64,000 nucleotides of DNA, taken from contig NZ_CP040093.1 of assembly GCF_006016075.1 (NCBI RefSeq), positions 1,666,501-1,730,500 of the forward strand, in the 5' to 3' direction. Position 1 is the first letter of the stretch; each line of letters opens with the position of its first letter. Made by a program: the position numbers and the translations under genes. The notes below the pieces were generated by a model. It ran no database searches. It was not told where the DNA came from and saw nothing but the letters and a program-made list of their open reading frames with translations. Shown in pieces: positions 1 through 64,000 of the stretch. Source of the DNA: Caloramator sp. E03. GTDB taxonomy: Bacteria > Bacillota > Clostridia > Clostridiales > Caloramatoraceae.

Positions 1-99
1 AATATAGGAATACCTGTAACAAAAACAGTAAGCATAAGCGGTCTTAGTTTTGCAGCAATAGTTGGAGTTATAGTAAACATGATTTTAAACAGAGAATAA
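1..99 (+). CDS. C-terminal end of a uracil/xanthine-type permease (partial)
   Basis: Only the last 32 codons are in the window, read in frame 1 to a TAA at 97-99. The tail runs through GIPVTKTVSISG and a hydrophobic segment, AAIVGVIVNMIL, which resembles the last helix of UraA/PyrP-type nucleobase:cation symporters (NCS2 family), membrane proteins that import uracil or xanthine. The stop is followed at once by a strong terminator, so this is the end of its transcription unit. The family call rests on a short tail; another NCS2 member is possible. Confidence 0.6.
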   Translation, partial: NIGIPVTKTVSISGLSFAAIVGVIVNMILNRE

Positions 100-104
100 A
101 CAAC

Positions 105-145
105 AGCAAGCAGCTATTAAGGTAGCTGCTTGCTTATATTTTATA
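105..145 (+). terminator. Intrinsic terminator after the permease
   Basis: An 11-base perfect inverted repeat (AGCAAGCAGCT at 105-115, AGCTGCTTGCT at 124-134) is followed by a T-rich run, six bases after the permease stop. Confidence 0.85.
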
Positions 146-363
146 TAGGACTTTTTTAATACTAAAACTTCTATTATGTGTTAAAGATCCTATTTATGAA
201 TTTCTTTAAAGTGAAATCTAAAATAGAGGTATATGATATGAAATCATTTGATTAATAAATAGATAAAATAAGTAACTGTCCCTCATTTTAGCAATATATT
301 TGAATATTTTTGTTTTAAATATTATAATTATTTTAAAAACTTGAGGATTTACGGAGGTAAAAA

Positions 364-927
364 ATGGATAGAGAAAGAGCAGTTGAACTTTTAGGGAAAT
401 ATTTAACTTCACCACATTTAATAAAACACTCTTATGCTGTTGAAAGTGTTATGAGAGCCCTTGCAAAAAAGCTTGATCCTGAGAGAGTAGATTTTTGGGG
501 TATAGTGGGCCTTTTACATGACTTAGATTGTGATGTTGTTGATTGGAAAAATGATCCTTCGCTCCATGGTCCTAAAACAATTGAAATATTAAAAGATGTT
601 TCCTTTGGAAATGACGAGATGTATCATGCGATTTTAGCACACAATGAAGCTACTAACACACCAATAACTAATTCTTTAGACAGAGCCCTTTATGCTTCTG
701 ACCCGATAACAGGATTTATAACAGCCATTGCTCTTGTTTATCCTGATAAGAAGGTAAAAAGTGTAAAGGTAAAATCAATAGTAAAAAGGATGGATGAGGT
801 AAGGTTTGCAGCGGGGGCAAATAGAGAAGCTATGAGGTCAATTGAAAATCTTGGGATAAGCTTTCAGGACTTTGCACAGATTTCATTAGATGCAATGTGT
901 GAAATATCAGATGTGTTAGGGTTATAA
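364..927 (+). CDS. HD-domain phosphohydrolase family protein
   Basis: A 187-residue soluble protein of the HD superfamily, metal-dependent phosphohydrolases. The pattern H20 (IKHSYAVE), the HD pair in GLLHDLD at about residue 53 and a further His in LAHNEA near residue 98 fits the metal ligands of small HDIG proteins. The substrate is unknown; family members act on nucleotides or phosphorylated metabolites. The ATG follows a clear GGAGG six bases upstream. It stands alone, with terminators on both sides (105-145 and 991-1033), so it is probably monocistronic. Confidence 0.8.
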   Translation: MDRERAVELLGKYLTSPHLIKHSYAVESVMRALAKKLDPERVDFWGIVGLLHDLDCDVVDWKNDPSLHGPKTIEILKDVSFGNDEMYHAILAHNEATNTPITNSLDRALYASDPITGFITAIALVYPDKKVKSVKVKSIVKRMDEVRFAAGANREAMRSIENLGISFQDFAQISLDAMCEISDVLGL

Positions 928-990
928 AAAGTAACGGTTTTAAAAATATTAAGCAAAAGATAATTAAAATGGAACTTTTAGTGAATATGG

Positions 991-1033
991 ATAATCAAAA
1001 AAAGTGCAGGTTTTCTGCACTTTTTTTGATTAT
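991..1033 (+). terminator. Long intrinsic terminator
   Basis: A 19-base perfect inverted repeat (991-1009 and 1015-1033) with a 5-base loop. The arms begin ATAATCAAAA and include AAGTGCAG. The stem itself holds the T-run, so it may work in both directions. Confidence 0.85.
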
Positions 1034-1147
1034 TAATATATATTAATCACTTTGTGTTTTGAATTAATTTATTTTGCATTTTGAAAAATTATTCGCTAAA
1101 ATTAAATTTAATAAATCATCTAATACCTGCGGTTTGGAGGTATAAAA

Positions 1148-2764
1148 GTGAAAAGATGGTATAAGATAAATTGTATCTTAATTATAATGATTATAATTTT
1201 TATGCTTGTTATTGAGTATAAAGTTGATATGAAAAATATAAATAAAAAGCCTTTGTCAAATGTTAACAAGCCTAAAAAGCTTATTATAGGTCGTGCAAAT
1301 GATGCTTTAAGCCTTGACCCTGCTAACATAACTGATATTGACTCTTTAAGAGTTACAGTTAATATATTTGAAACCCTTGTGAAATATGAAAAAGATGGAA
1401 AAGATATAGTACCTGCTCTTGCAACAAGCTGGAAATCAAGTGAAGATGGACTTTCATGGACTTTTAGGCTAAGGCAGGGAGTAAAATTTCATGATGGTAC
1501 GGTTTTTGATGCCAATGCAGTTGTTTTTAATTTTAAAAGATGGATGGATGATAAAAACCCATATCACAATGGTAAATTTGAATACTGGAATTATGTATTT
1601 AATGGATCTCCTGGTCTTATAAAAGATGTTAATGCTTTAAATAAATATAGTGTTGAAATAAAATTAAATAAACCTTATGCTCCTTTTTTAAGCTGCCTTG
1701 CTATGCCAGTTTTTGCAATTTCAAGCCCTGAGGCAATAAAAAAATATGGGGATGATGTGTACAAACATCCTGTTGGTACAGGCCCCTTTATATTTAAAAG
1801 ATGGGATATAAATAAAAGCATAATACTTACAAAAAATGAGCAATACTGGGGGCAATCTTCAAAGGTTGATGAAGTTGAATTTAAAGTTATACCATCAGAT
1901 AAAGAAAGAATTGATGAATTAAAAGAAGGTAAAATACATATCGCTGATGACATAAACCCCGATGAAGCTGTATTAATTGAAGATAATTCAAATTTTAGGC
2001 TTATTTTAAGGCCGTGTTTTAATGTGGCATATATTGCATTAAATAATAAAAAGGCTCCATTTAATAATAAAAACGTAAGATTAGCTATAAACTATGCAAT
2101 TGATAAAAAAGATATGATAAAAAAAGTATACGCAGATTTTGCAAAGCCTGCAAAGACATTTATCCCCCCCTTGCTTATTGGGTATGATGAAGACATAGAT
2201 AAAAGGGAATATGATATAAAAATGGCAAGGGAGCTATTAAAAAAAGCTGGCTATTATAAAGGATTTAGTGCAACTTTATGGGTAATGAACAGTCCTCGAA
2301 GCTATCTTCCTAAACCTATTGAAACAGCAAATTATATTAAAGATAATCTAAAAAAAATAAAAATTAATGTAACAATAAAAACGTTAAATTGGAATGAGTA
2401 TTTGAATAGAATTAAAAATGGAGAGCATGAGATGGCTTTGATAGGATGGATGGGAGATAATATTGATCCGGATAATTTTTTAAATACACTTTTTTCATCT
2501 GATAATGCAAAACGTGGCTGTGCAAGTAATTATTCTTTTTATTGCAATAGTACAGTGGACATGCTTTTGGTCCAAGCAAGGCAAACTGATGATTTAAATT
2601 TTAGAAAATTGCTGTATAAAAATTTGCTTCAGATTATAAATGATGATATGCCTTCAATACCTCTTACACATAATATGCCAATAATGGTTTTAAATGTATC
2701 GGTTAAAGGATATGTACCTTCTATTACAGGAAATGAATCTTTAGAATGTGTAGATATAGAATAA
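1148..2764 (+). CDS. Membrane-anchored family 5 extracellular solute-binding protein
   Basis: 538 residues, GTG start at 1148 behind GGAGG. Residues 7-25 form a single hydrophobic segment with no lipobox cysteine, so the protein looks anchored by an uncleaved helix rather than as a lipoprotein. The rest matches SBP_bac_5 (DppA/OppA/NikA-like) proteins: DPANITDIDSLRVTVNIFET near the start, then LATSWKSSEDGLSWTFRLR and VKFHDGTVFDA. These bind peptides, nickel chelates or opines outside the membrane. No oligopeptide permease or ATPase gene is adjacent. Instead it is followed by an exported protein, a histidine kinase and a response regulator, which suggests a sensory rather than a transport role. 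Confidence 0.88.
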   Translation: MKRWYKINCILIIMIIIFMLVIEYKVDMKNINKKPLSNVNKPKKLIIGRANDALSLDPANITDIDSLRVTVNIFETLVKYEKDGKDIVPALATSWKSSEDGLSWTFRLRQGVKFHDGTVFDANAVVFNFKRWMDDKNPYHNGKFEYWNYVFNGSPGLIKDVNALNKYSVEIKLNKPYAPFLSCLAMPVFAISSPEAIKKYGDDVYKHPVGTGPFIFKRWDINKSIILTKNEQYWGQSSKVDEVEFKVIPSDKERIDELKEGKIHIADDINPDEAVLIEDNSNFRLILRPCFNVAYIALNNKKAPFNNKNVRLAINYAIDKKDMIKKVYADFAKPAKTFIPPLLIGYDEDIDKREYDIKMARELLKKAGYYKGFSATLWVMNSPRSYLPKPIETANYIKDNLKKIKINVTIKTLNWNEYLNRIKNGEHEMALIGWMGDNIDPDNFLNTLFSSDNAKRGCASNYSFYCNSTVDMLLVQARQTDDLNFRKLLYKNLLQIINDDMPSIPLTHNMPIMVLNVSVKGYVPSITGNESLECVDIE

Positions 2765-2783
2765 AATGATGGGTGAATACATG

Positions 2784-3383
2784 ATGAAAAGAAAATATAT
2801 TTTTATAATAGCTTTTTTACTATTTTTAATTATTGCTTTAAATGAATATAACTCAAATAAAAGTCAAAAGGATATAAATGTATTGCTACTTCCAAGTATT
2901 CCCCAGCCCATTGCAAAAGAATATGTGCTTATCACATCAGCAGGACAGAGTCCAGATATTTATATAATATATGATGTAGCAAATAAACTTACTATACACA
3001 ATTATTTTATGCCAAAGGCAACATTACAGGATTTAGATGGTGTAAATACGGTTGTATTTGTTGTAGGGTATAGTTTAATAGGAGAAAAATTTCATGATAT
3101 CACATATAATGAAGAAAAAAACAGGGTAAAAAATCTTTTAAAAAGAGCAAAGGAAGACAATAAAGTAGTCATAACTATTTTTTTGGGTGGATTTGAGAGG
3201 AGAAACAAAAGAACAGATGAACTTTTAAAAATACTAAGTCAAAATACAGATTATTTAATAGCTACAAAAGATTCTGATAAGGATAAGTATATATCAGAGC
3301 TTGCAAAAGAAAATAAAATACCATTAACACTTATAAATAAAGTTAACGATGTACTTGAGCCTTTTTCATCAGCCTTTAGATAA
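2784..3383 (+). CDS. Small exported or membrane-anchored protein of unknown function
   Basis: About 199 residues if started at ATG 2784, which has GGGTGA seven bases upstream; ATGs at 2766, 2769 and 2781 are alternatives. An N-terminal hydrophobic segment (residues 4-20) is followed by an external domain of alternating strands and helices. Phrases such as VLITSAGQSPD and VVFVVGYSLIG suggest a Rossmann-like fold, and the end has a KDSDKDKYISELAKEN helix. It resembles uncharacterised DUF6305-type proteins, but I am not certain of that assignment. It is sandwiched between the solute-binding protein and the histidine kinase with very short gaps, so it is probably an accessory to the same sensing unit. 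Confidence 0.65.
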   Translation: MKRKYIFIIAFLLFLIIALNEYNSNKSQKDINVLLLPSIPQPIAKEYVLITSAGQSPDIYIIYDVANKLTIHNYFMPKATLQDLDGVNTVVFVVGYSLIGEKFHDITYNEEKNRVKNLLKRAKEDNKVVITIFLGGFERRNKRTDELLKILSQNTDYLIATKDSDKDKYISELAKENKIPLTLINKVNDVLEPFSSAFR

Positions 3384-3399
3384 AAAAGAGAGGTTTTTT

Positions 3400-4749
3400 A
3401 TGGGAACACATAAAAATAATTTAAGAGGTTTATATTTATATTCTGGTATTATCCTTTTGATATTTAGTATTTATTATCCTTTAACTATGAGAAATATCTG
3501 GTTTAGTATAATATATAAAATAAAAGATGCGATATTGTTGGGAGATAGTGGATATCTCATATTAGGTTCAGCTCTGATGAGCTTTTTATATGCAGTAAAA
3601 AACAGCATGATGTTTTTAGGTATTATAATTATTATATACTATTTAAAGACAGAAAAGTCTTTCAAAAATAAGAAGTTAATTAGTGCTTTTATAGTTCTTA
3701 TATACTATATAATAAGTATGATATTAGTAGACTTTCCACAGGAGATTATAACTACATCAGCATCATTAATTATTTGCCTTTTTATGTATGATAAGCTATT
3801 CAATGAAACAAGCAGTTTTTTTATTATTTTTATAATGTCTTTTCAGGTTTTTTTTGCTTTTGAATGGCTTAATATAATGCCAGCTTTATCAATATATAAT
3901 TTAGGTCAAAGTGATATACCATATAGCATAAAAACTGCTTCAATATATTTAAATTCTCAAGCTGTATTAAATTTTAGTGGTTTTGCATTTTTCTTATCAC
4001 TTTTTCTATTAGCTTTTTCAACAGCTATGCTATATAATAGCTATTCAAAAAACATGAAAATAATGAAAGATAACTATGAAAAGCAAAAAGAATTACAGGA
4101 GATGAAGTCTAAGGTACTACAAAATAGGATCAACAATGAAATGAAGACACTGGTACATGATTTAAAAACTCCACTTGTAACTATAAGAGGGTTAAGCTCA
4201 TTACTTTCCATATCAAAGGATGAAAGAAAGATAAAGGAATACTGTGAGCGTATAGAAGGCTCTGTTGATAAGATGAATGAGATGATATCGTGCTTTTTAT
4301 ATGAGAACTCAAGGCAAAGTATAAAAGTCGAAGAACTTATAGACTATGTTAGGGCACAGATACCTCTTGAGGATAATTCAATAAAAATAGATATAATAGT
4401 TTCTGATTCATTACCTAATCTGTATGTAAACAAAATAAGAATGGCAAGAGCAATAATGAACATACTTGAAAATGCAATTATTGTTCCTTGTAAACAAGAT
4501 CATAAACATATAATCCTTGAGGTAAAAAACTGTGATTTTGGAATAAGTATAATGGTTAAGGATAATGGTGTAGGAATTAATAATGAAGAAATTTCAAAGA
4601 TATTTGAAATTGGATATTCAACAAATAAAACCTCTGGCCTTGGTCTTTGGTTCGTAAAAAAGGTAATTGAAGAAAATGAAGGTAAAATAGATATTATAAG
4701 CAAAAAGGATGAAGGCACGACTGTTATTATATATTTACCTTCTGCATAA
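3400..4749 (+). CDS. Sensor histidine kinase with multiple membrane helices
   Basis: 449 residues from ATG 3400, chosen because AGAGAGG lies just upstream and earlier starts would run into the preceding gene. About six to seven membrane helices fill residues 10-212. A short coiled coil (about 218-250) leads to the H-box VHDLKTPLV with His253, then the ATPase domain: N-box NILENAIIV, G1 DNGVGI and G2 GLGLWFVKKV. It should autophosphorylate and pass phosphate to the response regulator 33 bases downstream. The sensor part has no extracellular PAS or dCache domain, so it may read its signal through the membrane or from the two exported proteins encoded just upstream. Confidence 0.92.
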   Translation: MGTHKNNLRGLYLYSGIILLIFSIYYPLTMRNIWFSIIYKIKDAILLGDSGYLILGSALMSFLYAVKNSMMFLGIIIIIYYLKTEKSFKNKKLISAFIVLIYYIISMILVDFPQEIITTSASLIICLFMYDKLFNETSSFFIIFIMSFQVFFAFEWLNIMPALSIYNLGQSDIPYSIKTASIYLNSQAVLNFSGFAFFLSLFLLAFSTAMLYNSYSKNMKIMKDNYEKQKELQEMKSKVLQNRINNEMKTLVHDLKTPLVTIRGLSSLLSISKDERKIKEYCERIEGSVDKMNEMISCFLYENSRQSIKVEELIDYVRAQIPLEDNSIKIDIIVSDSLPNLYVNKIRMARAIMNILENAIIVPCKQDHKHIILEVKNCDFGISIMVKDNGVGINNEEISKIFEIGYSTNKTSGLGLWFVKKVIEENEGKIDIISKKDEGTTVIIYLPSA

Positions 4750-4782
4750 GATTTAAAAAGTTTAATACAAGAGGTGGGTATT

Positions 4783-5424
4783 TTGAATAAATCTATAAAT
4801 AAAAAAAAGATAGTTATAATAGATGATGAGCCAGATATTCAATATACAATTAAAGAGATATGTGAATATGGAGGGTGGGAAGGTATTATAGCCAAAAATA
4901 GTAAGGATGGTTATGAGCTATGTAAGAAAACAAATCCAAACCTTGTAATTGTAGATTATCACATGCCGGATTGGGATGGACTTACTACAGTAAAAAAGAT
5001 TCGTGAGTTTAATAAAGTCGTATCAATACTTGTTCTAACTGTTGATGAGAGGCAGGAAATTGCTGAAAAATTTATAGCAGCAGGGGCAAGCGATTTTGCT
5101 TTAAAACCAATAAGAACCCCTGATCTTATATCACGTATAAAAATAAATATTATGATAAATGAGATGCAGGAGAATTATGAAAGAGAAAGAAAGCAAATAT
5201 TCATTGAAAAAGGAATAAGTAAAGCCACCCTCGATGTTATTTGTAACTATTTAAGTCAGCATGAGGCATTAACAATAGATGAGATAACAAAGGGAGTAAA
5301 CCTTGCTTACCAGACTGTGCATAGATATATTCAATATTTAATTGAAGAGGGAGTAGTAGAGATAATACCTGTTTATGGACAAGTTGGAAGACCAAAAAAT
5401 AAATACAAAATATCTACAATGTAA
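4783..5424 (+). CDS. CitB/DcuR-like response regulator
   Basis: 213 residues from TTG 4783, which sits correctly behind AGAGGTGGG; a GTG at 4774 lies inside that ribosome site and is less likely. The receiver domain has acidic residues D14/D15, phosphoacceptor D58 (VIVDYHMPDWDG) and K108 (LKPIR). The C-terminal part (about 140-213) is a winged helix with LTIDEITKGVNLAYQTVHRY as the helix-turn-helix and a GRPKNKYKI wing, as in CitB-family regulators of nutrient uptake. It is the cognate partner of the kinase upstream. The DUF3798-type ABC operon starts about 150 bases downstream and is an obvious candidate target (inference). Confidence 0.9.
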   Translation: MNKSINKKKIVIIDDEPDIQYTIKEICEYGGWEGIIAKNSKDGYELCKKTNPNLVIVDYHMPDWDGLTTVKKIREFNKVVSILVLTVDERQEIAEKFIAAGASDFALKPIRTPDLISRIKINIMINEMQENYERERKQIFIEKGISKATLDVICNYLSQHEALTIDEITKGVNLAYQTVHRYIQYLIEEGVVEIIPVYGQVGRPKNKYKISTM

Positions 5425-5570
5425 TAAAAAATGAATGATAATATATTTTTTGTGCGATTTAAAAAATTTTCAGAGAAAAATGTTAAAAAAATAGGAATAT
5501 TTAAATGCATAAAGAAATATATATTTACATATTTATAATTTTTAAATATAAAATTATAGGAGGGATATTA

Positions 5571-6809
5571 TTGAAAAGAGTAATAGCATTTTTACTTGCA
5601 GCTGTTATGACTTTAAGTTTTGCTGCTTGTGGTCAAAAGGAGAATAATCAAAGTTCTCAGAATTCTGGGCAGCAAAACCAAACAAAGGAGCAAAAGTTCC
5701 ACATTGGAATTGTAACAGGAACTGTTGCACAATCAGAAGATGAACTTAGAGGCGCTGAAGCTTTTATAAAGGAATATGGTGACGTTGATAACGGAGGAAT
5801 AGTAAAGCACGTTACATATCCTGACAACTTCATGCAGGAGCAGGAGACAACCATTGCTCAAATTGTAGGCCTTGCAGATGACCCGCTTATGAAGGTTATC
5901 GTTGTAAACCAGTCAGTTCCTGGAACTGTTGCAGCATTTAAAAAGATAAAGGAAACAAGACCAGATATATTACTTCTTGCAGGATCACCCCAGGAAGATC
6001 CTAACATGATAGAGGAAGCATCAGATCTTGTTGTTGATGTTGATAACGTAAAACGTGGATACCTTATGATTCTTGCTGCAAAGAAGATGGGAGCAAAGAC
6101 ATTTGTTCACATTTCTTTCCCAAGACACATGAGTATTGAACTTCTTTCAAGAAGAAGAAAGATAATGGAAGAAGCTTGTAAAGATTTAGGATTAAAGTTT
6201 GCTTTTGAAACTGCTCCAGACCCAATGAGTGACGTTGGAATTCCAGGTGCTCAGCAGTTCATACTTGAAAAAATGCCAGAATGGGTAAAGAAATATGGTA
6301 AAGATACAGCTTTCTTCTGTACTAACGATGCTCAGACAGAGCCTCTTTTAAAGAAGGTTGCTGAACTTGGTGCAATATTCGTTGAGCCAGATCTTCCATC
6401 ACCAATTATGGGATATCCAGGAGCTTTTGGAATAGATCTTAAGGCAGAAGCAGGAAATTGGCCAGCAATACTTAAGAAGGTTGAAGATACTGTAGTTGCT
6501 AAAGGCGGCGGAAAGAGAATGGGAACTTGGGCATATTCCTTTAACTATACAACAACAGAAGCTCTTGCAGAATTTGGTAAGAGAGTAGTTGAAGGAACTG
6601 CAAAGAAGGATTCCTTTGATGACTTAATGAAGTGCTTTGAAAAGTATACTCCAGGAGCACAGTGGAATGGATCATATTATGTTGATGTTGCAACTGGACA
6701 GGAAAAGAAAAACCACGTTTTAGTTTACCAGGATACTTATGTTTTAGGTCAAGGATACCTTGGACAGACTAAGGAAACAATTCCAGAAAAATACAATAAC
6801 ATTAAGTAA
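5571..6809 (+). CDS. DUF3798-type substrate-binding lipoprotein
   Basis: 412 residues from TTG 5571, placed eight bases after AGGAGGG; the longer reading frame upstream has no ribosome site. A signal peptide ends in a lipobox, LSFAAC, so the mature protein is lipid-anchored. A Ser/Gln/Asn-rich linker follows. The body begins FHIGIVTGTVAQSEDELRGA and is organised like a periplasmic-binding protein of the BMP/sugar type; I recognise it as the clostridial DUF3798 family. Genes for a ribose-type double ATPase and two permeases follow, so this is the importer's ligand-binding subunit. The ligand is not evident; sugars or nucleosides fit the transporter class. Confidence 0.8.
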   Translation: MKRVIAFLLAAVMTLSFAACGQKENNQSSQNSGQQNQTKEQKFHIGIVTGTVAQSEDELRGAEAFIKEYGDVDNGGIVKHVTYPDNFMQEQETTIAQIVGLADDPLMKVIVVNQSVPGTVAAFKKIKETRPDILLLAGSPQEDPNMIEEASDLVVDVDNVKRGYLMILAAKKMGAKTFVHISFPRHMSIELLSRRRKIMEEACKDLGLKFAFETAPDPMSDVGIPGAQQFILEKMPEWVKKYGKDTAFFCTNDAQTEPLLKKVAELGAIFVEPDLPSPIMGYPGAFGIDLKAEAGNWPAILKKVEDTVVAKGGGKRMGTWAYSFNYTTTEALAEFGKRVVEGTAKKDSFDDLMKCFEKYTPGAQWNGSYYVDVATGQEKKNHVLVYQDTYVLGQGYLGQTKETIPEKYNNIK

Positions 6810-6823
6810 AAAATATTAAGTAG

Positions 6824-6864
6824 ACAAGTAACCACTCGCTTTGCGAGTGGGTACTTGTTTGTTT
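6824..6864 (+). terminator. Attenuating terminator between binding protein and transporter genes
   Basis: A 16-base stem (ACAAGTAACCACTCGC at 6824-6839, its complement at 6843-6858) with a 3-base loop is followed by TTGTTTT. Its place inside the operon would leave the binding protein more highly expressed than the ATPase and permeases. Confidence 0.85.
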
Positions 6865-6901
6865 TAAAGCTATTCTGACTTCATAATTAAGAGGTGAAAA
6901 A

Positions 6902-8521
6902 ATGTCGGAGGGAAACATTTTATTAAAAGTAGAAAATGTTGGAAAACAATTTGAAGGTAATAGAGTACTGAAGGATGTAAATTTTACCCTCAAAAAAGGG
7001 GAAATATTAGGACTTGTTGGAGAAAATGGTGCAGGTAAATCAACTCTTATGAAAATACTTTTTGGAATGAATGTAATTCATGAAACAGGAGGATATGAAG
7101 GAAATATATACCTTGATGGACAGAAGGTTAACTTCAAAAACCCTCTTGATGCATTAAATGCAGGAATAGGAATGGTACATCAAGAGTTTTCGTTAATACC
7201 TGGATTTACAGCTGCAGAAAATATACTTCTTAATGTTGAGAAAACAAAACCTAATGTTATATCAAAAATATTCGGTAAGAAACTTGAAACTATTGATGAA
7301 AAGGAAATGCAAAAATCAGCACAAAAAGCAATCGAAACTTTAGGGGTTGACATAGATCCAGATACATTAGTATCTGAAATGCCAGTAGGGCATAAGCAAT
7401 TTATAGAAATTGCTAGAGAAATTGATAGGGAGAAAGTTAAGCTTCTTGTTCTTGATGAGCCAACTGCAGTTTTGACTGAAACAGAAGCTGATATACTATT
7501 AAAGGCTATGAGAAGACTTGCTGATTTAGGAGTCTCAATTATTTTTATTTCTCATAGGCTAAATGAAATAATATCATCCTGCGATAAACTTGTTGTTTTA
7601 AGAGATGGTGTAGTTATAGTTGAAAGGCCGGTTGAAGGTGTTAACATAAGGCAAATAGCAGAGTGGATGGTTGGTCGCTCTGTTGAGAGTGAAAGAAATA
7701 TAAAACCACGTGAAAGTAGCGATAAAGACATAATTCTTGAAGTTAAAAACCTCTGGGTAGATATGCCTGGAGAAACTGTAAAAGATGTTACTTTTAGTGT
7801 AAGAAGAGGAGAGATATTTGGAATTGGAGGACTTGCGGGGCAAGGGAAGCTTGGTATTCCAAATGGTATAATGGGACTTTTTGCATCAGGAGGAGAAGTT
7901 AAATTAAATGGTAAAAATCTTCCGCTGAACAATACCTATAATGCACTAAAAAGTGGACTTGCCTTTGTTTCGGAGGACAGAAGAGGGGTAGGACTTTTGC
8001 TTGATGAACCAATTGATATGAATATAGCTTTTAATGCTATGCAGGTTCAAGATAAGTTTATAAAAAAATACCTTGGTGGACTTATTAAGTGGTGTGATGA
8101 TAAAGCAATTAAAGAATGTGCCAATAAATATATAAAAGAGCTTGATATTAAATGTACAAGTGAAAAACAAAAGGTAAGGCAGCTCTCAGGTGGAAATCAG
8201 CAGAAGGTTTGCCTTGCAAAGGCCTTTGCTCTTGAGCCAACGCTTTTATTTGTTTCTGAACCTACAAGAGGTATAGATGTTGGGGCTAAGAAATTAGTTC
8301 TTGATGCTCTAAGACGCTACAATGAGGAGAATAATACCACAATAGTTATGATATCTTCAGAGCTTGAGGAATTACGTTCAATCTGTGATAGGATTGCGAT
8401 TGTAAGTGAAGGTAAAATAGCTGGAATACTTCCAGCAAAGGTTTCCGTTACTGATTTTGGCCTTTTAATGTCTGGGATAGATAAACTTGAGGAAGAAGGT
8501 GAAAGCAATGAACAGAATTAA
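6902..8521 (+). CDS. Sugar/nucleoside-type ABC transporter ATPase (two ABC domains)
   Basis: 539 residues with two ABC domains in tandem, as in RbsA/MglA/NupA-like proteins. Domain 1 has Walker A GENGAGKST, a degenerate signature (EMPVGHKQ) and Walker B LLVLDEPTAVL. Domain 2 has a degenerate Walker A (GGLAGQGKLG), a good signature LSGGNQQK and SEPTRGIDVGAKK. One functional and one degenerate site is normal in this family. It powers the two permeases encoded downstream and should dock to them on the cytoplasmic face. ATG 6902 lies six bases after GAGGTG. The last 14 bases overlap the next gene. Confidence 0.93.
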   Translation: MSEGNILLKVENVGKQFEGNRVLKDVNFTLKKGEILGLVGENGAGKSTLMKILFGMNVIHETGGYEGNIYLDGQKVNFKNPLDALNAGIGMVHQEFSLIPGFTAAENILLNVEKTKPNVISKIFGKKLETIDEKEMQKSAQKAIETLGVDIDPDTLVSEMPVGHKQFIEIAREIDREKVKLLVLDEPTAVLTETEADILLKAMRRLADLGVSIIFISHRLNEIISSCDKLVVLRDGVVIVERPVEGVNIRQIAEWMVGRSVESERNIKPRESSDKDIILEVKNLWVDMPGETVKDVTFSVRRGEIFGIGGLAGQGKLGIPNGIMGLFASGGEVKLNGKNLPLNNTYNALKSGLAFVSEDRRGVGLLLDEPIDMNIAFNAMQVQDKFIKKYLGGLIKWCDDKAIKECANKYIKELDIKCTSEKQKVRQLSGGNQQKVCLAKAFALEPTLLFVSEPTRGIDVGAKKLVLDALRRYNEENNTTIVMISSELEELRSICDRIAIVSEGKIAGILPAKVSVTDFGLLMSGIDKLEEEGESNEQN

Positions 8522-9542
8522 TCAATTTATAAAGAGCTTTGGCTGGCCACGTATAATTATAGCATTATTCTTAATATCATTGTTCATTGCGGGGCCATTT
8601 TTCGGTGTATCAACTGATATGTCTTTAAATGATGTTTTTGTCAGATTCGGAATGAATGCTATTCTTGTTTTGTCAATGGTACCTATGATACAATCTGGCT
8701 GCGGCCTTAACTTTGGTATACCAGTAGGACTTGTTGCAGGGCTTATAGGAGCAGTTATGAGCCTTGAATTAAGGCTAACAGGTATTGTGGGTATATTAGC
8801 AGCCTTTGCAATTGCTATCATTGCAGCAACTATATTTGGATATTTTTATGGAAAACTTCTTAACAGAGTAAAGGGCGATGAAATGATTATCGCAACTTAT
8901 GTTGGTTACTCCTTTATATTCTTTATGAATATGATGTGGATAGTACTTCCTTTTAAAAATCCTTCAAGTGTTCAAGGATTTAAGGGCACAGGACTTCGTG
9001 TAACAATAAGTGTTCAGGAATATTGGTATCATGTTATAAGTGATTTCTTAAAAATAAACATTACTGATCACTTTACTTTCCCAACAGGCATGTTTCTATT
9101 TTTTGCTTTAATGAGTTTTATTGTATGGGCATTTTTTAGAACCAAAATCGGTGTTGCCATAACAGCAGTTGGATCTAATCCTGAATATGCAAGGGCTGCC
9201 GGGATTGATGTTGATAAGATGAGAGTTATATCAGTTATCTTTTCAACGATATTGGCTGCCATTGGAATTATCGTTTACCAGCAAAGCTTTGGTTTCATCC
9301 AGATGTTCAACGCCCCTCTATCCTTTGTTTTTCCATCGGTTGCTGCAATACTTTTAGGTGGGGCATCGGTGAACAAAGCATCAATTGGTAATGTAATAAT
9401 AGGTACTATACTATTCCAGGGCATACTTACTATGACGCCATCTGTTATAAACAGCGCTATAAGCATAGATGTCTCAGAAGTTATAAGAATTATAGTATCA
9501 AATGGTATGATAGTATATGCCTTAACAAGGAAAGCGAGGTAG
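8508..9542 (+). CDS. ABC transporter permease 1 (ribose/BPD_transp_2 type)
   Basis: 344 residues from ATG 8508, preceded by GAAGAAGGTG within the end of the ATPase gene; a TTG at 8487 is a weaker alternative. About nine to ten membrane helices, with the family's cytoplasmic ATPase-contact region around VGSNPEYARAAGID. This is a branched-chain/ribose-type permease (BPD_transp_2 family), paired with the similar permease encoded four bases downstream to form the membrane channel of the DUF3798-linked importer. Confidence 0.9.
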   Translation: MNRINQFIKSFGWPRIIIALFLISLFIAGPFFGVSTDMSLNDVFVRFGMNAILVLSMVPMIQSGCGLNFGIPVGLVAGLIGAVMSLELRLTGIVGILAAFAIAIIAATIFGYFYGKLLNRVKGDEMIIATYVGYSFIFFMNMMWIVLPFKNPSSVQGFKGTGLRVTISVQEYWYHVISDFLKINITDHFTFPTGMFLFFALMSFIVWAFFRTKIGVAITAVGSNPEYARAAGIDVDKMRVISVIFSTILAAIGIIVYQQSFGFIQMFNAPLSFVFPSVAAILLGGASVNKASIGNVIIGTILFQGILTMTPSVINSAISIDVSEVIRIIVSNGMIVYALTRKAR

Positions 9543-9546
9543 AAAC

Positions 9547-10650
9547 ATGGAGCTTAATATGAAATCAGTTAGAAGATTTTTTATAGATAGTGCAGTACCG
9601 ATACTATTTATAATAATAAGTGCAATTGCAATACCCCTTTCAAAATTTACAGGGATATATCTTGTAAGAGAGATTGTAACAAGATTAACAAGGGATACGT
9701 TCCTTGTGCTATCGCTTTTGCTTCCTGTTATGGCTGGTATGGGTATAAACTTTGGTATGGTATTAGGAGCAATGGCAGGACAAATAGGATTAATTTTTGT
9801 TACAGATTGGGGTATTAAAGGGGCTTTAGGATTAGTTGTGGCAATGATTATATCAACACCAATATCCATAATTCTTGGGTACTTTGGTGGAGCTGTTTTA
9901 AATAGAGCAAAGGGACGCGAAATGATAACATCAATGATGCTGGGACTTTTTATATCTGGTATATATCAATTTTTCCTTCTTTATCTTTGCGGAAGCATAA
10001 TACCAATTAAAAATCCAAAGCTTTTGCTATCAAGGGGATATGGAATAAGAAATGCAATAAATCTTGATACTGCAGGAGCCTTTGATAAATTATTAAGGGT
10101 TAAAATAGGAGGAGTTCCTGTTTCCTTTGGAACAATTCTTATTATTGTTGCGATTTGCATATTTACAGCTTGGTTTAGAAAGACAAAACTTGGACAGGAC
10201 ATGAGAGCTGTAGGGCAGGATATGGCTGTTGCTGATGCAGCAGGAATTAAAGTAGAAAAGACTCGTATACAATCAATTATTATATCAACTGTTCTTGCAT
10301 GCTATGGACAGATTATATATCTTCAAAACATAGGGACTATAAACACATACAATGGAGCTGATCAGGCAGCACTGTTTGCAGCAGCAGCACTACTGGTTGG
10401 AGGTGCTACTGTTAGTAAAGCAACAATTTTAAATGCAATAGTAGGTACGGGGCTTTTCCATCTTATGTTTGTAGTTATGCCTATGGCAGGCAAAAACCTT
10501 ACAGGTTCTGCTATGCTTGGTGAATACTTTAGAATGTTCGTATCCTATGGAGTTGTAACAATAGCACTAGTTCTTCATGCGTGGAAGAGACAAAAGGATA
10601 AGGAGATGGACAGGGCTCAGTTTAGAGTCGATGTAAAACCTTCAAAATAA
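9547..10650 (+). CDS. ABC transporter permease 2 (ribose/BPD_transp_2 type)
   Basis: 367 residues, ATG 9547 behind GCGAGGTAG that overlaps the previous stop. It is related to permease 1: both carry an ..RAVG/AVGSN..A.AAGI motif (here MRAVGQDMAVADAAGIKVEK) and a glycine-rich LLVGGATVSKA segment near the end (compare LLGGASVNKA in permease 1). About nine membrane helices and a charged cytoplasmic tail. It is the last gene of the importer operon, followed at once by a strong terminator. Confidence 0.9.
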   Translation: MELNMKSVRRFFIDSAVPILFIIISAIAIPLSKFTGIYLVREIVTRLTRDTFLVLSLLLPVMAGMGINFGMVLGAMAGQIGLIFVTDWGIKGALGLVVAMIISTPISIILGYFGGAVLNRAKGREMITSMMLGLFISGIYQFFLLYLCGSIIPIKNPKLLLSRGYGIRNAINLDTAGAFDKLLRVKIGGVPVSFGTILIIVAICIFTAWFRKTKLGQDMRAVGQDMAVADAAGIKVEKTRIQSIIISTVLACYGQIIYLQNIGTINTYNGADQAALFAAAALLVGGATVSKATILNAIVGTGLFHLMFVVMPMAGKNLTGSAMLGEYFRMFVSYGVVTIALVLHAWKRQKDKEMDRAQFRVDVKPSK

Positions 10651-10654
10651 TATA

Positions 10655-10700
10655 AAACAGAACCGATATAGCCTAAATCAGGTTATATCGGTTCTGTTTT
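10655..10700. terminator. Bidirectional terminator between convergent operons
   Basis: A 19-base stem with one mismatch (AACAGAACCGATATAGCC and GGTTATATCGGTTCTGTT) carries T-runs on both sides. It serves the plus-strand ABC operon and the minus-strand gene that ends at 10703. Confidence 0.85.
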
Positions 10701-10702
10701 GC

Positions 10703-12880
10703 TTAAAATATCTTTTTAAATATATCTCTTAACCATTCAAGGAATCCTTTGCTTTCCTTTGTTTTGGTTTGAACACATGTTTTAGAAACTACGGGAGCTT
10801 TGATCTCCTCAGTTCTCATTATAAATTTGACGCTTCCTTCCATGTCTTCTCCTATTCCACAGAAGGCTTTATAATCCTTAGATAATTTTACTATTTCATC
10901 CTTTGATTTTATTATATCATCAATATTTCCTAATTTACCATTAACCTTTGAGTCTATTTTATCTATTCCCTCATTTTTAAATTTCTTCATATTCTTGTCA
11001 AGTTCCTTTGTACCATTAGAAAGCTTCTCACTTCCCTCATTAAGTTTAACAGAGCCTTCATAAGCACTTTCCATTCCTTTTGAGAATTCATCTGTTCCCT
11101 GTGATAGAGCCATAGAGCCTTGATGGAGAGAATTTAATCCTTCATAGAGATTTTTATTTCCCTGTGCAATGTTTGAAATTGAAGGTCCAACCTGTTTTAA
11201 TCCTTCGCTTAAAACTTTGCTCGACTCTGTAAGCTTATTTGCACCTTCAGATAGTGAATTTCCTGCATTTTGAAGTTCCTGTGCATGGGATTTTAAAGTT
11301 TCTCCTCCCTTTGAAATCAAATATGCGCCATCAGCAGCTTTTTTTTGACCATCCTGAAGGGATGAGAGAGCTGAATTTAGATTATCTGTACCGTTTTTAA
11401 TGCTTACAATCCCTGCTTCAAGCTGAGATAGAGCCTCAACATATTGATTTCCTGAATCAAGAAGCTGTTTTAGGTAAGCTTTTTGAGTTTCAAGGCCTGA
11501 TGTAAGCTTCTCTTGAATTTCCTTTGCCTGTGGGATTGGAGATAAAAGTGAAACTATTGTTTCAAGACCGTCAACACCCTTAATCAAAAGTTCTATTGCA
11601 CTGTTTTCTTTTGTTTTTGCTTCTTTTAATTTTGATATAACTTCAAGGCTTTTTGAAGCACCATCGGATATCTGCTTTTCACCGTTTTTAATCTGCTCAG
11701 TGGCTGAAAGGAGCTTATTTAGTCCATCATAAAGTTCACCAGTTTTTTGAGATAACTCCATTGTACCATCTGCAATTTTAACTGCTCCATCTGCAAACTT
11801 TTTTGAGCCTGTAGCAAAGTTTTCAGCTCCATTTGCATAATCTACTGTTCCCTTTGAAAGCTTTTCTGTGCCTGAAGATAATGCAGCTGCCCCCTCGTAA
11901 AGCTTTTTTGCCCCATTTAATGCATCTTCAGTGCCTTTTGTAAGCTTTTTTGCACCATCGTTTATCTTCTTTGAAAATGAATTAAGAGTATCAAGACCTA
12001 ATGTTAGTTTATTCATGTTGTCAGAAAGTTCCTTAGCACCCTGTGCTATTTTTCCTGTACCATCGGATAGTTTGTAGGTTGCATCCTTAATTTTTGAAAT
12101 ACCATCGATTAAGTCTTTTATGTTGTTAGCTCCTTCAATCTTACCTATATCAATTATTTTTGGAGTTGCGGTTATAATAATTGGTTTTAATTCAAAGTTT
12201 GTGCACTCTGCTTCAATTGTTAAGTTTTCAGGTATATCGATTAAACTCTCATCAATTCCAAGGCTGTCTTTAAGTCCCAATACTGTTGCAAAGGTTATAA
12301 CCTGATTGTTTCCATCGGATAGCATTTCTCCAGAGTTTATCTTTACGTTTTTAAAATTATCAAGGGGCAGATTAACAGCTGCAACAACTGTAAAAGGAGT
12401 ATATATAACTTTATTTTTACCATTTATCTTTGCTGTGTGGGCATCTTTATTCTTTAATTCTATATTTATTTTAATTTTACCACTTTTTCCCGCAATTTCT
12501 TCAGGGCTTACTTTGCTTCCATCTAAATAGTAACTAATATTAATATTTATTGGAAGAGATTTATCGGTTTTCCCCTGATAGAATATATCGTTTTTGTTTG
12601 TTTTCCAAATTAAAGTATCCCCAGATATAATTGGCTTTTCATCGCCTTTTACATTAGTAATAGAGCTTAATGTGGATTTGTCCTTTATTTCTATATCAGC
12701 CTTGTCGCTATGAAGATAGTCGCTTACAATGACTTCCTTTTTTTGCCCCTCTGCAGATAATATTGCATATACAGATTCATCCTTTTTAACTAAATCCTTT
12801 GCAAAGGCTATATTTGTCAGCATAAAGCATGCTATTGAAAATATGGCTACTGTTTTTACAAAATAATTTTTAATTGTCAT
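10703..12880 (-). CDS. Exported repeat-rich partner protein of an MMPL transporter (YhgE/Pip-like)
   Basis: 725 residues. A signal peptide (hydrophobic residues 9-26, cleavage after NIAFA) is followed by a beta-rich domain to about 250. Residues about 255-660 are a long run of short helical repeats of the form xxLxxGxxxL, for example AKKLYEGAAALSSGTEKLSKG, typical of YhgE/Pip-like proteins. Unlike YhgE it has no terminal block of membrane helices; it ends in an amphipathic FLEWLRDIFKKIF. Its ribosome site overlaps the stop of the MMPL gene, so the two are translated together and probably act together at the cell surface. The exact role is unknown. Confidence 0.7.
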   Translation of the reverse strand: MTIKNYFVKTVAIFSIACFMLTNIAFAKDLVKKDESVYAILSAEGQKKEVIVSDYLHSDKADIEIKDKSTLSSITNVKGDEKPIISGDTLIWKTNKNDIFYQGKTDKSLPININISYYLDGSKVSPEEIAGKSGKIKINIELKNKDAHTAKINGKNKVIYTPFTVVAAVNLPLDNFKNVKINSGEMLSDGNNQVITFATVLGLKDSLGIDESLIDIPENLTIEAECTNFELKPIIITATPKIIDIGKIEGANNIKDLIDGISKIKDATYKLSDGTGKIAQGAKELSDNMNKLTLGLDTLNSFSKKINDGAKKLTKGTEDALNGAKKLYEGAAALSSGTEKLSKGTVDYANGAENFATGSKKFADGAVKIADGTMELSQKTGELYDGLNKLLSATEQIKNGEKQISDGASKSLEVISKLKEAKTKENSAIELLIKGVDGLETIVSLLSPIPQAKEIQEKLTSGLETQKAYLKQLLDSGNQYVEALSQLEAGIVSIKNGTDNLNSALSSLQDGQKKAADGAYLISKGGETLKSHAQELQNAGNSLSEGANKLTESSKVLSEGLKQVGPSISNIAQGNKNLYEGLNSLHQGSMALSQGTDEFSKGMESAYEGSVKLNEGSEKLSNGTKELDKNMKKFKNEGIDKIDSKVNGKLGNIDDIIKSKDEIVKLSKDYKAFCGIGEDMEGSVKFIMRTEEIKAPVVSKTCVQTKTKESKGFLEWLRDIFKKIF

Positions 12881-12882
12881 TT

Positions 12883-14991
12883 TTATTCCTCCTCCTTGGC
12901 CAGTCTAAGTTTTAATGCAGGCTTTTTATTCCAGTTCCTGCTTGTTGCAGCTATTATTTTTTCGCTAACAAGAAGAATAGAGGGCAGAATTAAAATTATA
13001 ACTATCATACTTATAAGTGCTCCTCTTCCTAGCATCTTACAAAGAGTTTGAATCATATCCATCTTTGCAATAAGTCCAACCCCAATAGTTGCGGCAAAAA
13101 AACACATAGCACTGGTTACGATAGATACGGCACTTCCTTGAACAGCTATTTTCATAGCTTCAAATTTATCAGCACCATTTCTTATTTCTTCCCTGAATCT
13201 TGATGTTAAAAGTATTGCATAGTCAACGGTAGCACCAAGCTGTATGCAGCCGATAACTATTGAAGCTATAAAGGGAAGAGTTTGATTCATATAAAATGGT
13301 ATTGCCATGTTTATAAATATTGCAAGTTCTATGCAAAGAACAAGTATTATTGGTATAGATAAAGAAGTAAAAACAATCAGTATTATTGCAAATATCGATG
13401 CTATTGAAACAAGGCTTGATTTATTAAAATCTTTATTTGCAAGGTCGATTAAATCCTTTGTCAAAGGCCCTTCTCCAGCTACAATTCCGTGTATATCATA
13501 GGATTTTACTATAAAGTTTAAATCCTTAACCTGGTTATTTTCTTCTTTAGTTGCTGCTTTATATTTTGAAGTAGCGATTATTAATTTATAACCTCCCTTT
13601 GTAGAGATTTCTCGAATATCTTCAGGGATAAAGCTTTCTGGTATTCTTGTTCCTACGAATTTGTCATAGGCTATAACATGTTCAATCCCATCAACCTTTT
13701 CTATTTTTTTGACCATTTCATTTACCTTATAGGCAGGTATTTTGCTGTTTATTAGTATCATATGAATAGTTGTCATTTCATACTCATTTTTAAGCTTGTT
13801 TGTAGCAACAACTGATTTTAAATCCTTTGGAAGGGATTCATCGAGGTTATAGTATACTTTAACATTTGACTGTCCAAAAATTGCTGGTATGAATAATATC
13901 AAAAAGGCTATTGCAAATACTTTATAATATTTAGTTACTATATTAGCTATTTTTTCAAAGGACGGAAGATACACCCTGTGATGATATTTGTCTATCTGGC
14001 TGTCAAAGGTTAATATAAGGGATGGAAGTATTGTAACAGCAGTTAAAACTCCAATTAAAACTCCCTTTGCCATAACGATTCCCATATCTTTCCCTATTCC
14101 AAGGCTCATTACGCAAAGGGCTAAAAATCCTGCAACTGTTGTAAGAGAGCTCCCAGTTATTGCAACAAAGGTCGCTTCAATGGCATTTGCCATCGCCAGA
14201 GCCTTATCCTCAATATTTTGCTTTTCTTCTTCATATCTATGAAGAAGAAATATTGAGTAGTCCATCGTAACTCCAAGCTGAAGAACAGCAGCAAGAGCCT
14301 TTGTGATATAGGATATCTGTCCTAAAAATTTATTCGTTCCAAGGTTGTAAATAACCGCAAAACCTATTGAGATTATAAATAAAAAGGGTATAAAATAGGA
14401 TTCCATTGAGAAACTTAAAACTAAAAGGCAGAGCACAACTGCAAGAAGTACATATATAGGAGTTTCTTTGTCTGCAAGGTCTTTTGTATCCTTTACAATT
14501 GCAGCAAGCCCTCCAAGGAAACACTGCTCATTTGTAACTTTTCTGATACTGCTTATTGCATCCATAGTTACCTTTGATGAAGCGGATTCGTTAAATTTTA
14601 TAAAAAGCAGCGTTGAATTTTTTCTGTAAAAAAAATCTTTGATTTCATCAGGAAGTATTTCCTTAGGTATGCTCGTATCTAAGGCATCGCTTATCCATAT
14701 AACCTTTTCAACACCATTTACTTTTTCGATTTTCTCTTTAAGTTTTAATACATCCTTTGACTCCATGTTTTCAATAATTAGCATAGATGTTGCTGCATTA
14801 TGAAAGGACTTATCAAGTATTTCCTGACCTTTCATGGTGTCAAGATTCTTAGGAAGATAGGTTAGAATGTCGTAATTGATTTTAGTTGATACCATGCCAA
14901 ATATGGCAGGAATTAAAAGTACAGCAGCTATTATTAATGTTGTTGTTTTGTGTTTAGTTACTAATAGACCAAACTTTTTCAAGACTGTCAT
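12883..14991 (-). CDS. MMPL/RND-family membrane transporter
   Basis: 702 residues in two related halves, each with one N-terminal helix, a large external domain and five more helices. The family's conserved segment appears twice: LGVTMDYSIFLLHRYEEE in half 1 and LGATVDYAILLTSRFREE in half 2. Proteins of this family (MmpL, YdfJ, HAE3) export lipids, drugs or hopanoids by proton exchange. ATG 14991 has AAAGGAGA upstream. It lies directly after a TetR regulator gene and before the repeat-protein gene, so induction by a hydrophobic toxic compound or a lipid is likely (inference). Confidence 0.9.
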   Translation of the reverse strand: MTVLKKFGLLVTKHKTTTLIIAAVLLIPAIFGMVSTKINYDILTYLPKNLDTMKGQEILDKSFHNAATSMLIIENMESKDVLKLKEKIEKVNGVEKVIWISDALDTSIPKEILPDEIKDFFYRKNSTLLFIKFNESASSKVTMDAISSIRKVTNEQCFLGGLAAIVKDTKDLADKETPIYVLLAVVLCLLVLSFSMESYFIPFLFIISIGFAVIYNLGTNKFLGQISYITKALAAVLQLGVTMDYSIFLLHRYEEEKQNIEDKALAMANAIEATFVAITGSSLTTVAGFLALCVMSLGIGKDMGIVMAKGVLIGVLTAVTILPSLILTFDSQIDKYHHRVYLPSFEKIANIVTKYYKVFAIAFLILFIPAIFGQSNVKVYYNLDESLPKDLKSVVATNKLKNEYEMTTIHMILINSKIPAYKVNEMVKKIEKVDGIEHVIAYDKFVGTRIPESFIPEDIREISTKGGYKLIIATSKYKAATKEENNQVKDLNFIVKSYDIHGIVAGEGPLTKDLIDLANKDFNKSSLVSIASIFAIILIVFTSLSIPIILVLCIELAIFINMAIPFYMNQTLPFIASIVIGCIQLGATVDYAILLTSRFREEIRNGADKFEAMKIAVQGSAVSIVTSAMCFFAATIGVGLIAKMDMIQTLCKMLGRGALISMIVIILILPSILLVSEKIIAATSRNWNKKPALKLRLAKEEE

Positions 14992-15005
14992 CTCCTTTAA
15001 AGATT

Positions 15006-15614
15006 TTATATAGTTAACATTTTTTTAATCATCATAAATAGAACAGGCTTCATATTGTCGATTGTATCAGGCTCCTCAAGAATAATTGAACTGTATATTA
15101 CTGAGCCTGTAAGTTCTATTACCATAAACAAAATCTTTTCAATATTGTCATCGCTAAAGCCTTCCTTTTTAAGGCTGCTTAAAAGAAGATCAGCAACTTC
15201 CTTCATTTCCTTGTATTCTTCAGGTTTTTGAAGGGCTTTTCTAAAAAGCCCAAAGGAAAGATTTTTGTGAATTATTTTTAAAAGCATTTTATTGTTTTTA
15301 AAATATTCAACTATGTAGTCTATAAAACTGATTACTCTGTCGATGTAGTTGTCGTAATTCTCATCCTTTATTTTTTGGAGTGCTTCCTTTATTACAAGGG
15401 AGCTCTTTGATAGTATTAGATGATCCATTATGTCATATTTATCTTTGAAGTAAAGATAAAAGGTACCCTTTGCAACTCCAGCTTTTTTAACGATATCGTC
15501 TATGGCTGTGCTGCTAAAGCCTTTTGTCAAAAACAAATCATAGGCAGCATCAAAGAGTTTGTTTCTCTTTATTATTTTGTTTTTATGTATTTTATTGATT
15601 TTTTCTTTAACCAT
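15006..15614 (-). CDS. TetR/AcrR-family repressor of the MMPL operon
   Basis: 202 residues. The N-terminal helix-turn-helix is classic TetR: LFLTKGFSSTAIDDIVKKAGVAKGTFYLYFKDK at about residues 27-60 (quoted here only to show the region; key residues are TKGF, IVKKAGV and GTFYLYF). The C-terminal ligand domain is not recognisable beyond the family. It is first in a three-gene minus-strand operon with the transporter and its partner, and two operator-like palindromes overlap its promoter, so it most likely represses itself and the transporter until a ligand is bound. Confidence 0.9.
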   Translation of the reverse strand: MVKEKINKIHKNKIIKRNKLFDAAYDLFLTKGFSSTAIDDIVKKAGVAKGTFYLYFKDKYDIMDHLILSKSSLVIKEALQKIKDENYDNYIDRVISFIDYIVEYFKNNKMLLKIIHKNLSFGLFRKALQKPEEYKEMKEVADLLLSSLKKEGFSDDNIEKILFMVIELTGSVIYSSIILEEPDTIDNMKPVLFMMIKKMLTI

Positions 15615-15633
15615 TCAGCACCCACCTTTAAAA

Positions 15634-15689
15634 TTGACTAATAGTCATTAATCATAATATTATTATATGCATAAATGACTATTAGTCAA
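15634..15689 (-). promoter_or_regulatory. Promoter of the TetR-MMPL operon with two palindromic operators
   Basis: Two near-identical 13-base palindromes, TGACTAATAGTCA (15635-15647) and TGACTATTAGTCA (15676-15688), lie 41 bases apart. On the minus strand the distal copy contains the -35 box TTGACT (15689-15684), and TATAAT follows 16 bases later (15667-15662). The proximal copy falls just after the expected transcription start. A repressor on either site would block RNA polymerase. Confidence 0.8.
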
Positions 15690-15721
15690 TTATTTATATA
15701 TTAAATATTTGTTAATACAAA

Positions 15722-15751
15722 AAATGTCAGGAAAAAAACTTCCTGACATTT
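15722..15751 (-). terminator. Terminator of the argGH operon
   Basis: A 12-base stem (AAATGTCAGGAA and its complement) with a 6-base loop, followed on the minus strand by a T-rich run, seven bases beyond the argH stop. Confidence 0.85.
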
Positions 15752-15757
15752 ATTTTT

Positions 15758-17077
15758 TTATATCATTTCTTTTTTTATACCTCTTAAAAGAGCTTTGTCA
15801 TAATCGATGTATTCATAAACCGAAAAGTCAAAATAATCACCGAATTGGTTAAGTTCCTCAAGGGATAGTTCTTCTATAGATTTGTCCTTATCTTCACAGT
15901 ATAAAACTATTCTTCCAACTATTCCATGGGCATCCCTAAAGGGAATCCCCTTTAAAACAAGATAATCCGCAAGCTCTGTTGCATTAAGAAATCCCTTTTT
16001 AACTGCATTTTTCATGTTTTCCTTTTTAACTTTTATAGTAGGAAGCATTTCAGCCATAACTTTTATGCATGAAAGAGTAGTATCGACGGAGTCAAAAAAG
16101 GCTTCTTTATCCTCCTGCATATCCTTGTTATAGGCAAGGGGAAGAGCTTTCATTGTAGTTAATAGTGAAATTAAATTTCCATAAACTCTTCCTGTTTTTC
16201 CACGTATAAGCTCGGCTGCATCAGGGTTTTTCTTTTGAGGCATTATGCTGCTTCCCGTTGAAAATTCATCTCCTATTTCAATGAAGCTGAATTCTTTACT
16301 GCTCCATAAAATAATCTCTTCACAAAGCCTGCTTAAGTGCATCATTATTATTGAAAAATCAGACATAAGCTCTAAGAGATAATCCCTGTCGCTTACACCA
16401 TCTAAAAAGTTGTCAACAGGCTTTTTAAATCCCAGCTCCTTTGCAGTAAACTCTCTGTCAATATAATAAGTTGTTCCTGCTAAGGCGCAGCAGCCAAGAG
16501 GGCTCTCGTTAAGTATATCTTTGGCATTCTCAATTCTTTTCATGTCTCGCTTAAACATATTAATATAACTTGAAAGATGATATTTAAAAGTTATAACCTG
16601 TGCTCTTTGAAGGTGAGTATAACCTGGCATTATAACATCTTTATGTTTTTCACCTAAGTCTTTAAGGGAAATGTTTAGTTTATTTAAACTTGATATTACT
16701 TCTTCAGCCTTTTCCCTTGCATAAAGTTTCATATCAAGAGCAACTTGGTCATTTCTACTTCTTGCTGTATGAAGTTTCTTGCCAACATCACCTATTTTTT
16801 TAATGAGATTTGTTTCAATAAAGCTATGAATATCTTCATAATCTCCATCTATTTTTAAAATGCCTGTTTCTATATCGTGTAATATATTTTCTAATCCTTT
16901 TACTATGAGCTCTCCTTCTTTATTATTTAAAATGCCACATTTTGTAAGCATTTTAGCATGGACTATGCTGCCTAATATGTCTTGTTTGTATAAATTTTTA
17001 TCAAAGGATAGAGAGCTGTTAAAGCTCTCCATTAGTTTACTTTCAGCTTCTTTAAATCTTCCTCCCCAAAGTTTCAT
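15758..17077 (-). CDS. argH: Argininosuccinate lyase
   Basis: 439 residues, the normal length. It splits argininosuccinate into arginine and fumarate, the last step of arginine synthesis, in the cytoplasm. The fumarase/lyase signature GSSIMPQKKNPD is present with the flexible catalytic serine loop, and the N-terminus MKLWGGRF and TARSRNDQVA segment are typical. It follows argG by 14 bases with its own AAGGAAGG ribosome site, and both are driven from the promoter at 18339-18367. Confidence 0.97.
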   Translation of the reverse strand: MKLWGGRFKEAESKLMESFNSSLSFDKNLYKQDILGSIVHAKMLTKCGILNNKEGELIVKGLENILHDIETGILKIDGDYEDIHSFIETNLIKKIGDVGKKLHTARSRNDQVALDMKLYAREKAEEVISSLNKLNISLKDLGEKHKDVIMPGYTHLQRAQVITFKYHLSSYINMFKRDMKRIENAKDILNESPLGCCALAGTTYYIDREFTAKELGFKKPVDNFLDGVSDRDYLLELMSDFSIIMMHLSRLCEEIILWSSKEFSFIEIGDEFSTGSSIMPQKKNPDAAELIRGKTGRVYGNLISLLTTMKALPLAYNKDMQEDKEAFFDSVDTTLSCIKVMAEMLPTIKVKKENMKNAVKKGFLNATELADYLVLKGIPFRDAHGIVGRIVLYCEDKDKSIEELSLEELNQFGDYFDFSVYEYIDYDKALLRGIKKEMI

Positions 17078-17091
17078 AAATAAAACCTTCC

Positions 17092-18291
17092 TTATTCTTT
17101 AGCATTCATCATTGCTTTAATTTTTGATGGAAGTGAATAAAGATTAATAAAACCTTCCGCATCATAATGATTATATAATGAACCAGTAGAAAAAGACGAG
17201 ATTTCCTCATTATAGAGTGCATAAGGTGTATCTATTGAAGCAGTTTTTATGTTACCTTTGTATAATTTTAATTTTACTGTTCCTGTAACATTTTGCTGTG
17301 TAGTTTCAACAAAGGAATCAAGGGCATCTTTAAGTTGGGTAAACCAAAGCCCATCATAAACAAGCTCACCATATTTTTGTGATACAATTTGCTTGAAATG
17401 ATATGTTGTTTTATCTAAAGTCAAGCGTTCAAGTTCATCATGGGCATAATATAACAAAGTTCCACCAGGAGTCTCATAAACTCCCCTTGATTTCATCCCA
17501 ACAAGCCTGTTTTCAATAAGGTCTATAACGCCTATTCCATTTTCACCTGCTACTTTATTCAATAGGCTTAACATATCTACTGGATTTAATTCATTTCCGT
17601 TTATTTTTTTAGGTACGCCTTTTTCAAAATATATTTCAACATAGGTTGGATTATCAGGTGCTTTTTCTGGTGGTGTTACTAATAAATACATGTCATCTTT
17701 ATGTTCATTTGTAGGGTTTTCAAGTTCTCCTCCTTCATGGCTTACATGCCAAAGGTTCATGTCTCTTGAATATATTTTTTCTTTTGTAACAGGAATTTCT
17801 ATTCCTTTTGATGCTGCATAATCAATTGCATCTTCCCTTGATTTTATATTCCATATCCTCCAAGGAGCTATAATTTTAATGTTTGGATCAAAGGAGGCTA
17901 TACCAACTTCAAAACGAACTTGATCGTTTCCTTTTCCTGTACATCCATGGCATATATACTTTGCACCTTCGATGTGAGCAATTTCAACAAGTCTTTTTGC
18001 CATTAAAGGACGAGCAAAGGCAGTACCGAGTAAGTATTTGCCTTCATATATAGCACCGCTTTTTATACCTTTAAATAAGTAATCAGTTATAAATTCTTCT
18101 TTTAAATCTTCTATATATACTTTTGAGGCTCCTGTTTTAATAGCCTTTTCTCTAACGTGGTTCATGTCATCATTTTGACCTACATCTATACAAACTGCAA
18201 TAACTTCAAAATCATAATTTTCTTTAAGCCAAGGTATAATTATTGAAGTATCAAGACCTCCAGAATAAGCAAGTACAACTTTTTCTTTCAT
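17092..18291 (-). CDS. argG: Argininosuccinate synthase
   Basis: 399 residues. It joins citrulline and aspartate using ATP. The N-terminal pyrophosphatase P-loop [10 protein letters not shown] and the [14 protein letters not shown] segment are intact. It is first of a two-gene operon with argH. No carAB, argF or other arginine genes are nearby, so citrulline must come from enzymes encoded elsewhere, for example from the arginine deiminase route (inference). Confidence 0.97.
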
Positions 18292-18338
18292 TTTATCACT
18301 CCCAATTTATGTTTATTATCAAAACTATTACAAGCATA

Positions 18339-18367
18339 ATTATACATTATTATTTATACATATTCAA
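18339..18367 (-). promoter_or_regulatory. argGH promoter with possible ArgR-type boxes
   Basis: On the minus strand, TTGAAT (18367-18362) and TATAAT (18344-18339) are exactly 17 bases apart. The spacer is an AT-rich imperfect repeat (ATGTATAAATAATAATGTAT) of the kind bound by ArgR/AhrC, but it matches the ARG-box consensus only loosely. Confidence 0.7.
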
Positions 18368-18478
18368 TAACTTTTTGAATTTTTATACCTAAATATTTTA
18401 ATATTATGCATACAAATTCTTCTGATTCTAAATAAAATTTTTTTATGGTATTATATTAATATAAGGGGGTAGTATTTT

Positions 18479-18946
18479 ATGAATAACTATCTTACTGAAG
18501 AAGCAATAAACAAATTAAAAGAAGAAATTGAATATAGAAAAGTTGTAGTAAGGCATAAGATAATTGAGGATATTAAGGAGGCAAGGGCCTTTGGAGATTT
18601 AAGTGAAAACTTTGAGTATAAGGCTGCAAAGAGGGAGAGGGCAAGGAATGAGAGCAGGATAAGGTACCTTGAAAGAATGATAAAAACAGCTAAAATTATA
18701 AAAGATGATACTGAAGATAATCAGGTTGGTATAGGCAAAACAGTTACTTTAAGGTTTCTAAAAGAAAATGAGGTTGAAGAATTTAAGATAGTAACAACGG
18801 TAGAAGCAGATCCTATGAACAATCTAATAAGTATTGAATCGCCAATAGGTAAGGCAATATTTAAACATAGGGTTGGAGAAATTGTAAAGGTGTATTCTCC
18901 TAATGGAGAATATGAAGTAAAAATTGATAAGGTTGTAAAAGAATAA
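18479..18946 (+). CDS. greA: GreA/GreB-family transcription elongation factor
   Basis: 155 residues. The N-terminal coiled coil (about residues 5-75) carries the acidic tip DLSENFEYKAAK that reaches into the RNA polymerase channel to restart stalled complexes. The C-terminal domain ends with IGKAIFKHRVGEIVKV, the typical GreA fold that binds polymerase. ATG 18479 lies behind AGGGGG. It faces away from argG and is followed closely by the DUF523 gene. Whether this is the main GreA or a second paralogue cannot be judged from one window. Confidence 0.9.
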   Translation: MNNYLTEEAINKLKEEIEYRKVVVRHKIIEDIKEARAFGDLSENFEYKAAKRERARNESRIRYLERMIKTAKIIKDDTEDNQVGIGKTVTLRFLKENEVEEFKIVTTVEADPMNNLISIESPIGKAIFKHRVGEIVKVYSPNGEYEVKIDKVVKE

Positions 18947-18970
18947 TGTAAGAGATAAGAAGGTGAATAT

Positions 18971-19453
18971 ATGATTTTAGTTAGTTCTTGCCTTTTAGGG
19001 CTTGATACAAGGTACAATGGAAAGAATAATTCAAATGATCTTTTAATTGAATACAGTTGCTACGGTAAGTTTATACCTATATGCCCTGAACAGCTTGGAG
19101 GGCTTTCAACTCCAAGGGAACCTTCAGAAATAATAGGTGGAACTGGTAAGGATGTTATGATGGGTTATTGTAAAATTTTAAATTGTAAAGGAGAAGATGT
19201 TACAGAGCAGTATGTAAAAGGAGCTAAAGAAGTTATAAAGATAATTAAAATGTTTCCTGTTAAAGCTGCAATTTTAAAACAAAAAAGCCCATCATGTGGT
19301 AGTAAGAGGATTTATGATGGATGTTTTAAAGGGAAAATTAGAGATGGAGAGGGAGTTGCTGCTTATATTTTAAGGGAAAATAATATACCTATATATTCAG
19401 AAGAAGATATAAATAGAGAATTATTAGAAGAGCTAATATTTAACAAAATATGA
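18971..19453 (+). CDS. DUF523 family protein
   Basis: 160 residues, full length for the family. The conserved cysteine motifs are present: SSCLLG at the N-terminus, CPEQLGGLSTPREPSEI, and LKQKSPSCG near residue 113. The conserved Cys residues suggest a metal or sulfur site, but the function of the family is not established. ATG 18971 has AAGAAGGTGA upstream, and it is 24 bases from the greA stop, so the two are probably cotranscribed. Confidence 0.88.
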   Translation: MILVSSCLLGLDTRYNGKNNSNDLLIEYSCYGKFIPICPEQLGGLSTPREPSEIIGGTGKDVMMGYCKILNCKGEDVTEQYVKGAKEVIKIIKMFPVKAAILKQKSPSCGSKRIYDGCFKGKIRDGEGVAAYILRENNIPIYSEEDINRELLEELIFNKI

Positions 19454-19517
19454 GTATAAAAGCACATACTTATCAATATTTCATAGAATGTATTAAAGCA
19501 TTATTGAGGTATTTAAT

Positions 19518-20444
19518 ATGGGTACTTTAGGCATACCTCTATATATGGATAGAAACATAATACTTGATTTGTACTCAACAATTATAAATGGATATATAGA
19601 ATCAAAGGAAGAATTGTTTTTAAATACTAAAGATAACTATATTAAAACTCAGCTTGGGAATAAAATTTCAAATGGAAATGATAGTAAAAAAACTGATCCA
19701 AATGATAAGAACCTTGTAATAAGTAATAGCTTAAGTAATGTAAAAGATAGTTCTTTAAGTTTAGAAAATAGGAGAGGTAAAAGAGTTCAAACAAGAGTTA
19801 AAAAAAGTTTTACAACTTTTAGTATATTTAATTCTTTAATAAAGATTATGTATTCCAAGAATATGATTAAATCTGATTTAGGATATGTTGAGGATTTTAA
19901 TTCTATAAATATAGGCGATTTCTTGGAATTATATACAAAACTTTCTAATAAATCTTTACAAGCCCAAATATCGACTGTTATTTCAATAATAGATTCTTAT
20001 GATCCAAAGGTGCTTAACAAACTATTGCCTTATGATGATCCTAAATTTAATATAACTAACTTTGAATTTATATGTAAAATGCTAAAGAATCTATTGGATA
20101 TTCTTAACAAAAACAACACAAATAAAATTATTTTAAAGAGCAAAACCTTTTTTATGGTTCTTGATGTTAATCTTAATTATTTTATGGATAAGAACTCTTA
20201 TATATATGACAATGTAAATAATAATTTTAAGGTTATGTGTAAAGTAACAAGAAAAATAAGAGAAAATGAACATATAAACCTTCTTGATAAAACTTGTATG
20301 TCAAGCTATTATATTGATTTACTAAACCTAACAAAATGCTATCTTGATGTATTAAGAAAATACGATATTATACTTCCGGAGGAATTTTCATATTTAATAA
20401 ATTATCCTGCGATTGAGGCTAAAGCAATTGCCATGTTTATATAA
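19518..20444 (+). CDS. Unrecognised protein, possibly DUF6414-like
   Basis: 308 residues, soluble. The start MGTLGIPLYMDRNIILDLYS and the following acidic, Asn/Ser-rich stretch (residues 35-95) resemble DUF6414-type proteins, which begin with a similar 'IPLY.D...ILDL' segment, but I am not sure of the assignment. The rest is mostly helical and ends LPEEFSYLINYPAIEAKAIAMFI. ATG 19518 has a modest GAGG nine bases upstream. It sits between the greA/DUF523 pair and the proS leader without an obvious functional link. Confidence 0.6.
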   Translation: MGTLGIPLYMDRNIILDLYSTIINGYIESKEELFLNTKDNYIKTQLGNKISNGNDSKKTDPNDKNLVISNSLSNVKDSSLSLENRRGKRVQTRVKKSFTTFSIFNSLIKIMYSKNMIKSDLGYVEDFNSINIGDFLELYTKLSNKSLQAQISTVISIIDSYDPKVLNKLLPYDDPKFNITNFEFICKMLKNLLDILNKNNTNKIILKSKTFFMVLDVNLNYFMDKNSYIYDNVNNNFKVMCKVTRKIRENEHINLLDKTCMSSYYIDLLNLTKCYLDVLRKYDIILPEEFSYLINYPAIEAKAIAMFI

Positions 20445-20494
20445 TGTTTCTATTGACAAATTTCGAATTTTATTTTAAGATTTTTATAAATCCT

Positions 20495-20733
20495 ACAGAC
20501 TATGAAAAGGAATAGTAGAAGCATAGTTCTTTCTTAGAGAGGGGATGGCTGGTGAAAATCCCTAAAGGCGTGCTTTGAACCCACCTTGGAGTTCTGCACT
20601 GAAATTTTTTAGTAAGTTGCAGCGGGTTGTCCCGTTATAGATCAAAGAGAGTATACCTATATTGGTATACTAATTAGGGTGGTACCGCCGAATATTAGCC
20701 TCGGTCCCTTTGTGGGATGCGAGGCTTTTTTAT
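20495..20733 (+). promoter_or_regulatory. T-box leader controlling prolyl-tRNA synthetase
   Basis: The region holds the parts of a T-box riboswitch: a long stem I (about 20500-20605), stem III (GTATACC/GGTATAC at 20651-20670), the conserved T-box AGGGTGGTACCGCCG (20676-20690) and a final terminator stem (AGCCTCG...GAGGCT, 20697-20726, then T-run). In the specifier loop GAACCCACC, the codon at 20580-20582 is CCC, proline, and the acceptor-pairing TGGT (20680-20683) fits a tRNA with discriminator A. Uncharged tRNA-Pro should allow transcription of proS. Confidence 0.92.
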
Positions 20734-20760
20734 ATTTAAAAATTTTTAGGAGGATTAGGT

Positions 20761-22203
20761 ATGGCAAGTGAAAAAGAAAAGAAATTTGTTGAAGAGATAA
20801 CTCCAATGGACGAGGATTTTGCCCAGTGGTATACTGATATTGTTAAAAAAGCAGAGCTTGCAGATTATTCAAGTGTAAAAGGCTTTATGATTATCCGCCC
20901 TTATGGTTACGCTATATGGGAAAACATTCAAAAGGATCTTGATAGAAGGTTTAAAGAAACAGGTCATGAAAATGTTTATATGCCTCTTTTAATTCCTGAA
21001 AGTCTTCTGCAAAAGGAGCAAGAACACGTTGAAGGTTTTGCTCCAGAGGTTGCGTGGGTTACTCATGGAGGAAGTGAAAAGTTAACAGAAAGGCTTTGTG
21101 TAAGACCTACTTCTGAAACCATATTCTGTGAACACTTTTCAAAGATAGTTCAATCTTACAAGGATCTTCCAAAGCTTTATAACCAGTGGTGTTCGGTTGT
21201 AAGATGGGAAAAGACTACAAGACCTTTCTTGAGAACGGCAGAATTTTTATGGCAAGAAGGACATACTATACATGCAACAGCAGAAGAAGCTGAAGAAGAA
21301 ACTATAAGAATGCTTAATATATATGCTGCTCATTGTGAAGAAGTACTTGCAATACCTGTTATAAAAGGACGCAAAACTGATAAAGAAAAATTTGCAGGTG
21401 CTCAGGCTACCTATACTATAGAAAGTTTGATGCATGATGGTAAAGCACTTCAGTCTGGAACGTCTCATAATTTTGGAGATAATTTTGCAAGGGCTTTTGA
21501 TATTAAATATCTTGATAAAGAAGGAAAGCTTCAGTACGTTCATGAAACCTCCTGGGGATTTACAACAAGAATGATAGGTGCACTTATAATGGTTCATGGT
21601 GATGATAGTGGACTTGTACTACCACCGAGGGTTGCACCTATACAAGTTGTTGTAATTCCAATTGCACCTCATAAAGAAGGAGTTCTTGAAAAAGCTTATG
21701 AAGTTAAGGACAGAATATCAAAAGTTGCAAGGGTCAAGATAGATGATAGTGATAAAATGCCAGGATGGAAGTTTAACGAATATGAAATGAAAGGAATACC
21801 TGTTAGAGTTGAGATTGGACCAAAGGATATAGAAAACAATCAGGTTGTATTTGTTAGAAGAGATAATAGGGAAAAGATTGTTGTTAAAATGGATGAGATT
21901 GAAGGAAGAATAGTTGAGCTTCTTGAAGATATTCAGATATCACTTTATAATAAAGCAAAGGCTCATAGAGATGCAAGAACTTCCATAGCTACAAATATGG
22001 AGGAATTTAAAGATATTGTTGAAAATAGACCAGGATTTATAAAGGCTATGTGGTGTGGAGATAGGGAATGCGAAGATAAAGTAAAAGAATTAACTGGGGC
22101 AACTGCAAGATGTATGCCTTTTGAACAGGAACATGTATCAGATAGATGCGTATGCTGTGGAAAAGAAGCTAAAAAACTTGTATATTGGGGAAAAGCATAT
22201 TAA
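20761..22203 (+). CDS. proS: Prolyl-tRNA synthetase, archaeal/eukaryote-like type
   Basis: 480 residues. Charges tRNA-Pro. Class II motifs are visible: motif 2 around [22 protein letters not shown] and motif 3 around [21 protein letters not shown]. It lacks the editing insertion of the 570-residue bacterial form and has the C-terminal extension of the short type, with Cys pairs ([11 protein letters not shown] and RCVCCGKEA) for zinc and a final Tyr (KLVYWGKAY). ATG 20761 lies behind AGGAGG. It is expressed under the T-box leader at 20495-20733. Confidence 0.97.
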
Positions 22204-22205
22204 TA

Positions 22206-22232
22206 AAAAGCGGCCATTTGGCCGTTTTTTAT
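22206..22232 (+). terminator. Terminator of proS
   Basis: AAAGCGGCC / GGCCGTTTTTTAT: a 5-base GC stem (CGGCC at 22211-22215, GGCCG at 22220-22224) extended by A-T pairs, ending in a T-run, just after the proS stop. Confidence 0.85.
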
Positions 22233-22242
22233 TTTTATACTT

Positions 22243-22279
22243 TACTAATATATTCAAATATTATAATATAGTATTAGTA
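22243..22279 (+). promoter_or_regulatory. Inverted repeat overlapping the bioY promoter
   Basis: TACTAATA (22243-22250) and TATTAGTA (22272-22279) are perfect inverted arms 21 bases apart, flanking a TATAAT (22262-22267). The spacing suits a dimeric repressor such as BirA, but the arms do not match the usual GTTAAC-type BirA operator. Confidence 0.5.
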
Positions 22280-22305
22280 CCACATAATAAATAAGGAGGA
22301 GTACT

Positions 22306-22842
22306 ATGAAAACGAAGGAATTGATTCTTGTAGCATTATTTGCAGCCCTTACGGCAATTGGTGCTTTTTTAAAGATTAATATAGGATATATACCTTTTAC
22401 GCTTCAGTTTTTCTTTTGTGCGTTGTCTGGTGTTTTGCTTGGAGCAAAACTTGGGGCATTGTCACAGATTATATATGTTACTATAGGGCTTTTTGGACTC
22501 CCTGTATTTTCAAATGGAGGAGGGATAGGGTATGTTTTTAAACCTTCATTTGGATTTATTATTGGTTTTATATTTTCTGCATATATTATTGGTATTTTAT
22601 CTAACAAAAATAACAAATTTTTCACACTATTTATAGCCCAGCTTTTAGGCCTTATAGTTTTATATATTTTTGGTAGCATTTATATGTATGCCATTATGAA
22701 TTTTTATATTGGTAAAGCTTTTTCAATCATAAATATTATAAAAGTAGCAGTTATGCCTTTTATAGGAGTGGATATAATAAAAATATTTTTAGTGTCTTTA
22801 ATAGGAACTAAAATAAGACCTATAATACAAAAGACTGTATAA
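22306..22842 (+). CDS. bioY: Biotin transporter BioY
   Basis: 178 residues, six membrane helices, the substrate-binding subunit of an ECF-type biotin importer. Conserved BioY segments are seen: ALFAALTAIGAFLKINIG, YIPFTLQFFF, SGVLLGAKLGALSQI, YVTIGLFGLPVF and GGGIGYVFKPSFGFIIGF. ATG 22306 has a strong AAGGAGGAG. No biotin synthesis or ECF ATPase genes are adjacent, so it depends on energising subunits encoded elsewhere or works alone. The inverted repeat at its promoter suggests biotin control (inference). Confidence 0.95.
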   Translation: MKTKELILVALFAALTAIGAFLKINIGYIPFTLQFFFCALSGVLLGAKLGALSQIIYVTIGLFGLPVFSNGGGIGYVFKPSFGFIIGFIFSAYIIGILSNKNNKFFTLFIAQLLGLIVLYIFGSIYMYAIMNFYIGKAFSIINIIKVAVMPFIGVDIIKIFLVSLIGTKIRPIIQKTV

Positions 22843-22868
22843 GTATTTTTAAGATATTGAATAATAAT

Positions 22869-22897
22869 AAAAAGGAGGGGTACCTCCTTTTTATTTT
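22869..22897. terminator. Bidirectional terminator between bioY and the SLH protein gene
   Basis: AAAAAGGAGG (22869-22878) and CCTCCTTTTT (22883-22892) form a hairpin with A- and T-runs on both sides, in the space between two convergent genes. Confidence 0.85.
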
Positions 22898-25023
22898 GTA
22901 TCTAAACTGTTTAGATAGTTTACAATTATGGTAGCAGCATCTCCTCTTGTTATAGTATTTAATGGATTGAAAAAGTCATTGTCTAAAGGCATTATCTTAA
23001 GTTCAGAAATTATTGCAATATATCCCTTATAATCTTGTGATATCATGTTTGCATCTTTTATTTTTGATATATCATACATATCGGGTTTATTTGCAACAAG
23101 ACCAAGACCTAAGGAGTTTACAATAATTTTTGCTGCCTGCTGCCTTGTAACTTCACTATCAGGGCTTTTTTCATTTTCAGATATTATATTTTTGCTTATC
23201 GCCTGCTTATAATATACGTCGTAGGAATTGTCATCACTTATATATGGATCAGTAGATAAAACAAGAAGTTTTATAAAATCTTTTTGAAGTATTTTATCAT
23301 CTGGTCTAAATTTATCTGAACTATCTTTTAATATGCCCAATTCAGCTAAAAGTTTTATACTGTTTTCATTTGGATTTCCTTTAATATCTGTATATTCAGC
23401 AGTAGCAGAATTCTTTTCATTAATTGGATCCCCATTGTAATCTAATACATAACCACTCTTTGCATCAAGCATTCCACTGAAGGAATCGAGTACATAAGCA
23501 AGCTTTATTTGAGGCTTACTATTTGGGTTAATATAATTATAACATTTTACATATTTAAGAGAAAAATTTAGTTTTTCAAATAATATATTATAAGCATCTT
23601 CAATATTTATTGTATCGTTTTTAGACGGAAGATTTAATTTGGTTGACCAACTTATATTAAATCCACAAACCTTTCCAGTATAGCAATTTACATTTATATT
23701 TATTGTATCAAAGTTATATACAATATCATCTGTTTTTCTTATATATCTAAAGTAATAGATTGGAGATATATAGTTTAAGTCGTTAGAAATATAATATTCA
23801 TTATCTCTGGATTCAATTTGATTAAACTTATCAGGATATACGCTTTTTATAAATTCTTCTGCTATTTTTTTTGATTGCTCTTTATCATATAAAGGCTTTT
23901 TATCCTTTGATGGCTGGTCAAAGTCAGAACCACCAAAATAGAAGGATTTTATCTCAGAAGTTAATGCATCAACCTTTGCGCTCATATAGTTATAGGTGTT
24001 TGTTGAAGGATTGCTGTTCTCCCAATACAAATACCATGCTGCATCATCATCAAGGCTATATGAATAAAGATTTGCATTAGTTAGATTATATTTATCATCC
24101 AGTGGTAGATATTGCTTTGCAATTTCTATAGCCTTTTCCTTTGTGATGTATTTACTTGTTAAGTCAATTTCCTTTTGTTCTTCATTTGTCAGCTGAGGTG
24201 CTTGAGTGCTATCCTTTGAATTTGTATCTCCATTTTTAATAAAAGGAATGTAATAACCGTTTTTAATTATATTTCCTGTAACTGCATCTATTGGCATATT
24301 CCCGTTTTTTAGAGAATAAACGAGTATAGGCACATTTTTGCTAAGTTTTGAATTATAAACCATTGAATAAGCAAGTTCTAATCCAAGCTTATCCTTGAAA
24401 ATGTTTTTTGCAGTATCAATGCTTATTGCATTTGAAGAGTCTGGAAGAGTTATATTATCCCAATTCAAATTGTAACTTCGTATTTTTAGATTATTTTTAT
24501 CTACTGAAACTGTGATGCCATTATCGCTAAACTCAATACCATTTGCTACTCTTATAAAATTAAACGTGTAAACATCTGAATAAGAGTCATATCCATAAAT
24601 GCTACGTTGCTTATCATCTAATTTTAATTCTTTATACTTTTGGGGTTGAAGTTTAATAATCAAATCAGAGGCTACCTTTTGAGCAGACGATTTTGAATAT
24701 TTTGGTATCCTATTATTTGAATATACAGAGCCATCTGACATACTCATGCTTATGATTTCTCCTGTTTCAGCATCAACTGAAACGTAGATATTTTCACCTG
24801 TTTGCTTTTTAGAATACCAATTAAGTTCATATATTTTTCTACCGTTCATATTTTCTATATAATTTTGTTTAAAGCTAAGGCCTTCTGTATTTATATCAAA
24901 TGCCGATTTTGCTATTTCTATTGCTTTGTTAGGAGGTATTTTATCTTGTGCATTAGCTCGAATTGGAGTTGTATATATAAAAAGCATACACAGTATAATT
25001 AAAGAGCATATTATCTTTCTCAT
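22891..25023 (-). CDS. Exported YcdB/YcdC-type protein with C-terminal S-layer-homology domains
   Basis: 710 residues from ATG 25023, which has AAAGGAGA upstream; the longer frame to 25086 lacks a ribosome site. A signal peptide precedes at least three YcdB/PepSY-like repeats (about 25-540), each with a pattern like KAIEIAK..YI..GR....Y...ISGEI. The last 170 residues hold S-layer-homology motifs: LGILKDSSDKFRPDDKILQKDFIKLL, SEVTRQQAAKIIVNSL and ITRGDAATIIVNYL (about three units; quoted segments are short parts). It is therefore likely displayed on the cell wall. YcdB-type proteins are linked to surface or spore functions, but the role here is unknown. Confidence 0.85.
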   Translation of the reverse strand: MRKIICSLIILCMLFIYTTPIRANAQDKIPPNKAIEIAKSAFDINTEGLSFKQNYIENMNGRKIYELNWYSKKQTGENIYVSVDAETGEIISMSMSDGSVYSNNRIPKYSKSSAQKVASDLIIKLQPQKYKELKLDDKQRSIYGYDSYSDVYTFNFIRVANGIEFSDNGITVSVDKNNLKIRSYNLNWDNITLPDSSNAISIDTAKNIFKDKLGLELAYSMVYNSKLSKNVPILVYSLKNGNMPIDAVTGNIIKNGYYIPFIKNGDTNSKDSTQAPQLTNEEQKEIDLTSKYITKEKAIEIAKQYLPLDDKYNLTNANLYSYSLDDDAAWYLYWENSNPSTNTYNYMSAKVDALTSEIKSFYFGGSDFDQPSKDKKPLYDKEQSKKIAEEFIKSVYPDKFNQIESRDNEYYISNDLNYISPIYYFRYIRKTDDIVYNFDTININVNCYTGKVCGFNISWSTKLNLPSKNDTINIEDAYNILFEKLNFSLKYVKCYNYINPNSKPQIKLAYVLDSFSGMLDAKSGYVLDYNGDPINEKNSATAEYTDIKGNPNENSIKLLAELGILKDSSDKFRPDDKILQKDFIKLLVLSTDPYISDDNSYDVYYKQAISKNIISENEKSPDSEVTRQQAAKIIVNSLGLGLVANKPDMYDISKIKDANMISQDYKGYIAIISELKIMPLDNDFFNPLNTITRGDAATIIVNYLNSLDTK

Positions 25024-25241
25024 AAAAATCTCCTTTCTTTTGATTTTATCAATATATATGACGGAACAATTTATTAAAAGTTCCACATATTAGACAAATA
25101 AATAATTTAAATTTTTGTATCATTATACTTTTAAGTCAAATGGATAAAATACTCATTGTGGATTATATTTTAATATGATTATTTTTGTATATTTGGTAAA
25201 ATATAATAAAGGTTAATCTGGAATATGAAAGGAAGAATAAG

Positions 25242-26555
25242 ATGAAGAAAAAGATACTTATTGTTTATGAAAGAATGGGAATGGGACATCTTAGGATGGC
25301 AAATATATTAGAAGATATGTTAAAGACAGAAGAAGTAGAAATTATAAAATATTCGGGAAGTGATATAGCAGGTTCTTCTGATGTTGATTTTATTATACAT
25401 CTTTGGAACTTTTTAATAAGAAAAAACTTAATAAAGACAGCAGATGTACTTTTAAATTTTATAATAAGGATATTAGGAGTTCCTATCTTAGAGGTTTTAA
25501 ACACTAAAGATTTTATGAATAAACTTGAAGATATAAATCCAGATATAATTATATGCACAGCAGATGGATACAATAAAGTGTTAGGTACATATTCTAAAGA
25601 GAAGAAAATACCTTTTTTTATATTTTTAACGGAGGTTTCTGTATTTATTGATATTGTGAATCCTTATGCTATCCATATATGCTACTTTAATGAAACGGGA
25701 GAAGCTATAAGAAACTACGACTTTGGTAGTACGTATTTTTCTTATAACCTTGATAGAAAAAGTACTATGTTTGAAAAAATACGATATGTTTTAAAATTTT
25801 ATAAAGAATATGTGCTTTTAGCGTATAAAAATTCTATATATAGAAATCCCGAAGGCTTTTTTGAAGAGAATAACTATGCAAAGTATGAAGTTATAGGACC
25901 TCTTGCAGAGAAAAAACATTTTGATAAAAAGGACGTTAAAGCAATAAGAAATGAACTTGGTATACCTGAAGATGTAGATACAATACTTATTGCAAGTGGG
26001 AGCATAGGAGGTAAACTTATTATAAAGATTATAAAGTATATATGCGAAAATTATAATAAGCCATTAAATATCCTTGCAATGTGTGGTAATGATGATATAA
26101 CATATAACAAACTAAAAATGTATAAAAATGTTAATACAATGATAAACATATTTTTATTTCAATATACTGATAGATTTGATAAGTTTATTGCTGCATCAGA
26201 CTGTATAATAGCAAGAGCATCTGCTGGTATTTTTATTGAAAGCCTATTAAACAGGACACCAGAAATTACATTTAAAAGAGTTACCTCAAATGATAAGGGA
26301 GCTATAACTATGATAGAAAAATATGGCCTTGGGGAAGTTTGTGACGATGAGAATGAGATGGTATTAAAGCTTGCTAAGGTACTTGAAAACAAAAAACTAT
26401 ATAAAAACAACATAGACAGACTGCTTTTAAAGTATTCAAAAACTTATGAAGATAAGAAAAAATTAATAAGAAGTATTATCCTTGAAGGGAATCATTCTAA
26501 CTATAATGATAATGCTGAAGTAGCAGCTGATGTAATCTCAGATACTTTAATCTAA
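25242..26555 (+). CDS. Glycosyltransferase of the MGDG/diglucosyl-diacylglycerol synthase type
   Basis: 437 residues, family GT28-like. The N-terminus KKKILIVYERMGMGHLRMAN has the GxGH motif of MurG/UgtP/MGDG synthases, and INPDIIICTADGYNKVLG is the acceptor side of the fold. The C-terminal half carries the nucleotide-sugar site (IASGSIGGKLIIKIIKYI, then ASDCIIARASAGIFIESLL). It probably adds sugar from UDP-sugar to diacylglycerol or a related membrane lipid. ATG 25242, with AAAGGAAG upstream. The GNAT-like gene follows closely and may act in the same pathway (inference). Confidence 0.8.
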   Translation: MKKKILIVYERMGMGHLRMANILEDMLKTEEVEIIKYSGSDIAGSSDVDFIIHLWNFLIRKNLIKTADVLLNFIIRILGVPILEVLNTKDFMNKLEDINPDIIICTADGYNKVLGTYSKEKKIPFFIFLTEVSVFIDIVNPYAIHICYFNETGEAIRNYDFGSTYFSYNLDRKSTMFEKIRYVLKFYKEYVLLAYKNSIYRNPEGFFEENNYAKYEVIGPLAEKKHFDKKDVKAIRNELGIPEDVDTILIASGSIGGKLIIKIIKYICENYNKPLNILAMCGNDDITYNKLKMYKNVNTMINIFLFQYTDRFDKFIAASDCIIARASAGIFIESLLNRTPEITFKRVTSNDKGAITMIEKYGLGEVCDDENEMVLKLAKVLENKKLYKNNIDRLLLKYSKTYEDKKKLIRSIILEGNHSNYNDNAEVAADVISDTLI

Positions 26556-26571
26556 AAGTTTGGAGGATTTT

Positions 26572-27690
26572 ATGCTAAAGATAATAGAGATAAAGAATAA
26601 GAAGGGATTTAAAAAATTTATTGATCTTCCTTATGATATATATAAATATGATAAAAACTGGATACCACCATTGAGATATGATTTAATGAATAAGCTTGTT
26701 GGAAAAAACAATCCTCTTTTTTCAAGTGGTGACCATAGCTTTTTTATGGTATATAATGACAATAAGCCATTAGGGAGAATTTGTGTAGGAATAAATGATG
26801 ATTTAAATAAAAAGAAAGGGATTAATGAAGGATATATTTCTCTATTTGAATGTATTAATGATAAGGATGTTGCATTTTTACTTTTTGATACAGCAGTGAA
26901 ATGGTTAAAGGATAGGGGAATGAATAGTATGCGAGGTCCAGTGTCACCTACTAACGGAGATGATTATAAAGGACTTTTAGTTAAGGGATTTGATGGTCCT
27001 CCTGTACTTATGAATTCTTATAATCCTGAATATTATGTTAAATTATTTGAATATTATGGTTTTCAAAAGTTTTATGATTTATATGCATATTATTATGACT
27101 TATCCAATGCTGACTTTAAAAAATATGGAAAAGTAGTTGAATTTGCAATGAAAAGATATAATTATCATATAGATAAAATAGATTTAAAAAGATTTGATAG
27201 AGAAATAACAGATATTAAAAAGATACTAGATATATCAATGCCTATGGAGTGGGAAGATTTAACCGTTCCATCATTAGAGGATATTAAAGCTGAAGTTAAA
27301 AATTTAAAACGAATGGTTGATCCTGATATAATTGTTATTGCAAGATCTATGGACACGCCTATTGGCTTTGCTGTTGCTCTGCCAGATTATAACCAAGTTT
27401 TAAAACACTTAGGGGGAAGACTTTTTCCATTTGGGCTATTTAAACTATTATGGTATAAAAGGAAAATAAATTCAGGAAGGTTATTTATAATGTTTGTTAT
27501 ACCTGAATATAGAAAAAAAGGTGTTAGTAGTGCAATGCTTTATAAAATATTTGAAGAAGGGCTTAAAAAAGGATATATTTATGGTGAAGGATCTACCATT
27601 GGAGAGACAAATTTAGCTATGAGAAGAGATGTTGAAGGCTTTGGTGGAAAACATTATAGAACATATAGGATTTATAAAAAGCAGATTTAA
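26572..27690 (+). CDS. GNAT-like acyltransferase-type protein
   Basis: 372 residues from ATG 26572, with GGAGG eight bases upstream. The N-terminal region has the pattern seen in uncharacterised YghO-like proteins: FIDLPYDIYKYDKNWIPPLR, then FMVYNDNKPLGRICVGIN, a MRGPVSPTNGDDYKGLL loop and LMNSYNPEYY. The C-terminal part looks like an acetyltransferase core, with RLFIMFVIPEYRKKGVSSAM as the acyl-CoA-binding helix region. The substrate is unknown. It is 17 bases from the glycosyltransferase gene and 22 bases from the FtsA-like gene, so all three are likely one operon. Confidence 0.72.
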   Translation: MLKIIEIKNKKGFKKFIDLPYDIYKYDKNWIPPLRYDLMNKLVGKNNPLFSSGDHSFFMVYNDNKPLGRICVGINDDLNKKKGINEGYISLFECINDKDVAFLLFDTAVKWLKDRGMNSMRGPVSPTNGDDYKGLLVKGFDGPPVLMNSYNPEYYVKLFEYYGFQKFYDLYAYYYDLSNADFKKYGKVVEFAMKRYNYHIDKIDLKRFDREITDIKKILDISMPMEWEDLTVPSLEDIKAEVKNLKRMVDPDIIVIARSMDTPIGFAVALPDYNQVLKHLGGRLFPFGLFKLLWYKRKINSGRLFIMFVIPEYRKKGVSSAMLYKIFEEGLKKGYIYGEGSTIGETNLAMRRDVEGFGGKHYRTYRIYKKQI

Positions 27691-27711
27691 AACTTTTACG
27701 GGGTGGGACTA

Positions 27712-29535
27712 ATGAGCTACGATAATTTTATATTTGCTCTTGACATTGGGACAAGAACTGTTGTTGGAGTTGTTGGATATGAGAAGGATTTTAAATTTGA
27801 GATAGTTGCTTATGAGTCTTTAGAACACAAAAGCAGGGCTATGTATGATGGACAAGTTCATGACATAGACAAAGTTGCTTCAGTTGTAATACAAGTAAAA
27901 GAAAAACTTGAAAAAAAGCTTGGTTTTCCATTGAAAAAAGTTGCAATAGCTGCTGCAGGAAGAGCATTAAAGACTAAAATGGTAAAATTCCAAAAAGAAT
28001 TTGAGTCGTTATGTGAAATAGATAATGAACTAATAAGCAGCCTTGAGATGGAAGGAATAGACCTTGCAAGGAAAAATCTTAATAATGAGCTTGGGGAAGA
28101 TGAAAAAACTATATATTATTGTGTTGGATATAGCATAATAAATTACTATTTAAATGACTATTCTATATCGTCACTTTTAGGACATAAAGCAAAATCAATT
28201 GGGGCAGATATACTTGCTACTTTTCTTCCTCAAACAGTAGTTGAAAGTCTCTATGCAGTGGTAAAAAAAGCAAATCTTGAAGTATGCAACTTAACTCTTG
28301 AGCCCATTGCAGCTATAAATGTTGCAATCCCTAAAGATTTAAGAATGCTAAACCTATGTCTTGTTGATATTGGTGCAGGAACCTCTGATATTGCAATAAC
28401 TAAAAGTGGTTCTGTAGTTGCTTATGCTATGGTGCCTATTGCAGGTGATGAAATTACTGAAGCTATATGTGAAAGTTGCCTTGTGGATTTTAATACGGCA
28501 GAGAAGATAAAACTTTCTTTATCAGGTAGTAAAAAAGAAATATCCTTTATAGATGTAATGGGCATAAAACAAGTAAAAAAGGTTGAAGAGATTGTAAAGA
28601 TTATTGAACCTGTAATTGAAAATTTAGCTGAGGCTATATGTGAAAAGGTTAAAGAATATAATGGTAAATCGCCGGCGGCAGTGTTTTTAATAGGCGGAGG
28701 AAGTAAGATTAAAAATCTTGATAAAATAGTTGCACAAAAGCTTAATTTGCCCTTAGAGAGAGTAGCTGTAAGGGGCACTGAAGTTTTAAAGGATATTAAA
28801 TTTAAAGGTAAAAAATGTTCAGGACCAGAAGCTATAACCCCTTTGGGTATTGCATTTACTGCTTTAATGCAAAAAGGTGCCGACTTTATTTATGTTAGAG
28901 TAAATGGAAAAAGTGTGAGGTTATTTAATTCAAGAAGTATGACTGTATCAGATGCACTTAGCCTTTGCGGATTTTCAGGAGATAAGATTATAGGAAGAAG
29001 TGGTAAAGCATTAAATTTTAAATTAAATGGAAATAACAGAACTATATTGGGGGAGGCAGGTAAACCCTGTGAAATATATGTAAATGGAAAAGTTGCAAAT
29101 TTAAGAACAGAGATTAATAATGGAGATGATATAGCTATTAATATAGCACAGAAAGGCAAAGATGCTGTTTTAACAGTTCAAGATTTAATGATGGAGTATG
29201 GATGCAATAATGCTTTAATAACTGTGAATGGGGTTGAGGTATTTAAGGATTATGTTATCAAAAATGATGATAATATAGAGATTAAGGTAGTGAATGATGA
29301 AATTGCAGCTGAAAAGGATATTGAAAAAGGAATAACTGTTACAGTAAATGGCAAAAGCGTCTTTTTAAATGAAAAAGATTCATATATATTTGTAGATATA
29401 TTTAACTATATAGATTTTGATGTTTCAAATGCAAAGGGGAATATTGTACTAAAGTTAAATGGTAAGGATGCTTCTTATACTGATGTTTTAAATGATGGTG
29501 ATGTAATTGATATATATTGGGGAAAGGAGGGGTGA
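27712..29535 (+). CDS. FtsA/PilM-like actin-fold ATPase with C-terminal beta-grasp-like repeats
   Basis: 607 residues from ATG 27712 (GGGGTGGGA upstream). Residues about 1-380 show the actin/FtsA fold: ALDIGTRTVVGVVGY (phosphate 1), LVDIGAGTSDIAITKSG (phosphate 2) and VFLIGGGSKIKNL (adenosine). The remaining 225 residues contain at least four repeats around a VNGK... core (YVRVNGKSVRL, IYVNGKVANL, ITVNGVEVF, VTVNGKSVFL), with turns such as INNGDDIAI and LNDGDVIDIYW, like ThiS/SLBB-type beta-grasp units. A plain FtsA has about 420 residues and no such extension. It probably links an actin-like filament to a surface or morphology function; the partner is unknown. Confidence 0.78.
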   Translation: MSYDNFIFALDIGTRTVVGVVGYEKDFKFEIVAYESLEHKSRAMYDGQVHDIDKVASVVIQVKEKLEKKLGFPLKKVAIAAAGRALKTKMVKFQKEFESLCEIDNELISSLEMEGIDLARKNLNNELGEDEKTIYYCVGYSIINYYLNDYSISSLLGHKAKSIGADILATFLPQTVVESLYAVVKKANLEVCNLTLEPIAAINVAIPKDLRMLNLCLVDIGAGTSDIAITKSGSVVAYAMVPIAGDEITEAICESCLVDFNTAEKIKLSLSGSKKEISFIDVMGIKQVKKVEEIVKIIEPVIENLAEAICEKVKEYNGKSPAAVFLIGGGSKIKNLDKIVAQKLNLPLERVAVRGTEVLKDIKFKGKKCSGPEAITPLGIAFTALMQKGADFIYVRVNGKSVRLFNSRSMTVSDALSLCGFSGDKIIGRSGKALNFKLNGNNRTILGEAGKPCEIYVNGKVANLRTEINNGDDIAINIAQKGKDAVLTVQDLMMEYGCNNALITVNGVEVFKDYVIKNDDNIEIKVVNDEIAAEKDIEKGITVTVNGKSVFLNEKDSYIFVDIFNYIDFDVSNAKGNIVLKLNGKDASYTDVLNDGDVIDIYWGKEG

Positions 29536-29536
29536 T

Positions 29537-29824
29537 ATGTCAAAGTGTAACGTAAGTTTTCAAATAATACCTAATGTTGAGGAAGAGAGGCTCTATGATG
29601 TTGTTGACAAAGTAATAGAATACATTAAATCCTGCAACGTTAGGTATGAAGTAGGACCAATGGAGACAACTATGGAGGGAGAATTGACTGAACTTTTAAG
29701 GATAGTTGAAAAATCACAAGAAATTTGTGTAAAGGAGGGTGCAAATAGAATTATTTCTGTTGTTAAGATTGATTATAAAAAAGACGGAGTCACTATTGAT
29801 GAAAAGATAAAAAAATATAGATAA
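29537..29824 (+). CDS. MTH1187/YkoF-family thiamine-binding-type protein
   Basis: 95 residues from ATG 29537 behind AAGGAGGGGTG. It begins SKCNVSFQIIPNVEEERLY and has the pattern YEVGPMETTMEGELTELL, matching the small UPF0045/MTH1187 fold that binds thiamine or pyrimidine-like ligands in related proteins. It immediately follows the FtsA-like gene (one base between stop and start) and is followed by the hexokinase gene 36 bases later. What it binds here is unknown. Confidence 0.78.
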   Translation: MSKCNVSFQIIPNVEEERLYDVVDKVIEYIKSCNVRYEVGPMETTMEGELTELLRIVEKSQEICVKEGANRIISVVKIDYKKDGVTIDEKIKKYR

Positions 29825-29860
29825 AAATTTATTATATTTTAATAAAGTGAGGGGTTTAAA

Positions 29861-31165
29861 ATGGATAGTTTAAAAAATACAGTAATAAATTTCTTGAAAA
29901 AATATGATATGTATTATGAGGATATTCATTTTAATGAAAACCGCGATGTTTTTTTAAAAGAGATGGAGGATGGTCTATGTGGAAATGAAAGTTCTCTTAA
30001 AATGATCCCTACATATATTTCTGTTGAGGGTGAAATACCTGTAAATGAGCCTGTTATAGTAATGGATGCAGGTGGAACGAATTTCAGAGTTGCAGTTGTT
30101 AGCTTTAATGAAAAATTAGAACCAACAATATCAGATTATAATGTATATCCTATGCCAGGATCTGATAAGGAAATTTCTAAAGAGGAATTTTATGATACTG
30201 TTGTAGATTATATTGAGCCTGTTATAAATAAAAGTAAGAAGATAGGATTTTGCTTTTCTTATCCAACTGAGGTACTACCAAATAAAGATGGTAAAGTTCT
30301 TCAGCTTAGTAAGCAAGTAAAAATAAACGGAATTGTAGGAGATATAATAGGAGAAAATCTTATAAAAAGAATTAAAGAAAGAGGGCTTGATGGAGACAAG
30401 AAAATAGTTATTTTAAATGATACAGTTGCAACTCTTCTTGGAGGAAAAATCTCATCTCCCAAAAAGGTATTTGATAGCTACATAGGTTTTATACTTGGTA
30501 CAGGAACTAATACATGTTATATTGAAGATATATGCAATATTAAAAAGATATCAAATATCACAGATAGTAAAAATATGATTATAAATATTGAATCAGGAGG
30601 GTTTGCAAATATAAAAAGAGGCTTGATTGATAAAGAAATGGACATGGAAACTGTTGATAAAAACCAATATATATTTGAAAAGATGATATCAGGTAGGTAC
30701 TTAGGGCCAGTAATTTTTAATGTTATTAAAAAAGCTTGTGATGAAGGAATTCTATCTAAGGAATTTTCATCAAATATAGCTAAAGTAGATATGCTCCCTT
30801 TACCTGAAGTGAGTGAATTTTTAGAATATCCATATTTCCAAAATATATTATCAAGTTGCTGTGCTAATGATAATGACCGTTTAATTTTATTTTATCTGAT
30901 TGATTTTATCATAGAAAGGGCAGCAAAACTTGTTGCTATTAATCTTGCTGCAGTTATTGTTAAATCTCAAAAGGGTAATAATCCTTTAAAGCCAATTTGT
31001 ATTACAGCAGATGGTTCAACATTCTATAAACTTAAAGACTTTAGAAAGAAGCTTGATTTTTATGTGAAAAAATATATAAATGATGAAATGGGTTATTATA
31101 TAGAATTTACAAAAATAGATAATGCACCTATAGTTGGAGCAGCTGTTGCGGGACTTATTAATTAG
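29861..31165 (+). CDS. Eukaryote-type hexokinase
   Basis: 434 residues, cytoplasmic. It should phosphorylate hexoses with ATP. Motifs of the eukaryotic hexokinase family are in order: phosphate-1 loop MDAGGTNFRVAVV, sugar-binding CFSYPTEV, catalytic Asp in ILNDTVATLLGG, LGTGTNTCYIE and the C-terminal ITADGSTFYK. Most bacteria use ROK or Glk enzymes, so this family is uncommon outside some clostridia. ATG 29861 has GTGAGGGG upstream. It is in line with the FtsA-like cluster, without a terminator in between. Confidence 0.9.
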   Translation: MDSLKNTVINFLKKYDMYYEDIHFNENRDVFLKEMEDGLCGNESSLKMIPTYISVEGEIPVNEPVIVMDAGGTNFRVAVVSFNEKLEPTISDYNVYPMPGSDKEISKEEFYDTVVDYIEPVINKSKKIGFCFSYPTEVLPNKDGKVLQLSKQVKINGIVGDIIGENLIKRIKERGLDGDKKIVILNDTVATLLGGKISSPKKVFDSYIGFILGTGTNTCYIEDICNIKKISNITDSKNMIINIESGGFANIKRGLIDKEMDMETVDKNQYIFEKMISGRYLGPVIFNVIKKACDEGILSKEFSSNIAKVDMLPLPEVSEFLEYPYFQNILSSCCANDNDRLILFYLIDFIIERAAKLVAINLAAVIVKSQKGNNPLKPICITADGSTFYKLKDFRKKLDFYVKKYINDEMGYYIEFTKIDNAPIVGAAVAGLIN

Positions 31166-31220
31166 TATAATCAGTATGCTTTTGTTTAATGAGCTTATAG
31201 GATGTTAAAGCTTATTAATA

Positions 31221-31246
31221 GAAGTTGCATTTTAAAATGCAACTTC
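31221..31246 (+). terminator. Hairpin after the hexokinase gene (possible terminator)
   Basis: A perfect 13-base inverted repeat, GAAGTTGCATTTT/AAAATGCAACTTC. It has only CTTC-TTAATG after it and no proper T-run, so it could be a weak terminator or a structured transcript end. Confidence 0.5.
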
Positions 31247-31404
31247 TTAATGAACAAAATCAAGCTAAGCATTATATAGGCTCTTTTGTTTTTATATGAT
31301 TATAACTATATACAGTATAAATACAGGATTTAACTTTTACTAAATGAAACAAAATAATATTAAATTATTTATTTTATACGGAAAATTATAAAAGGGGTGA
31401 TATT

Positions 31405-33438
31405 ATGTTTAGCAATATTGATATAAGTGAGGCTATGACAATAAAGCTTGATGATGAGCTTCCAAAGATGCCCGAGTTTATACCTGGCATTAGAAGAGCA
31501 CCAGATAGAGGTTTTACTTTAACTAAAGAGCAAACTGAAATAGCTTTAAAAAATGCATTAAGATATATACCAGAAAAGTATCATGAAATACTTGCCCCAG
31601 AGTTTTTAAATGAACTTATGACAAGAGGAAGAATATATGGCTATAGATTTAGGCCGGAGGGAAGAATATACGGTAAGCCTATTGATGAATATAAGGGAAA
31701 CTGCATAGAGGGAAAGGCTTTTCAGGTTATGATAGACAATAACCTTGACTTTGAAGTGGCCCTTTATCCTTATGAACTTGTAACTTATGGTGAAACAGGT
31801 CAGGTATGTCAGAACTGGATGCAATATAGGCTAATAAAGAAGTACCTTGAAGTTATGACAGATCAACAAACTCTTGTAATAGAATCAGGACATCCTTTAG
31901 GGCTTTTCAAATCAAAGCCTGATGCACCAAGGGTAATTATAACAAATGCAATGATGGTTGGTATGTTTGACAATCAAAAGGATTGGCATTATGCTATGCA
32001 AATGGGAGTTGCAAATTATGGACAGATGACAGCAGGAGGATGGATGTATATAGGTCCTCAGGGAATAGTTCATGGTACTTTTAATACCATACTAAATGCT
32101 GGACGTAAAAAGCTTGGTATAGGGCCAACAGAGGATTTAAGAGGACACCTTTTCATATCCTCAGGTCTTGGGGGAATGAGTGGAGCTCAGCCAAAGGCTG
32201 CAGAGATTGCTAATGCGGTTGGAATTATAGCTGAAGTTGATTATTCAAGAATAAAAACAAGATATGATCAGGGCTGGGTAAAGACGATTTCTGATGATCT
32301 TGATGAGGTTTTCAGAATTGCTGATGAATATTTAAAGAAAAAGGAACCAATGTCTATAGCATATTATGGTAACATAGTAGATTTACTTGAATATGTTGTT
32401 AAGCATAATATAAAAGTTGAGCTTTTATCTGATCAGACTTCCTGCCATGCTGTATACGATGGAGGATACTGCCCTCAGGGACTAACCTTTGAAGAAAGAA
32501 CAAAGCTTTTAAAAACAGATAGGAATAAATTCAAAGAATATGTAGATAGAAGTTTAAGGAGGCATTTTGAACTTATAAAAACTCTTGTTGACAGAGGAGC
32601 TTACTTCTTTGATTATGGGAACTCCTTTATGAAGGCAGTATTTGATGCAGGAGTTAAAGAGATATCAAAAAATGGTGTTGATGAAAGGGATGGATTTATA
32701 TTCCCATCCTATGTTGAAGATATAATGGGTCCAGAGCTTTTTGATTATGGATATGGACCATTTAGGTGGGTATGTCTTAGTGGAAAAAAGGATGATCTTA
32801 TTAAAACTGACCATGCTGCAATGGAGTGTATAGATCCAAATAGAAGAGGACAAGATAGGGATAATTATATATGGATAAGAGATGCAGAAAAGAATAATCT
32901 TGTTGTTGGAACACAGGCAAGAATTTTATATCAGGATGCTTATGGAAGAATGAAAATAGCATTAAAATTTAATGAAATGGTAAGAAAAGGTGAAGTAGGG
33001 CCTATTATGCTTGGCCGTGATCATCATGATGTTAGTGGAACTGATTCACCTTTTAGAGAAACGGCTAATATAAAGGATGGAAGCAATATAATGGCTGATA
33101 TGGCAGTTCAATGCTTTGCAGGCAATGCAGCCCGTGGAATGAGCCTTGTAGCACTCCATAACGGCGGAGGTGTTGGAATAGGAAAGGCTATAAATGGAGG
33201 CTTTGGACTTGTACTTGATGGAAGTGAAAGAGTTGATGAAATTATAAAATCTGCAATGCTTTGGGATGTTATGGGTGGCGTTGCAAGACGTGCCTGGGCA
33301 AGGAATGAACATTCAATTGAAACAAGTATTGAATACAATAAGCTTAATGAAGGAACAGATCACATAACACTTCCATATATAGCTTCTGATGATTTAGTTA
33401 AGAGAGTCGTTGAAGAAGGATTTAAAAGCAGAAAATAA
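31405..33438 (+). CDS. hutU: Urocanate hydratase (long type)
   Basis: 677 residues. It hydrates urocanate to imidazolone propionate, the second step of histidine breakdown, with tightly bound NAD. Recognisable segments include NYGQMTAGGWMYIGPQGIVHGT, SSGLGGMSGAQPKAAEIA and, near the end, LALHNGGGVGIGKAINGG-like residues (here VALHNGGGVGIGKAINGGFG). The length resembles the long animal/clostridial form of about 676 residues, not the 550-residue proteobacterial form. ATG 31405 behind AAGGGGTG. It leads a three-gene operon with ftcD and the cyclodeaminase; no hutH or hutI is adjacent. Confidence 0.95.
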   Translation: MFSNIDISEAMTIKLDDELPKMPEFIPGIRRAPDRGFTLTKEQTEIALKNALRYIPEKYHEILAPEFLNELMTRGRIYGYRFRPEGRIYGKPIDEYKGNCIEGKAFQVMIDNNLDFEVALYPYELVTYGETGQVCQNWMQYRLIKKYLEVMTDQQTLVIESGHPLGLFKSKPDAPRVIITNAMMVGMFDNQKDWHYAMQMGVANYGQMTAGGWMYIGPQGIVHGTFNTILNAGRKKLGIGPTEDLRGHLFISSGLGGMSGAQPKAAEIANAVGIIAEVDYSRIKTRYDQGWVKTISDDLDEVFRIADEYLKKKEPMSIAYYGNIVDLLEYVVKHNIKVELLSDQTSCHAVYDGGYCPQGLTFEERTKLLKTDRNKFKEYVDRSLRRHFELIKTLVDRGAYFFDYGNSFMKAVFDAGVKEISKNGVDERDGFIFPSYVEDIMGPELFDYGYGPFRWVCLSGKKDDLIKTDHAAMECIDPNRRGQDRDNYIWIRDAEKNNLVVGTQARILYQDAYGRMKIALKFNEMVRKGEVGPIMLGRDHHDVSGTDSPFRETANIKDGSNIMADMAVQCFAGNAARGMSLVALHNGGGVGIGKAINGGFGLVLDGSERVDEIIKSAMLWDVMGGVARRAWARNEHSIETSIEYNKLNEGTDHITLPYIASDDLVKRVVEEGFKSRK

Positions 33439-33459
33439 TATAAAGGATTGGTGATACTT

Positions 33460-34356
33460 ATGAAAAAAATTATAGAGTGCGTACCCAATTTTAGTGAAGG
33501 AAGAGATCTTGAAAAAATCGAAAAGATAGTAAATCCCTTTAGAGGAAGGGATAATGTTAAGCTTCTTGATTATAAAAGGGATGAGGATCATAACAGGCTT
33601 GTTGTAACAGTTGTTGGAGAGCCCGATGCTGTTGCAGAAGCTGTAATAGATGCAATAGGTGTTGCAATTGAAGTTATTGATATGAGATTACATAAAGGTC
33701 AGCATCCAAGAATGGGAGCTGTTGATGTTGTTCCATTTATTCCCATTAAAAATATAAGCATGACTGAGGCAGTTGAGCTTTCAAAAGAAGTGGCTGCGAA
33801 AGTTGCAGAAAAATATAACCTGCCTGTATACCTTTATGAAAAATCAGCTACCTCAGCTGAGAGGGAAAACCTTGCTAATATTAGAAAAGGTGAATTTGAA
33901 GGTATGTTTGAAAAGATAAAACAGCCTCAGTGGAAGCCAGACTTTGGTCCTCAAGAAGTTCATCCGACAGCAGGAGTTGTTGCAATAGGAGCAAGAATGC
34001 CCCTTGTTGCCTTTAATGTAAACCTTGGAACAAACAACTTAGAGATAGCAAATAAAATTGCTAAAAATGTAAGGTTTATAGGTGGAGGGTTAAGATACTG
34101 TAAAGCTATAGGAGTTGAGCTTAAGGATAGGGGAATAGTTCAGGTTTCAATGAATATGACTGATTATACCAAAACAGCCCTTTATAGGGCGTTTGAGCTT
34201 ATTAAGATAGAGGCAAAGCGCTTTGGAGTTAGTGTTGTAGGGAGTGAAATAATAGGGCTTGTTCCAATGGAGGCATTAATTGATACAGCAGTTTATTATC
34301 TTGGAGTTGAGGATTTTTCAATGGAACAGATTTTAGAAACAAGAATAATGGAATAG
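33460..34356 (+). CDS. ftcD: Glutamate formimidoyltransferase
   Basis: 298 residues from ATG 33460, which has AAAGGATTGGTGA upstream. It moves the formimino group of formiminoglutamate to tetrahydrofolate, giving glutamate. The N-terminal motif ECVPNFSEGRD and the HPRMGAVDVVPFIP segment identify the family. In mammals this domain is fused to the cyclodeaminase; here the cyclodeaminase is encoded next, 10 bases downstream. Confidence 0.95.
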   Translation: MKKIIECVPNFSEGRDLEKIEKIVNPFRGRDNVKLLDYKRDEDHNRLVVTVVGEPDAVAEAVIDAIGVAIEVIDMRLHKGQHPRMGAVDVVPFIPIKNISMTEAVELSKEVAAKVAEKYNLPVYLYEKSATSAERENLANIRKGEFEGMFEKIKQPQWKPDFGPQEVHPTAGVVAIGARMPLVAFNVNLGTNNLEIANKIAKNVRFIGGGLRYCKAIGVELKDRGIVQVSMNMTDYTKTALYRAFELIKIEAKRFGVSVVGSEIIGLVPMEALIDTAVYYLGVEDFSMEQILETRIME

Positions 34357-34366
34357 GAGGAATTTT

Positions 34367-34984
34367 ATGTTAGCACAAAAAAGTATTGCAGAATTTTTAA
34401 ATGAAACTGCTTCAAGTTCTCCAGTACCAGGTGGTGGAAGTATTGCAGCACTATCTGGTGCCATTGCTGCAGCATTAACGGAGATGGTTGCAAATCTTAC
34501 CGTTGGTAAAAAAGGATATGAAAATGTACAAGAGGATATGCCAAGCATTATTAAGATAACAGAAGAATATAGGCATAGTTTTATTAGAGATATAGATGAG
34601 GATGCAGAGTCTTTTAATAAATTTATGATAGCTCTAAAAATGCCAAAGAGTAGTGAAGAAGAAATAAAGATTAGAAAGGAAGCTATTGAGAAGGCTTCAA
34701 AAGAAGCGGCACTTGTTCCTTTAAAGGTTGCAAAGGATGCATTAAAGCTTATGGATACAGTTGAAGAAATAGTTATAAAGGGAAATAAAAATGCAATAAC
34801 CGATGGGGCAGTAGCTGCAATGATGGCAAGAACTGCAGTTTTATCAGCTCTTTATAATGTAAAGATTAATCTTCTTTCAATAAAAGATGAAATGTTTGTA
34901 CATAAAATCTCTAAAGAAGTTGAAGAAATTGAAGGTAAGGCATTAGAAAGAGAAAAGGAGATACTCTCAAAGGTAGTATTATAA
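34367..34984 (+). CDS. fchA: Formimidotetrahydrofolate cyclodeaminase / methenyl-THF cyclohydrolase family
   Basis: 205 residues, mostly helical. It releases ammonia from formimino-THF to give methenyl-THF, completing the folate-dependent end of histidine degradation. The conserved start SSPVPGGGSIAALSGAIAAAL and the IDEDAESFNKFMIALKMPK segment are typical. ATG 34367 lies behind AGGAGG. In acetogens and purine fermenters the same family is called fchA; the hutU-ftcD neighbourhood favours the cyclodeaminase role here. Confidence 0.92.
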   Translation: MLAQKSIAEFLNETASSSPVPGGGSIAALSGAIAAALTEMVANLTVGKKGYENVQEDMPSIIKITEEYRHSFIRDIDEDAESFNKFMIALKMPKSSEEEIKIRKEAIEKASKEAALVPLKVAKDALKLMDTVEEIVIKGNKNAITDGAVAAMMARTAVLSALYNVKINLLSIKDEMFVHKISKEVEEIEGKALEREKEILSKVVL

Positions 34985-34994
34985 AATACAAGGT

Positions 34995-35024
34995 AAGGGT
35001 TCATATATTATGAGCCCTTTAATA
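34995..35024 (+). terminator. Terminator of the hutU operon
   Basis: AAGGGTTCAT (34995-35004) pairs with ATGAGCCCTT (35010-35019), with one G-T pair, followed by TTAATATT. It stands just after the cyclodeaminase stop. Confidence 0.65.
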
Positions 35025-35085
35025 TTATGCCGACAAAGGGAAATTATGGCGTAGAAGCACTTTAATTATTTAAAAATCTATAAAT

Positions 35086-36681
35086 TTAAAGTTTACCAGA
35101 GCGAAGAATGGATATTAAAAGCCAAAATCCTAAAAAGGCAGCAGCAATATAGCCGGTTATACCAATTAAGGATATACCGAATATTTTAGGACCAATATTT
35201 GTGTTTAATATTAATGATGATCCAATTATAAAGGATGAAGTTATAATTGCAAAAATAAGCCTATTAACCATTTTATTAAGTTCTAATACTTGTTTTGTTA
35301 AATTTCTGTGTTCAAGCTGCACTTTTGCTCTGCCATTTAATATAAAATTACAGAGCTTAATTAATTTTGAAGGGAGCTCCATACTACTTTTTGAAAAGGA
35401 ATAAGTATTTGTAAAAATTTCATTAAAGGAAGGTATATTATGAAGCTGTATGTTTGATTTTACATAAGGTATAGCTATATCTAAAATGTTTATATCAGGC
35501 GATATTTTTGCAACAACTCCTTCGATTATAACAAGGCCTCGAATAAGCAGTGTTAGATCCTTTGGGAGTTGAATATTGTTTTGTTTTGCGGCATTAAATA
35601 TATCTTGAAGCATAGAAGATATTTTAATGTTTTTAAGGGATGTGGACAGATAGTTTAAAAAAAGGGAATCTATATCTTCGTATAATTTATTCTTATTTAC
35701 CATGCCTTTTTTAATACCAATTGTCATGATTACTTGTATTAGCTTATCTATATCATTTAATGCTATTGCTATTATAGCTTCATTTAAGGCGTTCCTTAGG
35801 GGAGGGGACAATGTACCCATAATTCCAAAGTCAATGTAGTAGATTTTATTATTCTTTATTATTATATTCCCTGGGTGGGGATCCCCATGGAAAAAGCCAT
35901 CTTTGAAAATTTGCTTAAAATATGATAGTGCAAGCTTTTTACCTATATCGTTTAAATCATATCCTTCTTCTTTTAAAGAGTTTAAATCAGATATTTTAAT
36001 ACCATCTATATATTCCATAGCTATTATTTTCTTTGTAGTAAGAGACCAGATTATTTCAGGACAGGATACAAATTTTACATCTTCATTTAACTCTTTGAAC
36101 TTTTCTATACATCTTGCTTCATTTTTAAAATTAAGTTCCCTTCTTGTTGATAAAAGTATCTCATCAAGAGCTTCTAATGGATCAATAAGCGTATCCTTAA
36201 ATCTAGCCTTGGTTAGGTTTACAATTCTTTTTAATATAGCAATATCAAGCTCCATATCTTCTTCTATATTAGGACGTTGTATTTTTATTATAACTTTTCT
36301 TCCATCTTTTAAAATTGCTTTATGTGCCTGAGCGATAGAGGCCGAGGCTATGGGTACCTTGCCAAATTCATCAAATACATCATATATATCTTTTTTTAAT
36401 TCTTTATAGAAAATTTTTTTTATTTCTTCAAATGAACAGTAGGATGTATTGTCTTGAAGCTTTTGAAGTTCTATTATGTATTCTTCAGGCAGAATATCTG
36501 GCCTTGTACTTAGTATTTGACCAATTTTTATAAATGTTGGGCCCAGTTCTTCAAAGGCCTTTTTTAAGTTGAAAGGGGAGTTTTTACCACTATTTATCTT
36601 GTTGTCTACAATATATCCGAAACCGTACTTAGCCATAACTTTTATTATTTGTTTAAATCTAAGTAATGCTCTATTGCTCAT
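35086..36681 (-). CDS. UbiB/ADCK-like (AarF/ABC1) protein kinase
   Basis: 531 residues. The atypical-kinase features are in order: KIGQ motif GPTFIKIGQILSTRPD near residue 50, ATP-binding VIIKIQRP, catalytic HGDPHPGN, then YIDFGIMG. Two membrane helices close the C-terminus (RLIFAIITSSFIIGSSLIL and GYIAAAFLGFWLLISIL). In aerobes such proteins help make ubiquinone; in clostridia the role is unknown. It lies downstream of, and probably partly uncoupled from, the phasin-like gene by a hairpin at 36701-36726. Confidence 0.9.
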   Translation of the reverse strand: MSNRALLRFKQIIKVMAKYGFGYIVDNKINSGKNSPFNLKKAFEELGPTFIKIGQILSTRPDILPEEYIIELQKLQDNTSYCSFEEIKKIFYKELKKDIYDVFDEFGKVPIASASIAQAHKAILKDGRKVIIKIQRPNIEEDMELDIAILKRIVNLTKARFKDTLIDPLEALDEILLSTRRELNFKNEARCIEKFKELNEDVKFVSCPEIIWSLTTKKIIAMEYIDGIKISDLNSLKEEGYDLNDIGKKLALSYFKQIFKDGFFHGDPHPGNIIIKNNKIYYIDFGIMGTLSPPLRNALNEAIIAIALNDIDKLIQVIMTIGIKKGMVNKNKLYEDIDSLFLNYLSTSLKNIKISSMLQDIFNAAKQNNIQLPKDLTLLIRGLVIIEGVVAKISPDINILDIAIPYVKSNIQLHNIPSFNEIFTNTYSFSKSSMELPSKLIKLCNFILNGRAKVQLEHRNLTKQVLELNKMVNRLIFAIITSSFIIGSSLILNTNIGPKIFGISLIGITGYIAAAFLGFWLLISILRSGKL

Positions 36682-36700
36682 ATTTCACCAACCCTGTATG

Positions 36701-36726
36701 AAAAATTAGCCATACGGATGTATGGC
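36701..36726 (-). terminator. Hairpin between the phasin-like gene and the UbiB-like gene
   Basis: GCCATAC (36709-36715) and GTATGGC (36720-36726) form a stem. On the minus strand it is followed by TAATTTTT, so it probably terminates part of the transcripts from the phasin-like gene before the kinase gene. Confidence 0.65.
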
Positions 36727-37041
36727 CTATTTGTTTATTTTCTTTTCAAGTTCTGATAGCCTATTTTTAATTTCTTCTATTTCATTTTTTGTAGCAAAAT
36801 TCATATCTCTTAGAAGCTCTACCATTTCTTCTTTTGTTATTGGTTTTGATTTTTCTTCTTTGTTAGTTTCCGGTATATTTTCTTTAACTACTTTTTTAAG
36901 CTCTTCTCTTAATTCCTTTCCTTGATCGATAGTAAGCTGCCCTTTTTTAATAAATTCATCTATTAGCTCAGAGGCTTTTTCGTAGCTATAAGCTACAGAT
37001 CCAACTCCTGCAAGTAATAATTTTTTCAATTCTTCTTTCAT
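36727..37041 (-). CDS. Phasin-like coiled-coil protein
   Basis: 104 residues, almost entirely helical. The opening LLLAGVGSVAYSYEKASELIDE resembles the PhaF/phasin-like proteins of Firmicutes, with a lysine- and glutamate-rich coiled coil from residue 30 on and a heptad-like end (IEEIKNRLSELEKKI). No polyhydroxyalkanoate genes are in the window. Such genes are often next to UbiB-like kinase genes, as here. It has a strong AAGGAGGG upstream of ATG 37041. Confidence 0.75.
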   Translation of the reverse strand: MKEELKKLLLAGVGSVAYSYEKASELIDEFIKKGQLTIDQGKELREELKKVVKENIPETNKEEKSKPITKEEMVELLRDMNFATKNEIEEIKNRLSELEKKINK

Positions 37042-37316
37042 AATAATCCCTCCTTTTAATTATAATTATACTACTTAGTACAAAATATATGTAAATATTT
37101 TTTATAAATAATAAATAATATATTTAAAACAATAATTTACCATGGGGTTTATTAAAATAAATTTTTGCTATATTTTATACTATTTTTATTTTAATAGAAT
37201 ATGAAAAACAAAATAAGGCAATATAATAGATGAAATGATAGCATGAGTACTTTTGCAATTTTGAATTTTTTGGTATACTATTACCAACATTTTAGAATTA
37301 CAAAAGAGGTGTTGAT

Positions 37317-37970
37317 ATGAGTAGAGTGGGAGAAAAAATACAAGATGCAAGGCAAAAAGCAGGTATTCCCATAAAGGCTCTTGCAAAAAAGCTTGGGGTT
37401 TCAGAAGGATTTATAGCCGATGTAGAATCAGGAAGAAGAATAATAAATGAGGAATTAATTAAGAAAATAGAAAAGCTTCTTGAGGTTAATCTAAACGAAG
37501 AACTATTTGATGAAGTTCAAGAGCCTATTGAAAACATAAAAGAAGTTGATGAAAATAAATTTATAAATAAGCAATGGGAAGATGCTTTTGCACATATTTT
37601 AAAAAAAATACCTGTATGTAGTGTTAATTTAAAAGAAATTTATGGTTATGTCTATTTGCCTGTGATAGAAAAAAAAATAGAAGGATATCCATCAGATAAG
37701 CTTTTTTATATAAAGGTACCTGATGATAGTATGAGAGGCTTTAGAATAGCTAAGGATGATAAGGTTTTAGTATATGAGACTTCAGAAATTTTAAGCAACT
37801 CAATCTGTTTAATAGACATAGATGGCAAAAAATGTATAAGACAGATTAAAAGAGTAGATGCAAACAAAGCATTAATAATATCTCATTCAAATGATTTGAA
37901 AACTGAAACAAAAGATGTTAAATCTTTCACAGTAATAGGAAGATGTATCAAATTGGAATCAGAATTGTAA
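37317..37970 (+). CDS. XRE-family regulator with an S24/LexA-like C-terminal domain
   Basis: 217 residues. Residues 1-60 are an XRE helix-turn-helix (IKALAKKLGVSEGFIADVES). Residues about 120-217 match the S24 (LexA/CI) fold, with the nucleophile region VPDDSMRG (Ser138) and the GRCIKLE end. The base expected 37 residues later, equal to the Ser119-Lys156 spacing in LexA, is Arg175 (KKCIRQIK), and no Ala-Gly or Cys-Gly cleavage site is seen in the linker. It is therefore likely a non-cleaving, ligand- or protein-sensing regulator. ATG 37317 behind AAAGAGGTG. Confidence 0.82.
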   Translation: MSRVGEKIQDARQKAGIPIKALAKKLGVSEGFIADVESGRRIINEELIKKIEKLLEVNLNEELFDEVQEPIENIKEVDENKFINKQWEDAFAHILKKIPVCSVNLKEIYGYVYLPVIEKKIEGYPSDKLFYIKVPDDSMRGFRIAKDDKVLVYETSEILSNSICLIDIDGKKCIRQIKRVDANKALIISHSNDLKTETKDVKSFTVIGRCIKLESEL

Positions 37971-38120
37971 AAGTTAAAATATAAACAATAATTTTAATAT
38001 TATGTAATAAATAAGAGTTTAATTTAGAATAATATAGCAAAATTACTATTGATATTAGTATATATAAGAATTAAAAAAAGAAATGACATAGTATAAACCT
38101 CATTTTCCATAAATATAATA

Positions 38121-38148
38121 TTGACAATAATTTGCCAAGCATTAATAT
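38121..38148 (+). promoter_or_regulatory. Promoter of the sodium-dependent transporter gene
   Basis: TTGACA (38121-38126) is followed 16 bases later by TAATAT (38143-38148). It would give a leader of about 80 bases before the ATG at 38237. No riboswitch structure is seen in the leader. Confidence 0.7.
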
Positions 38149-38236
38149 GTTAAAAAATTTTAATAAAATATTATTGTAATTTTCTAATAAATGCAGTATC
38201 ATTATAAGAAAATTCATTTTTGGAGGGAGGTTTATC

Positions 38237-39814
38237 ATGTCAGAAAAAAGAGAAAACTGGGGTAGTAAAATTGGAATGATTTTGGCTATGGCTGGAAACG
38301 CGATTGGTTTGGGTAACTTCTGGAGATATCCTTACCAAGCAGCAAAAAATGGTGGAGGAGCCTTCATGATTCCGTACTTTGCGGCACTTATACTTCTTGG
38401 TATTCCGCTTATGCTAGTTGAATGGAATCTGGGTCGTGAAGGTGGAAAGTATGGACATGGTACTTTAGGGCCTATGGTTTACCTTCAGGCAAGAGAAGGA
38501 GTTAAACCAAAAACAGCAGCAGTACTTGGGGCTATTGCAGGGGCACTTGCCTTTGGAGTTACTGTACTTGTTAACTCTTACTACAACCATATAATAGGTT
38601 GGACTCTTGGCTATGCATGGATGTCAGCAACAGGTGGATATATGGATAAGTCAGTAGGTACAGGAGATATATTTGTTAATTATATCCAGAGTCCTGGTAA
38701 ATTTATAATATTTTGGGTTATAGCTCTTGCATTCTTAGGTTATGCAGTTATGAGAGGTATTCAGGCTGGTATCGAAGCTTGGGCAAAGTTTATGATGCCA
38801 ACAATTTATATTTTTGGAATCTTACTTATTATAAGAACATTAACTCTTGGAGCACCAGTAAAGCCTGACTGGACTCCAATTGCAGGACTTAATTTTATTT
38901 GGACTCCTCACTGGGAACAACTAAATTGGACAGCAGCTCTTGCAGCAGCAGGACAGATATTCTTCACACTATCACTTGGTATGGGAATTATTCCGAACTA
39001 TGCATCATATCTTAAACCAGAGGATGATATAGTTTTATCAGGTATAGCAACGGTATCATTAAATGAGCTTGCAGAAGTTATTCTTGGAGGAACAATAGCT
39101 ATTCCTATAGCCTATACATTCCTTGGTCAGGAAGGCTTAAAGAGTGGTGTAGGACTTTCCTTTATAGCTCTTCCAAACATCTTTAGGCAGATGGCAGGAG
39201 GACAAATATTTGGAACATTCTGGTTCTTGCTCCTCTTCTTTGCTGGGTTTACAAGTGCAATAGCAATGTACAACTATTTAGTTGCACTTATAGAAGAAGA
39301 ACTTGGAATTAAAAAGACAACAGCATCTATTATGGTATTTGCACTTTATATAATACTTGGTCTTCCAGTTGGGCTTGAAGCTGGTATTACAAAGACAGCT
39401 GACCTTGCAGTATTAAGTGAGCTTGATAACTGGGTAGGATCATATCTTCTTGTTGTTCTTGGATTATTAGAAGTTATAGCTTGTGGATGGCTTATGAAAG
39501 ATAGAGCTCTTGAAACAATGAACAAAGGAAGCTACTGGAAGGTTCCAGATTTGTTCTTTAAGCTCTTTATACAGTTCTTAACACCAGCGGCAACAATAAT
39601 ACTTCTTGTATTCTCAACAATAGATTATGCAAAACAAGGTTACTTTAATCTTATACCTGAAATGTATGTAAAATCAGGACTTGGAAGCTGGGCTCTTTTT
39701 GCAAGAATTTTAATAGTATTTGTTCTTGTTATTGGATTCTATCAATCATATAGTTCAATTAAGAAGAGATATAAAGTTGAACTTGAAACTTCAAGAGTTT
39801 CTATAAGAAAGTAA
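38237..39814 (+). CDS. Sodium-dependent amino-acid transporter of the NSS/SNF family
   Basis: 525 residues, about 12 membrane helices. The N-terminus NWGSKIGMILAMAGNAIGLG NFWRYP is the conserved sodium-binding first helix of LeuT-type transporters, and the LSLGMGIIPNYASYLKPEDDI segment follows. It should import an amino acid with sodium. A 32-residue MetS-like subunit is encoded 13 bases downstream, as in the MetPS methionine/alanine importer, so methionine or a similar substrate is likely (inference). ATG 38237 behind GGAGGGAGG. Confidence 0.93.
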   Translation: MSEKRENWGSKIGMILAMAGNAIGLGNFWRYPYQAAKNGGGAFMIPYFAALILLGIPLMLVEWNLGREGGKYGHGTLGPMVYLQAREGVKPKTAAVLGAIAGALAFGVTVLVNSYYNHIIGWTLGYAWMSATGGYMDKSVGTGDIFVNYIQSPGKFIIFWVIALAFLGYAVMRGIQAGIEAWAKFMMPTIYIFGILLIIRTLTLGAPVKPDWTPIAGLNFIWTPHWEQLNWTAALAAAGQIFFTLSLGMGIIPNYASYLKPEDDIVLSGIATVSLNELAEVILGGTIAIPIAYTFLGQEGLKSGVGLSFIALPNIFRQMAGGQIFGTFWFLLLFFAGFTSAIAMYNYLVALIEEELGIKKTTASIMVFALYIILGLPVGLEAGITKTADLAVLSELDNWVGSYLLVVLGLLEVIACGWLMKDRALETMNKGSYWKVPDLFFKLFIQFLTPAATIILLVFSTIDYAKQGYFNLIPEMYVKSGLGSWALFARILIVFVLVIGFYQSYSSIKKRYKVELETSRVSIRK

Positions 39815-39827
39815 GGAGGGGTTTTAT

Positions 39828-39926
39828 ATGTCAGGTAGTGCATTAGCTTTTATGGTAATAGCCTGGGGCGTAATTATTGCGGCCGTAGTTGTAACCCTCT
39901 CATCATTATTAAAACACAGTAAATAA
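39828..39926 (+). CDS. MetS-like small subunit of the NSS transporter
   Basis: A 32-residue ORF, MSGSALAFMVIAWGVIIAAV followed by VVTLSSLLKHSK: one membrane helix and a short basic tail. It has a clear AAGGAGGGG eight bases before the ATG. The size, helix and position directly after an NSS-family gene match the MetS family, small partners needed for transport by some NSS importers (established for Corynebacterium MetPS). It is shorter than the usual gene-finding cut-off. Confidence 0.88.
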   Translation: MSGSALAFMVIAWGVIIAAVVVTLSSLLKHSK

Positions 39927-39930
39927 GCAT

Positions 39931-39952
39931 AACCCCCGCGAATGCGGGGGTT
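39931..39952 (+). terminator. GC-rich hairpin after metS
   Basis: AACCCCCGC / GCGGGGGTT, a perfect 9-base stem with a 4-base loop, five bases after the stop. Only TTAATAT follows, so termination may be incomplete; some read-through into the gene at 39975 is possible. Confidence 0.7.
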
Positions 39953-39974
39953 AATATAATTAGGAGGTAGAATT

Positions 39975-40649
39975 ATGGACAGTAGTTTAGTTGTTTTGCT
40001 TGAAGATATCAAAAGGAAAATTGACAAAAGTGCTATAAATGAAAACAAAAAAGAAAAGTATAAAAAAGAATTAGAAAATTTAATTTTTAAGTATAGGCAA
40101 CTTGGAGTTCCTAATAATCATAAGGAAACTTATGAAAGCCTTCTTAAAAAGGGTAGAGAGCTTATGAAGGATGCAAATATAAATGATAAAGGTAAAATAG
40201 AATATTATTTAAGATATTGTAATGCAGCATTATACGATTTTAATGAAAACCTAAAGCCTTTAAATAGAATTGTTCTATCCTATATGTTGACATGCATATT
40301 GTTTTTTGCATTATCTCCTCAATACTTTTCTTATATACTTCCTCTTATAATGATAATACCTATTTATCTTGGATTAAAGGGAGTAAGAAATAGATCTTTC
40401 AATGGACTTTTATATGCATTATCATGCATACCAATGGCACTTTTGACATCTGTTGCATGGCTTTGGAATGCGTTTTTAGCTTCAAAAAATTTTGGTGCAT
40501 ATATTGAGGCACTTTCTAAACAATTTAATAAAAGTCCAGAAACAGCAAGAAATTTAATTATTATATTTGTTGCTATGAGCTTTATTTTGCTTGCTTCGTC
40601 ATTATATACTTTAATTATGGGTATAAAATATAGAAAGATGTTTGTATAA
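39975..40649 (+). CDS. Membrane protein of unknown function
   Basis: 224 residues, not recognised. Residues 1-95 are a charged, probably coiled-coil helical region (KEKYKKELENLIFKYRQLG). Residues about 98-220 hold about four membrane helices (IVLSYMLTCILFFALS, ILPLIMIIPIYLGL, GLLYALSCIPMALLTSV and LIIIFVAMSFILLASSLY), with a soluble loop (about 165-185) between helices three and four, and a short KYRKMFV end. ATG 39975 has TAGGAGGTAG upstream. It lies after metS with a weak terminator between, but a link to the transporter is not evident. Confidence 0.65.
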   Translation: MDSSLVVLLEDIKRKIDKSAINENKKEKYKKELENLIFKYRQLGVPNNHKETYESLLKKGRELMKDANINDKGKIEYYLRYCNAALYDFNENLKPLNRIVLSYMLTCILFFALSPQYFSYILPLIMIIPIYLGLKGVRNRSFNGLLYALSCIPMALLTSVAWLWNAFLASKNFGAYIEALSKQFNKSPETARNLIIIFVAMSFILLASSLYTLIMGIKYRKMFV

Positions 40650-41027
40650 TTTAATTAAAAATCAGGGAAAAATACAGGTGCTGACTTGCTACATTGTCTG
40701 TGTTTTTTAGAAGTAGATATATTTTTTAAGATTTTTGATAAAGAGGATGCATCTAGTATCTGATTTAATAAGAAAAGCTATAGAAAGTATAGTTGTTAAT
40801 AAAGTTAAATGGAAATATGTTGCATAGCATCCTATCCGAAAATGGCTTGTTGCATGAAAGTAGCCGATAATGTAGGTAAAATGCTTTGTTTAAAATATAG
40901 GCTTAAAGGTAAAATTATATGGGAAGATACAACATTATACATTATTAAAAAGTTTACAATGGGTGCATACTTTATTAATATATTATTTGTAGAATATGTA
41001 TAAGATTTAAATAAAGTAGGTGATAAC
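40650..41027. other. 378-base gap without a convincing gene
   Basis: Short open frames exist (for example 40809-41003 plus, 64 codons, rich in Cys and Met), but none has a ribosome site or a recognisable product. A 26-codon frame from 40747 ends at a TAG. The stretch may be decayed coding sequence. A weak hairpin followed by GTTTTTT (about 40673-40708) could end the preceding transcript. Confidence 0.4.
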
Positions 41028-41702
41028 ATGGGTAGGATGGTCAGGATACTTATAAAAGATTATAAAAAAGTAGCTGGAAGGCTATCTTTCCTTATATCTA
41101 TCATATTTACTTCAGCAATTTATAGGTATTTAAACGTTTATAGGGGAAAGGCATATCATATACCAACTTTTATTGATGGACTTATACCTTTTAATAAATA
41201 TTTTGCTATTCCGTATTTGGGATGGTATATATATCTTGGATTTTGGATATTTTATTATTCTGTAGTTGATGAAAAGAGGTATTTTAAACTTATCTGGGGG
41301 TTGAACTTAGGTATGTTGATATGCTTTTTTGTATATTATTTTTTCCCGACTTACGTTCCACGCCCAGAAATCCATGGAAATGATATATTTGATAATATGA
41401 TGAGATTTATATATAATAAGGATAATCCATATAATTGTTTTCCAAGCATACATGTATTTGATGCAGTGCTTGTTGGTATATATATAAATCGTGATGAGGT
41501 TTTATCTTTATACGATAAACTCATATCAAGCATGATTGTGGTAATTATAATTTTTTCTACATTTTTTGTAAAACAGCATTATATATATGATGCCATATCT
41601 GGAATGTTTGTTGCATATTCTGTATATTTTATATTTAATTATAAAGAAGTATTGTTTAAACTACAAAGTAAGTATGCTGCACTAAAATTAGATGATAAAT
41701 AA
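41028..41702 (+). CDS. PAP2-family membrane phosphatase-like protein
   Basis: 224 residues, about six membrane helices. The three acid-phosphatase motifs are visible: YVPRPEI (motif 1, K/R...RP), CFPSIHVFDA (motif 2, PSxH) and STFFVKQHYIYDAISG (motif 3, with the catalytic His and Asp). Members remove phosphate from lipid phosphates or act as inositol-lipid transferases. ATG 41028 is behind AAAGTAGGTGA. Its stop overlaps the start region of the radical SAM gene, so the two are cotranscribed. Confidence 0.85.
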   Translation: MGRMVRILIKDYKKVAGRLSFLISIIFTSAIYRYLNVYRGKAYHIPTFIDGLIPFNKYFAIPYLGWYIYLGFWIFYYSVVDEKRYFKLIWGLNLGMLICFFVYYFFPTYVPRPEIHGNDIFDNMMRFIYNKDNPYNCFPSIHVFDAVLVGIYINRDEVLSLYDKLISSMIVVIIIFSTFFVKQHYIYDAISGMFVAYSVYFIFNYKEVLFKLQSKYAALKLDDK

Positions 41703-41715
41703 AGGAATGATGCTT

Positions 41716-42606
41716 TTGAATAAGACAAGCTGTAATGTATGTCCAAGATGTTGTGATGTAGATAGAAATAATACTTTGGGATATTGTAGAGTAGGAAATA
41801 ATGTTAAAGTTGCCAAGGTTTTTTTACATTTTTGGGAAGAACCTTGTATATCAGGTGATAGGGGTTCTGGCACTGTATTTTTTACTGGATGTAACTTAAG
41901 CTGTGTGTTTTGTCAAAATTATGAAATAAGTCAGGAAGGAAAGGGTAAGGAAATTACAATTGACAGGCTTTGTGAAATTTTTTTAGAGCTTCAGGAAAAA
42001 AAGGCTCACAATATAAACCTTGTAACTCCAACTCACTATACGATGCAGATTCGTGAAGCTATAATTAAAGCAAAGTCCTTAGGACTTAATATACCAATTA
42101 TCTATAATTCCAATGGCTATGAAAAGATTGAAACTTTAAAACTTCTTGAAGGGATTATAGATGTCTATCTTCCTGATATTAAATACTATGATGAAAAGTA
42201 TAGTATGAGATATTCTAAAGCTCCAAGGTATTTTTATTATGCTTCAAATGCACTTCTTGAAATGTATAGGCAGGTAGGTTCTCCAAAGTTTGATGATAAT
42301 GGAATTATAAGAAAAGGTGTTATGATAAGGCATCTTATGATTCCGGGTTTACTTTTTGATTCAAAAAAAATAGTAGATTGGGTTTTAAAAAATTTACCTA
42401 ATGATATATATTTCAATATAATGAGCCAATATACTCCTATGCATAAAGCGCAGTACTATCCGGAAATTAATAAAAAAATTAATAAGAAACACTATGAAGC
42501 AATTATAGAGTATGCAATGTCAATTGGGCTTAAAAATGGATATTTTCAAGATTATGACAGTTCAACAAAAGAATATGTACCCAATTTTGATTTTGAAGGT
42601 GTATAG
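41716..42606 (+). CDS. Radical SAM protein (PflA-like)
   Basis: 296 residues from TTG 41716, which has AAAGGA nine bases upstream; ATGs at 41692, 41707 and 41710 are alternatives but are too close to or before that site. The N-terminal Cys cluster (CNVCPRCCDVDR) is followed by the radical SAM motif CNLSCVFCQ (CxxxCxxC), which binds the 4Fe-4S cluster, and by glycine-rich SAM-binding strands. It resembles pyruvate formate-lyase activase homologues of the uncharacterised PflX/AmmeMemoRadiSam type. The target is unknown; no glycyl-radical enzyme gene is nearby. Confidence 0.88.
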   Translation: MNKTSCNVCPRCCDVDRNNTLGYCRVGNNVKVAKVFLHFWEEPCISGDRGSGTVFFTGCNLSCVFCQNYEISQEGKGKEITIDRLCEIFLELQEKKAHNINLVTPTHYTMQIREAIIKAKSLGLNIPIIYNSNGYEKIETLKLLEGIIDVYLPDIKYYDEKYSMRYSKAPRYFYYASNALLEMYRQVGSPKFDDNGIIRKGVMIRHLMIPGLLFDSKKIVDWVLKNLPNDIYFNIMSQYTPMHKAQYYPEINKKINKKHYEAIIEYAMSIGLKNGYFQDYDSSTKEYVPNFDFEGV

Positions 42607-42619
42607 ATTAATAGAGCCT

Positions 42620-42660
42620 GAAACAGCTTCTAAAAAAGAAAAGGAGCTGTTTTTTATTTT
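42620..42660 (+). terminator. Terminator of the PAP2/radical SAM pair
   Basis: AAACAGCT (42621-42628) pairs with AGCTGTTT (42645-42652), with a 16-base loop region, followed by TTTTATTTT, 14 bases past the stop. Confidence 0.8.
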
Positions 42661-42886
42661 AGTTCATTTTATAAAAATCAATACATTAAATCCATTAATA
42701 AGAATAAGGCTACTTTTAATTATAATTATTATGTATTCAAAGTCTTGGTCAAATTTCAAAAATTAAAATTTATGATGGGGATGTATATCTTTTGCTATGT
42801 ATTAATAAACTATTTTATGACTAAATGTAGGGTTAAAAAAATGCAACGCAATTTATGAATGAAAGTGATAAAATTCAATTAACAGT

Positions 42887-43072
42887 TTAACTTTTCTGAA
42901 AATCATGATTCTGAAAACTTTTTTCATAGTCAGAATGTGCTTTATTTGAAACAGTATTACAATAAGGACATACAGCTTCAGAATTTTTAGATTTAATATA
43001 TATAGTATCTTCTATTATTTCATACTTCTCTAAAGTTAACCTTTTATCCAATAGCGCTATTAATTCTTCCAT
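42887..43072 (-). pseudogene. Truncated ISL3-family transposase (N-terminal remnant)
   Basis: 61 codons from ATG 43072, with AAAGGAGA upstream. The sequence has the N-terminal zinc-finger region of ISL3-type transposases: YEIIEDTIYIKSKNSEAVCPYCNTVS, then SDYEKSFQN (short quotes of the region). Full-length proteins have about 400 residues with a DDE core, none of which follows; the frame breaks into stops after residue 61, and 42661-42886 shows no further coding match. No terminal inverted repeats were found. It is the relic of an insertion element lying between the radical SAM gene and the lipoyl operon; 43113-43199 holds another short frame of 28 codons with no ribosome site. Confidence 0.72.
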
Positions 43073-43182
43073 ATTATAATTTTCTCCTTTAGTTTAATTA
43101 CTATATTAGTGTATGAAAAATAATATAGCAATTCAACTAACTTTGGAAAGAGCCGATTTTATTTTACCAGAAACATTTAATA

Positions 43183-43211
43183 TTGAAAAGAAAAAATAAT
43201 TATATTATAAT
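43183..43211 (+). promoter_or_regulatory. Promoter of the lipoyl/DGC operon
   Basis: TTGAAA (43183-43188) and TATAAT (43206-43211) with an exact 17-base spacer, 53 bases before the first gene. It is the only convincing promoter seen ahead of the nine-gene run. Confidence 0.75.
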
Positions 43212-43263
43212 TTAATTATATAATAAATAATCAAATATTCATTTAAGATAAGGATGTGATGAA

Positions 43264-43743
43264 ATGTGGACATATAGCTTATATGGAATTACCATTGTCC
43301 TACTACTAATTTCGTATAAAAATGACAAGAAAAAAACAAAGTTGGCATTGAAAAAGGCTTGGAAGTCATTCGAAAATATTTTACCTGAATTTTTAGGAGT
43401 AATAATGTTAGTTGGAATATTGCTATCTGTATTAAATCCTGAGGTTATATCAAGGATAATTGGAAAAGAATCAGGCTTATTTGGTGTAATAGTTTCTGCA
43501 ATAGTGGGTTCAATTACCTTAATACCTGGGTTTGTTGCATTTCCAACAGCAGCACTTTTATTAAAATCAGGTGCAGGCTATACACAAATAGCAGCCTTTA
43601 TTTCAACACTTATGATGGTGGGTATTGTTACTATGCCGGTTGAAACAAAATACTTTGGTAAAAAAATAACAATATCAAGAAATGTTTTAGCTTTTTTATT
43701 TTCATTTTTAGTAGCCTTCATTATAGGAAAGGTTGTGATGTGA
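43264..43743 (+). CDS. Half-size permease, subunit 1 (ArsP/DUF318-like)
   Basis: 159 residues with about four to five membrane helices, including the family-like segment ITLIPGFVAFPTAALLLKSGAGYTQIAAF (key parts IPGF and FPTAALL). Full-length permeases of this family (COG0701) carry two such halves in one chain; here each half is a separate gene and the second follows one base later. ATG 43264 is behind AAGGATGTG. The substrate is unknown; arsenic-organic, sulfur or metal compounds are possible. It opens the operon of redox and lipoyl genes. Confidence 0.78.
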   Translation: MWTYSLYGITIVLLLISYKNDKKKTKLALKKAWKSFENILPEFLGVIMLVGILLSVLNPEVISRIIGKESGLFGVIVSAIVGSITLIPGFVAFPTAALLLKSGAGYTQIAAFISTLMMVGIVTMPVETKYFGKKITISRNVLAFLFSFLVAFIIGKVVM

Positions 43744-43744
43744 T

Positions 43745-44278
43745 ATGAGTAAGTTTATAAAAAGATATAGATTTTTTATTATTACTGTTGTTGCACTTTT
43801 AATACTTATGGGAGTTAATTTTAAAGTAGGTGTAAAGGCTTTAAATATTGTAGGATATAGCTTTAAAGAAATGTTGTTAGTCATACCACCAATATTTGTT
43901 TTATTAGGACTTCTTGATATATGGGTCCCAAGGGACACAATGATAGGACTAATGGGAGAAGGTTCAGGAATAAAAGGAATCCTTCTTGCGATATTTTTAG
44001 GTTCAGCAGCAGCGGGTCCACTTTATGGTGCTTTCCCAATAGCAGCTGTGTTCATGAAAAAGGGAGTTAAATTTACAAATATATTAATTTTTATTGGAGC
44101 TTGGTCAACAACAAAAATACCTATGTTCTTATTTGAATTATCATCACTTGGAACAAAGTTTGCTCTAACAAGATTACTTGTTGATATACCTGGAATAATA
44201 ATTATAGCATTTATTTTATCTAAAATGATAAGTAAAGGTGAAATTGAGGAAATATATAAAAATGCGGAGAAACTTTAA
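43745..44278 (+). CDS. Half-size permease, subunit 2 (ArsP/DUF318-like)
   Basis: 177 residues, about five membrane helices. It mirrors subunit 1: GAFPIAAVFMKKGVKFTNI aligns with its FPTAALLLKSGAGYTQI segment. The pair of half-permeases presumably forms a heterodimeric transporter. ATG 43745 overlaps the previous stop region (TGATATGAG). The tight spacing to the flavoenzyme gene (16 bases) argues that the transported compound is a substrate or product of the redox system encoded downstream. Confidence 0.78.
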   Translation: MSKFIKRYRFFIITVVALLILMGVNFKVGVKALNIVGYSFKEMLLVIPPIFVLLGLLDIWVPRDTMIGLMGEGSGIKGILLAIFLGSAAAGPLYGAFPIAAVFMKKGVKFTNILIFIGAWSTTKIPMFLFELSSLGTKFALTRLLVDIPGIIIIAFILSKMISKGEIEEIYKNAEKL

Positions 44279-44294
44279 TGGGGAGGGCTTTTAA

Positions 44295-45677
44295 ATGGAA
44301 ACAATTTACAGGGATTATGTAATTTTAGGAGGAGGACCAACGGGTTATTATGCAGCTATTCATGGAGCTAAATTAGGTGCAAATATAACTCTTATAGAAG
44401 ATAAAGAAATTGGTGGAGTATGCCTAAATAAAGGTTGTATACCTACCAAAGCCCTTTTAAAATCTTCAGGAATAATTAAAGAAGTAAAAAGAGCAAAAGA
44501 ATTTGGTATAGATGCAGATATTAAAAAAATAAACTTAGAAATAGCAGTAGATAGAAAAAATAGAGTAGTAAAAGCACTAAATATGGGTTTATCAAGTCTG
44601 ATCAATTCAAATAAAATAGAACTTATTAAAGGAAGAGGAATATTAAAGAGTAAAAATCAAATATTAATCGAGTCAAAAGAGGAAACAAAAGTAATTCAGT
44701 TTAAAAAATTAATCATCTCAACAGGAGCATCACCAATTATTCCAAACATTGAAGGAGTAACAAACGAAGGTGTATTAACTAGTGATGAACTATTAGATTT
44801 AAAAACAATGCCACAGGAGATAGTAATTATTGGGGCAGGTGTTATTGGACTTGAATTTGCAGAGATGTACTCATCATTTTCAAAGGTAACTGTAATTGAA
44901 GTTAGAGATAAATTATATTTATCAGATGAAGAAATAGATAACGAACTTCTAAAAATAATGAAAAGAAAGGGAATAAACTTTAAATTTAATTCTAAAGTTA
45001 TACGCATAAACAAAATAAATGACAAACTTGAAGTGGTTTTTGAAGAAAATGGCAAAGAAAACAGTATAAAAACTGATAATGTTCTTTTATCCTGTGGAAG
45101 AAGGCCCAACATATCAAAAGATATGATAGATATAGGATTAGATATTAAAAATGGAGCTTTAGTTGTTAATAAGGAATTTAAAACAAATATAGAAAATATA
45201 TATGCAGCAGGAGATGTTATTGGTGGAAAGCAACTTGCTCATTTGAGCTTTGCTGAAGGAAGATGTGCAATAGAGAATGCATTAGGTATTAAATCAAAAT
45301 TAAACTATAATGCTGTTCCAAATTGTATATATACAGAACCAGAGGTTGCAACGGTTGGTATGACAGAGTCTGAAGCAAGCAGTAAAGGCTATGAAGTTAA
45401 AATAGGAAAATATTATTTTAGGAATAATGGCAGAGCACTTACTTTAGGAAATAGAGATGGATTTGTTAAGGTGGTTGTTGATAAAAATAGTAACATAGTT
45501 TTAGGGGCTCAAATATTAGGGGAAAGTGCTTCAGAGATGATTTCGGAACTGACATTAGCTATAACATTAAAGGCTGATGTAAATATATTATCTACAATGA
45601 TTCATCCACATCCAACTTTATCAGAGGCTATATTTGAGGCCTGTGGAGATGCTTGTGGGATGTCAGTTCATAAATAA
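44295..45677 (+). CDS. Dihydrolipoyl dehydrogenase-like flavoenzyme
   Basis: 460 residues. The features of lipoamide dehydrogenase are complete: FAD motif GGGPTGYYAA, redox-active disulfide GGVCLNKGCIPTK, NAD motif GAGVIGLEFAEMY, second FAD motif IYAAGDVIGGKQLAH and the C-terminal HPHPTLSEAIFEA with catalytic His-Glu. It should exchange electrons between NAD(H) and a dihydrolipoyl group. The matching lipoyl carrier is encoded in the same operon (46362-47213), and no 2-oxoacid dehydrogenase or glycine cleavage genes are near, so its partner is probably that carrier. ATG 44295 behind GGGGAGGG. Confidence 0.95.
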   Translation: METIYRDYVILGGGPTGYYAAIHGAKLGANITLIEDKEIGGVCLNKGCIPTKALLKSSGIIKEVKRAKEFGIDADIKKINLEIAVDRKNRVVKALNMGLSSLINSNKIELIKGRGILKSKNQILIESKEETKVIQFKKLIISTGASPIIPNIEGVTNEGVLTSDELLDLKTMPQEIVIIGAGVIGLEFAEMYSSFSKVTVIEVRDKLYLSDEEIDNELLKIMKRKGINFKFNSKVIRINKINDKLEVVFEENGKENSIKTDNVLLSCGRRPNISKDMIDIGLDIKNGALVVNKEFKTNIENIYAAGDVIGGKQLAHLSFAEGRCAIENALGIKSKLNYNAVPNCIYTEPEVATVGMTESEASSKGYEVKIGKYYFRNNGRALTLGNRDGFVKVVVDKNSNIVLGAQILGESASEMISELTLAITLKADVNILSTMIHPHPTLSEAIFEACGDACGMSVHK

Positions 45678-45695
45678 AAATAGGGAGGTTTTAAA

Positions 45696-46073
45696 ATGAG
45701 TGAAAGACAGTTGCCAGGATTTATTATGTGTGTTTGTACAGGGAAGTGTCCAGGCTTTCAAGCTATGGACATATGGGATTTTATTAACCAAGTTAGGGTA
45801 GAGTTACCTGTTGAGTATGGATTTATCCATCCACAGCTTTGCGAAGAAGATGGGGACAGATTTCTAGCTGACTTTTTAAAGGCACATAGGAAGCTAATTA
45901 TAGGTGCTTGTGCTCCAAATATGCAAAGAAAAATGTTTAAACAAGCATTTATAGATGCAGGACTTGATATAGAAAAGGATGCTGTAATGTTAGATATTAG
46001 AGACATGACAAATGAGAAGGCAATTGAGGTTGTTAAAAAAGCATTGAGTGATTTAGGGTTTGAGGAGGCTTAA
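45696..46073 (+). CDS. HdrA N-terminal-like cysteine protein
   Basis: 125 residues. It resembles only the N-terminal domain of heterodisulfide reductase subunit A: VCTGKCPGF early, LCEEDG at about residue 50, then LIIGACAPNMQRKMFKQAF, which parallels the 'VVAACSP..HE..FR' segment of HdrA. The flavin and ferredoxin domains of a full HdrA (about 650 residues) are missing from this chain; a ferredoxin is encoded next and a flavoenzyme before it. The Cys residues could bind an Fe-S cluster or accept sulfur. ATG 45696 behind AGGGAGG. Confidence 0.75.
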   Translation: MSERQLPGFIMCVCTGKCPGFQAMDIWDFINQVRVELPVEYGFIHPQLCEEDGDRFLADFLKAHRKLIIGACAPNMQRKMFKQAFIDAGLDIEKDAVMLDIRDMTNEKAIEVVKKALSDLGFEEA

Positions 46074-46075
46074 AC

Positions 46076-46369
46076 ATGAGTGAATCAACTTTTATGGGGG
46101 TTCCAAGGGAGAAAATAGATTGGAGCCCAAGAATAGACTATGAAAAGTGCAATTATTGTATGGAGTGTGTAAAGTTTTGTCCACATGATGTGTATGAAGT
46201 AAGGGAAAATGAAGATAAAAAATTAATAGTAAAAAACCCGAACAATTGCGTTGTATTTTGCCGTGCATGTGGAAAAACTTGTGGTGTTGATGCAATAAGC
46301 TTTCCTAATAAAGCGGAGGTAACAAATAAGATAAAGCAATTGAGAATGGAGATGGAGCAAAATGGATAA
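46076..46369 (+). CDS. Two-cluster ferredoxin
   Basis: 97 residues with two 4Fe-4S sites: CNYCMECVKFCP (CxxCxxCxxxCP) and CVVFCRACGKTC followed by GVDAISFP. It should carry electrons between the flavoenzyme, the HdrA-like protein and other partners. Its start overlaps the previous gene's ribosome region (GAGGAGGCTTAAACATG), and its last eight bases overlap the fusion-protein gene, so translation is coupled. Confidence 0.9.
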   Translation: MSESTFMGVPREKIDWSPRIDYEKCNYCMECVKFCPHDVYEVRENEDKKLIVKNPNNCVVFCRACGKTCGVDAISFPNKAEVTNKIKQLRMEMEQNG

Positions 46370-47213
46370 AAAAACAGCTATTCTTCCATGCAATGGCTTA
46401 GACAAATGTGCTGGATGTGTTTCAAGAGAAATAGCAATAAAACTTCAAGAAGAGAAAAATGCAGAAATCATATGTCCTGTACTTTTTAGGGTAGCTGATG
46501 CAAGATACAACAAAGTAGCAAGTGAAAATGAGCTTATTGTAATTGATGGATGCAATACAAGATGTGCCACTAAATTAGCATCAGAGAAAAATTTAAAGGT
46601 TAGCAGAAAGATAAATGTAACAGAGGCTTCAAAACAATATGGAATAGAGATTCAAAGTAAGCTTCAAATAGGTGAGAATGAAAAAAAGTTAATTGATATG
46701 ATTTTAGAAGACATATTGAAAAAAGATGATTCTAATGGAGAAAATTCTTCTATATTATTTCCAAAGGTATTAGATTATGAAATATATAAGAAGGATAAAT
46801 TTATATTTAGGCTTCCTAAAGAAGGGTTTTATTTTAATGAAAATGACGTTTGGGTTTATGTTCAAGGTAATTTAGCTAGAATTGGAGTTACAGATTATGT
46901 TCAACAAAGCTTATCAGACATAATGTTTTTTACACCACCTATTGTAGGAAGCGAAGTTGAACAATTTGATGAGGTAGGAGCTATTGAATCAGGTAAAGCT
47001 GTTTTTGAAGTTATATCACCTGTTAGTGGTAAGGTCATAAGGGTAAATGAAGCATTGCTTTCAAATCCAGAATATATAAATGAAAATCCATTTGAAAAGG
47101 GGTGGATTGCAGAGATTGAACTTAAAGATTTTGAATCAGATAAAATGCTTTTATTAGAGTTTGATGAGTATTTTGAAAAAATGAAAAGAAAGGTGGATGA
47201 GTTTCATGTCTAA
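46362..47213 (+). CDS. DGC-domain / GcvH-like lipoyl carrier fusion
   Basis: 283 residues in two parts. Residues 1-120 are a DGC-type domain, with Cys10, Cys16, Cys19, Cys38, the signature IDGC (Cys64) and Cys68. Residues about 135-283 are a glycine-cleavage-H-like domain: VWVYVQGNLARIGVTDY, then AIESGKAVFEVISPVSG with Lys212 as the lipoylation site, and NPFEKGWIAEIEL. The lysine context matches GcvH (ESVKA). A lipoyl swinging arm tethered to a cysteine-rich, probably metal-binding domain is unusual. No gcvP or gcvT is present, so it is not part of a glycine cleavage complex here. Confidence 0.88.
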   Translation: MDKKTAILPCNGLDKCAGCVSREIAIKLQEEKNAEIICPVLFRVADARYNKVASENELIVIDGCNTRCATKLASEKNLKVSRKINVTEASKQYGIEIQSKLQIGENEKKLIDMILEDILKKDDSNGENSSILFPKVLDYEIYKKDKFIFRLPKEGFYFNENDVWVYVQGNLARIGVTDYVQQSLSDIMFFTPPIVGSEVEQFDEVGAIESGKAVFEVISPVSGKVIRVNEALLSNPEYINENPFEKGWIAEIELKDFESDKMLLLEFDEYFEKMKRKVDEFHV

Positions 47214-47601
47214 AGTGGTTGTAATCCCATGTAGTGGTATGGGTAAAGTTTATGGTCTTTTAGCAAGAGAAGCAGCAAATAAAGTTGTTAATGAGTTAAA
47301 GAAGGATGAAGCAGAAACAAAATGTCTAGCATATATTGTAACTGGTGATGATGAGATAAGAGATTATATGAATGGGAAAAAATGTATAACAATCGATGGG
47401 TGCCCTAAGATGTGTGCTGCTAAAAATGCTAGAGAAGCTGGGGCAGAGGTTGTTGAAGAATTAAAATCAACTGATTTTGCAAAACAAATGAGAGCAATGA
47501 AGCCAGGAACAGCTACTTATTTAAATGAAGAAGGATGGCAAGTAGTTGATGCTATAGCAGAAAAAATAACAACTATTATCGATGAAATGGAGGGAAAATA
47601 A
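47206..47601 (+). CDS. DGC-domain protein 2
   Basis: 131 residues from ATG 47206, which has AGGTGG nine bases upstream; ATG 47197 is too close to it. Cysteines: IPCSGMG near residue 9, TKCLAY, and GKKCITIDGCPKMCAAK, the DGC signature. It overlaps the fusion gene by eight bases. It lacks the extra Cys16/Cys19-type pair of the first DGC domain. Proteins of this family are annotated as putative zinc-binding proteins; the function is not established. Two paralogues plus the fusion domain in one operon suggest they form a complex or act on successive intermediates. Confidence 0.85.
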   Translation: MSKVVVIPCSGMGKVYGLLAREAANKVVNELKKDEAETKCLAYIVTGDDEIRDYMNGKKCITIDGCPKMCAAKNAREAGAEVVEELKSTDFAKQMRAMKPGTATYLNEEGWQVVDAIAEKITTIIDEMEGK

Positions 47602-48084
47602 ATGAGTGATATAAAAATAGGGGTTGTATCTTGCAGTGGAGAAGAATGTTTTGGAGGAACAATATCAAGGCTTGCTACAAGAAAGGTATTAGAGGATTTA
47701 AGGCTAGGTGAGGCTGTTACAATTTGTCTTCCTCTTTTTATAGCAGGTGGTGAGGAAGAGAGAAATTTTGCTAAAGTATACCCTACAGTTGCTGTTGATG
47801 GATGCTCAAAGCTTTGTGCAATGAGAGCAACAGAGAAATATAGTGGAAAGGTTAATGCTGTTGTTAAAGTTGATGAAATTATAGGAAAAGAAAAAGCATT
47901 AGAAAAGGTAGTTTCATTAAGGGAATTACCAAGCGATTATATGGAATTAGTAGATAAAGTGGCGCAAGAAATATGTAAAGAGATGGATAAAATATCAAGT
48001 GATATACTAAAAAAACAAGCTGAAGAGGAACTTAAAAATAGCGGTGAATGTTCAGGTGGATGTTGCTGTTGTGGTTGTAAATAA
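47602..48084 (+). CDS. DGC-domain protein 3 with a cysteine-rich tail
   Basis: 160 residues. VVSCSGEECFGG (Cys pair), TICLPLF, and VAVDGCSKLCAMR give the DGC pattern. The C-terminus, unlike the other two, ends in GECSGGCCCCGCK, six cysteines within 13 residues. That tail may hold a metal or Fe-S cluster or carry sulfane sulfur. The ATG directly abuts the stop of DGC protein 2 (AAATAAATG), so they are translationally coupled. Confidence 0.85.
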   Translation: MSDIKIGVVSCSGEECFGGTISRLATRKVLEDLRLGEAVTICLPLFIAGGEEERNFAKVYPTVAVDGCSKLCAMRATEKYSGKVNAVVKVDEIIGKEKALEKVVSLRELPSDYMELVDKVAQEICKEMDKISSDILKKQAEEELKNSGECSGGCCCCGCK

Positions 48085-48099
48085 TGGAGGTATAAACTA

Positions 48100-49080
48100 G
48101 TGTATTATTTATACAATAGAAGTTTAGATCCATATTTTAATTTGGCATTAGAAGAATATTTTTTAACAAATTTTAAAGATGAATTTTTCATAGTCTGGAG
48201 AAATGACAATTGTATAGTAGTTGGTAAAAATCAAAATACTTATTCAGAAATAAATTCAAATTATGTTTCTGAAAATGGAATAAAGGTTGTAAGGAGACTA
48301 ACGGGTGGCGGTGCGGTTTACCATGATAAAGGGAACATCAATTTTACTTTTATAAAAAATTCAGATTTACATCATTTTAGCTTTAATGATTTTTTAGAGC
48401 CCATAGTTAGTTTCTTAAAAATATTTGATATAGATGCTAAAATATCAGGAAGAAATGATATAGTAATTGATGATAAAAAAATATCTGGGAATGCACAGAC
48501 TATTTTAAAGGGAAGAGTATTACATCATGGAACTTTACTGTATTCCTCTGATATTAAAAATATATCTGGTGCACTAAATGTTGCAAAGGAAAAATATGAA
48601 ACAAAGGCAGTAAAATCTGTAGAAAAAAGGGTAACTAATATATGTGATAATTTAAAAGAAAGATTAACTGTAGAAGAATTTATAGAACAATTTAGCAGAT
48701 ATATATCAAGTAATATGGATATAAAAGAATATAATTTAACAGAAAAAGATATTTTAGAAATAAAAAAGTTAGCAGATAATAAGTATTCCAAATTTGAATG
48801 GAATTTTGGTATGTCTCCAAAGTTTAATTATAGGAATACAAAAAAATTTCCCCAGGGATTGATTGAGGTATATTTACAGGTAGAGAATTCAATAATAAAT
48901 AGTGTTAAAATATATGGGGATTTTTTTAGTATGGGAGATATAAAAGAAATAGAAGATATGTTGAAGGGATGTATATACAAAAAGTCAGAAATAAAAGATA
49001 GGCTTAGTTCTTTGGACTTTAACAAATACTTTATAGGAATTAGTTTGGATGATTTTATAACTATTTTTGATATTAATTAG
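48100..49080 (+). CDS. lplA: Lipoate-protein ligase A
   Basis: 326 residues from GTG 48100, behind GGAGG. It activates lipoate with ATP and attaches it to lysines. Typical LplA segments are present: RSLDPYFNLALEEYFL, VVGKNQNTYSEIN, RRLTGGGAVYHDKGNINFTF and DIVIDDKKISGNAQ, with the C-terminal accessory domain to residue 326. Placed last in the operon it should lipoylate the GcvH-like domain encoded at 46362-47213. As in sHdr-LbpA clusters, a dedicated ligase accompanies a dedicated carrier. Confidence 0.95.
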   Translation: MYYLYNRSLDPYFNLALEEYFLTNFKDEFFIVWRNDNCIVVGKNQNTYSEINSNYVSENGIKVVRRLTGGGAVYHDKGNINFTFIKNSDLHHFSFNDFLEPIVSFLKIFDIDAKISGRNDIVIDDKKISGNAQTILKGRVLHHGTLLYSSDIKNISGALNVAKEKYETKAVKSVEKRVTNICDNLKERLTVEEFIEQFSRYISSNMDIKEYNLTEKDILEIKKLADNKYSKFEWNFGMSPKFNYRNTKKFPQGLIEVYLQVENSIINSVKIYGDFFSMGDIKEIEDMLKGCIYKKSEIKDRLSSLDFNKYFIGISLDDFITIFDIN

Positions 49081-49124
49081 GGGATTACTCCCAAATGTAA
49101 TTAAGTTAATATTTATCTAGCCAA

Positions 49125-49172
49125 ACAATAAAGCCAATTGAAAGAATGTATCCTTTCGATTCACTTTATTGT
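49125..49172 (+). terminator. Hairpin after the lipoyl operon
   Basis: ACAATAAAG (49125-49133) pairs with CTTTATTGT (49164-49172), with a GAAAG/CTTTC inner stem. It lies 45 bases after lplA. The run after it is GTATTATGTT and has few T residues, so it may be a transcript-end structure rather than a full terminator. Confidence 0.5.
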
Positions 49173-49223
49173 ATTATGTTAAAATAATTATTTAGCTCCT
49201 ACTCGATTTAAACTATTAAAATA

Positions 49224-49245
49224 GAGCCTTTTTAGGCTCTTTTAA
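49224..49245. terminator. Terminator for the minus-strand SpoIID-like gene
   Basis: GAGCC (49224-49228) and GGCTC (49235-49239) with a TTTTTA loop. The minus-strand exit is TATTTTAA and the plus-strand exit TTTTAAAA. It is near the stop of the gene ending at 49242. Confidence 0.7.
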
Positions 49246-51020
49246 AATGCATATTTTATTATATCTTCATAGTTTGATATTTCAACGTTTTTATAGAAAA
49301 TCTTTAATATTTCATCATATTTATTACCACTGCGAACAAGACCTATTACTCCATATTGGCTCATTCCGGCACCATCACCAAATCCACCACCGTATAATGT
49401 TATGCTCTTAAGTTTTTTGTTTATATATTGTTTATCAATGATAAAGAAGCCAGAGGGAATCCTTGAAGGATTTTTAATTTTATCGCCATATAAAGGAGTG
49501 ATTTCAAAACCATCCTTTTTAGGAGTTATAACGTTTCTAATATTAGATTCCTTTATTATCTTATATTCTCCTGTGTCGGCTACTATAATAGCTTCCATTA
49601 TTATTCCTGATTTTCCACGTTTACTTATATAAATGTCTTTGATATTGCCAATCCCCTCTTTAGGTATATTTGCCTTCTTGTATATGTTAAAAAACCATTT
49701 CTTTTGAAAAAATTCCGGATTTTTTGATGCCCAAGAATAAATATTTTCATTTATAGCTTTTTCAAGAGTAGCGATATCTATATCAATCTTCCATCTAAAA
49801 TAAGGGGAGTTAGAATCATAAGCTTTTACTGTCCAATCTTTAAAAAATTCTGAAGCAATTTCTTCGTTTGATAAATCTTTTATTCCACTATCAGTATAAT
49901 CGTTAAAATCAAGATAAGGTTCTGGATTGTTTTTTAAGTCTTTACTAGAAGTAAACCATATTTCATTAAATGGTGCCCCAACACCACAAGAAGTAGAGCA
50001 GTATTTTGCATCAATTATTTTCTTGTTGTAAGTAAGAATTTTACCACGTGTTTCTTCAATAGCTCTATTGCAAAGAATGTTAGAAGGTTGACTGTTATAT
50101 GATTGACTTAAAACTGTATCATCAAGATTAAACCCATACTTTGCAAAACGCCCAGATAAGGTATCAGAAAGGGCATAAGTTCTTGCAGCTATTGCCTGTA
50201 CTTTATAACCTTCAATACCTGCATTGCTTGGCATTTCGGATGGAACTACAAACCTAAGATAATCTTCAATACTTACTTCATTTATAATTCTTAAATTGTT
50301 GCTATATATATATATTTCAAAATTTCCATAATATGTTGGTATATAATTATTTGATCTTTTTAAAGTTGGTACTGATATTGGGTCATTTGAAGATGAGGAA
50401 ATATATACCCTCTTATTAAATAAACCAATATCAGAAACTTTTTCTAAAGCAGTTTTATTTGTTTTATATATAGATAATAAAATAGAATTATTTTTAACAT
50501 CAGCCTTTATACTTTCATCTTTTTTTGTTTTATATTCTCCTTTTTCTGTTTTTATTATAAGTCCCTTTTTTGAAGAAAAGATTACACTTGAGTGATTAAG
50601 TGAAGAAAAATCAGCATTGGATATACCTATTCTTAATTTGTTTATTTCTGGTATACCTACTAATACAGCTCCTACATGGCCTTTTTCATCTGTGATAAAT
50701 TTGTAGGAAGAACAGCCTACAATAACGCTGTTTGAAAAAAGTTTTTTAATATTATTATCAGAAATTTGATAATATAATACTTGTGGATTTAAGTTAAGGC
50801 TAGCATTATCAAGTTCAATTGTATTCTTGTTTTTCATAAGTACTTTACCAGTATAAATTTTTGAAGGAGATATAGATATTACTTTTATTCCTTTAATGTG
50901 AATATTATATGCTAAAGAATCTGAAGTATACATGCTTTTGGGAATATTAATCCATTTTGTTGTATTATTATAATATATTTTTAAGGATATTCTATTTTTA
51001 GATTCCTTTTTATCAAGCAA
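49242..51020 (-). CDS. SpoIID/LytB-domain protein
   Basis: 592 residues from TTG 51020 as the continuous frame, but this start has no ribosome site and removes a membrane segment encoded just upstream (see 51021-51148). A SpoIID-like domain fills about 230-590: EDYLRFVVPSEMPSNAGIEGYKVQAIAARTYAL (key residues VPSEMP, AIAARTYA), CSTSCGVGAPFNEIWF and GGGFGDGAGMSQYGVIGLVRSG. SpoIID-type enzymes cut glycan strands during engulfment and germination. The N-terminal half is a beta-rich unknown region (SPOR-like content not recognised). Confidence 0.85.
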   Translation of the reverse strand: MLDKKESKNRISLKIYYNNTTKWINIPKSMYTSDSLAYNIHIKGIKVISISPSKIYTGKVLMKNKNTIELDNASLNLNPQVLYYQISDNNIKKLFSNSVIVGCSSYKFITDEKGHVGAVLVGIPEINKLRIGISNADFSSLNHSSVIFSSKKGLIIKTEKGEYKTKKDESIKADVKNNSILLSIYKTNKTALEKVSDIGLFNKRVYISSSSNDPISVPTLKRSNNYIPTYYGNFEIYIYSNNLRIINEVSIEDYLRFVVPSEMPSNAGIEGYKVQAIAARTYALSDTLSGRFAKYGFNLDDTVLSQSYNSQPSNILCNRAIEETRGKILTYNKKIIDAKYCSTSCGVGAPFNEIWFTSSKDLKNNPEPYLDFNDYTDSGIKDLSNEEIASEFFKDWTVKAYDSNSPYFRWKIDIDIATLEKAINENIYSWASKNPEFFQKKWFFNIYKKANIPKEGIGNIKDIYISKRGKSGIIMEAIIVADTGEYKIIKESNIRNVITPKKDGFEITPLYGDKIKNPSRIPSGFFIIDKQYINKKLKSITLYGGGFGDGAGMSQYGVIGLVRSGNKYDEILKIFYKNVEISNYEDIIKYAF

Positions 51021-51148
51021 TATTCCGCAGGATATATTTAAAGGCCTTACAAATAATAAATAATAAAGTCCTATGCTTATTATAAAAAAATAGATAATAT
51101 TAGAATAAATCTTGTATAGTTTTTTCTTTTCTTTCTATTTCTTCTCAA
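51021..51148 (-). other. Displaced N-terminal coding segment of the SpoIID/LytB protein
   Basis: A TTG at 51148 has an ideal AAGAGGTGAT upstream. It opens a frame RRNRKKRKNYTRFILILSIF that hits TAA just after a run of seven T on the coding strand (A7 at 51084-51090). One extra T would join it to the frame downstream, giving a basic tail, a membrane helix (FILILSIFFIISIGLYYLLF) and then ISCGILLDKKES, the present start of the SpoIID protein. Either a base was lost in sequencing or in the genome, or slippage at the T7 run makes the full protein. Confidence 0.7.
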
Positions 51149-51252
51149 GATATCACCTCTTATCCTGCTAATTATTATATAAAATATTTTAGATAATTTT
51201 AAAGGGATATTATTATATTTTGAAAAATATTTTAAAATTCATATTGATAATT

Positions 51253-52290
51253 TTATTTTATATCAAAGTATTTCAAAATGCATCCAAAAACAAATATAAA
51301 ACTTATTGCACCAAAGGGTGGATATAGATATCTAATAAGATTAGTAAAGCCAACCAAAGTAAATGGAATTGATGATATAATTATAAATAAAACTGAAATT
51401 TTATATGGAATTTTGAAAGAATAGGTTATTCGCTTACATAGACTGTAGACGTTGCTTATTTCTGTTGAAAACATTTCAAGCCAAATTACTATAGTAAGCA
51501 GGGAAGGTAAAATTATACCAAATTTTTTTGCAATATAAAGGTTTGGTATTTCAAAGTTAAAACTTTCTGGATAATATAAAAGTATCGAACAATTAATAAT
51601 TAATGAAATGATTGTTAGTATTATGCTTCCTAAGATACAACCTATTATAAATGATCTTTTCCTTTTAATCTCAATAGTCATTGGGCATAAAACTCCAATA
51701 GCACTCATTATATTAAATGAGGAATAGAGTATTGTAGAAAGTATCCAAGAATTTCTAATAGGTAAAGTGTTCCTTAGAAAAGAATGTATTTGAAAGATTG
51801 GAGTAGAGGATTTTAAAACATGATATCCCATTAATAGTATTGACAGAGTTGAAAGAGGAACTATTAATGTGTTTGTAGCAATCAGACCCTGTGTTGAAAA
51901 AAAACTTACTGTAAGGACAAAGATAGCCATTATAAGTGTTCCTGTTATTTTGTTTATACCTATATATTCATTTAGCATTGCACCTCCGCCGGAGAGCATT
52001 ATTATGTTACTTCCAAATATAAAAAAACTTAGAAACATATCAACAATTATTCCTAATTTTTTTCCAAGAACATTATAAATTATTTCTTTATAGGATTTTA
52101 AATTTAGTTTAAAACATAAATTTATTATTATTAAACAAATTAAGATATAAAGTATGCAGCATAAAATCAATCCATAAAATCCTTTAAAGCCATAAAGACT
52201 AAAAAATTGAAGTATTTCCTGACCAGAAGCAAGGCCTGCACCTATTATGGTACCAGTAAAAACAAAAGCTATTTTAATATTTTCTTTCAT
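51253..52290 (-). CDS. YkvI-like membrane transporter (LeuT fold)
   Basis: 345 residues, ten membrane helices, family COG3949 (YkvI). It starts KIAFVFTGTIIGAGLASGQEILQFFS, the helix with the substrate- and ion-binding GAGLASG motif, and follows the expected length. It probably moves an amino acid or similar compound with sodium or protons; substrates of the family are not established. The ATG is 52290, with TAGGAGT upstream. It lies 105 bases beyond the SpoIID-like gene's 5' end and may be transcribed with it. Confidence 0.85.
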   Translation of the reverse strand: MKENIKIAFVFTGTIIGAGLASGQEILQFFSLYGFKGFYGLILCCILYILICLIIINLCFKLNLKSYKEIIYNVLGKKLGIIVDMFLSFFIFGSNIIMLSGGGAMLNEYIGINKITGTLIMAIFVLTVSFFSTQGLIATNTLIVPLSTLSILLMGYHVLKSSTPIFQIHSFLRNTLPIRNSWILSTILYSSFNIMSAIGVLCPMTIEIKRKRSFIIGCILGSIILTIISLIINCSILLYYPESFNFEIPNLYIAKKFGIILPSLLTIVIWLEMFSTEISNVYSLCKRITYSFKIPYKISVLFIIISSIPFTLVGFTNLIRYLYPPFGAISFIFVFGCILKYFDIK

Positions 52291-52431
52291 TTATTACTCC
52301 TAAAATTACTACATAAAATATTATTCTTATAAATAAATAAAAATTCCAAAATATCATAATACTTATATAATCATAAAAATAGCCCTTTTAAGGAATAATA
52401 AAATTAACAAAAACCGAGAAAGGTGAGTATT

Positions 52432-53670
52432 ATGAAGAAATGGTTTTGCATAGTATTAATATTTATTTTGATATTCATGACTGGTTGTCCGGATAATGAA
52501 AAGGAAAAATCTAATGATTCAAATAAGGTAGAAGTAGAAAAAAGCGAAAATATAGACAAAAAGGCAGCCAATGTTTTTGTTAATAATTACTTAACTTATG
52601 TATTAAAAGGTGATTTGAATGGAATGAAATCTTTTTATGCAGATGATTTAAAAGGACAGATTAAAGATGTCCCAGTTATTGCAAACTCCAGACCAGTAAG
52701 CTATAAAATGGAATCAGGCGACAGTGAAGAGGGAAGTTCTAATGAAGGTAAAACTGTAAATTTTAAAGTACATATATATAATAGTGGTCAGGATATGCCT
52801 TATTTTTCTGATGATTTATATAATTATACAGTTGGTTTGCAAGAAGGGAAAATGGTAATAACAAAGATAGAAAAGGAAAAAAGCACGGAAATTTACGAAA
52901 AGGATAAAGCTCTATATAAAAGAGAAGGGGACAAGATAAAAGGTGAAAAAGTATTATCCCTTGCGGATATGCAAGAATATATAAGTTTAAGTAATACATT
53001 ATATCCAGGTCAAAAGATTCCATTGCCAAAGGATAGCTTTGGTCCATGTGGAATATCCCCCGATGGTAAAAGCATATTAATTACTACTAAAGGAATTCCT
53101 AAAGCGCAAAACATTTCGGGATTGGCTGTTGAAAAAGGAGCTACTTGCTATTTTGTTGGATTAATTACTATGAAAGAAAATGAAGAAGAGCAAGAGAGCA
53201 TAAAGAAAGATACTAGTACAAAAGATAGTAAACAAGTTGTAAAACTTGAAGAAGATAAGACAGAATCAAAAGGGGCTTCTAAATCTGAAGAAGGAAGTAA
53301 ACAGCAGCCTCAAGAAGAGGAAAAAACAACCAAAGAACAACTAACAGTTAAAACTTTAGACTTTTATGTTGGATGGAAAATAAAAACAGCTGCTTTTTCT
53401 CCAGATGGTAAAACTATTATGATTGAGTATATACAACCTTCTGGACTTAATAGAATAAAGCTATATAAAACTAAGGAAGGAGAGCCTATAGAGCTTATAA
53501 TTGATAAACAGTTTTTACCGGATAGATTTGGGATAGCATCTCCGTACTTTATATCTCCTCAAGAACTTGTTTTTACAATAGTGCCTGCCAAGGATGCTAC
53601 GTCGGAAGAAGAAAAATTCAAAGGTCAATGGGAATTTGATTTGAAAGAACAAAAGTTAAAACAATATTGA
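52432..53670 (+). CDS. Lipoprotein with beta-propeller-like repeats, function unknown
   Basis: 412 residues from ATG 52432, with GAAAGGTGAG upstream; a GTG at 52423 lies inside this ribosome site. The signal peptide ends in a lipobox, FMTGC. Then come an N-terminal NTF2-like region (AANVFVNNYLTYVLKGDLNGMKSF), a propeller-like unit with SPDGKSILITTKG, a Lys/Glu/Ser-rich linker (about 240-310) and a second unit, FSPDGKTIMIEYI. It sits alone and is probably an exported lipoprotein. No specific family recognised. Confidence 0.75.
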   Translation: MKKWFCIVLIFILIFMTGCPDNEKEKSNDSNKVEVEKSENIDKKAANVFVNNYLTYVLKGDLNGMKSFYADDLKGQIKDVPVIANSRPVSYKMESGDSEEGSSNEGKTVNFKVHIYNSGQDMPYFSDDLYNYTVGLQEGKMVITKIEKEKSTEIYEKDKALYKREGDKIKGEKVLSLADMQEYISLSNTLYPGQKIPLPKDSFGPCGISPDGKSILITTKGIPKAQNISGLAVEKGATCYFVGLITMKENEEEQESIKKDTSTKDSKQVVKLEEDKTESKGASKSEEGSKQQPQEEEKTTKEQLTVKTLDFYVGWKIKTAAFSPDGKTIMIEYIQPSGLNRIKLYKTKEGEPIELIIDKQFLPDRFGIASPYFISPQELVFTIVPAKDATSEEEKFKGQWEFDLKEQKLKQY

Positions 53671-53769
53671 ACATATATTTTCCTAAACATTATTTTACAT
53701 TATTGAAAGATAAGGATGTATATTCTATAATTTAGAAAGAATAAGTAGTTTAGGGTAGGGGGGTATTTA

Positions 53770-53922
53770 ATGAAGTATAATGATAAAGTTATAAGTTTGA
53801 GGCGTAAAAGGTTTGAAAAAAAGCTTCATAAATTATTATTTTTTGTTAGAAATTTAAAATTCTTAGTAAAGAAAGATAAGAAAAGGAATTGGAGCGATAA
53901 TTTAAAAAAATTAGCCCATTAG
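53770..53922 (+). CDS. Small basic protein of unknown function
   Basis: A 50-codon ORF from ATG 53770 with a strong ribosome site (GGGTAGGGGGG) seven bases upstream. It reads MKYNDKVISLRRKRFEKKLH and continues with KLLFFVRNLKFL, then KKDKKRNWSDNLKKLAH. It is strongly basic, with a middle amphipathic or partly hydrophobic helix. No homologue is recognised. It lies in the 345-base gap between the lipoprotein and the MsmX-type ATPase gene; the rest of the gap shows no gene. Confidence 0.45.
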   Translation: MKYNDKVISLRRKRFEKKLHKLLFFVRNLKFLVKKDKKRNWSDNLKKLAH

Positions 53923-54021
53923 TTTTGTTTATTATGTATAAATTATTCATACAATTTAGACATATCATTAAAATTTATTTAGTGTTAATATTTACTAAAT
54001 GGTATTTATGGGGGGTTGCTT

Positions 54022-55131
54022 ATGGCAAAAGTTGTTTTAAAGAATATATGTAAGGTATATCCGGGTAATGTGTCCGCTGTAAAAAACGTTAACCTTGAAA
54101 TTGAAGATAAGGAGTTTGTGGTTCTTGTTGGGCCATCAGGATGTGGAAAATCTACAACTTTAAGAATGATTGCAGGGCTTGAAGAAATCACTTCTGGAGA
54201 ACTCTATATAGGGGATAAATTATGTAATGATGTAGCACCAAAGGATAGAGATATAGCTATGGTTTTCCAAAACTATGCTCTTTATCCACACATGACTGTT
54301 TATGAAAATATGGCCTTTGGGTTAAAGTTAAGAAAGGTTCCAAAGGATATTATTGACAAAAAGGTTAGGGAAGCAGCAAAGAGCCTTGATATTGAGCATC
54401 TTTTAGACAGAAAGCCAAAGGCACTATCAGGAGGGCAAAGACAAAGAGTTGCATTGGGAAGAGCAATAGTTCGTGAACCTAAGGTATTTTTAATGGACGA
54501 GCCCCTGTCAAATCTTGATGCAAAGCTGAGAGTGCAAATGAGAGCAGAGATTTCAAAACTTCATAAAAAGCTAAATACTACATTTATTTATGTTACCCAT
54601 GATCAGACTGAAGCTATGACGATGGGTACAAAGATAGTTGTAATGAAAGATGGGGTGATTCAGCAGGTAGATACTCCACAGAGAATATATGAGCATCCAG
54701 CAAATATTTTCGTAGCAGGATTTATGGGAAGTCCTCAGATGAACTTTATAAATGCAAAACTTATAAAAGAAGGAAATAAGGTGCTTGTAAGTTTTGGGAA
54801 GGTAAAACTTGCTCTTCCAGAGGATAAGGCTAATATTGTAATTGAAAAGGGATGTGTTAATAAAGAGGTTATATTCGGCATAAGACCTCAACATATAGAT
54901 GATAGTTTGGAAGCTATTAACCAAAATCCAGAAACAGTTGTCGAGGCTAAGGTGGAGTTGATAGAGCACATGGGTTCAGAGACTTATTTATATCTTATTT
55001 GTGAAGACAATAATATAATAGCACGAGTTGCACCTACAAGTAAAACCAAAACAGATGAAACGGTTAGAGTAGCATTTGAAATGAGCAATGTTCATATATT
55101 CGATAAAGAAACAGAACTATCTGTTTTTTAA
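54022..55131 (+). CDS. MsmX/UgpC-type sugar ABC transporter ATPase
   Basis: 369 residues from ATG 54022 (GGGGGG upstream). The ABC core has Walker A GPSGCGKST, signature LSGGQRQR and Walker B VFLMDEPLSNLDAK, followed by a TOBE-type C-terminal domain (about 240-369) as in MalK/UgpC/MsmX. These ATPases drive several carbohydrate importers. No binding protein or permease is encoded nearby, so it is likely a shared ATPase for importers elsewhere. Its stop overlaps the ribosome region of the regulator gene that follows (12 bases). Confidence 0.93.
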   Translation: MAKVVLKNICKVYPGNVSAVKNVNLEIEDKEFVVLVGPSGCGKSTTLRMIAGLEEITSGELYIGDKLCNDVAPKDRDIAMVFQNYALYPHMTVYENMAFGLKLRKVPKDIIDKKVREAAKSLDIEHLLDRKPKALSGGQRQRVALGRAIVREPKVFLMDEPLSNLDAKLRVQMRAEISKLHKKLNTTFIYVTHDQTEAMTMGTKIVVMKDGVIQQVDTPQRIYEHPANIFVAGFMGSPQMNFINAKLIKEGNKVLVSFGKVKLALPEDKANIVIEKGCVNKEVIFGIRPQHIDDSLEAINQNPETVVEAKVELIEHMGSETYLYLICEDNNIIARVAPTSKTKTDETVRVAFEMSNVHIFDKETELSVF

Positions 55132-55142
55132 TGGAGGATTTT

Positions 55143-56072
55143 ATGGATTTTTGTGAAGGCATTGGAAAGACATTGAATTGTAAAATAGGAGTATATGATT
55201 TAAAAGGCAACCTTATTTGTGGGGAAGATGTTGGTTATTTAAATACTGATGATATGCTTATTAAGGATGGTTTAACATACATAAAGTGTGATAAAGTAAT
55301 CGTTAGTGTAAGCTCTTTGCTTTCACAGGATGCCGTTAATTTATTAAAGCTTATAATTTATAATGTGTATGAAAAGGAGGCTGCAAATTTGATGCAGCCT
55401 ATTGAATATATTTTAAAACATGATGTGCCTTATGAAAGTTTAAAAGGAAGATATGAAGGATATAAAGCTTTATATATTAAATGCAATGAAGATATAGAGG
55501 ATGTTCTTTTAAACGTTTATAGTGGATATAATGTAGAGTTTGTTAAAGACGAAAATGGTATATATTTAATCAAAAAATTTGAAGATGATGAAAACGAGGC
55601 TAATTCAATTATAAATGGAATTTGGGATGAAAAGGGTATTAATGTAATAATAGGTTCTGGAAAAACTGTTAAGGGTGAATATACTATTAAACATTCTGCA
55701 GAAAATGCAAAGATATCAGCATATCTTGCTGAAAGGTTAGGATTTAAAAATGGTTATTTTATTTATGAAAAAATGGTAATATATGATTTGATTAATGGAT
55801 TGAGAAGGGATTTTTTAGAGAAGTTGTTTAGTAGTATTGATAATGATTTTTTAAATATTTTAAGGGATAGGGAACTTATAAATACAGCTGAAGAATTTTT
55901 AAGATGTGATTTAAACATAAGTGAAGCAGCAAGAAGGCTTTACATACATAGAAATACTCTTTTATACAGAATTGAAAAGATAAAATTAATGACAGGGCTT
56001 GATATAAAAGCTTTTGAAGAGGCTATGGTTTTTAAATTGCTTATTACAGTTTATAGACTAAAATTTAGTTGA
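55143..56072 (+). CDS. CdaR/PucR-type transcriptional regulator
   Basis: 309 residues from ATG 55143, with GGAGG six bases upstream; ATG 55131 overlaps the preceding stop. The N-terminal part (about 1-240) is a ligand or sensory region without a clear match. The C-terminal part has the PucR/CdaR helix-turn-helix, AEEFLRCDLNISEAARRLYIHRNTLLYRIEKIK (key residues NISEAA, HRNTLLYRI). Members control sugar-acid or purine use. Located after the MsmX-type ATPase with coupled translation; it may adjust that shared ATPase to sugar supply. Confidence 0.82.
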   Translation: MDFCEGIGKTLNCKIGVYDLKGNLICGEDVGYLNTDDMLIKDGLTYIKCDKVIVSVSSLLSQDAVNLLKLIIYNVYEKEAANLMQPIEYILKHDVPYESLKGRYEGYKALYIKCNEDIEDVLLNVYSGYNVEFVKDENGIYLIKKFEDDENEANSIINGIWDEKGINVIIGSGKTVKGEYTIKHSAENAKISAYLAERLGFKNGYFIYEKMVIYDLINGLRRDFLEKLFSSIDNDFLNILRDRELINTAEEFLRCDLNISEAARRLYIHRNTLLYRIEKIKLMTGLDIKAFEEAMVFKLLITVYRLKFS

Positions 56073-56132
56073 TGGAATTATTTGTTTGTGATAGCCTCTA
56101 TTTTAGGTTAAAATATAATAGGGGTTGATTTT

Positions 56133-56834
56133 ATGAAGATAAATTTAATACCATCTGTTGAATATATAAATGAAAAAGAGATAGAAGGGAAAATTGCGGT
56201 AGTTATAGATGTTTTAAGGGCAACATCGGTAATTACAACAGCTCTTTATAATGGGGCCAGTGAAGTAGTAACTACAGTAGAAATTGAAGAAGCTCTAAAT
56301 TATAGAGATAAAAATAGCATACTTGGAGGAGAGAGAAAAGCACTTAAAATTGATGGATTTGATCTTAGTAATTCTCCTTGTGAGTACAGAAAAGAAATAG
56401 TTGCAGGAAAGAGGGTAATATTAACAACAACAAATGGGACAAGAACAATAAATAAATCTATAAAGGCTGAAAGCATACTTATTGGTTGTATGCTTAATGG
56501 AAAAGCTATTGCAAAAAAAATCGTTGAATGTAATAGGGATACTTGCATAGTTTGTGCAGGAACCAAAGGAAGGTTTTCATTGGATGATTTTATTTGTGCA
56601 GGAAAGATACTAAACGATATTGTTGAATGTATTAATGTAGAGCTTGATGATTTTGCAACTGCTGCATTTTTAGCCTATAAAGATAATAGGAAGGATGTTT
56701 TGTCATATATTAAAAATGCTTCTCACTATAGGTATCTTGTTTCTATAGGACTTGAGGATGATATAAAATATTGCTTTAAAGAAGATGTTTTTGATATTGT
56801 TCCTGAGTATAAGGATGGTAGTATAAGAATATGA
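56133..56834 (+). CDS. comB: 2-phosphosulfolactate phosphatase (ComB)
   Basis: 233 residues. It removes phosphate from 2-phosphosulfolactate. The family segments AVVIDVLRATSVITTALYNG, LGGERKALKIDGFDLSNSP and TTTNGTRTI are clear, with LDDFICAGKIL near the end. In methanogens ComB makes part of coenzyme M; in spore-forming Bacillus relatives of this family are linked to sulfolactate accumulation in spores. No comA (phosphosulfolactate synthase) is adjacent. ATG 56133 is behind AGGGGTTGA. Confidence 0.9.
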   Translation: MKINLIPSVEYINEKEIEGKIAVVIDVLRATSVITTALYNGASEVVTTVEIEEALNYRDKNSILGGERKALKIDGFDLSNSPCEYRKEIVAGKRVILTTTNGTRTINKSIKAESILIGCMLNGKAIAKKIVECNRDTCIVCAGTKGRFSLDDFICAGKILNDIVECINVELDDFATAAFLAYKDNRKDVLSYIKNASHYRYLVSIGLEDDIKYCFKEDVFDIVPEYKDGSIRI

Positions 56835-56840
56835 ATAATT

Positions 56841-56902
56841 AAAGGGTTTAATATAATGTTTAAACTTTATAATAAGTTAAGCATCATATTGAACCCTTTT
56901 TT
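56841..56902 (+). terminator. Terminator of comB, possibly bidirectional
   Basis: AAAGGGTTTAATATAATG (56841-56858) pairs imperfectly with CATCATATTGAACCCTTT (56882-56899), with a T-run after. It also lies at the 3' end of the convergent methyltransferase gene. Confidence 0.75.
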
Positions 56903-56903
56903 A

Positions 56904-58076
56904 TTAGATTATTTGAAGTATAAGGAATTTAAGGTATAAAGTTTCTCCAGAATTCCAGAGCACGGGGTGGTCCTTTGCCTGAGTTCTAAATTCTATTTGC
57001 CTAATTGTTTTTTTAGCATCCTTTGCAGCATCCATTATAACATCCATAAAAAGTTCAGGATACATATAGTGGGAACAGGAACAGGTTACTAAAAAGCCTC
57101 CGGGCTTTAAAAGTTTCATGCCTCTAAGGTTAATTTCTTTATATCCTCTAATAGCTCCTTCAATGGCAGATCGGCTTTTGGTAAAAGCAGGGGGATCTAA
57201 TATTACAACGTCATACCTTCTTCCTTCCTTAACCCATTTATGAAGTACGTCAAAGGCGTTATGAACTTCAAATTTACATACGTCAGATAGATTGTTTAGT
57301 TGTGCGTTTTTCCTTGCAAATTCTACAGCATGTTCTGATACATCAAGTCCAAGTACACTTTTTGCACCAAAATAGCCAGCATGAAGAGAAAAAGAACCTG
57401 TGTGGCAAAAACAATCAAGAACATCAGAGCCTTTTACTATGTCTTTAATTGAGGCCCTGTTTTCCTTTTGATCAAGGAAATAACCAGTTTTTTGACCTTC
57501 GGCAATGTCAACATAAAATTTAACACCATTTTCAGAAGTTTGTATAGTTGTATCAAAGGGCTCAGATAAAAAACCTTTATATTGATTTAATCCTTCAAGT
57601 TCTCTAACGGGTACATCATTTCTTTCATATATTCCCTTTGGATTAAATATTTCATTTAATACTTTTACAATCGTATTTTTCCATTTATCAATACCGTAAG
57701 CAAGGGTTTGGATTACAAGATAATCACTGTATTTGTCTACAATAAGTGCAGGTAGGAAATCTGCCTCACCAAAAACTACTCTGCAGCATGTAGTTTCAAT
57801 AACTTTTTTTCTATATTCCCAAGCTGCTTTTATTCTCCTTCTAAAAAACTCTTCATCTATTTCTTCGTTTTTATCTCTTGTCATAATTCTAACTGTAATT
57901 TGGGATTTAGGATTAATATATCCTTTTCCTATAAATTTTTCTTTAAAATTATATACCTCAACAATATCTCCAATGTTATAATCACCAATTATTTTTTCTA
58001 TTTCATTTGAATAAACCCATGGATGACCATCTTCTACTCTAAGGCCCTTTTTATAACCAAGATATACCTTTGCCAT
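56904..58076 (-). CDS. RlmI-type class I rRNA methyltransferase
   Basis: 390 residues. An N-terminal PUA domain (KGLRVEDGHPWVYSNEIE) is followed by a SAM-dependent methyltransferase: VLDCFCHTGSFSLHAGYFGA is the SAM-binding loop, VILDPPAFTKS the catalytic segment, and SCSHYMYPELF the terminal motif. It resembles RlmI (23S rRNA m5C1962). The start ATG 58076 has TGGAGGAAT upstream. It lies convergent to comB. Confidence 0.92.
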   Translation of the reverse strand: MAKVYLGYKKGLRVEDGHPWVYSNEIEKIIGDYNIGDIVEVYNFKEKFIGKGYINPKSQITVRIMTRDKNEEIDEEFFRRRIKAAWEYRKKVIETTCCRVVFGEADFLPALIVDKYSDYLVIQTLAYGIDKWKNTIVKVLNEIFNPKGIYERNDVPVRELEGLNQYKGFLSEPFDTTIQTSENGVKFYVDIAEGQKTGYFLDQKENRASIKDIVKGSDVLDCFCHTGSFSLHAGYFGAKSVLGLDVSEHAVEFARKNAQLNNLSDVCKFEVHNAFDVLHKWVKEGRRYDVVILDPPAFTKSRSAIEGAIRGYKEINLRGMKLLKPGGFLVTCSCSHYMYPELFMDVIMDAAKDAKKTIRQIEFRTQAKDHPVLWNSGETLYLKFLILQII

Positions 58077-58152
58077 TTGAATTCCTCCATATTATAAATT
58101 ACATTAGTAGTATAGCATAATATAGAAAAAAATAAACAGGCATAGGCCTGTT

Positions 58153-58497
58153 TTATTTATGTTTATTTACATAATCTCTTAATATATGTATATCATTAAG
58201 ATTTAGTGATATAAATTCTCCTCCTGATGTATATATTCCGTTATCAACCTTGCTCCAATTTATTTTGACCATAGCTTTAAAAGGGATATTATCTTCAACT
58301 CTAAAATAAAATGATAGAAAACTTTGAACAGGAATATAAAAATTTGACTGTAGACATATCCCGGTTTCTGAAACGTTTAATACAAAAAGATGTCCCTCTT
58401 CTTTGAAGGTTCTTTGTTCACCATTATACATTAAAGTAGGATAAAGTATCTCACAGTCCATATCAGCTCTTTCATATCTGCGCCTTTCTACCCCAAT
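58153..58497 (-). CDS. PilZ-domain c-di-GMP-binding protein with an apparent ATT start
   Basis: 115 residues if started at ATT 58497, 103 codons including stop if started at ATG 58461. The upstream in-frame codons encode GVERRRYERAD, which contains the RxxxR motif (RRYER) needed for c-di-GMP binding; the second motif NVSETG (NxSxxG) follows. An ideal AGGAGG (58509-58504) lies six bases before the ATT, and no ATG, GTG or TTG in this frame is better placed. The domain is full only with the longer start, so I prefer it. ATT initiation is rare and would itself limit synthesis. Confidence 0.78.
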   Translation of the reverse strand: MGVERRRYERADMDCEILYPTLMYNGEQRTFKEEGHLFVLNVSETGICLQSNFYIPVQSFLSFYFRVEDNIPFKAMVKINWSKVDNGIYTSGGEFISLNLNDIHILRDYVNKHK

Positions 58498-58626
58498 CCA
58501 ATCCCTCCTAGACCATTTTATAATATTATATCAAAATTAATAACTGTTTGTAATATTAAATATTTCAAATATAATACATTAAATGTAATTAACGGTGCAA
58601 AATAATATTAGAATGGAGGGATAGTA

Positions 58627-58944
58627 TTGAAGGTTTTTTGGAAGGTAGCTTTAGCTGATGTTATTATAATATTTGTATCATTTATGCTTTTTTCAGCGCT
58701 GATACCCGGTGATAAAAGACATAAAATATGGGAAAAGTATATAAGTTCCTTTTCAAAGTTTGTAATATACATTTTTGCAGTTACTATTGCAGTTAATGTT
58801 ATTACTGCACTTATTGTATATGCCTTAAGATATCAAAGGTATCTTAATATTATTGCACCATCAGTACAATCAATTGTAATAGGATTCATTGCATCATGTG
58901 TACCAAGGCGCGGGGTTGAGCATGATAAAGATAAAAATAGATAA
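58627..58944 (+). CDS. Small membrane protein of unknown function
   Basis: 105 residues from TTG 58627 (AATGGAGGGATAG upstream). Two to three membrane helices (VALADVIIIFVSFMLFSALI, FVIYIFAVTIAVNVITALIVY and a shorter IVIGFIASCV), a charged loop PGDKRHKIWEKY and a basic, acidic-mixed tail PRRGVEHDKDKNR. Not recognised. It is single and is followed by a strong terminator. Confidence 0.6.
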   Translation: MKVFWKVALADVIIIFVSFMLFSALIPGDKRHKIWEKYISSFSKFVIYIFAVTIAVNVITALIVYALRYQRYLNIIAPSVQSIVIGFIASCVPRRGVEHDKDKNR

Positions 58945-58946
58945 AA

Positions 58947-58980
58947 TATATATGGCGAATTTATTCGCCATATATATTTT
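58947..58980 (+). terminator. Terminator before the tRNA genes
   Basis: ATATATGGCGAA and TTCGCCATATAT form a perfect stem with a TTTA loop, followed by ATTTT. Confidence 0.85.
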
Positions 58981-59001
58981 AAAAAAAGATATAAATTATT
59001 G

Positions 59002-59030
59002 TTGCAAAAATTTTAAAGTTGGTATATAAT
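59002..59030 (+). promoter_or_regulatory. Promoter of the tRNA-Pro genes
   Basis: TTGCAA (59002-59007) and TATAAT (59025-59030) with an exact 17-base spacer, 16 bases before the first tRNA. Confidence 0.85.
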
Positions 59031-59046
59031 AAATGTTGTTAGGCAA

Positions 59047-59122
59047 CGGGGTGTGGCGCAGATGGGAGCGCGCGTGGTTTGGGACCATGAGGTCGCAGGT
59101 TCAATCCCTGTCACCCCGACCA
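59047..59122 (+). tRNA. tRNA-Pro (TGG)
   Basis: 76 bases. Acceptor stem CGGGGTG/CACCCCG, discriminator A and an encoded CCA end. The anticodon loop TTTGGGA carries TGG. The T arm is GCAGG-TTCAATC-CCTGT. The long overlapping ORF at 59033-59215 is only a shadow of the two tRNA genes. Confidence 0.95.
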
Positions 59123-59154
59123 ATTGGTTTAGCTTATGCTAAACCAATTTTTTT
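59123..59154 (+). terminator. Terminator between the two tRNA-Pro genes
   Basis: ATTGGTTTAGC and GCTAAACCAAT form a perfect 11-base stem with a TTAT loop, then seven T. It starts right at the CCA end of the first tRNA and leaves no room for a separate promoter before the second. Confidence 0.85.
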
Positions 59155-59171
59155 AAGTTTTTATACCTTTG

Positions 59172-59247
59172 CGGGGCGTAGCGCAGATGGTAGCGTGCGT
59201 GGTTCGGGACCATGAGGCCGCAGGTTCAAGTCCTGTCGCCCCGACCA
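59172..59247 (+). tRNA. tRNA-Pro (CGG)
   Basis: 76 bases. Acceptor stem CGGGGCG/CGCCCCG, discriminator A and an encoded CCA. The anticodon loop TTCGGGA carries CGG, which reads the rare codon CCG. The body is nearly the same as the TGG tRNA, so the two are a recent duplication with acceptor and anticodon changes. Confidence 0.95.
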
Positions 59248-59259
59248 GAGGAGAAAGAG

Positions 59260-59295
59260 AACCCTGTAACTTTTAAAAAGTTACAGGGTTTATTT
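59260..59295 (+). terminator. Terminator of the tRNA-Pro unit
   Basis: AACCCTGTAACTTTT and AAAAGTTACAGGGTT form a 15-base stem, followed by TATTTACTTTT, 12 bases after the second tRNA. Confidence 0.8.
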
Positions 59296-59307
59296 ACTTT
59301 TATAGTA

Positions 59308-60678
59308 TTATTTCAAAAAACTTTCTCCTACTTTATATACATCACCAGCTCCCATTGTAATTAATATGTCTCCTCCATGAAGTTCTTTTTTCAAATAGTC
59401 AACAATATCATCAAAGGATTTGATAAATTCAACATTGACTCCATTTTGATAAATTGCATCACAGAGCATTTCGGAGCTAACAACTCCTGTATCCTTCTCC
59501 CTTGCAGCATATATATCGGTTAAAATTAGTTTGTCTACGTCATTAAATGCAGAGGCAAATTCATTAAATAGAGATATAGTTCTACTATAAGTGTGAGGTT
59601 GAAAAACGCAATAAATTCTATTATGGGGATAATTTTTAGCAGCTTTAAGTGTTGCTTTTATCTCAGCAGGATGATGAGCATAATCATCTATTACTACAAC
59701 GCCATTATTTTCTCCTTTTTTCTCAAATCTTCTATGAGTGCCTTTAAAGTCTAAAAGGCTTTGGGCCATTATTTTTTTATCAATCTGAAGGAAATTACAA
59801 CAAGCTATTGAAGCTAAAGCATTTAATATATTATGTTCACCAGGTATTGAAAGCTTAAAATTGTAGTAGGGGGATCCTTTGTAAAGTGCAGTAAAGGAGG
59901 GGCAACCCTTTTCATCATATACTATATTAGTAGCAGTAAAATCGCCTTTATTTATTCCATAAGATATTTTGTTACAGTTTACTTTTTCTATTATATCTAC
60001 TACCCTCTTATCTTCTGCATAAGCTATTAAACAGCCGTTTTTAGGTATAAGTTGTGCAAATTTAAAAAAGGATTCATGTATTTCATCTATATCCTTATAA
60101 CAATCAAGATGGTCTGCGTCTATATTAAGTATTAGCCCTATATAAGGATAGAATTTTAGAAAACTCTTTTTATATTCACAGGCTTCTGTTACAAAATATG
60201 GACTTTTCCCTGGCCTTACATTACCTTTTATAGCATCTACTTCTCCTCCAACCATAATTGTAGGGTCAAGGTTGGCATTAAGAAGTATAAGGGAAACCAT
60301 TGAGGTAGTAGTAGTTTTACCATGAGTTCCAGAAATAGCTATTCCTTTGCTGTATTTTCTCATTATTTGACCTAAAAACTCTGCTCTATCCATAATCTCA
60401 AGATTTAATCTTTTTGCCTCTATAAGTTCAGGATTATCTTCTTTTATTGCAGCTGTATAAACAACAATATCGGCTCCATGAACGTTTGAAGCATCATGGC
60501 CAATATATATTTTTGCCCCAAGATTTTGAAGTTTTTCTGTAAGGTTTGATGATACTCTATCAGAACCAGATACGGTATAGCCATAATCTATAAGTATTTC
60601 GGCAAGACCGCTCATACTAATCCCGCCGATACCAATAAAATGGACTCTTTTTTTACTATCTTCAAACAAGTCAAACAT
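59308..60678 (-). CDS. murC: UDP-N-acetylmuramate-L-alanine ligase
   Basis: 456 residues. Adds the first amino acid, L-alanine, to UDP-MurNAc in cell-wall synthesis. The UDP site FIGIGGISMSGLAEIL, the ATP loop ISGTHGKTTTTSM and the segment IDDYAHHPAEIKATLKA are all present, and the length is normal. ATG 60678 has GGAGTGATAT upstream. It is transcribed away from purR and lies next to the tRNA terminator. Confidence 0.97.
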   Translation of the reverse strand: MFDLFEDSKKRVHFIGIGGISMSGLAEILIDYGYTVSGSDRVSSNLTEKLQNLGAKIYIGHDASNVHGADIVVYTAAIKEDNPELIEAKRLNLEIMDRAEFLGQIMRKYSKGIAISGTHGKTTTTSMVSLILLNANLDPTIMVGGEVDAIKGNVRPGKSPYFVTEACEYKKSFLKFYPYIGLILNIDADHLDCYKDIDEIHESFFKFAQLIPKNGCLIAYAEDKRVVDIIEKVNCNKISYGINKGDFTATNIVYDEKGCPSFTALYKGSPYYNFKLSIPGEHNILNALASIACCNFLQIDKKIMAQSLLDFKGTHRRFEKKGENNGVVVIDDYAHHPAEIKATLKAAKNYPHNRIYCVFQPHTYSRTISLFNEFASAFNDVDKLILTDIYAAREKDTGVVSSEMLCDAIYQNGVNVEFIKSFDDIVDYLKKELHGGDILITMGAGDVYKVGESFLK

Positions 60679-60937
60679 TATATCACTCCTAAAATATCTT
60701 ATATGTTATAATTATAGACAAAATAATTATAACATAATACATTTTTATAGAATAACAAAATATAAGTTTTCGTTATTGAAAATCTATTATTTTCTTGAAA
60801 TATTTTTAGCAATGATTTAGAATGAAATTTAAGATAAAAAGTACAAAAATCATTCGTATTTTTCTTTTCTTATAAGTTTTATGAATAAAATTTAACTTTT
60901 ATGACAAAAATATATAGAAATGATAGGATGTGGTACT

Positions 60938-61765
60938 ATGAAGCGTTTACATAGAAAAGAACGGGTTGCTGCGATACTTAAAATACTTACAGATAATCCT
61001 AATAAAGTAATCAGCCTTGGATATTTTTCTGATATATTTCAATCTGCAAGGTCGACTTTAAGCGAAGATATTGCAATAATAAAGGGTGTTGTTGAAAATC
61101 TTGAATGTGGTATTGTAGAAACTATACCTGGTGCTGCTGGAGGGGTAAAATTTGTTCCAGGTCTTTCAAAAAAAGAAGAACAACAGTTTATTGAAGAACT
61201 ATGCAGTCAAATAAAAAATCCTTCAAGAATAATTCCAGGGGGATTTTTATATATGAATGATATAATAAATTCTCCTGATATAGCAACAAAGATAGGAATT
61301 ATATTTAGCCAAAATTTTAGGAGTAAAGATCCCGATTATGTTATTACAGTTGAAACAAAAGGAATACCAATTGCATTAATGACAGCAAAGGCATTAAATG
61401 TTCCTCTTATTATTGTAAGGCGAAATAGTAAGGTTACAGAAGGTTCAACGGTTAGTATTAATTATGTATCTGGTTCTTCAAAGAGAATACAGACAATGAG
61501 TCTTTCAAAGCGTTCTGTTCAAAAAGGAAGCAAGTGTATATTCATTGATGACTTTATGAAAGCAGGAGGTACTGCGAATGGTATAATTGAACTTATGAGA
61601 GAGTTTGAATCTTCTGTTGTAGGTATAGGCATACTTATTGAAGCTTTTACTGAAGGTAAGAAACTTGTAGAAGATTATATGTCACTAATAAAGCTTGAGT
61701 CAGTTAATGAAGAAACTGGAGAGATAGTATTAACTCCATCAGGCAATTTTAAGGCTTTTAAATAA
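60938..61765 (+). CDS. purR: Purine operon repressor PurR
   Basis: 275 residues from ATG 60938, preceded by TAGGATGTGG; a shorter-looking start at 60920 is less likely. An N-terminal winged helix (RLHRKERVAAILKILTDNPN, then SDIFQSARSTLSEDI) is joined to a phosphoribosyltransferase-like domain with the PRPP loop CIFIDDFMKAGGTANGI. It represses purine genes when PRPP is low. The order purR-spoVG-glmU-prs is the common Firmicute arrangement. Confidence 0.93.
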   Translation: MKRLHRKERVAAILKILTDNPNKVISLGYFSDIFQSARSTLSEDIAIIKGVVENLECGIVETIPGAAGGVKFVPGLSKKEEQQFIEELCSQIKNPSRIIPGGFLYMNDIINSPDIATKIGIIFSQNFRSKDPDYVITVETKGIPIALMTAKALNVPLIIVRRNSKVTEGSTVSINYVSGSSKRIQTMSLSKRSVQKGSKCIFIDDFMKAGGTANGIIELMREFESSVVGIGILIEAFTEGKKLVEDYMSLIKLESVNEETGEIVLTPSGNFKAFK

Positions 61766-61811
61766 TTTATATAAATTCAAAAAATTTTTTATAAATTTAT
61801 ATTTTTATAGC

Positions 61812-61837
61812 AGGAAAATTAAAAAAAATGAAGAATT
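61812..61837 (+). promoter_or_regulatory. Sigma-H-like promoter of spoVG
   Basis: AGGAAAA (61812-61818), 14 bases, then GAATT (61833-61837). Both boxes and the spacing match the sigma-H promoter of Bacillus subtilis spoVG (AGGATTT, 14 bases, GAATT), including the preceding GC. The start would be about 30 bases before the ATG at 61873. Confidence 0.75.
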
Positions 61838-61872
61838 ATAAAGTAATAAGCAACTGGGAAGGTGGTGAAACC

Positions 61873-62154
61873 ATGCAAATTACAGATGTAAGGGTAAGAA
61901 AGATAACAAATGAAGGTAAGATGAAAGCAATTGTTTCAGTAACATTTGATAATGCATTTGTAGTACATGATATCAAAGTAATAGATGGACAAAACGGTCT
62001 TTTTATTGCTATGCCAAGTAGAAAGACTCCTGATGGAGAATTTAAAGACATTGCTCATCCAATCAATACTGAAACAAGAGAAGCTATTCAGTCAGCAATA
62101 CTTGCTGAGTATGAGAAGGTAAAAAACAACTCAGAAGCAGAATCCAATCAGTAA
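61873..62154 (+). CDS. spoVG: Septation protein SpoVG
   Basis: 93 residues from ATG 61873 behind GGTGGTGA; the longer frame from 61828 runs over the promoter. The sequence [30 protein letters not shown] and [23 protein letters not shown] is SpoVG throughout. It is a small RNA/DNA-binding regulator that acts in asymmetric septation, and its sigma-H-like promoter fits early sporulation. Followed by its own terminator at 62160-62185. Confidence 0.97.
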
Positions 62155-62159
62155 TAAAG

Positions 62160-62185
62160 AGGAAGTCAAGTGACTTCCTTTTTAT
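62160..62185 (+). terminator. Terminator of spoVG
   Basis: AGGAAGTCA and TGACTTCCT (62160-62168, 62171-62179) form a 9-base stem with a 2-base loop, then TTTTAT. Confidence 0.85.
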
Positions 62186-62283
62186 ATGTATATTAAAAAA
62201 ATGTTAATTATAATTGAATAAAATAGATTATTGAAATATAATAAAATAAGTTGATTTATATAAAAATTAGTTGAGGTGCTGTT

Positions 62284-63657
62284 ATGGAAAATTGTTATGG
62301 TATAATTTTGGCTGCTGGGCAGGGTAAGCGGATGAAATCTAAACTACCAAAGGTCCTTCATAAAATATGTGGGAAACCAATGATAGATTATGTAACTGAT
62401 GCTGTATTGTCAGCTGGTGTTAAGGATTTTGCTGTGGTTGTAGGTCATGGTGCAGATGCTGTTAGAGATTATCTTGGAAGCGAAATAAAAACTATATATC
62501 AAGATAAACAGCTTGGCACAGGTCATGCAGTAATGTGTTGTGAGAGCTTTCTAAATGATAAAGACGGTGTTGTTATTATTCTTGCAGGGGATGCTCCTCT
62601 TATTAATTCAAATACCATTTCAAATGTACTTCAATATCATACTTTAAATGATTTTTCCGCTACTATATTAACAGCAAATACAGAAAATCCATCTGGTTTT
62701 GGTAGAATTATAAGGGATGGATTTGGAAATGTAGAAAAAATAGTTGAGGATAAAGATGCCTCAGAAGATGAAAAAAAAGTTAAAGAAATTAATTCAGGCA
62801 CCTATTGTTTTAATATACCAGAACTACTATTTGCATTAAAAAAAATAAATAACAATAATGTTCAAGGGGAATATTATTTAACTGATGTTATTGAAATTCT
62901 AAAAAAAGAGGGCAAAAAGGTAGGTGCCTATGTATCTGATTTTACGGAGTTTATGGGAGTAAATTCAAGGATCCAACTTTATGAAGCAAGCGTTGTTATG
63001 AGAGATAGGATAAATATAAGGCTTATGAATGAAGGAGTTACAATAATAGATCCCAAAAGCACATATATAGATGCTAATGTTAAAATAGGAATGGATACAA
63101 TAATTTATCCTAATGTAATTATTGAGGGTAATACTTTAATAGGAGAAGAATGTATAATAGGTCCCAATAGTAGAATAGTGGACAGTATAATAGAAAATGG
63201 TGTTGAATGTCAATCATCAATTATTTTAAATAGCCTTGTAAAAAGCAATGCTAAAATAGGACCCTTTGCATATATAAGGCCTGAATCTGAAATAGGCAAA
63301 GAAGCTAAGATTGGAGATTTTGTTGAGGTTAAAAAATCTAAGATAGGAGATGGTACTAAAATACCTCATTTGACCTATGTTGGAGATGCAGAAATTGGCC
63401 AAGGATGTAACCTTGGCTGCGGTACAATAACTGTAAATTATGATGGTACAAATAAGCATAAGACTATAATAGGTAATAAAGCTTTTATAGGATGTAATGC
63501 AAGCATTGTAGCACCTGTTAAGATTGGAAATAATGCTTATATTGCTGCAGGTTCAACTATAACTAAAGATGTTCCTGATGGAGCGCTGGCAGTTGCAAGA
63601 GAAAGACAGGTAAATATGGAAGGATGGGTTGAAAGAAGAGGACTTTGGAAAAAATAA
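62284..63657 (+). CDS. glmU: Bifunctional UDP-GlcNAc pyrophosphorylase / glucosamine-1-P acetyltransferase
   Basis: 457 residues. The N-terminal pyrophosphorylase (LAAGQGKRMKSKLPKVLHKI, then GTGHAVMC) makes UDP-GlcNAc; the C-terminal left-handed beta-helix (isoleucine-rich hexads from about residue 250, with AYIRPESEIGKEAKIG and the NYDGTNKHKT loop) acetylates glucosamine-1-P. Both activities feed cell-wall and glycan synthesis. ATG 62284 is behind GAGGTGCTG. It is followed by prs at an 18-base gap. Confidence 0.97.
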   Translation: MENCYGIILAAGQGKRMKSKLPKVLHKICGKPMIDYVTDAVLSAGVKDFAVVVGHGADAVRDYLGSEIKTIYQDKQLGTGHAVMCCESFLNDKDGVVIILAGDAPLINSNTISNVLQYHTLNDFSATILTANTENPSGFGRIIRDGFGNVEKIVEDKDASEDEKKVKEINSGTYCFNIPELLFALKKINNNNVQGEYYLTDVIEILKKEGKKVGAYVSDFTEFMGVNSRIQLYEASVVMRDRINIRLMNEGVTIIDPKSTYIDANVKIGMDTIIYPNVIIEGNTLIGEECIIGPNSRIVDSIIENGVECQSSIILNSLVKSNAKIGPFAYIRPESEIGKEAKIGDFVEVKKSKIGDGTKIPHLTYVGDAEIGQGCNLGCGTITVNYDGTNKHKTIIGNKAFIGCNASIVAPVKIGNNAYIAAGSTITKDVPDGALAVARERQVNMEGWVERRGLWKK

Positions 63658-63675
63658 AATATAGGAGGAAAATAT

Positions 63676-64000
63676 ATGATAACACACGGAAAAAATATTA
63701 AGATTTTTACTGGTAATTCTAATCCTGATCTTGCATCAGAGATAGCAGATATCCTTGGTGTTGAACTTGGAAATTCTGAGGTTGGAAGATTCAGTGACGG
63801 TGAGATATCTGTAAATATAAACGAAACAGTTAGAGGAGCAGATGTCTTTGTTGTACAGTCAACTTGTGCTCCTGTAAATGATAACCTTATGGAACTTTTA
63901 ATACTTATGGATGCCTTTAAAAGAGCTTCAGCAGGTAGAATAACAGCTGTTATTCCATATTATGGATATGCAAGGCAGGATAGGAAGGCAAAGGCAAGGG
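63676..64000 (+). CDS. prs: Ribose-phosphate pyrophosphokinase (5' part)
   Basis: The first 108 codons, cut by the window end. It makes PRPP from ribose-5-P and ATP. The start [19 protein letters not shown], then [14 protein letters not shown] and [15 protein letters not shown] (ATP-loop and binding residues), are typical. ATG 63676 lies behind ATAGGAGGAA. It is the last member of the purR-spoVG-glmU-prs run. Confidence 0.97.

Follow-up and report, generated by a model that had tools for sequence, protein, structure and literature searches.

Within the window, the whole 64-kb stretch of DNA that was analysed, nine open reading frames on one strand lie downstream of a promoter-like string and two operator-like sites:

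43183–43211, + strand: sigma-70-like promoter match, TTGAAA-17-TATAAT, 11/12 consensus bases
43196–43219, no strand assigned: AT-rich near-palindrome over the −10, candidate ArsR-type operator, 11/12 base pairs complementary
43227–43250, no strand assigned: second operator-like site, 2 mismatches to a consensus partly built from that very site, which makes the match circular
43264–43743, + strand: PermA, half-size ArsP_1-like permease (PF03773 30.3 bits, just below the 32.3 cut-off)
43745–44278, + strand: PermB, half-size ArsP_1-like permease (PF03773 50.3 bits, above the cut-off)
44295–45677, + strand: Lpd, dihydrolipoyl dehydrogenase (TIGR01350 493 bits, cut-off 408.8)
45696–46073, + strand: HdrN, stand-alone HdrA N-terminal-like protein, probably Fe-S (HdrA chain 7bkb_A, E 2.1e-4)
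46076–46369, + strand: 2[4Fe-4S] ferredoxin (Fer4 families)
46362–47213, + strand: DGC-GcvH fusion, lipoyl carrier with predicted lipoyl Lys212 (PF08859 70.3 bits; PF01597, GCV_H, 114 bits)
47197–47601, + strand: DGC2, single DGC domain (PF08859 59.6 bits; model pLDDT 95.5)
47602–48084, + strand: DGC3, DGC domain with a Cys-rich tail (PF08859 58 bits)
48100–49080, + strand: LplA, lipoate-protein ligase, GTG start (TIGR00545 414.6 bits, cut-off 280)

The operon proposed in the initial annotation is real, with all nine reading frames correctly placed and, in the table of open reading frames, gaps that are mostly short or overlapping (1, 16, 18, 2, −8, −17, 0 and 15 bases). The promoter proposed with it fared less well: the string itself fits the consensus closely, but such sites are no more frequent in the region than expected by chance (43 observed versus 39.4 ± 6.6). 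PermA and PermB each cover about half of the PF03773 profile; the match of PermA to the NCBIfam efflux family SaoE is weak and far below the cut-off (19.8 versus 325 bits), and no Sao papers were among the literature matches listed. The CxxxxC pair of Lpd (C43/C48) and its HPHP motif are invariant in 13 aligned rows, as are all eight ferredoxin cysteines in 17/17 rows; the tail cysteines of DGC3 show no conservation in the alignment.

The resemblance of HdrN to the N terminus of HdrA, also claimed at the outset, was recovered, though only weakly (17.2 bits against the NCBIfam HdrA model). The 7bkb_A match was obtained with a profile built from 11 HdrN relatives and aligned to HdrA residues 8–93; the 125-residue protein covers only positions 9–92 of the 771 in the NCBIfam HdrA profile, and that profile detects no counterpart of the FAD domain of full-length HdrA. 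Cysteines C12, C14, C18 and C49 are present in 18/18 HdrN rows and C72 in 17/18. The operon resembles the HdrA of CoB-CoM heterodisulfide reductase in this alignment and in encoding, as separate proteins, a ferredoxin and an FAD disulfide reductase. Unlike HdrA, it has no fused FAD domain and no HdrBC, and its flavoprotein is of the Lpd type.

We know of no function for the DGC family. The three DGC domains of the operon score 58–70 bits against a PF08859 gathering cut-off of 27, and four cysteines (C10, C41, C67 and C71) are invariant in 63/63 domains. The structure model of DGC-GcvH is reliable for its DGC part only, and the DGC2 model has no clear relative in the PDB, many alpha/beta folds being tied (best Z 7.9, r.m.s.d. 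3.3, 105 aligned; best Foldseek E 0.033). Arsenate reductase pI258 is among the structural matches, but its Z scores (7.4 with the DGC-GcvH model, 6.5 with DGC2) are tied with those of sugar isomerases and flavodoxins, so that no inference is drawn from the likeness. A phage link was rejected, as none of HdrN, DGC-GcvH and DGC2 has a counterpart among the PHROGs phage families. Spread of the module on plasmids was likewise rejected, as a tblastn search with HdrN against 72,556 plasmid records returned no match and the 154 records matched by DGC-GcvH all did so partially, none covering more than 80% of the query; the best 30 of these 154 fall on or around the GcvH part.

The same gene set was then sought in other genomes, and its core recurs. 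HdrN, ferredoxin, DGC-GcvH, DGC2 and DGC3 stand in the same order in 22/24 Bacillota loci, one exception being truncated by a contig end and the other decayed, and the core proteins are ~44–91% identical across loci; by this comparison of sequences, the order is kept beyond chance. The 24 loci come from three collections (10 + 7 + 7) and exclude the window's own locus and two loci, L054 and L056, on contigs shared with L014 and L012; they include kin, namely four genomes of one genus (L057–L060), two loci from one genus (L104–L105) and two from one genome (L106–L107). Lpd heads the core in 14/24 loci, an LplA-like gene is present in 7/24, and the PermA-PermB pair occurs in 7/24 module loci, in 3/11 loci of a separate ferredoxin-HdrN family and in 0/20 control windows. 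In one genome (G206), a second cluster reads ArsR, DGC2, DGC3, two small lipoyl/biotinyl domains and LplA. The HdrN searches sampled 398 genomes of the phylum and 391 of the class; the ferredoxin-HdrN family was found in 14 genomes, of which 11 were fetched, with a ferredoxin in 10/11.

The operon shares a GcvH-type lipoyl domain and Lpd with the glycine cleavage system (GCS). The initial observation that neither gcvP nor a 2-oxoacid dehydrogenase accompanies them holds for the whole genome (2.98 Mb, single contig, 97.8% complete). GcvP (GDC-P) gave no match, the same search being positive in 10/14 control genomes; the E2 catalytic domain PF00198 has no match (1/10 module genomes has one); and nothing exceeds the cut-off for lipoyl synthase LipA (best 27.5 versus 310 bits). 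With these three not found, glycine cleavage is not the carrier's job in this genome, and membership of the operon in the glycine cleavage and 2-oxoacid dehydrogenase systems was rejected for want of GcvP and of an E2 acyltransferase match, respectively. The objection foreseen at the outset, use of the carrier by a glycine cleavage complex encoded elsewhere, falls with the same GcvP result. This genome has no clear GcvH besides the fusion and no Lpd over cut-off besides that of the operon. Among GcvH models, the fusion stays below TIGR00527 (100.8 bits, cut-off 115.85) and reaches the broader PRK01202 (117.1, cut-off 117).

The ES-x-K lipoyl lysine is present in all 23 complete carrier copies, that of the window included, but module carriers read ES(G/A/S)K, whereas all nine GCS rows compared read ESVK. 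In a tree containing 18 of these 23 carriers (L104–L108 being left out), the GCS GcvHs form a separate clade with support 1.000. GcvP is over cut-off in 9/16 module genomes, and in six other genomes with both module and glycine cleavage, the GCS GcvH is a separate protein in that separate clade. Where GcvP is lacking and the module includes Lpd (five genomes), the module Lpd is the sole Lpd over cut-off; genomes with Lpd-less modules have one outside the core in 9/9 cases. The initial proposal is supported in this respect: a redox module linked to lipoate, apart from the usual complexes and equipped with a ligase, a reductase and a permease of its own.

As substrate, a thiol, sulfur or metalloid compound had been suggested; this range can be narrowed, since the genes that lie beside the module in relatives suggest arsenic. 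ArsR-family genes occur in 22/24 module loci versus 1/20 control windows (Fisher p 4e-9, kinship ignored), directly upstream (<350 bp) in 11/24 and within 3 kb in 18/24; in six of the 24 there is none, or the nearest lies more than 3 kb away from the core, and at one of the 24 loci (L013) an upstream ArsR could not be visible because the stretch starts 343 bases before the core. A CxC motif is carried by 21/22 nearest ArsRs, whereas the single control ArsR has no cysteine. Ars effectors (ACR3, ArsA, ArsD, ArsC, ArsP or ArsM-like) accompany 14/24 loci versus 1/20 controls (p 3e-4, kinship ignored) and are missing from the fetched stretch at 10/24; counting related genomes once leaves ArsR in 17/19 and an effector in 10/19. 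ArsA is found near 5/24 loci, ArsD near 6/24 and ArsC near 5/24. Representative ACR3, ArsA, ArsD and ArsC neighbours exceed their NCBIfam cut-offs, as does ArsM at two loci (L012 and L055); weaker calls are a broken ArsP alone (L060), an ArsD-like protein of 53 bits alone (L105) and an ArsM-like protein below cut-off (L013). The ArsR model (10 seeds) and the effector seeds were drawn from the studied loci and applied at identical thresholds to the 20 control windows, which were placed by hand at round-numbered positions in 11 of these genomes. In the separate ferredoxin-HdrN family, the fetched regions contain ArsR in 11/11 cases and ars effectors in 10/11. By gene neighbourhood, the association of the module with arsenic genes is strong.

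Against an arsenic role, neither an ArsR nor a clear ars gene lies within the 64-kb window, where one 16-bit match to the ArsM seed was taken as another methyltransferase; the window's genome has arsR-ACR3-arsC elsewhere. Likewise, one relative (L103), which keeps this gene order and has PermAB and LplA next to its core, shows neither in 19 kb. The near-palindrome over the −10 differs at 3 positions from a perfect palindrome that separates the divergently oriented arsR and Lpd genes of another locus (L102); it is the sole such match in the window and was equalled in 0 of 100 whole-window shuffles, which ignore local AT richness. The palindrome is absent from the genome's own arsR promoter (L094). 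A TCAAAT/ATTTGA operator was rejected, as it stood out only in the window (2/60 simple shuffles as good) and in 0/22 other upstream stretches.

We propose that these genes specify a redox module for handling arsenic, a reading for and against which the case is evenly balanced: an ArsR-controlled dithiol/Fe-S system that would reduce arsenicals or pass them on. Trivalent arsenic is tightly bound by dithiols. LplA would lipoylate the DGC-GcvH carrier at Lys212, and the lipoyl arm would be held as a dithiol by NADH via Lpd and by reduced ferredoxin via HdrN, with Lpd-less loci borrowing an Lpd encoded elsewhere. The arm, acting with the DGC domains and their sites of four cysteines, could convert a pentavalent arsenical (arsenate or a methylarsenate) to the trivalent state, or could keep the trivalent product bound in a dithiol adduct. 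The trivalent arsenical would next be handed to ArsM or to an exporter, which would be PermAB in the window and ACR3 or ArsP in relatives. A plain arsenate-reductase role is weakened by the presence of ArsC near some modules.

An arsenic chaperone without net reduction, in which DGC and the lipoyl arm bind As(III) and pass it to exporters in the manner of ArsD/ArsA while Lpd and ferredoxin-HdrN merely maintain reduced thiols, is unlikely, though the invariant DGC cysteines, the ArsA and ArsD neighbours and the affinity of dithiols for As(III) are all in keeping with it; a double electron supply plus a 2[4Fe-4S] ferredoxin seems expensive for such a task, and HdrN, mostly with ferredoxin, also lies near ars genes at 11 loci whose fetched stretches contain no DGC or GcvH-like domain. 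We think it quite improbable that the module defends against some toxicant other than arsenic, be it a soft metal, a metalloid or a thiol reagent (antimony, mercury, selenium or tellurium), with arsenic incidental. ArsR-family repressors include sensors of other metals, ArsR-type repressors and ACR3 also encounter antimonite, and the window lacks ars genes, but ArsC and ArsM neighbours belong to families named for arsenic.

Sulfur chemistry is about equally improbable: here the carrier would bear a persulfide or thioarsenical, sHdr-LbpA-like in spirit, with sulfur from a cysteine desulfurase. Cysteine desulfurases (8/24 loci versus 1/20 controls) and Fe-S proteins (8/24 versus 0/20) are indeed enriched, and a GcvH-like carrier outside carbon metabolism, a nearby LplA-like ligase and an Hdr-related protein recall sHdr-LbpA as described in PMC6067878, where Lpd is linked to archaeal versions. 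However, the close tie to sHdr is not supported as drawn initially: no HdrB- or HdrC-like domain, a defining feature of that system, occurs in the nine reading frames, and membership was rejected. The Hdr part is a stand-alone HdrA N-terminal-like protein only, the carrier is fused to DGC, module relatives adjoin ArsR and ars genes, and the ArsR link outweighs that to the desulfurase. That the fusion is a conventional lipoyl carrier, serving glycine cleavage or relaying lipoate to other complexes, is scarcely credible despite the conserved GcvH fold and lysine and the GcvP of other module genomes, given that the window's genome yielded no GcvP, E2 or LipA and that the GcvHs beside gcvP in other genomes form a distinct clade.

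The arsenic-handling module would also differ from known ars operons. It shares with them frequent neighbours in relatives, the CxC ArsR and the match of PermAB to the ArsP_1 family; unlike them, it has no core protein over the cut-off of any ars-named family, and some copies lie outside ars clusters. At least one tested defining feature of each of the glycine cleavage, 2-oxoacid dehydrogenase, sHdr-LbpA and ars systems is lacking. The component families are already known, and the function of the set is what we infer. Among the matches listed from the open-access PMC literature, no paper describes the gene set and none joins DGC or lipoate to arsenic operons, a few papers with arsenic and lipoate or dihydrolipoamide terms being left aside.

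These genomic patterns suggest an undescribed way of arsenic handling by anaerobic bacteria. Dithiols are a classic target of arsenic poisoning, which makes a lipoyl carrier acting on arsenic chemically apt. According to PMC6067878, the known users of lipoate are five complexes of carbon metabolism and the sHdr sulfur pathway. Lipoyl arm, DGC and an HdrA taken apart into HdrN, ferredoxin and the Lpd flavoprotein would form a ferredoxin- and NADH-driven arsenical reductase or shuttle of anaerobes and, among lipoate systems, the first directed at a toxic element, a proposal as apt to prove wrong as right. If true, lipoate would gain a new role in which a poisoned cofactor becomes a tool, the DGC and stand-alone HdrA-N families would gain a testable function, and there may be a bearing on arsenic speciation by anaerobes.

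The nine open reading frames (ORFs) that the initial annotation had joined into one operon form a single tight cluster at 43264-49080, in the order PermA, PermB, Lpd (dihydrolipoyl dehydrogenase), HdrN, Fd (a 2[4Fe-4S] ferredoxin), a DGC-GcvH fusion (DGC_H), DGC2, DGC3 and LplA, and the protein families named for them are borne out by domain and family matches. The likeness of the 125-residue, stand-alone HdrN to HdrA also holds, albeit faintly: a profile of 11 relatives, compared with solved structures, matched 7bkb_A (E = 2.1e-4). The genome around the window is one contig of 2,984,770 bases. A short ORF 5′ of the operon (42887-43072, minus strand) resembles the opening, zinc-finger part of an ISL3-type transposase.

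The core HdrN-Fd-DGC_H-DGC2-DGC3 recurs as a module in other Bacillota. A scan with the fusion protein yielded 10 Bacillota loci, including Caloramator fervidus, Fusibacter sp. 3D3 and MAGs labelled Symbiobacteriaceae, Oscillospiraceae and Peptostreptococcaceae; all ten display the order Lpd-HdrN-Fd-DGC_H, followed by DGC2-DGC3 in nine, while the tenth stops at a contig edge within the fusion. In an HdrN profile search of 398 genomes of the phylum, the module HdrN stood at 217–266 bits (9 genomes, including that of the window), with one truncated copy at 130 bits, above another stand-alone family (110–121 bits, 14 of the 398 genomes) and a weakest tier (≤35 bits) of mostly long HdrA-like frames; in the corresponding search of 391 genomes of the class, seven, the window's own counted, had matches at E ≤ 1e-15. 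The core is complete in 22 of 24 module loci (window's locus excluded), the exceptions being L015, which is cut, and L061 (8400-10953), a decayed module with a full-length Lpd, a broken HdrN and a retained ArsR, in which no DGC gene was found after the broken HdrN. In 14 of the 24, the core is headed by Lpd; all nine genomes whose modules are without it encode an Lpd over cut-off outside the core (G679 has several, one of which lies ~3 kb beyond the 3′ end of the L104 core).

In the window's genome, the lipoyl carrier is dedicated to this module. The fusion is the sole strong GcvH match in the entire genome, a second (22.6 bits) lying within a 153-residue frame that strongly matches a biotin/lipoyl domain. 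The lack of gcvP and of a 2-oxoacid dehydrogenase, initially noted from the window, extends to the whole genome, where neither a GDC-P nor an E2 match was found; nor was a lipoyl synthase over cut-off. A genome-wide search found three DGC domains, all of them in the operon, which also encodes the genome's only Lpd over cut-off. Among 16 module genomes, GDC-P is over cut-off in nine but not in the other seven (one of these, G109, is only 81% complete), and in five of the seven (the window's G000, G206, G109, G484 and G507) no Lpd besides that of the module exceeds the cut-off. In a tree of gcvP-adjacent GcvH proteins from nine genomes and 18 module GcvH domains, the glycine cleavage proteins form a single clade (branch length 1.05, support 1.000), with six genomes (G043, G261, G237, G013, G371 and G030) contributing both types. 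The ES-x-K lysine is conserved in 23/23 complete module copies.

Neighboring genes were counted by a uniform script in stretches of up to ~10 kb on each side, for modules and for 20 control windows alike. An ArsR-family gene is present in 22/24 module loci versus 1/20 controls, directly upstream (<350 bp) in 11 and ≤3 kb from the core in 18 of the 24. The CxC motif, a presumed mark of As(III)-type ArsR, occurs in the nearest ArsR of 21 of these 22 loci; the lone control ArsR is without any cysteine. ACR3-, ArsA-, ArsD-, ArsC-, ArsP- or ArsM-like effector genes are found in 14/24 module loci (ACR3 6, ArsD 6, ArsA 5, ArsC 5, ArsP 5, ArsM-like 3) versus 1/20 controls (an ArsM-like methyltransferase, L078). 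With related genomes collapsed, ArsR remains in 17/19 loci and effectors in 10/19. Representatives over NCBIfam cut-offs include ACR3 (397 bits), ArsA (844), ArsD (129), ArsC (203), ArsM (291 and 338) and metalloregulator ArsR; the Pfam ArsP_1 match in L006 reaches 243 bits, and the ArsM-like gene of L013 is under cut-off (206 versus 263). In L012, ArsM lies within a fusion just 3′ of LplA. L106 and L107 both belong to G768, whose two complete modules differ in their surroundings: one sits in an ars island, whereas the other has ArsR alone nearby. Other module neighbors are a cysteine desulfurase with an Fe-S protein (L053, L057, L059, L060, L104, L105 and L107), a 110-residue protein with a CGCGCGG-type motif (L057-L060; no Pfam or NCBIfam match in copies tested) and, at L060 8365-9323, an ArsP-like permease spread across three reading frames and apparently broken.

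Several results weigh against the arsenic link. Neither ArsR nor a clear ars gene was found in the 64-kb window, whose genome has a normal arsR-ACR3-arsC group ~0.73 Mb from the operon, and L103, in which PermAB and LplA adjoin the core as in the window, has no ArsR or ars gene in 19 kb. The fetched stretches of 10/24 module loci contain no ars effector, and three of the 14 effector-positive loci (L013, L060 and L105) each depend on one weak or broken gene. At the five modules with ArsC nearby, a plain arsenate-reducing role would be redundant.

In L102, a perfect 24-base palindrome separates divergent arsR and Lpd; it has one match in the window, with 3 mismatches, on the −10 element of the operon (0 in 100 shuffles). 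This may hint at shared control, but the sequence around this −10 is very AT-rich and the match is therefore no more than suggestive.

The stand-alone HdrN family of the 110–121-bit tier, Fd-HdrN (L062-L072, ~9000-10200 in each), has a small ferredoxin in 10 of 11 fetched regions, ArsR in 11/11 (CxC in 11/11) and ars effectors in 10/11, with ACR3 and ArsC nearby; no DGC or GcvH-like domain was found in these 11 regions. Pairs of half-size permeases like PermA-PermB (window 43264-44278) occur in 10/35 module and Fd-HdrN loci versus 0/20 controls, those of the Fd-HdrN locus L063 being 83% and 75% identical to the window's.

Across 63 DGC domains, only four cysteines and two glycines are invariant. 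No solved structural relative of the DGC model was identified; its secondary structure places three of the cysteines after strands and the fourth at a helix start, and the four are predicted to cluster in space. Longer extra DGC proteins (PF08859) lie near the module at L007 4983-5477 (minus strand, 82 bits) and L057 11635-12117 (plus strand, 74 bits). A second cluster in G206 (L053 16004-18880; L109 504-3380) comprises ArsR, DGC2, DGC3, two small biotin/lipoyl domain proteins and an LplA paralogue, then a radical SAM/SPASM protein, a CMD protein and a full-length ArsP_1 permease. This recurrence speaks for a functional tie of DGC proteins to a lipoyl-type arm, lipoyl and biotinyl being inseparable by Pfam there.

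No description of this gene set appears among the listed matches of the open-access literature, and the function given here is a prediction. Sequence comparison establishes its composition, conservation, context and conserved residues, whereas lipoylation of the carrier, the electron path, the substrate and the direction are inferred. The module as a whole probably works as follows: the lipoyl disulfide would receive electrons from NADH (through Lpd) or from ferredoxin (through Fd and HdrN), the resulting dithiol, aided by the DGC cysteines, would reduce or capture an arsenical, and the product would be taken over by an exporter or ArsM.
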